From contig JAKJGF010000014.1 of NCBI GenBank assembly GCA_022704525.1, forward strand, positions 1-38,541: 38,541 nucleotides of DNA. The letters are read 5' to 3'. The translations under genes and the position numbers were made by a program. The stretch is from Bacillota bacterium. GTDB taxonomy: Bacteria; Vulcanimicrobiota; SpSt-956; JAKJGF01. The notes under the pieces were generated by a model that was not told where the DNA came from, searched no databases, and was given only the letters and a program-made list of their open reading frames with translations. This document shows positions 1 through 38,541 of this stretch, in pieces (position 1 is the first letter of the stretch; each line of letters begins with the position of its first letter).

Positions 1-1
1 G

Positions 2-2134
2 AATGTAAAGATAGAAAAAGTTCAGGAATGGATGGCATCGGCCATGCCTCTTAATCAGGTTGACCGGTGGTATCAACATCAGGGACCGAAAGGTATTGAA
101 ATTGAAAGAAAAAGAGAACCGGAGCTTTTTCAGGTTACTCCATGGATGGCTTTTACGAAGGTCTGTACCGATTATCTGGAAAAACTTCATGAAAATTACG
201 AAGAACTGAACTGGAAATTATATAAACTCATTAAAGAAATAGAAGTTACAAAAGAACAGTACACAATAATAGACAAAGATGACACAGATGGAGTATTTTA
301 CAAAAATCTCATAATTACTCTCGGATGTATGGACAGAAAAGAAATCCATCCCGATGAACTTACCATTTCCTATATAATTCCCGGTGCAAAATGGATACCT
401 GTGTATAAGCTCTATATAGAGGAAAATTATAAAAAAGTAAAACTCGTAATGGGAGCACAGATAGCCCAGAGAAGTGGTGAAGACTGGCAGAATATAAAGC
501 TTGAATTTTCCTCTGCCTCCCTTGAAAGACGGAGTCAACTTCCTGAACTGCCATCAAAACGTATAGGACGTGCCCAGACTTTAAAATCTTTATCTTTCAG
601 GAAAAAATTGCCATCCTCGCCCGATATATACAGAGGATTTGATGATTGGCTCAGGAAATCACAAAAATTCCTTGTAGAAGATACATCTTCCTATCAACTT
701 CTTCTGGATCAGTGTAAAAATAAATTTCGTAATTTAAACGATATACCGGGTCCTTCCCTGACAGAATTATCCGGTGTAGCATCTACATTAATCACTGATG
801 ACAGTGATAAATATGAAGAAGTAAAATTAACAACACCTAGGGCTTTAAAGTATGTAAGGTCTATGAGTGGAATTATGAACATTCCAAGACCTGGTTGTGG
901 TGTTTTACAAAGTAATGACTTGCATACCATTAATGAGGGTATGAATATTCCGAGATCTGTAGTTGCTCCAACTGCACCATGCAGAATTGATACAGCTGAA
1001 CTGCAAAAACCAGAAGCACTTCCTCCAATGCCTTCTGCTGCCAGTCTTGCTCCTATCAACTTTAAAACTGCTATGTCTGATAAAATTGATGAATTTACCG
1101 GTATGGATATGAGAGAATTAAGAATAGAACAAAAGGCAGAACCCAAACCTCGCCTGATATCCAGGAGAGCTTCCGAACCAGTAATGAAGCCAATGGAACT
1201 CCAGGAAAGTATATATCCCGAAATGAAATTATCATCTCCTCTTTGCATGGATGATACATCAGACATATTACTTATGAGTTCTGCAATGGAAATTAAAGAT
1301 ACAGCCAGAAACTATATGAATTACGAACTTATGGGTGTTGAGTCAGCAGACAGAGGTCAGCTTAAGATGGTTAAGACAATAAATGTTTCGAAAAGGATAA
1401 CTGTAAAGGAAACAAACATCCTTCAGGTTATAAGAAAAGCAAGAGAAGCGGCCATTATTCCTGATTTTATCGATAAAGACATACCGGCCTTTCAATTTGT
1501 TTTCGAAGCAAAAGGACGGGCTTCTATACCCCAGGACGGCCATCCTCATACAGTGGATATTATGTCAGATATAACAGAATCAAAAATGGAATATCGCACA
1601 ATTCCTATGACAGATTTACAGGTTTTCAGAGGACTTGCCGTAAAAAATCCCTTTGATGCCCCCCTGTCTGATGGAAGTGTACAGGTTTTTGTGGATAATG
1701 CCTATGTTCTCACTACGAAACTGAAAGGAGTCGGCACTGGAGGTAAAGCTTACTTCCCTATCGGAGTGGAACCCAATATAAAGATAGCAAGAAATACCTC
1801 CTTTTATCAGGAAGAAAAAGGTATTATGGGAGGAACCTCTATAGCAAGGCATACAGTGGATATTGAACTCCGTTCCCATATGAGCGAAACTATCTCTGTA
1901 GAAGTTATAGAAAGAGTACCTTTCCCGGATGATAATGAAAAAGATATAGGTATTAAAATAGTAGGCCTTAAACCTGAGAGTGAACAACAAGAATTTATTG
2001 ATGGTAAGAGGGTGAGAGGAACACAAAAATGGAAGATTGACATAGAACCTGGTGGCACCGGTACTATTAAGCTCGTATATGATATTTCCCTTCCTTCAAA
2101 AATGGAATTATGTGATGGAAACAGGAGAGTGTAG
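2..2134 (+). CDS. DUF4139 (MuiA-like) protein, 5'-truncated by window edge
   Basis: The reading frame is open to the first base of the window (codons before the first ATG at 32 read NVKIEKVQEW), so this is the 3' part of a longer gene. A DUF4139 start is recognisable around residues 110-165, with SYIIPGAKWIPVYKLYI followed by RSGEDWQNIKLEFSSA, matching the family pattern of a beta-sandwich entered by PGAxWxPxY and then TGEDWxNVxLxLSTA. The usual N-terminal DUF4140 and coiled-coil segment would lie outside the window. A long low-complexity linker (about 170-450) splits the domain, and the C-terminal beta-rich part resumes near residue 460. The family is known as mucoidy-inhibitor MuiA-like; its biochemical role is unknown. 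It is followed after 3 bases by a second DUF4139 gene whose SD (AGGAGAG) lies inside this gene's end, suggesting translational coupling. Confidence 0.82.
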   Translation, partial: NVKIEKVQEWMASAMPLNQVDRWYQHQGPKGIEIERKREPELFQVTPWMAFTKVCTDYLEKLHENYEELNWKLYKLIKEIEVTKEQYTIIDKDDTDGVFYKNLIITLGCMDRKEIHPDELTISYIIPGAKWIPVYKLYIEENYKKVKLVMGAQIAQRSGEDWQNIKLEFSSASLERRSQLPELPSKRIGRAQTLKSLSFRKKLPSSPDIYRGFDDWLRKSQKFLVEDTSSYQLLLDQCKNKFRNLNDIPGPSLTELSGVASTLITDDSDKYEEVKLTTPRALKYVRSMSGIMNIPRPGCGVLQSNDLHTINEGMNIPRSVVAPTAPCRIDTAELQKPEALPPMPSAASLAPINFKTAMSDKIDEFTGMDMRELRIEQKAEPKPRLISRRASEPVMKPMELQESIYPEMKLSSPLCMDDTSDILLMSSAMEIKDTARNYMNYELMGVESADRGQLKMVKTINVSKRITVKETNILQVIRKAREAAIIPDFIDKDIPAFQFVFEAKGRASIPQDGHPHTVDIMSDITESKMEYRTIPMTDLQVFRGLAVKNPFDAPLSDGSVQVFVDNAYVLTTKLKGVGTGGKAYFPIGVEPNIKIARNTSFYQEEKGIMGGTSIARHTVDIELRSHMSETISVEVIERVPFPDDNEKDIGIKIVGLKPESEQQEFIDGKRVRGTQKWKIDIEPGGTGTIKLVYDISLPSKMELCDGNRRV

Positions 2135-2137
2135 CAT

Positions 2138-3732
2138 ATGACAGAAAAAACAGAAATCATACTTGCAAGAGAAAATATACCGGTAAACTCTATAGAAATT
2201 ACTGTCCCCATATCCCTTGTTACCATAACAGAGGATCAGGCTGATATATACAGAGAAAGTCCTGTAAAATGGGAAAAAGGTCCTTTAAATATCCTTATAA
2301 AAGATGTATCCCCCTATTTGATTGATAAAACTCTCTGGTCAGAAGTAGTGGTAAAGAACAAGGGAAACAGTAAACCTGAAATCGGTAGTACAAGATGTAT
2401 TAGATGGTTTATAACACCTGATAAAACTTCAAAAGAAAAGAAAATTATAGATGCTATAGAAAACCTCTGTAAAAAGCTCGATAATATATATTACAAAAAA
2501 GACAGGATTAACCGCTCTCAGGTAACAGGAAGCTCTGTCTTTAAACCTGCAGTGGAACGTATTCTGGAGTCTATTTTGATCTTCGGTGTCATGCCCGGTT
2601 TTTATAATAATCAATTCGATATAATACTCGAGGATATACAATCTTATTACAGGGAATCTTACGAATTATTAAAAAGAGAAAGAGATTGTCAGAGAAAATT
2701 AAGAGAGATACAGAAGGAAATATTCCTTGATAAACCATTATTATTCAAAAAAGCGGGTATTTTAATCAGTATGGAAGCAAATTCCCCGGGAGAAGGTATT
2801 ATCAAATGCGGCTATCAGGTTCCCTGTGCTCAGTGGAGACCACAGCATGAGAGTCATCTCCTTTCCGAAGATAAGGTTCTTCTCGTAACTCATGGAGTTA
2901 TCTGGCAGAATACAGGTGAAGACTGGGAGAACGTAAAACTTATTCTTTCCACATCAAAACCAAGTCTGGGAATGGAAGTAACTCTTCCTGAGGAAGACCT
3001 GTTACGTCTCAGGAAAAAAACCCCCCTTGAGAAAAAAAGAATTCAGGTAGAAACAAGAGATGAAGTTATAACAAAAACAGGGGCATCAGAAGAACCAGGA
3101 GAACCACCTTTGCCTTCTGATGGAGGAGAAACACAATTTTACAGGATAAAAGAACCGGTAAAAATTTCTGCAAACGGAAGACCCCATATTATTCCCTTAG
3201 GAGAACTCTCTCTGAAAGCAGAAACATCCCTTACTGGTATTCCTGAAATAGACACCAAGATATACCTGCAGTCACTTGTTAAAAATACTCAGAACAGACC
3301 AATTCTTGCAGGTCCTCTGAGTCTTCACAGGAAAGGAAGCTTTATTGGACATGGTGAAATAGAATTTATAGGTTCCAACTCGTCCTTTTATCTCTGGTGG
3401 GGTTCGGAAGATCTTTTAAAGGTGGAAAGATATGTAGATAAAAAAGATGAGAAGGGCGGTCTTTTATCTAACAGAAGGGTAATTTATACAATTACACTCC
3501 ATATTCGAAATATCTCCGGAGATGAAGCAACGGTTAAATTACAGGAACGGATTCCCGTAAGCGAAATAGAACAGATAAAAACAACAGTAAAGGAAAAGGA
3601 CCTCCCGGGACGGCAAAACCCGATAAAAACGGTTTTATCTTTATTCCTGTTACCATAGGACCGAGAGAGGAAAAGGATATAACCTATTCCTATATAATGG
3701 AACTCGATAAAGAAGTTGACTACAGTATTTGA
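2138..3732 (+). CDS. second DUF4139 (MuiA-like) protein, interrupted by a frameshift
   Basis: ATG at 2138, directly after the preceding stop, with SD AGGAGAG. The N-terminal DUF4140-like part and a charged helical segment (about residues 180-205) precede the DUF4139 domain: GYQVPCAQWRPQHESHL, then NTGEDWENVKLILSTSKPS. The C-terminal beta domain carries the characteristic RVIYTITLHIRNISGDEATV stretch. The uninterrupted frame stops at 3658 after an off-family tail. From 3613 the -1 frame gives AKPDKNGFIFIPVTIGP and goes on to DITYSYIMELDKEVDYSI before TGA at 3730-3732, which is the normal family C-terminus. One base is therefore missing, most simply a G in the CGG at 3611-3613. The call as an intact gene assumes the frame break is an error or is bypassed; otherwise the protein lacks about 40 C-terminal residues. 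Confidence 0.8.
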
Positions 3733-3868
3733 GTATGGATTGTTACTACTCAGATAGCTGTTTATCGGGTGATTCCGGGGAAAACAGGTGGAATGCTACG
3801 GGGTATATACTCAGAACCCTTAGGGTATATTCTTGCTATATTTCTCAAATATCTCCAGATTCTTCTCA

Positions 3869-4177
3869 TCATATAGGATTTTGTTTGCCAGTTAAACCTG
3901 TGTCTGGCAACATATCTACCCTTTTATCTTTTAGATATTTTGCACCTTTTGCTCTGACATTATGATCACTGTCTTTCAGGGTATCGATAAGAAAACACTT
4001 TTTCTTTTGAAAATCTGGAGGACACATAAATTTTTTAATTTTAGATCTGCTACCAATCTCTTGAAAAGTACTTATAAAGGTTTCAGAAATAGATTTTAAT
4101 TGTTTCTCAGCAAAGAAAACTGCTTCCTTAAACCATTTATCCATAGATACCACTTCATTGCTGCAAGCTTTAACCAT
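3869..4177 (-). CDS. small HEAT-repeat-like protein or fragment
   Basis: About 102 residues if begun at the ATG at 4177; a second ATG at 4144 is also possible, and neither has a convincing SD. The C-terminal part contains LIDTLKDSDHNVRAKGAKYL, which has the helix-turn-helix spacing and the conserved D..VR.KGA of a single HEAT repeat. The region upstream is helical and charged. After the stop at 3869 another frame still looks protein-like (YDEKNLEIFEKYSKNIP) before ending, so this may be a decayed copy of a longer HEAT protein. A good promoter sits just upstream (-35 TTGCAA, 17-base spacer, -10 TATAAT). It is convergent with the DUF4139 pair. Function unknown. Confidence 0.45.
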   Translation of the reverse strand: MVKACSNEVVSMDKWFKEAVFFAEKQLKSISETFISTFQEIGSRSKIKKFMCPPDFQKKKCFLIDTLKDSDHNVRAKGAKYLKDKRVDMLPDTGLTGKQNPI

Positions 4178-4196
4178 AAAATAGAAACTATAGAGT

Positions 4197-4225
4197 ATTA
4201 TATAGAATTTATTTGTACTTTGCAA
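4197..4225 (-). promoter_or_regulatory. sigma-70-type promoter for the HEAT-like ORF
   Basis: On the minus strand, TTGCAA (4225-4220), a 17-base spacer and TATAAT (4202-4197), ending 19 bases before the ATG at 4177. It supports transcription of the small ORF and argues against a start further upstream. Confidence 0.6.
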
Positions 4226-4245
4226 TTTAAATAACCATCAGCAAA

Positions 4246-4274
4246 TTGGAATAATTCATAAAATATGTTAAAAT
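4246..4274 (+). promoter_or_regulatory. sigma-70-type promoter, extended -10
   Basis: TTGGAA (4246-4251), 17-base spacer, TAAAAT (4269-4274) with TGT immediately upstream (extended -10). It is followed by SD AAGGAGAG at 4289-4296 and the ATG at 4303. Confidence 0.65.
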
Positions 4275-4302
4275 AAACATAGTTAAGAAAGGAGAGAATT
4301 AT

Positions 4303-4641
4303 ATGAGAAATAAATTGATTTTTCTGATTATATTAATAATATTTCTTATAACCCGGTCATCCTTTGCATCTTTTAGTAATGTCCAGATAACTCAGAATCA
4401 GGTAATAAGTGCTTATGATAATCAGATATATATAATTGCTTATACAGTAAAAAATACTGGTAATACCCCTGTTAGAAATGTAGTTGTCATCTGTCAGATT
4501 GTAGACGGTTACGATAAAGTGCTGAAAACAATAACCAGAACTTATTCTTTAAATCCGGGACAGGAACAAAAAGGAGAATTTCAATATTTCAGACCTGATA
4601 CATCCTTTCTGATTTATCATAAAATATTCATTAAAAAGTAG
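4303..4641 (+). CDS. small secreted protein, FxLYD/CARDB-like beta domain
   Basis: 112 residues. The N-terminus is a typical signal peptide: RNK, then a run of hydrophobic residues, ending about residue 22 at SSFA. The mature part is one beta-sandwich-like domain, with YTVKNTGNTPVRNVVVICQI followed by a second strand set ending in NPGQEQKGEFQY. This resembles FxLYD or CARDB domains, which are common in exported bacterial proteins and often mediate binding. A clear promoter and SD precede it, so it is probably monocistronic. It converges on the FGE-fold gene. No enzymatic motif is visible and the specific role is unknown. Confidence 0.7.
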   Translation: MRNKLIFLIILIIFLITRSSFASFSNVQITQNQVISAYDNQIYIIAYTVKNTGNTPVRNVVVICQIVDGYDKVLKTITRTYSLNPGQEQKGEFQYFRPDTSFLIYHKIFIKK

Positions 4642-4691
4642 AAAATTTTTCATAGCCTTAAATTACAAAAAATTTACTGAAAAGTGTTGAA

Positions 4692-4703
4692 TTTTCGCGA
4701 AAA
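4692..4703. promoter_or_regulatory. 12-bp perfect palindrome TTTTCGCGAAAA
   Basis: Perfect palindrome in the convergent gap between the secreted protein and the FGE-fold gene. It could be a weak bidirectional terminator or a protein-binding site; there is no direct evidence for either. Confidence 0.3.
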
Positions 4704-4747
4704 ATAAACAAATTAATTTTCTCCTATCTGATCTCCACAGGATAATA

Positions 4748-6082
4748 TTATTTTACATCTTTAACCAGTCGAAAACCGAGAGATTCACCAGTTTTACTGG
4801 GTTTTGAACCGCTCCGGCCTGTACTTCGAAAATACCTGCTGTTATCACTGTCCCATCCACCGCCGCGAATCACTTTATAACTGGTTGAAACATCGGGCCC
4901 CCGGGGATTTTTATTTCCCTGGCTCAAAACTGTTGAGTAATAGTCACCTCCATACCAGTCCGAACACCATTCCCATACATTTCCTGCCATATCCATAACT
5001 TTATCAGGAGAAGCCCCTGAAGGATAACTTCCCGTGGGCATAAGGAGAGCACCGCCTCCAACAGTACTGTTTGAACATCTAGAAGGGTCCCACTTATTCC
5101 CCCAGGGATAAATAAAATCTTTTGAACCTTTTGCAGCTCTTTCCCATTCCGCTTCAGTAGGCAATCTTTTCCCGACCCATGTGGCATAAGCCTGTGCTCC
5201 ATACCAGGATACACATACTACAGGGTGATTTTCATAACCTGCTTTAACCCTGTAATGGCCGGAAGCATTCTCTATTTTACAAAATTCATCAAGAGAAATC
5301 AGAAGATTATCATTTTCATCCCTTTCCATTCCTTTTTCATTCAAAAATTCACAGTACCGGGCATTTGTCACCTCGTATATATCTATCTTATAGGATGAAA
5401 GATATACCCTGTGAGAAGGTTTTTCTCTGGTATCAGCATCTATATCTTTATCATTAGCACCCATAAGAAAATAACCTTCAGGAATGGTAACCATATTTTC
5501 TCTGAATGATAAAAGAGACGGAGTTGGAGTCATAGTTGGTATAGAAATAGAAGGTATAGCAGTCGGTTTCGGAGTAATGGTAGGAGGAGGATAATTACGG
5601 AGTTCTTCATTATAAGTCTCTCTCTGGGAACCTGATGTTATATCTATAAGCTTTTTTAAAGCTTTTTTATAGTATTCAAACTCATTATTCTCATAGTAAA
5701 TCTCTTTAGCCTTTTCTATAGCTTTGATTGCTTCTTCCTTATTATCCAGTTTAAGCCAGCAATTGCCGGAATTATAAAAAGCATCACCTCTATAAGGATG
5801 TGTCGGAGAAAGGTTCAGGAATTTCTTATAATTAGCTATGGCTATATTATATTTTCCCTTTAAATAATAAGCGGAACCCATATATAAATATATAGGGCCA
5901 TAATCTGAGTTCTTTTTTGTAGCCAGAAGAAGTTTTTCTATAGCACCATCATAGTCTTTATTTTTTATACATACCCTGGCTTCTTCTACAAGAGACTCTA
6001 CTGACTCACCTTTTGTAATAAAACATTCAGATATGATAAAAAACATCACTGTTAGAAATAAGATAAAGCCAATTTTTTTCAT
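4748..6082 (-). CDS. exported TPR plus formylglycine-generating-enzyme-fold protein, catalytic cysteines absent
   Basis: 444 residues. A signal peptide covers residues 1-27; Cys20 is preceded by I-S-E, a poor lipobox. TPR-like helices occupy about 28-150, for example AYYLKGKYNIAIANYKKFL. A Thr/Pro-rich linker follows (165-190), then a FGE-sulfatase (SUMF1-type) domain from about 196 to 443: PEGYFLMGAND, DIYEVTNARYCEFLN, GKRLPTEAEWERAAKG, GNVWEWCSDWYGG and a terminal GFRLVK. True FGE uses two Cys after the RGGS segment; here the aligned positions read RGGGWDSDNSRYFRS, with Ser412 and Tyr417 in place of both. Sulfatase activation is therefore unlikely; FGE-fold proteins without these Cys serve other functions, including binding. 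SD GGAGAG precedes the ATG. Confidence 0.85.
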   Translation of the reverse strand: MKKIGFILFLTVMFFIISECFITKGESVESLVEEARVCIKNKDYDGAIEKLLLATKKNSDYGPIYLYMGSAYYLKGKYNIAIANYKKFLNLSPTHPYRGDAFYNSGNCWLKLDNKEEAIKAIEKAKEIYYENNEFEYYKKALKKLIDITSGSQRETYNEELRNYPPPTITPKPTAIPSISIPTMTPTPSLLSFRENMVTIPEGYFLMGANDKDIDADTREKPSHRVYLSSYKIDIYEVTNARYCEFLNEKGMERDENDNLLISLDEFCKIENASGHYRVKAGYENHPVVCVSWYGAQAYATWVGKRLPTEAEWERAAKGSKDFIYPWGNKWDPSRCSNSTVGGGALLMPTGSYPSGASPDKVMDMAGNVWEWCSDWYGGDYYSTVLSQGNKNPRGPDVSTSYKVIRGGGWDSDNSRYFRSTGRSGSKPSKTGESLGFRLVKDVK

Positions 6083-6291
6083 ATCTCTTATCTCTCCGAC
6101 TATTATGTATAATAGAATTTCAATAAAAACTTTCTCTTACCTTCTATACAAAAAATATAAACAACTATGGTAAATTCTTTCTTTTTATTGTAGAATATAC
6201 TTACTGACCTGAGCATAAATATCTAATACAGATTCGCTTTAACCTGGATGTATATTATATAATAGTTAGTCAAAATAGTAAACCTGCCAAG

Positions 6292-6415
6292 GAGGCTACA
6301 GAGAAAAAAGGCCGGCATACTTAAAGAAAGTTTTAACTTAATTCCCTATTGAAATTTAAAGTATATTCCTCAGGTATAAGAAGTATAAGCCTTCATATTT
6401 TTTCTAAGTAGCCTC
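6292..6415. repeat. long imperfect inverted repeat (structured RNA or MITE-like element)
   Basis: Left arm 6292-6322 and right arm 6381-6415 are complementary in successive blocks. GAGGCTAC (6292-6299) pairs with GTAGCCTC (6408-6415), AGAAAAAA (6302-6309) with TTTTTTCT (6398-6405), GGC (6310-6312) with GCC (6389-6391) and ATACTT (6317-6322) with AAGTAT (6381-6386). Short internal loops separate the blocks. About 58 bases of AT-rich sequence lie between the arms. No target-site duplication or transposase is visible. Confidence 0.6.
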
Positions 6416-6446
6416 AATGCTGAATTTAATACACTTGATAGCGAAA

Positions 6447-6455
6447 TGGTATAAT
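6447..6455 (+). promoter_or_regulatory. extended -10 promoter of the kinase gene
   Basis: TGG followed by TATAAT at 6450-6455. The -35 is weak (TTAATA about 18 bases upstream). It lies 87 bases before the ATG and just downstream of the inverted-repeat element, so the element would not be in the transcript if this is the only promoter. Confidence 0.5.
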
Positions 6456-6542
6456 ATTGATAATTGTGAAGGGTGAAGAGAAAACAATTTTATTGAAAAC
6501 TCAGGCTCAATTCAGTAGTATCAAGAAAGAAAGGATCTTTGT

Positions 6543-8786
6543 ATGCTTTTTTGTGAAAAATGCGGACATAATAATAGCGATGAAGCATGTTTTTGCCAGA
6601 AATGCGGTGAAAAAATAATAGTCAGAACCCAGAGCGGCTTCATCGGTAAAGGTGTAATCCTGGACGGAAGATATGAAATCAAAAGAATGATAAAAGCCGG
6701 CGGTATGGGTGCTGTTTATGAAGCCATAGACAGACGGTTTCTGGATAAGCCCTGTGCAATAAAGGAAATGTTGAGTGATTACACCAATCCTGCAGATCAA
6801 CAATATATGATAAAATCGTTCAAAAAAGAAGCAGAACTCCTTCATGATCTGAGACATCCAAATATGCCTATTGTAAAGGATTATTTTATAGAACATAGCC
6901 GTTATTATCTGGTAATGGATTATATTGAAGGAAAAGATCTTGAAACAATTATTCAGGGATATTTTCCAGTAGGAGTCCCTATAGATAAAGTTATTCACTG
7001 GTCACTCCAGATACTTGATGCCCTTGATTACCTTCATTCTCAATCCCCTCCGATAGTATATAGAGACTTAAAACCAGGCAATATAATGCTTCGTAACTCA
7101 GATGAGAAATTAATGTTAATAGATTTCGGTATAGCAAGAAGGGTTTTCCCTGGAAGTCAGACTACAAAAACATCAGTGGGAACTCCTGTATTTGCTGCAG
7201 AAGAATTATTTTATGGAAAACCTGAACCACGTTCTGATATATATTCTCTGGGAGCAACAATGCACTGCTTATTAGCAGGCGAAACGCCTCTTGTACCATT
7301 TTCTTTCAAACATCTCCGGAGTATTAATCCTGAAATCCCGGAAGAACTTGAAGAAATAGTAATGAAAGCACTGGGTAAAACCCCTCAGGAGAGATTCAGA
7401 AATGCGAGAGAAATGAAAAAAGCCCTTGAAGCTCTATCCTTTACAGGACAATTAAAATTGATAGAAATTACCGATGAAACTATAAATAGATTAAAAACCA
7501 CCTTATCCACTGAACAGATATCCTCTCTAGAAGCACTTATACACAATAAATTTTCTGAAGAAAATCTAATAATAGCTTTAAAAAATCTGAATTTCAATAC
7601 AGAAGAAATTAACAATGTCATCAAAGAAACTAATATCCAGAATAATTGCCCCCTAAAGCTGGAAAATCAAGATGTTTCTTCCAACAAAGAAGGAAAGACA
7701 AAACCTGTGGCGATAGCTCCTTCCACTGTACATATAATTACACCACCTTCAGGGAAGAAGAAAATAAATCTTATTCCAATTCTAGCAGGTTTTCTCTGTA
7801 TACTGGTTCTGGTAGCAGGAATAATCTACTTTTTAAATAACAGGGATTATACACTATTAGTAGAAAATGCAGTTAAAAACAGTGATTATGGGACAGCCAT
7901 AAAATACTGTAAAAAAATTCTGAAGAAAGACGGTAATGATATAAAAACACATAAAAAACTTTTAGACATATATATGATTACTGAACTGGAGGATTATAAA
8001 CAGATAAGTTTACTACTGGATAAACTCATAGAAATAGATAAAGAAAATAGTAAGGATTATATCCAAAAATATATTGAACTCTGTAACAAAAGCTTACAGA
8101 AAAAGGATAAAGAGTTTGCTAAAGAATGCTTTGAAAAAATTCTCCATTCAGATCCTGACAACCTTATGGCTTTAAAAGAAATAGCTGAATATTATAAAGA
8201 GAAGAATCAATATGAAAAAGCAATTGAATATTATGAAAGAATTTTAAAAATAAAACCTGCAAATACTGAGGTTAATTTAACTCTGGCTGATTATTACATA
8301 CATAATGAAGACTATGATAAAGCAAGCAGCTATTATGAAAAAGCAAAAGCTAATATAAAAGATAAGAAAAAAGAAAAAGAAATAAAGGAAAAACTTTCAG
8401 TTTGCTATTTAAATCGTGCAAAAAACTGTGAGGATCCTGATAAGGCACAAAAATTATTTGATAAAGCACTGAAGTTAGATAAAAATAATACTGAAGCAGG
8501 GAAAGAATTTGTTAACTCTTGCATCAAACAGGCAAAGACATTTTTAAAGTCTAAAAAATATGATCTGGCAAAAGGGAAGTGTGAAGAAATTCTTAATCGT
8601 TTTTCCACAGGAGAATTTGCAAAAAAAGCCAAGGACTTTCTTGAAAAAATAGAGAAACAGCAAAATTCTCCAACATACATTCCGGCAAATACTACTATTT
8701 ATTATAATAATAATCCACAATCATATCCAACTCAACAGACACATACTGGCAATGAAGAAGAGAATAAGGATGGAATATTTCGTTAG
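6543..8786 (+). CDS. zinc-ribbon Ser/Thr protein kinase with transmembrane segment and C-terminal TPRs
   Basis: 747 residues. The N-terminal zinc ribbon uses C4/C7 and C18/C21. The Hanks-type kinase spans about 38-297: Gly loop GGMGAVYEA (53-61), Lys74 in AIKEM, catalytic loop YRDLKPGNIML (Asp175), DFG at 194-196 and GTPVFAAEE in the activation/APE segment. HRD and APE are replaced by YRD and AEE, but the Lys, both Asp and the Asn are present, so activity is plausible. A variable linker leads to a membrane segment at about 409-431, then TPRs from about 437 to 700 (for example NQYEKAIEYYERILKIKPAN). Kinase inside and TPR outside is the predicted topology. SD AAAGGAT precedes the ATG. The next gene, 33 bases on, is a kinase-less paralogue. 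Confidence 0.92.
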   Translation: MLFCEKCGHNNSDEACFCQKCGEKIIVRTQSGFIGKGVILDGRYEIKRMIKAGGMGAVYEAIDRRFLDKPCAIKEMLSDYTNPADQQYMIKSFKKEAELLHDLRHPNMPIVKDYFIEHSRYYLVMDYIEGKDLETIIQGYFPVGVPIDKVIHWSLQILDALDYLHSQSPPIVYRDLKPGNIMLRNSDEKLMLIDFGIARRVFPGSQTTKTSVGTPVFAAEELFYGKPEPRSDIYSLGATMHCLLAGETPLVPFSFKHLRSINPEIPEELEEIVMKALGKTPQERFRNAREMKKALEALSFTGQLKLIEITDETINRLKTTLSTEQISSLEALIHNKFSEENLIIALKNLNFNTEEINNVIKETNIQNNCPLKLENQDVSSNKEGKTKPVAIAPSTVHIITPPSGKKKINLIPILAGFLCILVLVAGIIYFLNNRDYTLLVENAVKNSDYGTAIKYCKKILKKDGNDIKTHKKLLDIYMITELEDYKQISLLLDKLIEIDKENSKDYIQKYIELCNKSLQKKDKEFAKECFEKILHSDPDNLMALKEIAEYYKEKNQYEKAIEYYERILKIKPANTEVNLTLADYYIHNEDYDKASSYYEKAKANIKDKKKEKEIKEKLSVCYLNRAKNCEDPDKAQKLFDKALKLDKNNTEAGKEFVNSCIKQAKTFLKSKKYDLAKGKCEEILNRFSTGEFAKKAKDFLEKIEKQQNSPTYIPANTTIYYNNNPQSYPTQQTHTGNEEENKDGIFR

Positions 8787-8819
8787 TAATTTTTACAAAT
8801 TTTTATTAAGGAGATTTAA

Positions 8820-9956
8820 ATGAGTTTTTGTGAAGGGTGTCTTCAGGAGAAAAAGAAGGAGAGTAATTTCTGCCAGTCCTGTGGTTGTAAATTAGCAGAA
8901 GAAAAGGTTACTGAAGTTTCAGAAAAAAGAAATAAAATAGTACATTTCATAACTAGAGCTTTAGAGATTTTATTTTTCTTATCCATAATCGCTTTATGGA
9001 TACTCTATACCAGAAATCCCGACTGGGAAGTTAATAAAGCAAAAGAGGAATTTAAACGTAAAAATTATCAAAGGGCCATAAATTACTGTGAAAAAGCTCT
9101 TAATCTGAGATCTGATAATAAAGAAGCCCATGAGGTACTTCTGAATATTTATCTGGTGTTAAGAGATAACAAAAATGCACGGGAAGAACTTAATATACTT
9201 CTTAAACTCGGAGTACCTGGCAATGAGAATTATATGACCTGGGGAGATGGTTTTCACGAGTGTAAAGACTATTCTTCTGCCGCTAAATGTTATGAAAAGG
9301 TGTTGGAAACAAAACCGGAAGAGCTTGAAATTCTAAAAAAAATAGCAGAGTGTTATAAAAATTCCTGGCAAAAACAAAAAGCTGGAGAAATTTATTTAAA
9401 TATCGGGAATAGTTATCTTGAGACTCAAAAATTTGAGGAAGCAGAAAAATATTTTAAGTATGCTCTGGAACTTAATAATCAAAATCTTCATATCAGAGAG
9501 GGACTTTCCATATGTTATATAAAGAAAAAAGATTATCCAGAGGCTATAAAAGTACTGAAGGAGATTAAAAATAAGATAAATGATAAAAATAAACTCGAAG
9601 ATATAAATAAGCAACTTGTAGAATGTTATTTAATCCTGGGGAATCAATATATTAGTCATAATACGGATGAGGCAACAACATACTTTAAAAAAGCTCTCAC
9701 ACTGGATAAAGGCAACGTTCTGGCAAAAGACAACCTCAATAAATGTGGTGATATATATCTTAAAAATATTAAATATTACCTTGAGAAAGAAAATTATAAA
9801 TCAGGGAAACTGCTCTGTCAGAAAGTTATGAAATTTTTCCCGGAAGGAGAATATCTGGAGAAGGCAAAAAATTATCTAAAGATAATAGAAAAAAAAGAAA
9901 AGGACAAAAAGAAGAAAACTTCTCATTCAGAAGAATACATCATAATTAGAAGATAA
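8820..9956 (+). CDS. zinc-ribbon, transmembrane, TPR protein (kinase-less paralogue of the preceding gene)
   Basis: 378 residues with SD AAGGAGAT 6 bases before the ATG. The same N-terminal Cys pattern as the upstream kinase (C4, C7, C18, C21) is followed by a membrane segment at about 42-64 (FITRALEILFFLSIIALWIL). The rest is TPRs from about 70 to 360: YQRAINYCEKALNLRSDNKEA, FEEAEKYFKYALELNNQN and DEATTYFKKALTLDKGN. The C-terminal tail is Lys-rich. No kinase motifs are present. Spacing and shared ends suggest it arose by duplication of the kinase gene with loss of the kinase domain and is co-transcribed. It may be a partner of the kinase TPR region (inference). Confidence 0.85.
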   Translation: MSFCEGCLQEKKKESNFCQSCGCKLAEEKVTEVSEKRNKIVHFITRALEILFFLSIIALWILYTRNPDWEVNKAKEEFKRKNYQRAINYCEKALNLRSDNKEAHEVLLNIYLVLRDNKNAREELNILLKLGVPGNENYMTWGDGFHECKDYSSAAKCYEKVLETKPEELEILKKIAECYKNSWQKQKAGEIYLNIGNSYLETQKFEEAEKYFKYALELNNQNLHIREGLSICYIKKKDYPEAIKVLKEIKNKINDKNKLEDINKQLVECYLILGNQYISHNTDEATTYFKKALTLDKGNVLAKDNLNKCGDIYLKNIKYYLEKENYKSGKLLCQKVMKFFPEGEYLEKAKNYLKIIEKKEKDKKKKTSHSEEYIIIRR

Positions 9957-9975
9957 TAAGTTTATTGTTTTAACT

Positions 9976-12900
9976 TTACAGATTGCCCTGAGAGGGTATT
10001 AGTTCTCTGTCTTCTCTCGTAAAGCGTCCTATATCAAAAGTATCTTCATCGGGCACTATAATAAGAGGTTTCTCTATACCGCCAATATTGCCAGCCATCA
10101 GAGAAACTTCCGTAGAAACATATTGAAAGAGATTCTTTATATCAAGGAATTCATTATCCCTGAGGGCTTCACCTTTAATACCTGTAAGTATTGCATGAGT
10201 TAGAAAACTCTCTCCGCAGTGGCATGCTTCATAACTTACTATATCCGAAGTATATCCCATAAGCACATATACACCGGTTCGATCTTTTAGAGTTTCCATA
10301 GCTCTTATCTGTTCAACAGGAATATAACGCTTTGCAGTTAGTTGTCTGGCCAGTGGCCCACCTGCACATGTATCCAATATAATAATCTGTCGGAGTGAGG
10401 GAATCTGATTAAACCATTCTGCCAGTTCATCACAGGTAACAGACGATTTACTTCTTATCTCAGGAGAAGACATATCAGTCGAAATAGCTTCCTTTGTAAG
10501 ATAGCAATAAAGATCCCCTTCTTTTTGAAGGGTTATTCCGTAACCTGCCAGATAAACTACAACTATATCCTGAGGTTTTGCTTTTCTCGCCTCATAAAAG
10601 GCCTTTTTCAGGTTCTCTTTTATGCACAACAGGGAATTACCCTCCGGAGTTGAAGTTAAAAGAGTTATATGTACCTTATGAGAGCCCAGGAGCCTTTTCC
10701 CTCCTATTTCAAGAGCTTTAGCTATATTTTTCCCATCTCTGTCAGGGAAAGAAAGTTTTATGTCAGGTGAGGAATAATTGGAAACACCGGCAATTATAGC
10801 ATAAAGTTCTGGTGGTTCATTATCTTTTTTCCCTTCCGCAATCCAGGAACATTCCACTCCTCCATTAGAAAGATAACCTTCCTTATTCCATGCCACCACA
10901 CGGATTACATTTTGTTGTCCCGGGACAATTCCGGTCAGATCAAGTTCAAAAGAATTCTTACCTGAAGCATTTGCTATTTCTTTTTTATTGAGAAAGACCT
11001 GACTTCTTCCTATACCTCCGCCCTGATCAATTAATTTAATGATAAGTTTTTTATCCGGCCCGGGAGATTTTATCTGAATCTCCGGAAAAAGCTGTATTTC
11101 ATTTAAGGAAAATATTTTTCTGGAAGGTTCATTATTAAACCCGGTTATTTTAGAAAGCAATCCAGGTTCATAATAACACTCTTTGAGTTGAAAAAGGTCC
11201 AGAGGAATATCTCCTGAAACAAAATGTATCTCTTTCATTCCCCTGAGAGTAGTATCAAAGCGGTAATCAGGTGTTATCACAGCCCAGTCTTCATCTTCTA
11301 TAGAAATAAGACTGGCTAGCTCTTTGCCACTCTTTATATCCCAGAATTTAATTTTCATATCATTACCTGCTGTCGCTAATATAGTGCTATCGGGAGTAAA
11401 GGTAACTGAATTAATTAAATCAGAATGACCTTTAAAAGATCTTATTTGTTTACCTGAAACCATATCCCAGAGTAGAACACTGTTGTTTTTACTGCCTGTG
11501 GCCAGTAACTTACCATCGGGACTGAAAGCCAGAGGTGATAAAGCATCCAAATATTGTTGTTCCTTACCTGTATCTATATCCCAGAAGCTGACTGTCCTGT
11601 CCTGGAATGCGGAGGCCAGTGTTCTGCCATCAGGACTGAAAAGGACAGAAGTGCCACCCCGGGAAAAATTTTGAGAAATATTTTTAAAAGATCTGATCTC
11701 TCTGCCTGAAGTAATATCCCAGAGCATAACTACTGTTTTTTCTTTATTAAAGATACTATTTTCCAGACCTGTAGCCAGAATTTTTCCTGAGGGACTGAAT
11801 GATATGGAAGTCACTAAAGATGGAAGCTCCCCTGTAACAGGACTCATTAAGATACCACCGGCCCTATCCCAGAGACTGAGTGTACGGCCTGTAGAAAGAG
11901 CTAATATCTTATCATCAGGACTGAAGGCAAAACTCAATACATAATCGGGAAAGTTATTCGGTAATAAGATTTCCTTACCATTACTCAAATCCCAGAGTTT
12001 AACCTTGAAGTTATTTCTTCCGGCAAGTATTTTACCATTATGACTGAACGCTATAGACCCTATCCAGTCAAATTCTTTTGAGGAAAGGGGATCTAAAGAA
12101 GAAAAAACACCTTCCATCTTTTCCAGAGGAGGAAGTACTTTACCTGTCTGAAGATTCCAGAGCTGAATTACTTTTTTCTCATCTGGAATATCATTTCTCA
12201 TATTTTCAAAAATTCTTCTTCTTATTTCACTGGCTAAAATTATACCATTGGAGTTGAAGGTAATCGATGAAATAAGGTTAGCATAGCCTTCTAGAGTACG
12301 AATCTTTTTGCCATTGCCTCCGGGGGAATCGATTGTGCTCACATCCCATAATCTCAATGTATTATCATCACAGCCAATAGCAAGTGTCATACCATCAGGG
12401 CTGAAAGTAATCGGTTCAAAACCACAGGGAATTCCTTCCAGTTTATTAATTATTTTACCTGAGTTTATATCCCAGAGGTTAATTGTTCTGCCTCTCTCAA
12501 CACTTGCCAGTATAGTACCTTCAGGGTCAAAGGCTACTGATAAAACACCTTCAGATTGTTTTGTTGTGAGTTCTTTTATCTCTTTACCTGTTTCTATATT
12601 CCAGAGCTTAATGGTATTATCCTCACTTCCACTTGCAAGTATGTTTCGATTGAATGCTATAGAATTAACCCAATTTTTATGACCTGAGAGAGTAAGAAAT
12701 TCTCTGCCGTTACTATTACTCATAATCCATAATCTGACATCTTTATCTGTGCTTCCTGTGGCAAGTATTTTACTATCAAAACTAAAAGAAACTGCTAATA
12801 CACTGGAATTATGGCCTTTAAGCGGCACAAATTCTTCCCCTGTTTCTATATTTAAAAGTTTTACTGTTCCATTTTCCGTTCCTATAGCCAGTAATTTGCC

Positions 12901-13278
12901 ATCAGAACTGCAACTGATAGCCATTACACTTTCAGAAATGTTCCAGGAATTAATTACTTTTCCATCTGAGATATTCCATAGTTTTACTGTACCATCGGAG
13001 CTTCCACTTACAAGCATTTTTCCACCGGGTCTGAATATCACTGCATTAACCCCCAGTATATGGCCTTTAAAGATTCGAAGCTCTTTACCTGTTTTTACAT
13101 CCCATAATATTATTGTATTATCTAAACTCCCACTGATCAGCAATCTTCCATCGGGACTAAAAGCTACCGAAGATACAGGAGCAGAATGACCTGCCTGTGT
13201 AACAAGCTCAAGTTGGCCGGCACAGGAAAAGGATATAAGGAACATATAGAAGAGTATAAAACCAATAATATATTTCAT
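9976..13278 (-). CDS. secreted WD40 (14 repeats) plus caspase-like (C14) domain protein, catalytic His replaced by Tyr
   Basis: 1100 residues from the ATG at 13278; a longer frame from 13332 would translate heptamer-repeat DNA and is rejected. The signal peptide ends near the SCAG at about residue 20. Fourteen WD40 repeats can be counted, each with xVAFSPDGxxLAtGs followed by xxLWD, enough for two seven-bladed propellers. After a beta-rich linker the C14 caspase-like domain starts at about residue 843 (PPELYAIIAGVSNYSS). The His-Gly segment reads VVYLAGYGI, with Tyr913 where His is expected (codon at 10540-10542). The Cys segment IIILDTCAGG keeps Cys971 (10366-10368). With the dyad broken, proteolysis is doubtful. 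It lies downstream of the NHL lipoprotein on the same strand. No SD is visible. Confidence 0.88.
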   Translation of the reverse strand: MKYIIGFILFYMFLISFSCAGQLELVTQAGHSAPVSSVAFSPDGRLLISGSLDNTIILWDVKTGKELRIFKGHILGVNAVIFRPGGKMLVSGSSDGTVKLWNISDGKVINSWNISESVMAISCSSDGKLLAIGTENGTVKLLNIETGEEFVPLKGHNSSVLAVSFSFDSKILATGSTDKDVRLWIMSNSNGREFLTLSGHKNWVNSIAFNRNILASGSEDNTIKLWNIETGKEIKELTTKQSEGVLSVAFDPEGTILASVERGRTINLWDINSGKIINKLEGIPCGFEPITFSPDGMTLAIGCDDNTLRLWDVSTIDSPGGNGKKIRTLEGYANLISSITFNSNGIILASEIRRRIFENMRNDIPDEKKVIQLWNLQTGKVLPPLEKMEGVFSSLDPLSSKEFDWIGSIAFSHNGKILAGRNNFKVKLWDLSNGKEILLPNNFPDYVLSFAFSPDDKILALSTGRTLSLWDRAGGILMSPVTGELPSLVTSISFSPSGKILATGLENSIFNKEKTVVMLWDITSGREIRSFKNISQNFSRGGTSVLFSPDGRTLASAFQDRTVSFWDIDTGKEQQYLDALSPLAFSPDGKLLATGSKNNSVLLWDMVSGKQIRSFKGHSDLINSVTFTPDSTILATAGNDMKIKFWDIKSGKELASLISIEDEDWAVITPDYRFDTTLRGMKEIHFVSGDIPLDLFQLKECYYEPGLLSKITGFNNEPSRKIFSLNEIQLFPEIQIKSPGPDKKLIIKLIDQGGGIGRSQVFLNKKEIANASGKNSFELDLTGIVPGQQNVIRVVAWNKEGYLSNGGVECSWIAEGKKDNEPPELYAIIAGVSNYSSPDIKLSFPDRDGKNIAKALEIGGKRLLGSHKVHITLLTSTPEGNSLLCIKENLKKAFYEARKAKPQDIVVVYLAGYGITLQKEGDLYCYLTKEAISTDMSSPEIRSKSSVTCDELAEWFNQIPSLRQIIILDTCAGGPLARQLTAKRYIPVEQIRAMETLKDRTGVYVLMGYTSDIVSYEACHCGESFLTHAILTGIKGEALRDNEFLDIKNLFQYVSTEVSLMAGNIGGIEKPLIIVPDEDTFDIGRFTREDRELIPSQGNL

Positions 13279-13288
13279 AATAAAAATA

Positions 13289-13366
13289 GTACAAAGTGAA
13301 AAGTGATGAGTGATGGATGAGAGGTATTCCACTTTTCACTCTTCACCCTTCACTCATCTCTCATCT
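13289..13366. repeat. GTGA-type heptamer inverted repeat
   Basis: Forward units of the GTGAAAA/GTGATGA kind (13295-13318) face reverse units of the TTTTCAC/CTTCACC kind (13331-13366) across a short spacer, so the region can fold into an imperfect hairpin. It lies between the NHL lipoprotein gene and the WD40-caspase gene. The same unit recurs at other intergenic sites in the window. Confidence 0.6.
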
Positions 13367-15097
13367 ACTGAATATCTGTATTCTACAATTAAAGGTATCT
13401 GAAATATAAATTCTTCCATTAACAGGACTCACTGCAATGCCTATAGGATGATAGAATTGCTCATTTGTAGAACCGGGCACACCATTTATACCAACAGTAT
13501 CAATATAATTTCTGTCTGCATCAAACATCTGGACTCTGTGATTTCCACTATCCACTATAAAAATATTTCCCTGAGCGTCAAATCCTATATCACCGGGACG
13601 ATTTAAATGAGTAGCATCATTACCGGGAACACCACTTTCACCTATGGTAGCCAGATAGTTGCCGGTAGAATCAAATATCTGTACCCTGCTATTCTCCCAG
13701 GAATCAGTAATAAAGATATTATTATTTTTATCAATTCTTACTGTCGATGGGGCAAGAGAACCAAAATGTGCATTATCATTACCCTTCTGCCCTTCTGTTC
13801 CTATCGTTCCAATACAGTTTCCTTCGGGAGATAATTTGCGAAGACAGAAATTTCTGTTATCACATACAAAAATATTTCCAACCAGGTCTACTGAAATACC
13901 AAGAGGTGTATTGAATCTGGTAGTGGCATCACCTGAAAAACTGCGTAAAAAATTACCATTAGAGTCAAAAATTACAATCCTTTTATTAATACCACCATCA
14001 GCAATATAAACATTATCACTGGCATCTACAGCAATACCACCCGGAGCATCCAGAAAAATTCCATCTGCTACCTTTATAGTTGCTACATAAGTATTATGTA
14101 CATTAAATTTTTGCACCCTGTTATTCATGGTATCAGTCACATACAGATTACCCTTACTATCAAAAGCCAGACCTTCAGGGCGATTGAAATGACTGTTATC
14201 ACTTCCTCCTACATTGGCTTCTCCTATAGTAGCCTTATAACTGAAAGCTGAATTATTGTAGGCTGTAAGATTAAAATCTTTAATTAATTCCATACCATCC
14301 TCTACATTAATTAAAGCAGTGGAAAGAAGGCTTCCAGAAGAAGCAATAACAGTTAAGGCGTTATGTGCAGGAACTTCAGGTAAAACATAATTTCCACTCT
14401 CATCTGTTAAAGTATAATAAGTAGTACCGGTCACTTCAACTCTGGCATTAGACACAGCTTTTTCATTGGCCACAACTTTTCCCCTGAGTGTACCGGAACC
14501 GGGTGTTATTATAACTGAACTGATGGCAGAGTAAGTATTCTTATATATTGCCTGAATGTCTGCATGTATTGCATATCTTCCCTTAATATTAACACCACTA
14601 TCATCAACAGCATCTATAGTATTTGTTATTGACATTAATAATCCCGTATTGGGATCAAGATAAATATAACCATTATTATCTATCCACCGGAGAGTTCCAT
14701 TTACAATAACTGCAATTTTATTTCCTTCCGTTCCCAGAGGAGACTCATATATCTTCCAGGTAACTTCAGATGGTTCTATAGTACGATTATTCCCTGTTAT
14801 ACCATAGGCATAAAGCTGATGAGAACGCCCTTCTATAATTCGCAAAAAAGCATCCTGTGGAGGAGTTATATAAAATTGTCCTGTATTTACAGGGCTTTCA
14901 TCGATCTTTTCATAACTTACGGGCACTTCCTGCTCAAGTGCCACAAAATTCGACTTACTGGCATTAAGCTTTATAAGACCATCCGGTAAGTCATTAAAAA
15001 CAAAATAACCTTTCTCATCTGTTACTGCTGAAGTATTGGAACCTTCTATATTCACTGTGACACCACTTAAAGGTGCGTTTAACACCTTTCCAGTCAA
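13361..15097 (-). CDS. NHL-propeller protein, main part (C-terminal of a frameshifted lipoprotein gene)
   Basis: 578 residues in the open frame; the first codon available is a TTG with no SD. The start LTGKVLNAPLSGVTVNIEG is already inside a carboxypeptidase-regulatory-like beta domain, and the sequence joins logically to the lipoprotein N-terminus in the overlapping frame (15015-15329). A second regulatory-like domain is at about 205-275 (TLRGKVVANEKAVSNARVEV). Six NHL repeats follow from about 298 to the end, each like RPEGLAFDSKGNLYVTDT, enough for one six-bladed propeller. NHL propellers bind proteins or ligands, and exported bacterial ones are often cell-surface. No catalytic motif is seen. 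The WD40-caspase gene follows 83 bases downstream. Confidence 0.85.
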   Translation of the reverse strand: MTGKVLNAPLSGVTVNIEGSNTSAVTDEKGYFVFNDLPDGLIKLNASKSNFVALEQEVPVSYEKIDESPVNTGQFYITPPQDAFLRIIEGRSHQLYAYGITGNNRTIEPSEVTWKIYESPLGTEGNKIAVIVNGTLRWIDNNGYIYLDPNTGLLMSITNTIDAVDDSGVNIKGRYAIHADIQAIYKNTYSAISSVIITPGSGTLRGKVVANEKAVSNARVEVTGTTYYTLTDESGNYVLPEVPAHNALTVIASSGSLLSTALINVEDGMELIKDFNLTAYNNSAFSYKATIGEANVGGSDNSHFNRPEGLAFDSKGNLYVTDTMNNRVQKFNVHNTYVATIKVADGIFLDAPGGIAVDASDNVYIADGGINKRIVIFDSNGNFLRSFSGDATTRFNTPLGISVDLVGNIFVCDNRNFCLRKLSPEGNCIGTIGTEGQKGNDNAHFGSLAPSTVRIDKNNNIFITDSWENSRVQIFDSTGNYLATIGESGVPGNDATHLNRPGDIGFDAQGNIFIVDSGNHRVQMFDADRNYIDTVGINGVPGSTNEQFYHPIGIAVSPVNGRIYISDTFNCRIQIFSR

Positions 15098-15329
15098 TTT
15101 TAGAAGGATCCTCCTTTATAATTATCATACCTGGTGTATTAACTGTTTGAGAAGATCCAATTTTATTCTCACTCAGTATCGGAATACAGGCAAAACCCCA
15201 TTCGGAAGTAAAAACACTGGTTACAAGAGCAAGAAAAGCACCGCAACCTGCTACTTCCATTAATAAAATTGCAGCAATACACACTGTTAACAAAAATTTG
15301 AAAAGAAAATATTTTGTTCTACCAGTCAT
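15015..15329 (-). CDS. lipoprotein N-terminus of the NHL gene, separated by a frameshift
   Basis: The ATG at 15329 has SD GAAAGGAG 9 bases upstream; the longer frame from 15359 lacks this. The product starts with a hydrophobic signal and lipobox VAGC (Cys29), followed by a short exported stretch. It leaves the family frame at EDPSKI: at TCTAAAATTGAC (minus strand) removing one A from the AAAA run (plus-strand 15098-15101) gives EDPSK-LTGKVLNAPLSG and fuses directly to the NHL protein. The remaining out-of-frame tail has no recognisable features. I read this and the 13361-15097 ORF as one gene of about 655 residues. Confidence 0.6.
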   Translation of the reverse strand: MTGRTKYFLFKFLLTVCIAAILLMEVAGCGAFLALVTSVFTSEWGFACIPILSENKIGSSQTVNTPGMIIIKEDPSKIDWKGVKRTFKWCHSEYRRFQYFSSNR

Positions 15330-15348
15330 TAATTTTTTCTCCTTTCTT

Positions 15349-16848
15349 TTATTTATCATTGTCTTTCAGTTTTTCCTGAAGCTTTTCCAGAAGTCTTTTC
15401 ACTTCTTTTGCGAGATTCCCTTCCGGGTTAAGTTTGAGATAAATTTCACATTCCTCCTTAGCTTTCTCATATTCCATATCTTTTGCATAAATACGTCCAA
15501 GAGCATAATGGATAAGAGGATAATCAGGATTTATCTTTTTTGCTTCCTCTATGTTTTCCATTGCCTTATCATACTTATTCTTCTCTCCATAACACATGGC
15601 TATATTTATATAAGACTCTATAATCAAAGGACTTTCCTTATCTCTTTCAAAAGGATTCATATAATCTGTTAATTTAAGGACTTCTTTAAATTCATGTATA
15701 GCCTCATCTAATTTCCCCTGAAGTGTATATAAATGACCTCTGAAAAAACGGGCTGCAGGTTCATAATAATACCTGTCACAAAGACTATCAAGGTATTCTG
15801 AAGCTTTATCTAATTGATTTCTGAAGATATATATCTTACTGAGATTTAAAGAAACATTTATATAATGGGGTTGAACATCCAGTACTCTCTTATAATCATC
15901 TATAGCTTTTTTCCATAATTCCCAGGCCTCCTCTTCTGCTCCACTATAATAAGCAAATAAACCCTCATAGGTATAAGAAGCACCACGGGCTACATAACCT
16001 TCAATTAAAAAAGGATCTAATTCAATAGCTTTTTCGCTTTTTTGTATAGCCTCCTGAAGTAATATTCTATCACCGGTCTTAAAATATCCTGCTTTCTGAG
16101 TATAAGCCTGGGCCAGGGCCGCATAGGCCAGAGCAAAATTCGGATCGATATCTATAGCATATTTAAATTTTTCTATAGCTTCATCATTCTCCTTTGAAAT
16201 ATATTTGAAATAAAGATAGCGTCCTTTTGCATAAGCCACATAAGCATTACCAGATTTAGTAAAATCTTTATTAACCGAGATTTCCTCTTTGTGAGTCAAT
16301 GCAACAGGTATGGCTTTTGTAATTGTCACAGCTATTTCACGCTGAATTTTATTTATAGGTTCAATATTTTTTTCTATATTTTCAAGACTACCCTCTACAG
16401 GTTCACTTATAAAGAGATCACTTATATCATTTTCTTTTTTTCTGAGATCAAGAATCTGAGCACCTACTCTAAAATGTTCTTTTCCTGTCTCTATATCTCC
16501 CAGTATTACTATATCAACCTTTAACATATGTCCAAGTCTGGTGGCAAGCTCTTTTGTTATCAATTCATTTTCTCTGATGCCGAGCTTTCTTTTTACTTTC
16601 TCAAGCTGAGGTCTTTCTATAAAATGGAGTCCTTCTATAGTGGACAGTTTTGTCACGGTCATATCGGCAAAAGAAAAACCTATATAACGAACTTTAGGAT
16701 TATCAGGAATAATATCAAAAGAGTTTATTGTAAGCACATTTAAATCCATTGATCGGCAATTGTTAGTTTCCATATTTGTTTCATATATTTGAAACAAAAA
16801 AAAGAAGAAAACAAAAAATAATATAATTAAAAAAAACTTCCCTTTCAC
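15349..16848 (-). CDS. FlgO/CsgG-like domain plus TPR protein, membrane-anchored
   Basis: Start chosen at the GTG at 16848, which lies 8 bases from SD AAGGAG; the GTG at 16857 would overlap that SD. A hydrophobic segment occupies about residues 3-20. A FlgO/CsgG-type domain follows: IGFSFADMTVTKLSTIEGLHFIERPQ as two adjacent stretches, then LEKVKRKLGI and VDIVILGDIE. This is the alpha/beta fold used in outer-membrane-associated assembly proteins such as FlgO. From about residue 195 to the end the protein is TPRs (DEAIEKFKYAIDIDPNFALA, LDEAIHEFKEVLKL, YDKAMENIEEAKKINPDYP). It is probably the first gene of a minus-strand operon with the NHL lipoprotein, whose start is 20 bases downstream, and perhaps the WD40-caspase gene. 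Substrate unknown. Confidence 0.8.
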   Translation of the reverse strand: MKGKFFLIILFFVFFFFLFQIYETNMETNNCRSMDLNVLTINSFDIIPDNPKVRYIGFSFADMTVTKLSTIEGLHFIERPQLEKVKRKLGIRENELITKELATRLGHMLKVDIVILGDIETGKEHFRVGAQILDLRKKENDISDLFISEPVEGSLENIEKNIEPINKIQREIAVTITKAIPVALTHKEEISVNKDFTKSGNAYVAYAKGRYLYFKYISKENDEAIEKFKYAIDIDPNFALAYAALAQAYTQKAGYFKTGDRILLQEAIQKSEKAIELDPFLIEGYVARGASYTYEGLFAYYSGAEEEAWELWKKAIDDYKRVLDVQPHYINVSLNLSKIYIFRNQLDKASEYLDSLCDRYYYEPAARFFRGHLYTLQGKLDEAIHEFKEVLKLTDYMNPFERDKESPLIIESYINIAMCYGEKNKYDKAMENIEEAKKINPDYPLIHYALGRIYAKDMEYEKAKEECEIYLKLNPEGNLAKEVKRLLEKLQEKLKDNDK

Positions 16849-16948
16849 AAAGATCACTCCTTTTTTTAAAATTATTAATTAATAGGCACAGAAATTTGCA
16901 TTATTGTTAAATTATTAGCTTCAGTAAATATAAACCTGTTTAAAACTA

Positions 16949-17018
16949 TCAGCAATCAGCTTAAGGAATAAAGCTGAAAGCTAAAGGATAATAGCTAATA
17001 ATAATTTAACCTTTAGCT
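16949..17018. repeat. GCTRAAA-type heptamer inverted repeat
   Basis: Units ATCAGCA/ATCAGCT are followed after a short gap by GCTGAAA, GCTAAAG, GATAATA and GCTAATA in 7-base register. AGCTAAAGG (16979-16987) is a perfect inverted match to CCTTTAGCT (17010-17018). Confidence 0.55.
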
Positions 17019-17112
17019 CTATTGTCCAGTAATCTTATAATAATCTATAAGAAAATAAATTTCAATATCTAAAGAAAAAAAAAAATTTATAAGTAATTCT
17101 GAATGAAAAACC

Positions 17113-17140
17113 TTGACAAATTACAGGTATTTGAGATAAT
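17113..17140 (+). promoter_or_regulatory. sigma-70-type promoter of the PstS-like gene
   Basis: Consensus -35 TTGACA (17113-17118), 16-base spacer and -10 GATAAT (17135-17140). SD AAAGAGGT and the ATG at 17183 follow. Confidence 0.7.
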
Positions 17141-17182
17141 TATATTTATGAATTAATCTTAAAGAAAGAGGTATAAATTCAA

Positions 17183-18073
17183 ATGCGTATTTTGTATATA
17201 TTATTACTAATAACTTTAATATTTTCCGGATGCCAGAAACAAAATTCAGGTGAGCCCATTTTAGTAGATGGTTCTACAACAATCTTTGAACTGAGCAAAG
17301 ACTGGGCAGAGGCTTATATGGCAAAAAATCCAGGAACAAAAATTCAGGTCTCTGCAAACGGCACAACTAAAGGTATAGCAGACTTTCTGAATGGGAAAAT
17401 TGACATAGCCGAATCTTCCAGAAAAATCAGTGAAGAAGAAATCCTGAAAGCCAGAGAAAAAGGTGTTGATGTAGGTGAATTCTACGTAGGATTTAATATT
17501 TATGCTGTAGCAGTACATCCTGAAAATCAAGTTAAACAATTAGATAAAAACCAGATTAAAGATATATTTTCAGGTAAAATCACTAACTGGAAAGACACTG
17601 GAGGGAAAGATTCAGAAATTAAGGTTCTCTATAGAGAAATACCCACCGGAGAATATGATTACTTCCTGGAAAATTTTATACATTTGAGTGGAAATATCGA
17701 TATAAATAAAACACTTTCCCATATTAAAGTTTTAAAAACACAGGAAGACATAGTGAAAGAAGTGGCAACTAACGAAAATGCCATAGGCTACTTTTTTCTG
17801 AACTATCTGGATAATACAACTAAAGCCATTGCTGTAGCCAAAGAGAAAGATGGCACTTACTTAACACCTTCTGTAGAAAATGCTCAAACAGGTGATTATC
17901 CAATTTTAAGACCCTACTATATGTATATAAGCAAATATGCAAATAAACCTATAAGAGATTTTGTAGATTTTACATATAGTCTTGAAGGTACAGAAATAAC
18001 TAAAAAGAATGGATTTGTACCTGTTCCTCTTCCTGAAGATAAAAATAGAGAAGCTCTCTTTGAATATATATAA
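17183..18073 (+). CDS. PstS-like phosphate/anion-binding lipoprotein
   Basis: 296 residues. Lipobox IFSGC puts the lipidated Cys at 17. The family markers of periplasmic PstS-type binding proteins are present: DGSTTIFEL (29-37), ANGTTKGIADF, DIAESSR (74-80), the KQIKDIFSGK-like QIKDIFSGKITNWKD stretch and EGTEITKKNGFVPVP at the C-terminus. The phosphate-contact segment that is usually RxxxSGT reads REIPTGEY, placing Glu157 where a Thr normally donates a hydrogen bond, so ligand preference may differ from phosphate. No pstC, pstA, pstB or phoU is adjacent; the protein may act as an orphan sensor or serve a transporter elsewhere. The promoter is strong and a hairpin follows the stop. Confidence 0.85.
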   Translation: MRILYILLLITLIFSGCQKQNSGEPILVDGSTTIFELSKDWAEAYMAKNPGTKIQVSANGTTKGIADFLNGKIDIAESSRKISEEEILKAREKGVDVGEFYVGFNIYAVAVHPENQVKQLDKNQIKDIFSGKITNWKDTGGKDSEIKVLYREIPTGEYDYFLENFIHLSGNIDINKTLSHIKVLKTQEDIVKEVATNENAIGYFFLNYLDNTTKAIAVAKEKDGTYLTPSVENAQTGDYPILRPYYMYISKYANKPIRDFVDFTYSLEGTEITKKNGFVPVPLPEDKNREALFEYI

Positions 18074-18113
18074 AGGGAAAAGTGAGAAGTGAAAATCCCT
18101 TCTTTTCATTTTT
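18073..18113 (+). terminator. possible terminator after the PstS-like gene
   Basis: AAGGGA (18073-18078) can pair with TCCCTT (18096-18101) around a loop holding GTGA-type units, followed by CTTTTCATTTTTT. The stem is short, so the call is tentative. Confidence 0.4.
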
Positions 18114-18141
18114 TACAAATCCTTGTAGAAAGCTATAACTT

Positions 18142-18906
18142 ATGGAAATAATAGACATAGAATTTCTCAAGAACTTGACCCTGAAAGCAGGGAAAATAGC
18201 TCTGAAATATTTCGGCAGGGTAATACCCCATGAAAAAAGTGATAAAACCCTTGTAACAGAAGCAGATATAAAGCTTGATGAATTCATAACTCTGGAAATT
18301 AACAAAAAATATCCCTATCACCTTATCCTGAGTGAAGAACTTGGCAGAAAAAAGGGAGAAGTAAAAGAAAACATTGTGTGGGCAATAGATCCACTGGATG
18401 GAACTGCTGCATTTTCTTCCGGTCTTCCTATCTGGGGTATTTCCATAGGAATCTTAATAGATAATATTCCAACTTACGGGGCTTTCTACATACCTGTTAC
18501 AGACGAGCTGTATTATTCAGACGGCAGATCTTCATATCTTTGGAATCAAAAAATAAAAGTCTCCAAAATTAGTTTGGATGAAAATACCTTTCTTGCTGTA
18601 CCCTCTGATGCTCACCGTAGCTTTGATCTGAAGAACTTTCCCGGGAAAACCCGCTCTATGGGAAGTATAGCCGCTCATATATGTTATGTTGCAAGAGGAA
18701 TCGCAGCAGGAGCTATAATGAGAGGTCATATATGGGATATAGCAGCAGGTGATGCCATATTGAGAAGTGCAGAAGGAGAAACAACTTATTTAGATGGTAT
18801 GCAACTGGAATGGGAAGAATTATATTCCTGTAAAAAAGCAAAAAAAACCTGTATAGCTGCTGGAAAAGAAAATTATAAAGAACTAATCGGCTTTATTAAG
18901 AAATAA
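18142..18906 (+). CDS. inositol-monophosphatase-family phosphatase
   Basis: 254 residues, close to the normal family length. The metal-dependent phosphatase signatures are all present: KTLVTEADIKLDEFI (35-49), ILSEE (62-66), DPLDGTAAF (83-91, metal-binding Asp83 and Asp86) and WDIAAGDAIL (198-207, Asp199). Such enzymes dephosphorylate inositol-1-phosphate, histidinol phosphate, PAP or fructose-1,6-bisphosphate; the sequence does not tell which. No SD of good quality is visible before the ATG. It follows the PstS-like gene in the same direction with a probable terminator between and converges on the PP2C gene. Confidence 0.87.
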   Translation: MEIIDIEFLKNLTLKAGKIALKYFGRVIPHEKSDKTLVTEADIKLDEFITLEINKKYPYHLILSEELGRKKGEVKENIVWAIDPLDGTAAFSSGLPIWGISIGILIDNIPTYGAFYIPVTDELYYSDGRSSYLWNQKIKVSKISLDENTFLAVPSDAHRSFDLKNFPGKTRSMGSIAAHICYVARGIAAGAIMRGHIWDIAAGDAILRSAEGETTYLDGMQLEWEELYSCKKAKKTCIAAGKENYKELIGFIKK

Positions 18907-18952
18907 CCTGAACTTAAGGGTTTAAGCTTATCCTTACTGTAAAATTTCATAT

Positions 18953-19825
18953 TTAACCCTTATCAATACAGATCAATTGAAAGATAATTAAAGTTATATT
19001 ATCTTTTCCACCTCTTTCATTTGCCAGGTTTACTAATTTAGCTGTAATCTTATCGAAATCGGTGGAAGAAGTTATTATCTGGTGAAATTCTTCATTAGAG
19101 AAATAATCCCATAAACCATCACAGCATATTAAAATTATATCACCAGGGTTAAGACATTCTTCATAAGTTGCAATTTCTATAGGATGATTCGGTCCAAGAC
19201 TTCTGTAGATAAGATTCTTATGGGGATAATTCTGTGCCTGTTCAGGAGTAAGCTGACCCATTTTCAATAGACGATTTACAAGGGAATGATCTTCTGTTAT
19301 CTGTCGTATCTCTTTTGTATTAATAAGATAAGCTCTTGTATCACCAACATGTCCTATGAGCAGTCTATTTCCTATCAATAAACCTGCTGTTATAGTTGAA
19401 CCCATACCTTCTCTGGAAGGATCTTCACGGGCATAGTTATATATTATTTCATTTGCATATTCAAGAGCACCTGAAAGAACTTTAATGTCAACAGGGAAAT
19501 CGCAATTCCTTTTAAGAAGATTTTCTGTTATCCTGGCAGTTACATGTCTTATAGCCAGAGAACTTGCTACTTCTCCATCACTCATACCACCCATTCCATC
19601 TGCTACGATAAACAAACGGGGCTGTAGAAACTCAGAACATTCATTCATAGTAAGCTGCATAGTAAGCATACTATCCTGATTTATTTCCCTGACCTTTCCA
19701 ACATCAGTTCTCATAGAGCCCCGAATACGTATATAAGCCTTTTTTTCTACAACAGTATTTTCATCATTACCTTCAGTAATCTTACTTTCTTCTTGTTTTT
19801 CAATTGTACTATCAGGAGAGATCAA
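18953..19825 (-). CDS. PP2C-type Ser/Thr protein phosphatase
   Basis: Bacterial Stp1/PrpC-like PP2C. Motifs in order: DVGKVREINQDS (41-52), VADGMGG (75-80, metal Asp76), GMGSTITAGLL (140-150), GHVGDTRAYL (158-167), CCDGLWD (234-240, metal Asp236) and GGKDNITLI (272-280, metal Asp275). The listed start is a TTG at 19825, preceded by an acidic 37-residue extension; the next start would be the Met at 19714, just before the domain, and it lacks an SD. A very strong SD (AAGGAGGTGATT, 19877-19866) lies 40 bases upstream of the TTG with a hairpin in between. It is the likely counterpart of the Ser/Thr kinase at 6.5 kb (inference). Confidence 0.88.
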   Translation of the reverse strand: MISPDSTIEKQEESKITEGNDENTVVEKKAYIRIRGSMRTDVGKVREINQDSMLTMQLTMNECSEFLQPRLFIVADGMGGMSDGEVASSLAIRHVTARITENLLKRNCDFPVDIKVLSGALEYANEIIYNYAREDPSREGMGSTITAGLLIGNRLLIGHVGDTRAYLINTKEIRQITEDHSLVNRLLKMGQLTPEQAQNYPHKNLIYRSLGPNHPIEIATYEECLNPGDIILICCDGLWDYFSNEEFHQIITSSTDFDKITAKLVNLANERGGKDNITLIIFQLICIDKG

Positions 19826-19833
19826 TCAATTAT

Positions 19834-19877
19834 ACCCGGTTAGCCTTTTATATATTAAACCGGGTAATCACCTCCTT
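19834..19877 (-). promoter_or_regulatory. SD separated from the PP2C start by a hairpin
   Basis: On the minus strand, AAGGAGGTGATT (19877-19866) is followed by a hairpin with arms ACCCGGTT (19865-19858) and AACCGGGT (19841-19834), a perfect 8-bp stem with a 16-base loop. The TTG start follows at 19825. If the hairpin folds, the SD comes to about 13 bases from the start codon. Confidence 0.5.
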
Positions 19878-19961
19878 AAATTCTAGCTATAAAATTTATT
19901 TTATAATTTTAACATATTTTTATCTTAATTAGAACAAATTTTTAAAAAAATTTATTTTTTA

Positions 19962-19970
19962 TGATATAAT
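19962..19970 (+). promoter_or_regulatory. extended -10 promoter, candidate leaderless transcript of ttcA
   Basis: TGA followed by TATAAT (19965-19970) ends 9 bases before the ATG at 19980. No SD is present. The -35 is weak (TTTAAA). Transcription would start at or within 3 bases of the A of the ATG. Confidence 0.5.
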
Positions 19971-19979
19971 TTTATAATT

Positions 19980-20729
19980 ATGGACAAACTGGAAAAAAAA
20001 CTTCTCTACAAAATAGGACTGGCAAATAAAAACTTCTCTATGTTTCAGGGAGGAGACAAAATTCTGGTATGCTTCTCAGGAGGAAAAGATAGCTGGACAC
20101 TTCTTCACCTCTTAAATATCCTGAAAAAAAAACTGCCTTTTTCCTATGAACTTATGGCAGTTAATATAAATCCTGGTTTTGAAGAATACAGAACAGATAT
20201 ACTGGAAGAAGCTTTAAACTCCAGAGGATATAATTATCATATAGAAAAGACCTGTATAATTGATATTATAAAAGCAAAAATGAAAAGACCGAGTTACTGT
20301 TCCTTCTGCTCTCGTCTGAGAAGAGGTATCTTATATGATATGGCAAAAAAATTTAAATGCAATAAAATAGCCCTTGCCCATCATGGAGACGACTTTATAG
20401 AAACACTTCTTCTAAATCAGTTTTTTATAGGGAAAATAAAAGCTATGCCTGCGAGATTATACGCTGATGATGGAATAAATATTGTTATTCGACCTCTTGT
20501 TTATGTAGAAGAAAAAGATATAATTAAATATGCTGACTATATGAAATTTCCTCTTATAGAATGTAGATGTCCGGGATGTGACAGTTACAGCTCAAAAAGA
20601 ATTATGATAAAGAAATTGCTTTTAAAACTTCAAAAAGAAGTTCCTGAAATAAAAAGCAGCCTACTTAAATCACTCTCCCATGTGGAACCCCGTTATCTCC
20701 TGGATAACTCAATCAAAAATGTAGATTGA
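19980..20729 (+). CDS. ttcA: tRNA 2-thiocytidine(32) synthetase TtcA family
   Basis: 249 residues. PP-loop FSGGKDSWTLLHLL (SGGKDS at 33-38) marks an ATP pyrophosphatase that adenylates tRNA. The TtcA signature is SYCSFCSRLRRGILYDMA, with Cys107 and Cys110, the pair that holds the [4Fe-4S] cluster together with a third Cys. A C-terminal ECRCPGC segment (195, 197, 200) offers candidates for that third ligand. The protein is shorter than the enterobacterial enzyme (about 310). Known reaction: s2C formation at tRNA position 32. There is no SD and the -10 box is adjacent. It is followed by a sensor kinase with its own promoter, so there is no obvious functional link. Confidence 0.88.
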   Translation: MDKLEKKLLYKIGLANKNFSMFQGGDKILVCFSGGKDSWTLLHLLNILKKKLPFSYELMAVNINPGFEEYRTDILEEALNSRGYNYHIEKTCIIDIIKAKMKRPSYCSFCSRLRRGILYDMAKKFKCNKIALAHHGDDFIETLLLNQFFIGKIKAMPARLYADDGINIVIRPLVYVEEKDIIKYADYMKFPLIECRCPGCDSYSSKRIMIKKLLLKLQKEVPEIKSSLLKSLSHVEPRYLLDNSIKNVD

Positions 20730-20754
20730 TATATTAAGAATTATATGTTATATT
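20726..20754 (+). promoter_or_regulatory. promoter of the PAS histidine kinase gene
   Basis: TTGATA (20726-20731), 17-base spacer, TATATT (20749-20754) with TGT upstream. The -35 overlaps the ttcA stop codon. SD AAAGGTG precedes the ATG at 20787. Confidence 0.6.
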
Positions 20755-20786
20755 AGAACAAATTTTTACTCAAAGGTGTTTTTATT

Positions 20787-22256
20787 ATGAAGGAAAAAGA
20801 AGAGAGTTTTACTATTGAAGAATGTAATTCTCTTATTGAGCTGGTGCTGAAAACGACTGTTACAGGCCTTATTATTAAAGATAAAGATAATAATATCCGA
20901 TTTGTAAATAAATCCTGGGAAGAAAAACATGGAGATTGCAGAGGAAAAAAATGCTTTGAATATCTCAAAGGCAGGATTCCTAAGTATGATGATTGCAGTG
21001 GAACAAAAGTAATTGAAAGTGGTGAAACTTTTATTTCCGAAGAATATCTTCCATGTGACAATAGACTTTATGAGGTAAAAAGACAGCTCTTTGAAATAAG
21101 TCCCGGTAAAATAATGTTAGCAGAAGTATTTGTTGATATTACTGAACGTAAAGAGGTAGAAGAAAGAGCCTGTACCTTCTCTTCCATAGTCGAACAGAGT
21201 CCAAGTGCTATTGTGATTACTGATACCTGTGGAAAAATTGAATATATAAACCCCAAATTTACCTGTTTAACAGGTTATACAATGGAAGAAGTAAAAGGTA
21301 AAAACCCACGTATTTTGAAATCAGGGGAAAGTACCTCTGAGGAATATAAGGGACTCTGGAATACTATAAAAACAGGGAAAGAATGGCGTGGAGAATTTCA
21401 TAACAGAAAGAAAAACGGTGAACTCTACTGGGAATCTGCTTCTATTTCTCCTCTGAGAAACCTGAAAGGAGAGATAACTCATTTTCTTGCAATAAAAGAA
21501 GATATTACAGAACGTAAGAAAATGGAAGATGAACTCAGAAGAGCAAAGGAACAGGCAGAAGTAGCAAACCGTGTTAAGGGTGAATTTCTTGCCAATATTT
21601 CTCATGAACTCAGAACACCTATGAATTCCATTCTTGGTTTCTCAAAAATGTTAGTAACTAAATCCACTGAAAATCTAACAGAAAAACAGATTAAAGGTTT
21701 ACATATGATAAATGAAAGTGGCGAAAAACTATTAAAATTAATAAATCATATACTGGAATTAGCCAGATTGGAAGGAAGAAAAACAGAACTAATACTCGAA
21801 GTATTTCCCCTGGAAGATATAATTTTAGAGGTAGAGGCTTTTACCAGAAATATTATAAAAGATAAAATTACTTTTTCTATTCATAGAGGAGAGAGTTTAC
21901 CTGTATCAATCTTCTCTGATAGGAAAAAAATTGTCCAGATTCTTATAAATCTTTTATCAAATGCAATAAAGTTTACTCATAAAGGAGAGGTAAATTTTAC
22001 TATATACAGAGATGAATCTGGAATTGTCTTTTCTGTTAAAGATACCGGTGTAGGTATAGAACAGGAAAATATAACCCGTATATTTGATGATTTTAAAAAG
22101 CTCGGTAAAGGAGAAGCTAAAAATTATGCCGACGGAGGCCTTGGGCTGGCTACAAGTAAAAAACTGGCCTTAATGTTAAATGGTCAAATTAATGTTGAAA
22201 GCACTCCAGGGAAAGGATCTAATTTTTCTTTTACTATTCCTTATTTTAAAATCTAA
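20787..22256 (+). CDS. soluble PAS-PAS sensor histidine kinase
   Basis: 489 residues with no membrane segment. PAS 1 covers about 12-120 and carries an unusual set of cysteines (51, 56, 70, 90). PAS 2 covers about 130-245 (AIVITDTCGKIEYINPKF, with ITERKKMEDEL closing a PAC motif). HisKA follows with H273 in LANISHELRTPMNSILGF. The HATPase has N-box residues 388-392 (NLLSNAIKF), G1 DTGVGI (419-424) and G2 GGLGLA (450-455). All residues for autophosphorylation and ATP binding are present. It is followed 20 bases downstream by a receiver-containing gene, a likely partner. Signal unknown; the cytoplasmic location and Cys-rich PAS suggest a redox or metal input (inference). Confidence 0.93.
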   Translation: MKEKEESFTIEECNSLIELVLKTTVTGLIIKDKDNNIRFVNKSWEEKHGDCRGKKCFEYLKGRIPKYDDCSGTKVIESGETFISEEYLPCDNRLYEVKRQLFEISPGKIMLAEVFVDITERKEVEERACTFSSIVEQSPSAIVITDTCGKIEYINPKFTCLTGYTMEEVKGKNPRILKSGESTSEEYKGLWNTIKTGKEWRGEFHNRKKNGELYWESASISPLRNLKGEITHFLAIKEDITERKKMEDELRRAKEQAEVANRVKGEFLANISHELRTPMNSILGFSKMLVTKSTENLTEKQIKGLHMINESGEKLLKLINHILELARLEGRKTELILEVFPLEDIILEVEAFTRNIIKDKITFSIHRGESLPVSIFSDRKKIVQILINLLSNAIKFTHKGEVNFTIYRDESGIVFSVKDTGVGIEQENITRIFDDFKKLGKGEAKNYADGGLGLATSKKLALMLNGQINVESTPGKGSNFSFTIPYFKI

Positions 22257-22276
22257 GAGAGGAAGAATTTTAAGAA

Positions 22277-23359
22277 ATGGATAAAAATGATAAAATCTTA
22301 ATTGTTGATGATGAACCGGCAAACTTATTCTTACTCGAATTAATTCTGGAGGACAATTACACCATAGTAAAAACAAATAATGGCCGGGAGGCTTTAGATC
22401 TTATTGAAAAAGAAGTGCCTGATTTAATTCTACTTGATATAATGATGCCGGGAATGGATGGTCTTGAAGTCTGCAAAGCAATTGTAAGTAATGAACTTAC
22501 AAAAGATATTCCCATAATTCTTGTAACTGCCAAAATCCAGGATGAAGATGTAGAAAAAGGTCTCAACCTCGGTGCTACTGATTATATTAAAAAACCAATT
22601 TCTGACGTTGAACTCAAAGCCAGAGTAAAATCGGCTCTCAGAATAAAACATCGTGAGGATGAACTTAAAAGATTAAATAAAATAAAAAATGATTTTATAA
22701 GAATAATTTCTCATGATATCCTTTCTCCTTTTACCGGTATTCTCAGTAGCAGCAATATATTACTGAATAAAGATTTCGGTAATCCCCTGAATGAAATTCA
22801 GAAAGAGTTAATAAAAATTATTAACGGTTCTGCTCAGAAACAACTCAATTATGTTAAGGATTTACTGCTATTAGCCCTTCAGGAAAGAGATACATTTAAT
22901 CTGGATTTAGAAGAAATCCCTCTTAAAAAACTAATTGATGAATCAATAGACATCCATAAATTTTCAGCTCAAAGGAAAAATATCTCCCTTATAAATAATA
23001 TATCAGATAATATTATTATGAAGTTAGATATGAATAAAATAGCCCAGGTATTCAACAATCTGATTAATAATGCAATTAAATTCACTCAAAAAGGAGGACA
23101 GGTTGATATTTTCTCTGAAAGAAAAGAAGATAAAATCTTTATCTCTGTAAAAGACAATGGTACAGGAATGAAAGAAGAAAAAATAAATGAATTATCAGGA
23201 GAAGGTAAGGTTTACTCCACTCCCGGAACTGATGAAGAAGTAGGGACCGGTCTTGGATTAAAAATATGTAAAAAAATCCTGAAAGCCCATAATGGGACTA
23301 TTTTGATTGATTCAAAAGAGGGAGAGGGGAGTACTTTTACTATGGTTTTGCCACTGTAA
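22277..23359 (+). CDS. response regulator-histidine kinase hybrid (REC-HisKA-HATPase)
   Basis: 360 residues. The N-terminal receiver has acidic pair DD11-12, phospho-acceptor Asp54 in LLDIMMPGMDG and Lys106 in DYIKKPIS. A HisKA-like dimerisation helix follows, with H146 in IRIISHDILSPF, where the usual HELRTP reads HDILSP. The HATPase has N-box NNLINNAIKF (260-269), G1 DNGTGM (293-298) and G2 GTGLGL (323-328). Receiver-first hybrids of this type usually receive phosphate from a separate kinase; the adjacent PAS kinase, 20 bases upstream in the same direction, is the obvious candidate. No output DNA-binding domain is present. It ends 2 bases from the convergent glycosyltransferase gene. Confidence 0.93.
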   Translation: MDKNDKILIVDDEPANLFLLELILEDNYTIVKTNNGREALDLIEKEVPDLILLDIMMPGMDGLEVCKAIVSNELTKDIPIILVTAKIQDEDVEKGLNLGATDYIKKPISDVELKARVKSALRIKHREDELKRLNKIKNDFIRIISHDILSPFTGILSSSNILLNKDFGNPLNEIQKELIKIINGSAQKQLNYVKDLLLLALQERDTFNLDLEEIPLKKLIDESIDIHKFSAQRKNISLINNISDNIIMKLDMNKIAQVFNNLINNAIKFTQKGGQVDIFSERKEDKIFISVKDNGTGMKEEKINELSGEGKVYSTPGTDEEVGTGLGLKICKKILKAHNGTILIDSKEGEGSTFTMVLPL

Positions 23360-23361
23360 TC

Positions 23362-24285
23362 CTATTTTATCAATTCTTTGGTAGTTGTTGATATTTCCCA
23401 GACAGCAAACTCTCTTTTATATACATAATAATCTATCATACCAAGGAGTCTTGAGTAAAGTTCCAGAATTCCTACACCGGGAATCCAGAAGATTTTTTTA
23501 AAGCCAAATCTATTATAACTCTTTAACAAAATTTTAAATATTCTTAAAGAATTCATTGTGGAAACTTCATAACCGAATTTTCTTTTAATTGCCAGATGAC
23601 CTGCAAAGATTCTCCTTCTGGATCTTATAAAATCACTTATATTTTCAGCACCTTTGTTTAAAACTATAGCTTCAGGAATATATTGGATCAGAAAACCCTG
23701 TCCTTTTACTAAAGGTTCAATAGATGCTTCATCTACAGATGTACTTTCGGGAATCTTATAGAAGATATTTCTAAAGGCAATGAGTTCACCCATTTTAGGA
23801 TAATAAATACATAATTGATGATGTAATTCCCAGAGAAGATGGACACAAAAACCAGTAAAATCATTATTTTTATTTACAGGCACAGGATGGCCTCCTGTCA
23901 TACCCACATCGGGATTTAAAAAAGAAAGAACCAGTTTTTCTATAGTATCTTCCTGTGGTATAGTATCGGCACTTTCCATAACAAGTATCTTTTCAGTTGC
24001 TTCCCGAAGAAAGAGATTTACCGCCGAAGCTTTCCCTTTTCTTTCCTTTTGGACTATGAGACGAACCCTGGGATCCTCTGAGATATAACGTCTTACAATC
24101 TCTTCCGTATTATCAATACAACCGCTGGCTACTACGATTATTTCTTTTATACTAACAGAGTTTAATTTTTGACCCGATAAAGCCTTCAGTAGATGTTCTA
24201 TATTAGCCGCCTCATTATAAGCCATTATACCAATACTGCAACTTAAGCTTTTATCTTCAATATCATGTGAGGGAAATTTGTTCAT
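23362..24285 (-). CDS. family 2 glycosyltransferase
   Basis: 307 residues. GT-A fold markers: CSIGIMAYNEAANIEHLLKAL (residues 16-36, as an N-terminal nucleotide-binding strand), the EIIVVASGCIDNT segment (48-60) and ESADTIP (104-110) in place of a canonical DXD. The acceptor-site region is SVDEASIE and an RSRRRIFAGHL segment follows, in the place of the QxxRW motif of processive enzymes. The C-terminal part has hydrophobic helices but no clear multi-span membrane region. It is the last gene of a minus-strand operon with a methyltransferase and an NAD-dependent epimerase, fitting synthesis or decoration of a surface glycan or glycolipid. Donor and acceptor are unknown. Confidence 0.87.
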   Translation of the reverse strand: MNKFPSHDIEDKSLSCSIGIMAYNEAANIEHLLKALSGQKLNSVSIKEIIVVASGCIDNTEEIVRRYISEDPRVRLIVQKERKGKASAVNLFLREATEKILVMESADTIPQEDTIEKLVLSFLNPDVGMTGGHPVPVNKNNDFTGFCVHLLWELHHQLCIYYPKMGELIAFRNIFYKIPESTSVDEASIEPLVKGQGFLIQYIPEAIVLNKGAENISDFIRSRRRIFAGHLAIKRKFGYEVSTMNSLRIFKILLKSYNRFGFKKIFWIPGVGILELYSRLLGMIDYYVYKREFAVWEISTTTKELIK

Positions 24286-24303
24286 AAATTTACATCTATT
24301 TTC

Positions 24304-25143
24304 TTATTTTCTTGCAATAACTCCATTATGATGAGCAAAAAATATCTTCAAAAATGCCGGAAAATATCTTTCTATAAAACTCAATCTCTTCATAAGTTTT
24401 TCAAACTTTCTGTCATTTGAAAAATATGGCAGATTTTCTACTGTATAAGAATGTGTTTTATATCTATCTTTTGCCCTTTTCATAAGCCAGGTTTTTAAAA
24501 AAGGCAGAAGATTACCTATTACCTCTTCTATGGGTTTATCTATATCAGGCCAGAAAGGTACATCTACAAGAAAGGTCTGTAAAACTTTCATCCCTCTTTT
24601 TTCAAGAGCCGTCTGAATTCTTTCAGCACTCATATAATTTATACTGCCATGTATCCAGGGATCTCCTGAAAGGATATGATCAATCTTATGAAGTAAAAAA
24701 CCATAATTTAAGAAATTGGGTACGATAATAAGGACATATCTCTTTGAAATTCTTATCATTTCATCTATAAGACTTTCAGAATTTAATATATGGATAACAC
24801 AGAAATTCCATACCAGATCAAATGATTCATCGGGATGAGAAAGCTGAAAGTTTTCCGATAGAGAAAACCTGGCATCAAGATTAAGTTTTTCATAAACACC
24901 CCGGGCAATTTCTAGCTGTTTTACAGAAGGAAGAGATAGAGTAACTCTGCAATTTCTTTTAGCAAAGGTAATACTGTTTAAACCCTTGATGCCTGCCATT
25001 CCATCTCCGGGGCCTTCCAGAACTGTTAGAAAGTCATGGACAAAATATAATCTTTCCAGAAGTTGTGCAAGAGACCATCTTTCATAAGGTATGCCCAATC
25101 CTAAATCTTCTTCTCTTTCAATGGTTAACATAGGGTAATTCAT
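24304..25143 (-). CDS. class I SAM-dependent methyltransferase
   Basis: 279 residues; SD AAGGAGA 7 bases before the ATG. Motif I is VLEGPGDGMAGI (about residues 41-52), the post-I region includes SLPSVKQLEIAR, and motif IV-like HPDESFDLVWNFCVIHIL follows. This is the fold of small-molecule and glycan/lipid methyltransferases. The C-terminal 80 residues are basic and helical (LLPFLKTWLMKRAKDRYKTH), suggesting membrane-surface contact (inference). It lies between the epimerase upstream and GT2 downstream, 18 bases before the latter. Substrate unknown. Confidence 0.8.
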   Translation of the reverse strand: MNYPMLTIEREEDLGLGIPYERWSLAQLLERLYFVHDFLTVLEGPGDGMAGIKGLNSITFAKRNCRVTLSLPSVKQLEIARGVYEKLNLDARFSLSENFQLSHPDESFDLVWNFCVIHILNSESLIDEMIRISKRYVLIIVPNFLNYGFLLHKIDHILSGDPWIHGSINYMSAERIQTALEKRGMKVLQTFLVDVPFWPDIDKPIEEVIGNLLPFLKTWLMKRAKDRYKTHSYTVENLPYFSNDRKFEKLMKRLSFIERYFPAFLKIFFAHHNGVIARK

Positions 25144-25162
25144 AAAAATGTCTCCTTAAATC

Positions 25163-25205
25163 GTGATGGGTGATGGGTGATAATCTTTCACTTCTCACTT
25201 CTCAC
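25163..25205. repeat. GTGA-type heptamer inverted repeat
   Basis: GTGATGG (25163-25169), GTGATGG (25170-25176), GTGA (25177-25180) face TCACTTC-register units with TCAC at 25188, 25195 and 25202, each exactly 7 bases apart. The stop codon of the epimerase gene (25195-25197) lies inside the right arm. Confidence 0.7.
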
Positions 25206-26148
25206 GCTTTTTATATTCTCTTACTGTTTCCTCAATTCCTTTTTGAATTTCAATTTCCGGATTATATCCCATAGAAAGAGCTTTTGAGACATTAAAATCC
25301 TGATTAAGACTCATTATATCCACTTTAGAAAGGGAAACAAAAGGTTCTTTTTCCGGAAAAATGAGAGAATAAAATTTTTGATATATAAAAGCCACCAGAA
25401 AAGCTAATACTCGTGGAATCATTAAAGACGGTATTCTAACATTTAACTCTTTCCCTATGATTTCTATTATCTCAGAAAGAGTAAGAGAATTTCTGTCTGC
25501 AATTATAAAGGTCTCGCCGGTTTTACCATTAAGGCCAACTTTAATTAATCCCTGACAGAGATTATCTATATGAACCATATGAATTTTATTTTTTCCATTA
25601 CCTGTAATCAAAAATCTTTTCCTCTTTATGAGTCTTATGAGTTTATAGAGAAAACCGTCTATGTCACCGGGACCGTATACGATAGAAGGACGGACTATAA
25701 TACAATTTTCATATTTCCGGCAAAGTTCTTCAGCTCTGGCTTTGGAGATATGATAGTTGCCTTTCGGCTTAAGGGGAGAATTCTCATTAAGATCTGTTCC
25801 AAAACCCATAACACCCACAGTAGAGCAAAATATAAATTTTCGAATATTTCGGGAAGCCTCTAAGAGTTTTCCTGTAAGTAAAACATTTGCTTTTTCATAC
25901 TCTTTATAAGGAAGATATTTTTCTCCTCTTAAAGCAGCAAGATGAAAAACCACATCTATATCTAAAAGAGCTGATTTAAAGAAAGAATTATCGAAAAGAT
26001 TTCCCCGGAGGATCTCTATCCTTTTATCCAGATTACTGATATTTGAAGACTCTCTTACAATACATCTTACATAATTTCCATCTGAAAGAAGTATTTCAGT
26101 CAATCTTTTCCCTACAAAGCCTGTGCCGCCTGTAATCAGAATTTTCAT
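25195..26148 (-). CDS. NAD-dependent epimerase/dehydratase-family protein (extended SDR)
   Basis: 317 residues. Rossmann GGTGFVG (7-13), DIDVVFHLAALRG (63-75), FIFCSTVGVMG (106-115) and the catalytic YHISK (Tyr132, Lys136) are all present. The substrate-binding half contains RPSIVYGPGD and IHMVHIDNL, giving best resemblance to nucleoside-diphosphate-sugar epimerases and HpnA/3-beta-HSD-like SDRs. A hydrophobic helix (about 245-262) is as in membrane-associated members. It is the first gene of the operon with the methyltransferase and GT2. A near-consensus promoter ends 6 bases before the ATG, so the transcript may be leaderless. Its stop codon lies within a heptamer repeat. Confidence 0.88.
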   Translation of the reverse strand: MKILITGGTGFVGKRLTEILLSDGNYVRCIVRESSNISNLDKRIEILRGNLFDNSFFKSALLDIDVVFHLAALRGEKYLPYKEYEKANVLLTGKLLEASRNIRKFIFCSTVGVMGFGTDLNENSPLKPKGNYHISKARAEELCRKYENCIIVRPSIVYGPGDIDGFLYKLIRLIKRKRFLITGNGKNKIHMVHIDNLCQGLIKVGLNGKTGETFIIADRNSLTLSEIIEIIGKELNVRIPSLMIPRVLAFLVAFIYQKFYSLIFPEKEPFVSLSKVDIMSLNQDFNVSKALSMGYNPEIEIQKGIEETVREYKKREK

Positions 26149-26154
26149 AAAATC

Positions 26155-26183
26155 ATTTTAACGGAGTTCTGTTTTGAAGTCAA
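26155..26183 (-). promoter_or_regulatory. near-consensus promoter abutting the epimerase start codon (candidate leaderless)
   Basis: Minus strand: TTGACT (26183-26178), 17-base spacer, TAAAAT (26160-26155), then 6 bases and the ATG at 26148. A start site 7 bases after the -10 would fall on the A of the ATG. No SD fits. Confidence 0.65.
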
Positions 26184-26221
26184 TTATAGAAAAACCTGAT
26201 GGGTAATGTGTGAAGATAACC

Positions 26222-26277
26222 CATTACGTTTTACGCTTTACTCATTACGTCTTTTCACCTTTCACTTTTCACTTCTA
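26222..26277. repeat. heptamer array (CATTACG and TTTCACT units)
   Basis: CATTACG, TTTTACG, CTTTACT and CATTACG in 7-base register (26222-26249), followed by TTTCACT-type units to 26277. A reversed partial copy (GGGTAATGTGTGAAG) lies at 26203-26217, allowing a hairpin. Confidence 0.6.
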
Positions 26278-26306
26278 TTGTCACAGATATAATTTTTTTG
26301 TATAAT
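26278..26306 (+). promoter_or_regulatory. sigma-70-type promoter of the GH13-like gene
   Basis: TTGTCA (26278-26283), 17-base spacer, TATAAT (26301-26306). It directly abuts the end of the heptamer array. SD AAAGGTG precedes the ATG at 26340. Confidence 0.7.
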
Positions 26307-26339
26307 TAATAAAATTTTAAATAAAAAGGTGAAAAAATT

Positions 26340-28595
26340 ATGAATAATTTCTCAAATCTAAATTCCATAATAAAATCCTCTTCAAATCCAAAAAGAAAAG
26401 ATAAGATCACCTATATGATTCCGAAAGCCTGGACAATTGATCCTCTCAGAGGTGCAGACCATCTTCAGGAATTGGTTTCATCAGGAGAAATTACCAGACC
26501 TGTAGCCATAGAATCTCCTTATAAATTAATAGAAACAGCCCTTAAGAGAATATTAGATTATAATAAAAAACAGGCCTCTCATATAGAACAAGAAAAAAAA
26601 GAAATTGATTTACAGACAGGTCGGGGTATTACAGCAGTTAATGGTCTCGCAAGGGTTCTTTCTATGTATGACCATGACGGTGATGGTTTTATCGGCTCAA
26701 ATCAAAAAGAGAATATTATCCTCAATAAAGATGGAATCTGTGAGATGGGAACCTTTATAAAAAACATTCTTATTCTTCCCTATCTTAAAGCACTGGGTTT
26801 TAACACTGTCCATCTTCAGCCCATAACTGAAATCGGTCTTTACGGTCATAAAGGAAATCTCGGTTCACCCTTTGCCATTCGTGATCCCTTTTCTATAGAT
26901 CCGAATCTCGCTGATCCTCTTTTCGAGGAGAATGCAGAACAACAATATATGGCTTTTATAGAAGCCGCTCATGCTCTGGGCATAATGGTTGTCCAGGAAG
27001 TAATACCCAGAACCCTTTCAATAGACTCAAAAATTCTGGAGAACCATCCTGAATATGGCTACTGGGTAAAAGAAGGTTCTGCTAAAAGAATGCCCAGGTA
27101 TTACCATCCTGATTATGAATATGCCACGTCCGAAGGAAAGAGAAGATTTTCTGATAATAAGTCCTTTGAAGCCTGGTTTTACAGTGAATATCAGGATAAA
27201 ATTTATAGCGGGAAATACTCTGTTTATGACCTTATAGATGTAAACCTTACAGATCCTGAATATGCAAGTTTCTTTATGGCCACACCTGATACTGTAAAAA
27301 GAGAAGAAAAAACAGGAAGACTCATAGGATATTATAAAGATCAATCTCTTCATTCGGAGGTATTCCCTGCCTTCTGCGATACGCCTTTTGAAATTCAACC
27401 TTTCTGGCAGGATGTAACTTATCTTCGTCTCTATGAAGATAAACACGGTGATCTGCCTCTTGTAAGGCCTCTGTCTTTCGTTACTGCAAAATTCTTTAAA
27501 GATGTAGAACCGCAAATAGAAAAAAAATATAGAAATCAACCTGTATGGGATATGATTACAGGTTATTTCGATAAATTCAAAAATATGGGTGTAGACGGTT
27601 TCGTACTGGATATGGGGCATGCTCTCCCTTATGATCTAAAAAAAGCCATTAAAGATGTACTTCCCAATGTATGGGAAGAAAATCTGGCAGCACCCTTTTC
27701 CTTCCTTGCAGAAACTCCAATAGTAATAACAGGTAAAGTTTTTGCCTATGGAGAACCAGGATATAACAATAAAGAAGAAATGAAATACTATGAAGAAAAT
27801 CCCCAGGAAACCATACTTTACCACATAAAAAATATACGCCGTCTTTTTGAAGAGGTAGCAGAATTTGATTCCTATAAAGGTAAAATGTTCGGTTTCCCTG
27901 ATAACTATAATACAAAACGTATAGGTCAATCCACGGCTACAAGAGATTTATTAAAAGCTCCCTGCAGAGAAGGAACAGCTATTCCTGACTTTACGAGGGC
28001 ACCTGTTAACCAGGGAAAAGCACGAAAGATTTCTCTTCTTTACTATACACTTTTCAGGGTATTTTCCGAAAAACCTGATTCACCCTTTCTCTTTAATCCT
28101 GTTTTCGGCACAGAATTTGTAGCAACTTCTACTATAAATGTGGGTTTAAATACCCATATAGCCGAAGCAAATCAATTTTTTGATTATATGAGTGACGAAG
28201 AACAGCAGTTAAAGCCTGAAGCAGAAAAATTACTCTTAATGAGTAAACCGGATAAATCAACAGGTGAATGGACAAATGACCATCACTTTATAGGAGAAAT
28301 CCTTGAAGTAAATTGTGCTATTCAGAAGTTAAAACCACTTTTAATTACACATAAACATCTTGACGTTTTAAATACCAGAAGGAGTGAAATTTTATTCCTC
28401 TCTTTATCTTCTCCTGAAGAATCCGGTGAACACCTGGCGATAGTATCAAATCTGGATTTAGAAGAAGAACATTCAGTGGAATTACCTTTTGTTATAAGAC
28501 GATATTATCTGAACAGACCAGATTATTCTCCTGAGGAAGGAGAAAAGGGACAGGTAAAACTTTCTCCCGGCCATATAACAATCTTTACATATTAA
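26340..28595 (+). CDS. alpha-amylase-family (GH13-like) glycoside-active protein
   Basis: 751 residues, no signal peptide. The TIM-barrel signatures are divergent but recognisable: ILPYLKALGFNTVHLQPITEIG (144-165, entry strand in two parts), AAHALGIMVVQEVIPR (209-224) and DGFVLDMGHALP (419-430, Asp424 at the nucleophile position of GH13 region II). A DxDxDG loop (DHDGDGFIG, 111-119) resembles a calcium-binding EF-hand or dockerin loop. The C-terminal 110 residues form a beta domain ending in SPGHITIFTY, as amylase domain C. Architecture suggests an intracellular maltosyltransferase, GlgE-like or glucan-branching-type enzyme; specificity cannot be told. It has its own promoter and terminator, so it is monocistronic. 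Confidence 0.78.
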   Translation: MNNFSNLNSIIKSSSNPKRKDKITYMIPKAWTIDPLRGADHLQELVSSGEITRPVAIESPYKLIETALKRILDYNKKQASHIEQEKKEIDLQTGRGITAVNGLARVLSMYDHDGDGFIGSNQKENIILNKDGICEMGTFIKNILILPYLKALGFNTVHLQPITEIGLYGHKGNLGSPFAIRDPFSIDPNLADPLFEENAEQQYMAFIEAAHALGIMVVQEVIPRTLSIDSKILENHPEYGYWVKEGSAKRMPRYYHPDYEYATSEGKRRFSDNKSFEAWFYSEYQDKIYSGKYSVYDLIDVNLTDPEYASFFMATPDTVKREEKTGRLIGYYKDQSLHSEVFPAFCDTPFEIQPFWQDVTYLRLYEDKHGDLPLVRPLSFVTAKFFKDVEPQIEKKYRNQPVWDMITGYFDKFKNMGVDGFVLDMGHALPYDLKKAIKDVLPNVWEENLAAPFSFLAETPIVITGKVFAYGEPGYNNKEEMKYYEENPQETILYHIKNIRRLFEEVAEFDSYKGKMFGFPDNYNTKRIGQSTATRDLLKAPCREGTAIPDFTRAPVNQGKARKISLLYYTLFRVFSEKPDSPFLFNPVFGTEFVATSTINVGLNTHIAEANQFFDYMSDEEQQLKPEAEKLLLMSKPDKSTGEWTNDHHFIGEILEVNCAIQKLKPLLITHKHLDVLNTRRSEILFLSLSSPEESGEHLAIVSNLDLEEEHSVELPFVIRRYYLNRPDYSPEEGEKGQVKLSPGHITIFTY

Positions 28596-28640
28596 ATATT
28601 GAACAGTGAGACTGTTCACTGTCCAATATTTACATTTTTT
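28594..28640 (+). terminator. rho-independent terminator after the GH13-like gene
   Basis: Hairpin AAATATTG (28594-28601), mismatch, ACAGTGA (28603-28609), loop, TCACTGT (28616-28622), mismatch, CAATATTT (28624-28631), then ACATTTTTT. The left arm overlaps the stop codon. Confidence 0.8.
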
Positions 28641-28664
28641 AAGGAGGTGGAGGACGGGACGTAA

Positions 28665-28805
28665 CAGGTGAAACGTGAAGTGTAAAAAGTGAATGATGAT
28701 AATTGATTATAACCACATAGTAACTCAAGTAATCTTTGCCTGTTTTCAAGATAATTTATTTTACTTTTCATCGTTCCTTTTCACTTCTTTTCATCACCCG
28801 TCATT
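28665..28805. repeat. dispersed GTGA-type units flanking a spacer
   Basis: Forward units near 28666-28695 (GGTGAAA, CGTGAAG, AGTGAAT) and reverse units at 28764-28805 (TTTTCAT, TTTTCAC, TTTTCAT). The arms are more diverged than at the other sites. The phosphatase ATG follows the right arm, so this stretch forms its 5' region. An SD-like AAGGAGG at 28641 has no start codon near it. Confidence 0.45.
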
Positions 28806-28807
28806 TT

Positions 28808-29440
28808 ATGAAAACAGAAATTATACTTGTAAGACACGGTGAAACAGAAGCCAATATAATGAATGTTTTTCGAGGGCAACTGAATGTAAACTTAAATGAA
28901 AACGGTCTGAAACAGGCAGAAGAACTAGGCGAGGTTCTACAAAAAAGAGAGATAAAAGCAATCTATTCTTCACCTTTAAAACGCGCTCTTGAGACTGCAA
29001 ATATTATAGCCCGGAAGCACAATATGGAAGTAAAAATACACGAAGGCTTTAATAATATAAGTCTTGGAGAGTGGGAGGGAAAATCAAAAGAAACTATACA
29101 AAAAAACTATCCTGAGTTCTGGCATCAGTGGGTATATGATACAGAAAATATAGAAATACCGGGAGGAGAGAAACTCTCTCAAGTAAGAGACAGAGCTTTT
29201 ATGACTCTTAAAGAACTGATCCAGGACAATAGAGGAGAGACTTTTATAATAGTCTCTCACCGGTGTGTTCTTAAAGTTCTTCTTTCTGCCGTCCTGGATA
29301 TAGGAGGAAAATATTTCTGGAAAATTTATCTGGATAATGCTTCTTACAGCACAGTGAAATATGATGATGAACAGGGATTTTCTGTTACACTCCTTAATGA
29401 AACCTGCCATTTATCAAAAAAGGCCTATGAAGAATTTTAA
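28808..29440 (+). CDS. histidine phosphatase (phosphoglycerate-mutase-like) family protein
   Basis: About 210 residues from the ATG at 28808; an upstream TTG at 28736 would add 24 residues translated from repeat DNA and is rejected. The catalytic motif is IILVRHGET (phospho-acceptor His10), with SSPLKRALETANIIA, NNISLGEWEGKS and a second His in VSHRCVLKVLL completing the active site. Family members include CobC, GpmB-like and broad-specificity sugar or nucleotide phosphatases; the sequence does not separate these. No SD is visible. It converges on the nucleotidyltransferase gene with a large hairpin between. Confidence 0.85.
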   Translation: MKTEIILVRHGETEANIMNVFRGQLNVNLNENGLKQAEELGEVLQKREIKAIYSSPLKRALETANIIARKHNMEVKIHEGFNNISLGEWEGKSKETIQKNYPEFWHQWVYDTENIEIPGGEKLSQVRDRAFMTLKELIQDNRGETFIIVSHRCVLKVLLSAVLDIGGKYFWKIYLDNASYSTVKYDDEQGFSVTLLNETCHLSKKAYEEF

Positions 29441-29464
29441 CCGGTGGTTACGTATGTTGCACAG

Positions 29465-29548
29465 CCAAAAGAAAAGAGTTTATAGTCCAGAAGGCAGGAT
29501 TCAGAAGTGGCAGGACTTATTCTGAGTCCTGGATTCTGCTTTCTTTGG
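29465..29548. repeat. nested inverted repeat with CAGGA/CAGAA units
   Basis: Core CAGGACT (29511-29517) pairs with AGTCCTG (29525-29531) around a 7-base loop. Outside it GCAGGATTC partly pairs with GATTCTGC, and CCAAAAGAAAAG (29465-29476) with CTTTCTTTGG (29539-29548). It probably acts as a bidirectional terminator between convergent genes and belongs to a third heptamer-like family. Confidence 0.6.
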
Positions 29549-29620
29549 ATCTTCATAAAAATTCACTTTACTCCTCTTTAACATGCAGGGGTAAGTAATT
29601 CCTGCCCGGTGCTTCGCCAT
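29501..29620 (-). CDS. possible 39-residue small ORF coupled to the nucleotidyltransferase gene
   Basis: ATG at 29620 overlaps the upstream stop codon (TAATG), a typical coupling arrangement. The peptide begins MAKHRAGITYPCMLKRSK and is basic; the end runs into the inverted repeat at 29465-29548. It may be a real small protein, but the DNA here (GGCAGGAATTAC facing GTAAGTAATTCCTGCC-type sequence) also looks repeat-like, so this is weak. Confidence 0.25.
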   Translation of the reverse strand: MAKHRAGITYPCMLKRSKVNFYEDPKKAESRTQNKSCHF

Positions 29621-32600
29621 TACAATGATATATGGAAACCTTGCAACAGATCCGCTATTATTCCATATGTTTCAATATTACATACTTTAAGTTTATTAAA
29701 TAATTTTTTAGATGCCGTGGGAACATCTTCATTCCTGTAAGGAGAAAATCTGACGAGATATTTCATTGTATCTTCTGCTACTTCATCATCAGCAGCAACT
29801 GTTAACCTGTAAAGATCTCTTAAATTCTTAATAAAATAGAAATACTTCTTGAGAATTTCTATTTTATCTTTGTATTTAATATTCTTTTGTGAAAGAATAT
29901 TAAATACATTATCACATATATTTTCTCTTATTTGAAACTTTGCCTTGGCAATAAGAAGAAAATTCTCTATATCTCTAAGACCTCCGCGACATTCCTTCAG
30001 ATTAATAGATTCCTTCATAAGTTTTTTCTGAGCAATATGCCTGGCTTTCATATCTTTTATCATCTGTGAAATATATTTCTCAGATTGTTCAAATATATAA
30101 GGTCTTATTATTCTATCAACAAATTCATATTCAATTTTTCTGCTTCCTATAAGTAATTTTGAACCCAGAAGTTGAGATTTATCTATAAAATGTTCATCAT
30201 CCTGTTCCTGTTGAAAATATTCTTCAAGTTCTGAAAGCATAGTAATATAATGACCAAAATGCTCTGCAAATCTGTAATGTGGCAGCATACCTCTTTTTAT
30301 GATCTCAGAATTCATCTTGATTATTATTCTGGAAAGAATCTTTCTCAGATTTTCATCATCTGAATCAAGTAAAACTATTACATCAAAATCATCTACATAG
30401 GCCTGTTCTCTTGCATGACCTCCTGCTTTATAAATTCCAAAAAGATCATCAGTAATAATTTTATGTCCTTCCTGATTTTCAATTTCTTCCTTACATATAA
30501 GAAATAAATGTGTAAGATAATTATCAGAAAATTCTGTAAATTCAGCATTTATCTGCTCTAAAGGAGCACCCTCAAAGGTAAGCATAGCTACTCTTACAAA
30601 TTCAAAATTATAATAATCTCCCAGTTCAGTTTTCCTTTCCTTAATCAGCTCTATATCTTCAAGTACTCCAAATACACCAACATTTATCTCTTTAAGCTTT
30701 TCAGGAGAACTCAGGAATTTAACATATTCAGGAAGTTTTTCAAGTATACTGTAAAAAAACCCTTTAAAATAGCTGCTTGTAGAATAATATAATAAACATA
30801 AGTGTTTTAAGTTATCAAGTATTTCATTCAACTCGGTAGCAGTCTCTCCATCTAAAGCCATTTCAAAAATTTTCACATCTTCAGAATCAATTACCATAAG
30901 ATAGTCATTTACAAGAGCAGGATCATCACCAAATAATTCAGCTATTCTATTAGTCACATCATTAAAATCAGGAAGAAGCTTTAAAAAAACCCTGTTAAAT
31001 TCAAGGAAAAGTTCCTTTCCCCCGTAATTCCTGCCAAACTTAAAAAGTGCTCTGAAAGTCATAAAAAGAGGATAAAAGGAATATTTCCCCACAGATACAT
31101 AACTTTTTATAAGTATCTCTTTTCTCCAGGGTGTTAATAGATTAAAATCCTTTATATATCTCTTTAAAACCTTTCCATCAGGTTCTAAAAGTACTTCTAG
31201 AAGATCATCCCAGTAAGTATTTCCTTCAAAAAAACTCCCTCGCTTTATATATTCAAAGGCTATATTCATCTTTCGTTTTTCTTCTTTTTTTGGTTTTAAT
31301 GTCTTAATGGCAGATAATGGAAATAAAGCAACCGTATCACTTACGTGAGTTTGAAATCTTCCTACCATAGGAGTCGATTTATTAAGGGCCACAGAATTTA
31401 TCGAAGGTTCTTCCTTTTCGCTTTCCTTTATCAATTCAGAAAAAACTGTTATACGTCTGAGATGAGAACTGAACCTGTCAAAAAGAACTACTGCTATTTC
31501 ATGGGATTTTCTTACCTGAACTTGATAATCGTGGACAACATCATGCCAGGGTCTTATTGCACCGATCTGTTCATAACCAAGGAAGGTGGCAATTCTATCC
31601 ATGTTATCAAATACATAACCTTCATTGAGATTTATATCTTCATCCTGAACTATAAAAAGCTGATAAATATATCTGAATATTTCTACAGAGCTCAGAGCTT
31701 CTTCCAGCTGATTATAGAGTTCTTCCTCTTCCTTGTCCAATTCCTTGAGTTTCTCGAGTATATCCCAGCCATTGACTTCATCAAGGCCCCAGACAATTTT
31801 AGCTAAATATATAAATCCTTTAAGCATTCTTATACTGTCAAGTTTCGGATTTAGATAATCTTTTTTAGGACTCCTTAATAACAATGAATGAATTTCTCCA
31901 AGTATCCCTCTTATATAAGCTTCATGATATATGTTATTTCCATAAGGTTTATAAAAATACCTGTATACTATATCTCTTCTAAAATCATTAAATAATTTAT
32001 CACTCCCTATTATCTTAGCTGCCCCAAGGACTTCTGTAATAAAGACAAAATCATGATTATGGCTACTCAGGTAATCCCAGAATTCCTGAATTGTGGAATA
32101 ATATCTATCCATTCCCATCATTTCAGCAGGATGAAAATGCAATCTTGTTGAATGAATAATCATCTGTTTATTTAATTTACTTATGGCAAGGCCGAAATTT
32201 TTACTTACATCTCTTTCCCTTGTTATAATACCGACGTCTATATCATCCTGATCAGCCCTTGCTCCCACACCACATATAGCAAATTCCGGCATTTCTTCAC
32301 CTTCCATCAGTAAATAAAGCAATGTATTCATATAGCTTGCCGTGAGGGATCTAAATTTTTTACCTGCTTTTCTCATAAAAGCTTTATAAATAGCGGGTCT
32401 CTGGTTTTCTTTTGAAGTAACCAGTTCCATACTGAGAGCATCTACGGCCTTCAGATTCATATTAAGAAACTGTATGGCATAATAACATCCCAGGAAATTA
32501 AGTTTTTCTTCTAAATTCCTGCCCACATCTACAATAGTATCCATATCGTCTGAAAAATCACGAAGATTCCAGAAGTGAATCTTATCCAGACTATCATGTC

Positions 32601-32715
32601 TTTCAAGAGCGGAAAGAAGTTCATCTTTATATTTTGAAATAGTAAGAATGTATTTCTGATTGTGTGTCCCAAGCTTTTTAGAACTTTCTTCCAATTTTAA
32701 CCATAAATCCTGCAA
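29620..32715 (-). CDS. large protein with two GlnE/GlnD-type nucleotidyltransferase motifs
   Basis: 1031 residues from a TTG at 32715, 11 bases after SD AAGGAG. Motif 1 (147-163, ICGVGARADQDDIDVGII) and motif 2 (760-783, GIYKAGGHAREQAYVDDFD then VIVLL) each fit the nucleotidyltransferase pattern of a Gly-rich turn and a DxD pair; the second closely follows the GlnE layout GxxKxGGxExxxxSDxD. Downstream is LKECRGGLRDIENFLLIAK (906-924), the GGLRDIE helix motif of GlnE/GlnD. Each motif is followed by a long helical region. Two-module length resembles GlnE (about 950), which adenylylates glutamine synthetase, but overall similarity looks low and there is no GlnD HD or ACT domain. Target unknown; not assigned to glnE. 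Confidence 0.75.
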   Translation of the reverse strand: MQDLWLKLEESSKKLGTHNQKYILTISKYKDELLSALERHDSLDKIHFWNLRDFSDDMDTIVDVGRNLEEKLNFLGCYYAIQFLNMNLKAVDALSMELVTSKENQRPAIYKAFMRKAGKKFRSLTASYMNTLLYLLMEGEEMPEFAICGVGARADQDDIDVGIITRERDVSKNFGLAISKLNKQMIIHSTRLHFHPAEMMGMDRYYSTIQEFWDYLSSHNHDFVFITEVLGAAKIIGSDKLFNDFRRDIVYRYFYKPYGNNIYHEAYIRGILGEIHSLLLRSPKKDYLNPKLDSIRMLKGFIYLAKIVWGLDEVNGWDILEKLKELDKEEEELYNQLEEALSSVEIFRYIYQLFIVQDEDINLNEGYVFDNMDRIATFLGYEQIGAIRPWHDVVHDYQVQVRKSHEIAVVLFDRFSSHLRRITVFSELIKESEKEEPSINSVALNKSTPMVGRFQTHVSDTVALFPLSAIKTLKPKKEEKRKMNIAFEYIKRGSFFEGNTYWDDLLEVLLEPDGKVLKRYIKDFNLLTPWRKEILIKSYVSVGKYSFYPLFMTFRALFKFGRNYGGKELFLEFNRVFLKLLPDFNDVTNRIAELFGDDPALVNDYLMVIDSEDVKIFEMALDGETATELNEILDNLKHLCLLYYSTSSYFKGFFYSILEKLPEYVKFLSSPEKLKEINVGVFGVLEDIELIKERKTELGDYYNFEFVRVAMLTFEGAPLEQINAEFTEFSDNYLTHLFLICKEEIENQEGHKIITDDLFGIYKAGGHAREQAYVDDFDVIVLLDSDDENLRKILSRIIIKMNSEIIKRGMLPHYRFAEHFGHYITMLSELEEYFQQEQDDEHFIDKSQLLGSKLLIGSRKIEYEFVDRIIRPYIFEQSEKYISQMIKDMKARHIAQKKLMKESINLKECRGGLRDIENFLLIAKAKFQIRENICDNVFNILSQKNIKYKDKIEILKKYFYFIKNLRDLYRLTVAADDEVAEDTMKYLVRFSPYRNEDVPTASKKLFNKLKVCNIETYGIIADLLQGFHISL

Positions 32716-32762
32716 ACTAAAGTTTCTCCTTCCTGTAAGTTAAGGTATTCTTTAACAACAAG

Positions 32763-32792
32763 AAAAATTCAGGGGGGGCTTAAGCCCCCCTT
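32763..32792 (-). terminator. rho-independent terminator with 18-bp palindrome
   Basis: GGGGGGCTTAAGCCCCCC (32773-32790) is a perfect palindrome; on the minus strand it is followed by CTGAATTTTT. It ends the secreted-repeat-protein transcript before the nucleotidyltransferase gene. Confidence 0.85.
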
Positions 32793-32824
32793 AAAGAAAT
32801 CACTTATTAATTTAAATAAAAAAC

Positions 32825-33010
32825 TTATATTTTCTTATCCAGAAATAATTTCAAAGTACAATCTTTAGTAGAATTAGACTTTAAGGAAGGATAAAAATAA
32901 TAAATTCCCTCAGGTAAAATCTTACCTACAAGTTTTTTATAATTCTTATTCTGCATTACAACTTTATGCTTTGAGTCCTCTATTCTAAGACCTATCTCAC
33001 CTGTTTCCAC
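32825..33010 (-). CDS. probable C-terminal part of the secreted repeat protein in another frame
   Basis: 61 codons beginning with a GTG that overlaps the end of the upstream ORF by 14 bases. There is no SD. The sequence (ETGEIGLRIEDSKHKVVMQN and so on, ending KLFLDKKI) looks like beta strands and continues the upstream protein logically: removing one T from the TTTT just before the overlap gives STIIS-VETGEIGLRIED. I read it as the C-terminal domain of the 32997-33740 gene after a +1 frame break. A terminator follows. Confidence 0.5.
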   Translation of the reverse strand: METGEIGLRIEDSKHKVVMQNKNYKKLVGKILPEGIYYFYPSLKSNSTKDCTLKLFLDKKI

Positions 33011-33740
33011 TGAAAATAATAGTAGAAATAACTATATCGGATATAATTACAGGAGTATCAAAGACATATCCCTGACAGATCAATTCCCATCCACTTCTGC
33101 CCAATCTCTGATTACCATAAACCACATAATCACTATTAATAGCTTTATTATAATCACTAAAAATCACATCCGAGAGGTAACTATTACCTGTAGTATCAGA
33201 ATATGGTGCAGGGCCCGTATAATTCTGGTTTGATCTGACTGTAACACTGCTATTATTATCCACATAGTAATGATTATCAGGACTTACATATATAACATTT
33301 CCACTGCTATCTACATAATTACCACTATTATCTATATAGTAATGATTATTAGGAGATGTAACTACTGTTGTATTACTTTTATTATCTACTGTGTATTGAT
33401 TGTCTGGATTAACAATAACAGTACCGTCACTATTATTATAGAATGGATTACCAGGTTTAATCTGTACAGTTTTTACATTTCCGTCTTTATCTGTCTTTTG
33501 AATTACATAGGTTCCACTTGGATCCTTATAAATTGAGCCTTTCTTGTCTTTCTTAGTGCCCTGGATAAGAACATTTCCACTTGAATCCGTATAAATTGTA
33601 CCTGTACCTTCATCGTTGGTACCCTGTACTGTAATAGTTCCGTTATTATTAGTAATAACTGGAATATTATCAGCAAAAACCAGCTGAATTACTCCCATTA
33701 AAAGGAATAATATAATAGCCAGAAAATATACTCCTTTCAT
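32997..33740 (-). CDS. secreted Asn/Tyr-rich repeat protein
   Basis: 247 residues in the open frame. A signal peptide ends at about residue 23 (QLVFA). The mature part has short beta-type repeats: GTIYTDSSGNVLIQGTKK and GSIYKDPSGTYVIQKTDK, then SPNNHYYIDNSGN and SPDNHYYVDNNSS, spaced about 29 residues apart. Such Gly/Asn/Tyr-rich repeats are typical of exported wall-associated or adhesive proteins (inference); no family is recognised. The frame ends in SGNR where the -1 neighbour frame goes on at 33010, suggesting a frameshift. The SD AAAGGAGGG is 35 bases upstream with a hairpin between it and the ATG. Confidence 0.65.
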   Translation of the reverse strand: MKGVYFLAIILFLLMGVIQLVFADNIPVITNNNGTITVQGTNDEGTGTIYTDSSGNVLIQGTKKDKKGSIYKDPSGTYVIQKTDKDGNVKTVQIKPGNPFYNNSDGTVIVNPDNQYTVDNKSNTTVVTSPNNHYYIDNSGNYVDSSGNVIYVSPDNHYYVDNNSSVTVRSNQNYTGPAPYSDTTGNSYLSDVIFSDYNKAINSDYVVYGNQRLGRSGWELICQGYVFDTPVIISDIVISTIIFSGNR

Positions 33741-33750
33741 ATTTTTAATC

Positions 33751-33784
33751 AGTAGATCTTTATATAATCTACTTTCCCTCCTTT
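33751..33784 (-). promoter_or_regulatory. SD separated from the start by a hairpin
   Basis: Minus strand: AAAGGAGGG (33784-33776), 2 bases, hairpin arms AGTAGAT (33773-33767) and ATCTACT (33757-33751) with a 9-base loop, then 10 bases and the ATG at 33740. With the hairpin folded the SD is 12 bases from the ATG. The loop holds TATATAA, which could alternatively be a -10 element. Confidence 0.4.
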
Positions 33785-33933
33785 CTGTGTAATTTTAAAG
33801 CATAAATAATGGAAATTTATTCCCTTTCATTACATAATTTTATATTACAATAAAACTTCAAATCAGTCAATATATATGAAAGTTATAAAATTACTGAGAT
33901 TTAAACAAATCCCATCTGAAGGCAGAAGACTGG

Positions 33934-35679
33934 TTAAAATCCGGCAAGTCCTTTTTTTGCTCTTTCATATTCCGGATCTTTACTGAGAGCTATTTTATAC
34001 CACTGAATTGCTTTCTCTTTCTTATTCAGATTTTTATAAGAATCACCAAGTTTGCAACAGAGTTCTAAATCATTTTGAACCATACCAGATGCAGTTTCAT
34101 AATGTTCAATTGCTTTATCATAGCTTTTTTTACCATAGTATGCGTCTCCAAGGACTATATAAATTTCCCTATCAAGGGGATTTATATCTTTTGTCTTTTT
34201 TAGATATTTTATGGAGTCATTATACTTATGAATCTTTAAATAAGATTGCCCCAGGCCTTTATTGGCATCAAAATTTTCTGGATCTTTATTTATAACTTCT
34301 TTATAAATTTTTATGGCTTCATCTGTTTTATTCTGTTTTTGTAAGATTCCTGCCTTTACATTTTTTGCCTCTAAAAGATTATCATGAATCTTTAGAGCTC
34401 TTTCTATCTCAGTTAAAGCTTTATGAAACTGTTTTTCATCAAAATAAACTTTACTTCTTATGACATAAATCATGGGATTTTTTCTATCCTTTTTCTCTCC
34501 ATCCTTCAGAACAGAAAGAGCTTCTCCGTAATTTTTCATCACTCTATAAAGATCAGCTTTACCTGTATAGATTTCAGGGGCAGAGGCATCATCTTTTATG
34601 AGATCTTTATAAACTTCAAGGGCTCGATTAAAATCACCTTTTTTCTTATATATGGAAGCTATGCCAGTAGTTGCTTCAGTGTTCTTAGGAGCAGCTCCTC
34701 TTACTGTGCTGAAATAATGCATGGAATCTTCGTATTTACCTGTTTCCAGGTAAAGATACCCCAGAGCAATTAAGGCCTTTATATTTTTATTATCTATATC
34801 CAGAGTTTTTTTATATTTATCACCTGCTTCTTTATATTTATGATTTATAAAATCAATCTTTCCGAGACCTATAAGGGTATGGGCGTATACATCAAGGATT
34901 TCTTTATCATCCGGATTATTAAAGTGTGCTTCTTCTACTATCTTATAAGATCTCAGAGCTTCTCTGTAATCATTATACAAAAACCAGGTATCACCCGTAG
35001 AATTACAGATGTCGAAATAATATGTATCATCAGGAGATAGTTTTACTATTTTTTTGTATTCTTTTATGGCTGCCAGATAGTCAAACATGGCCCTCCGGGA
35101 GTCCCCCAGACCTCCATAGGCTTTCCGATTATCTTTATCAAGTGTTAAAACATATTCATATTCATTTATAGCTTTGTCATAAGCTCCATCATTAAAATAG
35201 TCTTCTCCTTTTTTTATATGTTCTTCTATTTTTGATTTATGAAAGGTTCCACTGAGAAAATAATAAAGACAGAAACCTCCTGTTAAAAGAACTGCTATAA
35301 TTGCAATCATATGTCTCTGCCAGGAAAATTTCTTACTTCTTCTTTTTATTGCTTCTTTTACAGGAATATCTTCTGATCTTATTTTCATGTCTATGTAAGT
35401 TAATATGACATTTCCGATTTTTATTCTGTCTTTATGCTTTAATTCACATCTGGATCTTATCACTTTATCATTTAGAAAGGTTTTATTGGAACTTCCCAGG
35501 TCTTCAATAAAAAATCTCTTACCTGTCTTTATAATTCTTGCATGATGGCCTGATACAAGGGGATCAAAGTCAAGGAGAAGATCACTCTTTCTGGAGCGGC
35601 CAATGTTAATACAATCTTTATCTAAAGGTACAGATTGCTGCCCCATACCTTCTCTGTTATATATCAATTTTCCCGGCAT
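33934..35679 (-). CDS. FHA-domain protein with transmembrane segment and C-terminal TPRs
   Basis: 581 residues. An N-terminal FHA domain (about 20-95) has the phosphothreonine-binding residues: GRS (27-29), SGHHARI (43-49) and DLGSSNKTFLND (60-71). A basic linker (RRSKKFSWQRH) precedes a membrane segment at about 124-143, and about 12 TPRs fill 150-580 (YDKAINEYEYVLTLDKDN, YDKAIEHYETASGM and similar). The basic linker before the membrane span favours FHA inside and TPR outside. FHA domains read Thr phosphorylation, so the kinase at 6.5 kb is a possible source (inference). It has its own promoter, but the SD AAAAGGAG is 16 bases from the ATG, longer than usual. Confidence 0.9.
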   Translation of the reverse strand: MPGKLIYNREGMGQQSVPLDKDCINIGRSRKSDLLLDFDPLVSGHHARIIKTGKRFFIEDLGSSNKTFLNDKVIRSRCELKHKDRIKIGNVILTYIDMKIRSEDIPVKEAIKRRSKKFSWQRHMIAIIAVLLTGGFCLYYFLSGTFHKSKIEEHIKKGEDYFNDGAYDKAINEYEYVLTLDKDNRKAYGGLGDSRRAMFDYLAAIKEYKKIVKLSPDDTYYFDICNSTGDTWFLYNDYREALRSYKIVEEAHFNNPDDKEILDVYAHTLIGLGKIDFINHKYKEAGDKYKKTLDIDNKNIKALIALGYLYLETGKYEDSMHYFSTVRGAAPKNTEATTGIASIYKKKGDFNRALEVYKDLIKDDASAPEIYTGKADLYRVMKNYGEALSVLKDGEKKDRKNPMIYVIRSKVYFDEKQFHKALTEIERALKIHDNLLEAKNVKAGILQKQNKTDEAIKIYKEVINKDPENFDANKGLGQSYLKIHKYNDSIKYLKKTKDINPLDREIYIVLGDAYYGKKSYDKAIEHYETASGMVQNDLELCCKLGDSYKNLNKKEKAIQWYKIALSKDPEYERAKKGLAGF

Positions 35680-35717
35680 GATAAAGAAGGAAAATCTCCT
35701 TTTTAGTTATCAAAAAA

Positions 35718-35746
35718 ATTATAACATAGTCTACAGGAAAATTCAA
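35718..35746 (-). promoter_or_regulatory. sigma-70-type promoter of the FHA-TPR gene
   Basis: Minus strand: TTGAAT (35746-35741), 17-base spacer ending in TGT, TATAAT (35723-35718), 38 bases before the ATG at 35679. Confidence 0.65.
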
Positions 35747-35776
35747 TTTTCAGGATGAGGAGTTGCTTGATATTAA

Positions 35777-37519
35777 TCAAGCAATTACTTCCTTATATTT
35801 TAACTCTATCCCTGAAAAGACCAGGATAAGTTTTATTATTTCAGTATCCCCCAGCATCTTTCTTAGACCTTCGTCACTGCCGTATTTACTTAACTTCTCC
35901 CGGGCATTCTTTACTTTCTCTTCAAGGTTTCCCTCCCGGGTTAAGTATTTTAACTCAATTAAATAGGAATATTTTATATCTCTGTATTGATATAAATTTG
36001 GAAGGAGTAATATGTCACAATAGCCTTTATTTAATTCATACTCCGTTCTTGTTATATAATAATTCGATACATTCAGATAGACTCGAAAAAAAGTCTGTAT
36101 TGATCTTTCTCCTTCTATATAATCCCTTATGGAACTCTGTTTATTCATTTCTTCTGTAAGATAAGTAAATAAGCCTTCCCACCTGCCATTATAGGCCATT
36201 TCATCAAAGAAATTTCCCAGTTTATATAAATCTATATTAAATACCTCTGTATCGCTATAGCCTTCTCTTATATATTCATAATATAACTGCTTTATCACTT
36301 CATTCGGTATTGTAAGAATTGGTTTCCCGTAATAGGAATCTTTTATTGTAAGTAACCCGAAATAATATAATAATGATATGAAATTCTCAGGGTCTATTAC
36401 CCTTTCTACAGGGAAAGAGGACACTATATTTGCTGTTATCTGACCTTCTTCGAGGATTAACTTTAATTTTTCAAAATTCCCATTTACTCTCAGCAGTCCC
36501 TTACGGTCTGTTACAATCAGATATTTCAGCTTTTTGTAGTCTGTTCTTATATTATAATCTAACATCTCTTTGGGAAGTTTATTCATCTCTATATATTGAT
36601 TAATGAAATATAAAGCCATATCTGAATTATACATTCTGGTTTCTTTATCTTCTGAAAAGAGATAATTATTATACCACCCTCTCATAAGGGTTAAGAGATT
36701 TTCCACATCATCTTTCATTATATTATTATAATAAGAAAGCATTTCCCTTAGTTCTGTTTCTGTAAAACCAGTCATCTCATTAAATTTAGGGCCCGTAGTT
36801 ATATTATAACCAATATTAAACCCGCTTGTTACATCATTTAAAGTAACAGGTGATACACCTGTTATAAATAGTTTTGATATGGGGCCTCCTGTGGTGCCTG
36901 CTTTTATTACATTAAAGAAATGTCTGAAGAAACCCTCTCCGTGAGTTATTGCTTTATACTGCTCAGAACCTGTGGATGAGATTATTGTATTGGTGAAATT
37001 ATCATATTCATCTATTAGAAGATAAATCTTTTCTTTTCCTTCAACAAAATCTGTAAGATATTTTAAAATAATAGATCCTTCCTGAAGGTCTTTTATTGTT
37101 TTATACATCTCACCATCGTTATCGTCCAGGTATTCTCTATATTTTTTTATAAATTTGAGACATGTTGATTTTATTACCTGATTAAAGGAATGTTCCACTT
37201 TATTAAGATCAGGGTTTACTTCTGAGAAATTGAATTTTAATATTAAATAGGAATTTCTTTCTTCTGTGGCATGAGTATAAATATAAAGTCCTTTAAATAA
37301 TTTTTCAAAGTCTTCTTTCTTATTTATATCATAATACTGTTCCATAAGGGATAACCAGAGGGATTTACCAAAACGTCTGGGGCGGATAAAGAATAGATAC
37401 CGTGATGTATTTTCCACTTCTTCTATAAACCTTGTTTTATCTACATAATAGTAATTATCTTTCCTTATAATTTCAAAATCCGATACACCATAGGGATTTT
37501 TTTTGAATTTTTTATTCAT
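35777..37519 (-). CDS. AAA-ATPase-like plus PD-(D/E)XK nuclease-like protein
   Basis: 580 residues; SD GAAGGAT before the ATG. The N-terminal AAA-ATPase-like domain (PF09820 type) starts NPYGVSDFEIIRKDNYYYVDKT and carries a modified P-loop FIRPRRFGKSLWLSLM (44-59) and Walker-B-like LLIDEYDNFTN (167-177, DEYD). The C-terminal PDDEXK_9-type domain (about 470-580) has the nuclease-like pattern KGYCDILLL (Asp502) and YLIELKYL (Glu522, Lys524). This two-domain combination is a large, often multicopy family in bacteria with AT-rich genomes; its function is unproven, with suggestions of mobile or defence roles. It is adjacent to a PIN-toxin remnant and a DUF1156 gene, fitting an accessory region. 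Confidence 0.88.
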   Translation of the reverse strand: MNKKFKKNPYGVSDFEIIRKDNYYYVDKTRFIEEVENTSRYLFFIRPRRFGKSLWLSLMEQYYDINKKEDFEKLFKGLYIYTHATEERNSYLILKFNFSEVNPDLNKVEHSFNQVIKSTCLKFIKKYREYLDDNDGEMYKTIKDLQEGSIILKYLTDFVEGKEKIYLLIDEYDNFTNTIISSTGSEQYKAITHGEGFFRHFFNVIKAGTTGGPISKLFITGVSPVTLNDVTSGFNIGYNITTGPKFNEMTGFTETELREMLSYYNNIMKDDVENLLTLMRGWYNNYLFSEDKETRMYNSDMALYFINQYIEMNKLPKEMLDYNIRTDYKKLKYLIVTDRKGLLRVNGNFEKLKLILEEGQITANIVSSFPVERVIDPENFISLLYYFGLLTIKDSYYGKPILTIPNEVIKQLYYEYIREGYSDTEVFNIDLYKLGNFFDEMAYNGRWEGLFTYLTEEMNKQSSIRDYIEGERSIQTFFRVYLNVSNYYITRTEYELNKGYCDILLLPNLYQYRDIKYSYLIELKYLTREGNLEEKVKNAREKLSKYGSDEGLRKMLGDTEIIKLILVFSGIELKYKEVIA

Positions 37520-37596
37520 AGCATTTATCCTTCAAAATTTAAGTTTAAAGCTTGTTTTATTACATTAGTTTATCAGGCAACCTTCCTTTTACTATA

Positions 37597-37806
37597 TTAA
37601 CTTTCCGCTCTCATTTTCTTTATATCTTCTACAAGGCTTTCTACAGTACAATCTTTTAACCAGTTATGTCTTTCCACAGAATAATCACCATAACCTGTGT
37701 TAAATTGCTGAAGAAACCTTACCATACCGACAGGTCCAAGTTCTTTTAATAAAGCCTGTATCCCGAGCTGTTTTATTTTATCCAGACTCATTTGATCTTT
37801 TAACAT
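37597..37806 (-). CDS. small orphan antitoxin-like protein
   Basis: 69 residues; SD GAGGTGATTTGA before the ATG. The sequence LGPVGMVRFLQQFNTGYGDY followed by RHNWLKD matches, from memory, a family of small proteins found next to PIN-domain genes in cyanobacteria and other phyla. Here a truncated PIN ORF lies 31 bases upstream in the same direction, so I infer a type-II toxin-antitoxin pair whose toxin is broken. The family assignment is from recall, not computed. The gene is intact, with good codon use. Confidence 0.6.
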   Translation of the reverse strand: MLKDQMSLDKIKQLGIQALLKELGPVGMVRFLQQFNTGYGDYSVERHNWLKDCTVESLVEDIKKMRAES

Positions 37807-37837
37807 TCAAATCACCTCACTTAACCACTGTAATGGA

Positions 37838-37966
37838 TTATATCCATTTATCTGAAGCTAAATTTAGAAGTATTATCATAATAGCTTCTGCTTCAAGACG
37901 GTTTCTATCCTGAGTCTGGTCATCAAAAGGTCTGTTCAGACAGCAGGTATCAAGATAAATTTTCAT
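37838..37966 (-). pseudogene. remnant of a PIN-domain (VapC-like) toxin gene
   Basis: A 42-codon [23 protein letters not shown] followed by [16 protein letters not shown] and a TAA at 37838, too short for automatic ORF lists. It is the N-terminus of a PIN-domain family of about 150 residues: the first metal-binding Asp (Asp6) is present, but the Asp/Glu residues from the rest of the active site are missing. SD AGAGGTG precedes the ATG. The antitoxin-like gene follows 31 bases on. It could be a relic after an internal deletion that joined the toxin start to what follows. Confidence 0.65.
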
Positions 37967-38006
37967 ATAAAGAAACACCTCTTCTAATTATAAAGATAAC
38001 ATAAAT

Positions 38007-38541
38007 TTAGAACATACTCAACTGCTCATCGCCGGTCTTTCCTATATCTTGTAAATGCCTCTGGATATATGGCCAGGATACAACAAGATTATTATAAGCC
38101 ACTCCCTCATCAGTCCGGCCTTTTCTTTCAGCTATAGTATAAAGCCTGTAAGAAAGTGCTTTTGCCGATTCTCTGGAGTCAGGGGGGATCTTATATAAAA
38201 GCTTTGCAGCTCCAGTCTCTCCATCTTTATTCAATGCCTTTACCAGTTGATGGGTGTTAAGCCATATGGTCTTATATTTTTGAACCTGGGGGTCCCATTT
38301 CTCCTCAAGTTCCTCAAGTTTCAGTAATCTCACCTTACCCTTTATAGCTTGAAGAACTCCTGCTTCCTCAAGTCCTTCAACTGATGTATTTTTAGCTCTT
38401 GAAAGGACATCTGCATCTCCGAAATTGCCTTCATTGAACCCATACTGTTCATACCAGCTAACACAGAATCTTGTGCCCTGATCCATTTCTCCTTCCTGTT
38501 CTACTAAATAACGATCCAGTTCCTGATTGATAATCTGAAGG
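38007..38541 (-). CDS. C-terminal part of a DUF1156 (DNA-methyltransferase-type) protein, truncated by window edge
   Basis: The frame is open through the last base; the ATG at 38486 is internal, since codons before it read INQELDRYLVEQEGE. The visible 178 residues match the C-terminal region of DUF1156 proteins: DQGTRFCVSWYEQYGFNEG, the ADVLSRAKNTSVEGL helix and the ALSYRLYTIAERKGRTDEGVA stretch near the end (recalled consensus, not a database hit). Full-length DUF1156 proteins of about 900-1000 residues are adenine-specific methyltransferase-like and occur in anti-phage islands with DUF499, DUF3780 and HerA-type helicases. The catalytic part would lie to the right of the window. It ends 41 bases before the PIN remnant. 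Confidence 0.75.
   Translation of the reverse strand, partial: LQIINQELDRYLVEQEGEMDQGTRFCVSWYEQYGFNEGNFGDADVLSRAKNTSVEGLEEAGVLQAIKGKVRLLKLEELEEKWDPQVQKYKTIWLNTHQLVKALNKDGETGAAKLLYKIPPDSRESAKALSYRLYTIAERKGRTDEGVAYNNLVVSWPYIQRHLQDIGKTGDEQLSMF

Follow-up and report, generated by a model that had tools for sequence, protein, structure and literature searches.

Inverted repeat and surrounding element upstream of the kinase gene

Within the window (the whole 38,541-nucleotide stretch analysed here), a Ser/Thr kinase gene with TPR repeats occupies positions 6,543 to 8,786 of the plus strand (Pkinase 2.6e-40, together with TPR families). A long inverted repeat at 6,292 to 6,415 (plus strand) lies upstream of it. 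The preliminary description had read this sequence as a multi-block palindrome, and all four blocks were recovered where they had been placed and paired in register. As RNA, the sequence folded to -28.6 kcal/mol on the plus strand (z -2.80, with 1 of 200 shuffles equally good) and to -34.0 kcal/mol on the minus strand (z -3.86, with 0 of 200), the z-scores being taken against dinucleotide-preserving shuffles. Hence, the thermodynamic fold and shuffled-sequence test that had been proposed for it showed excess stability on both strands. No Rfam family matched the palindrome, either at the gathering cutoff or at a permissive E<=1.

The palindrome is the inner part only of a longer element. Homology to other copies in the genome and a target-site duplication set the limits of this element at 6,227 to 6,451 (plus strand, 225 bp), between two divergently transcribed genes and 92 bp before the kinase gene, which itself lies outside. 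Its terminal inverted repeats are TACAGATTCGCTTTAA / TACCATTTCGCTATCAAG. The left repeat, TACAGATTCGCTTTAACCTGGATG (6,227 to 6,250, plus strand), occurs in 7 further genome copies with at most 3 mismatches, while the reversed control pattern occurred in 0; the right repeat (6,434 to 6,451, minus strand) recurs without mismatch at 5 further places in the genome. The triplet TAA stands directly outside both ends, at 6,224 to 6,226 on the left and at 6,452 to 6,454 on the right.

The excess stability of 6,292 to 6,415 is explained by the terminal inverted repeats, and the palindrome would be a by-product of long repeats of this kind on a short element. Over the whole of 6,227 to 6,451 the excess was weaker (z -1.46 as DNA, z -2.00 as RNA of the minus strand) because the arms of the window copy have decayed. 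The arm self-alignment score was 34 for this copy against a shuffled mean of 25. The corresponding scores for subfamily A, described below, were 57-58 against about 21, and 0 of 300 shuffles scored as high.

Copies, subfamilies and target sites in the genome

When the genome that holds the window (407 contigs, 5.04 Mb in total) was searched with positions 6,280 to 6,425, the inner part was found in 25 places, namely the window and 24 others, at E<1e-5, and most of them were 80-89% identical. Searches with end patterns of both types added about 15 places with ends or fragments, giving about 40 in total. The genome search suggested in the preliminary description thus showed that the palindrome is far from single-copy. 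When the copies were aligned with their flanks, homology extended beyond 6,292 to 6,415 and then halted at common ends. Uninterrupted copies were 181-225 bp long, and none of the copies contained an ORF of at least 90 aa.

Two subfamilies share the inner palindrome. Most copies belong to subfamily A (about 20 copies, mean mutual identity 95%), which starts with TACCAATCTACCATCAAACGTAGT and ends with GTACAATTGATGAATAATTGGTA, and whose arms pair across about 50 bp. Subfamily B, comprising the window copy, C306 and C377b, starts with TACsGATTCGCTTTAACCTGGATG and ends with TACACTTGATAGCGAAATGGTA; it is rarer, with only 3 two-ended copies in the searched sets, and its ends are shorter and decayed. 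The window copy is 87% identical to C306 and about 70% identical to subfamily A. We infer that it is old and inactive.

Of the 18 two-ended copies, 15 had the same 3 bp on both sides, with the pattern TNA (TAA, TTA or TGA), and 3 had non-matching flanks. The middle base of the flank differs among copies and agrees within each copy; therefore, these triplets stem from duplication of the target and do not belong to the repeat as a conserved segment. All 16 uninterrupted copies were intergenic, lying between ORFs, with a single ORF end overlapping its element by 25 bp.

Judging from these sequence features, the window palindrome very probably (about 0.93) belongs to a copy of a MITE, a non-autonomous DNA transposon. 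Among the options considered in the preliminary description, the MITE-like element is the one borne out by copies that are dispersed and intergenic, with terminal inverted repeats and with target-site duplications. The general features of MITEs are likewise present, i.e. a length below about 500 bp, no coding capacity, terminal inverted repeats, a target-site duplication and multiple dispersed copies. In length, the family agrees with published prokaryotic MITEs, which also lie between genes, have direct repeats and are truncated to varying degrees (PMC10969869). A transposase acting in trans would mobilise such an element, as is expected for the class, and the window copy would have inserted into the divergent intergenic region just before the kinase gene.

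Several irregular copies were also observed. Five loci (L049, L050, L053, L055 and L056) carry a left end with no right end nearby; two of them, on C139 and C241, share the breakpoint GATGGCGTATTTAA. Some subfamily A copies (e.g. L019:2614-2831) contain an optional 20-base insert, ACGAAGTTCTCCGAAGGACA, with the potential to form a small hairpin; it is missing from other copies, the window copy among them.

Possible effects on neighbouring genes

The genes to the right of the copies are unrelated (alanyl-tRNA synthetase-like, beta-lactamase-fold, HEAT, ABC transporter, kinase, arginase, histidine kinase and alcohol dehydrogenase), and no common function was found among the genes downstream of the copies. 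The right-side gene points away from the element in 13 of the 16 uninterrupted copies. However, 6 of these 13 lie in divergent regions, where the same holds in either orientation. In tandem intergenic regions, copies were oriented with the genes in 7 of 8 cases, or in 11 of 14 when partial copies were counted, a weak tendency that falls short of significance (about 0.06 in a simple two-sided binomial test).

A genuine MITE might in addition have been co-opted, its right end supplying a promoter for the kinase gene, which would extend the MITE reading and not exclude it. The candidate extended -10 sequence TGGTATAAT (6,447 to 6,455, plus strand) is assembled from the GGTA of the right end, the duplicated TAA and a single flanking T. 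Because this junction faces the kinase gene, an effect on the gene is possible. A scan found TTAATA-18-TATAAT with TG ahead, at 10 of 12 matches to a consensus that may not be that of the host, so that the extended -10 has a TTAATA hexamer 18 bp ahead of it and stands 88 bp before the ATG. The weak bias of the copies towards downstream genes is in keeping with such a role, and outward promoters have been reported for several bacterial MITEs (PMC10969869). Nevertheless, the region shows no clear excess of promoter-like matches (4 found, 2.3 expected by chance), TATAAT needs a chance T after the target-site duplication, and no other listed copy has TATAAT at its right junction. Co-option of the right end is therefore rather unlikely. 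Slightly more doubtful still is the idea that the insertion itself created the kinase promoter and that the family at large may deliver outward promoters to TAA targets. If true, one transposition event would have rewired a signalling gene.

A structured cis-regulatory RNA, i.e. a riboswitch-like leader of the kinase mRNA, would agree with the stable fold on either strand, with the position of the element upstream of the kinase start and with the 13 of 16 right-side genes that point away. But unrelated genes follow the copies, and the 13 include the 6 orientation-neutral divergent regions, leaving in tandem regions a weak bias of 7 to 1 (11 to 3 with partial copies). In an RNAalifold analysis of 16 copies, the covariation term was unfavourable (+1.26 kcal/mol), any double change was found in only 4 of 52 pairs, and many changes in the arms disrupt pairs. 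Together with the missing Rfam matches, these results make a kinase leader very improbable, and the structured regulatory RNA dedicated to this gene that had been put forward earlier gives way before the unrelated downstream genes and the unfavourable covariation. One candidate regulatory RNA is in this way struck off. A small RNA gene, whether of the toxin-antitoxin-like kind suggested in advance or of another kind, can be virtually dismissed: the palindromic sequence is indeed repeated, but it has neither a conserved ORF nor an Rfam match, and transposition better explains the TNA-flanked ends and the dispersed copies.

Relatives, candidate transposases and associated repeats

The MITE family is a new one of ordinary kind. 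By description, it resembles Chunjie of Geobacter uraniireducens (178-235 bp) and QMITE2 of Coxiella (about 190 bp), which are similar in size and, as here, have direct repeats and terminal inverted repeats, lie mostly between genes and include many truncated copies; the repeats of QMITE2 are 7-9 bp long, whereas those of the window MITE are the 3-bp TNA (PMC10969869). The Correia elements of Neisseria can likewise be compared by description, as short palindromic MITEs often found just upstream of genes, and their published outward promoters parallel the candidate promoter TGGTATAAT at the right end of the window copy (PMC10969869).

The family is apparently restricted to its source lineage. 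A search of 148 further genomes from the phylum gave no match at E<=1e-5, and GTDB contigs and IMG/VR gave none to the exact 19-base arm pattern of subfamily A, the sole query used there. Plasmids searched with a subfamily A copy and phages searched with the window copy gave nothing; the searched databases may omit records very near the window's genome. With its clear ends and TNA target rule, the family should be useful for repeat annotation in a poorly sampled group.

An autonomous partner would be expected to encode a transposase between TACCAATYTRCC or TACSGATTCGCT ends. Neither end patterns nor four Pfam families revealed an autonomous element or transposase with the MITE ends in the assembly (407 contigs, 90.9% complete): PF01609 gave four matches, two of them also matched by PF13586, and PF13340 and PF13359 gave zero. 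Given a fragmented assembly in which several copies stand at contig ends, the partner transposon may be among the repeats missing from it. Loci with B-type ends and different insides (C123, C198, C249, C284 and C121) were considered as autonomous elements and turned out to be truncated or M2-carrying copies.

An IS5-like transposase is plausible for the MITE because the TNA rule is common to both, the 3-bp TNA target duplication being shared with the IS1031-like group of the IS5 family. The ends differ. IS1031-like elements start with GAGCGTGTTTGG or similar, whereas the MITE ends start with TACCAAT or TACsgATTCGCT, and the GAG..TGT-type ends of IS1031-like relatives are absent from the MITE.

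Decayed remnants of IS5-type transposases were observed at C92:8979-9345 (L066) and on C238 (L065). TTA borders the IS1031-like end of the C92 remnant, GAGCGTGTTGG, on its outer side, and GAG-type ends with TNA duplications are found in relatives of this remnant from other genomes. A TACCAAT-like sequence at C92:9328 was rejected as a MITE partner end. It is internal to the GAGCGTGTTGGAAAAATACC end and is coincidental, since the C92 element ends with GAGCGTGTTGGAAAAATACC and its relatives are of the GAG type (GAGCGTGTTGG).

Other repeats accompany some of the copies. A second short repeat family, also a MITE, has TACCGCAACAGG ends, a length of about 220-230 bp and a long internal inverted repeat around CTGTCCCTGTCCGGGCTCT. 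Its members are nested in first-family copies at L009, L062, L034, L158, L159, L161 and L057; where both flanks can be seen, they are 5-bp duplications, CTAAG or CGTAG. In subfamily B, the second repeat recurs at the same CTAAG site, which suggests that the composite of the two spread as one unit. A third repeated sequence, AGTGTTTCTAATAAAAAAATTCCGTAA, adjoins truncated MITE copies at L054 (C186) and L033 (C371).
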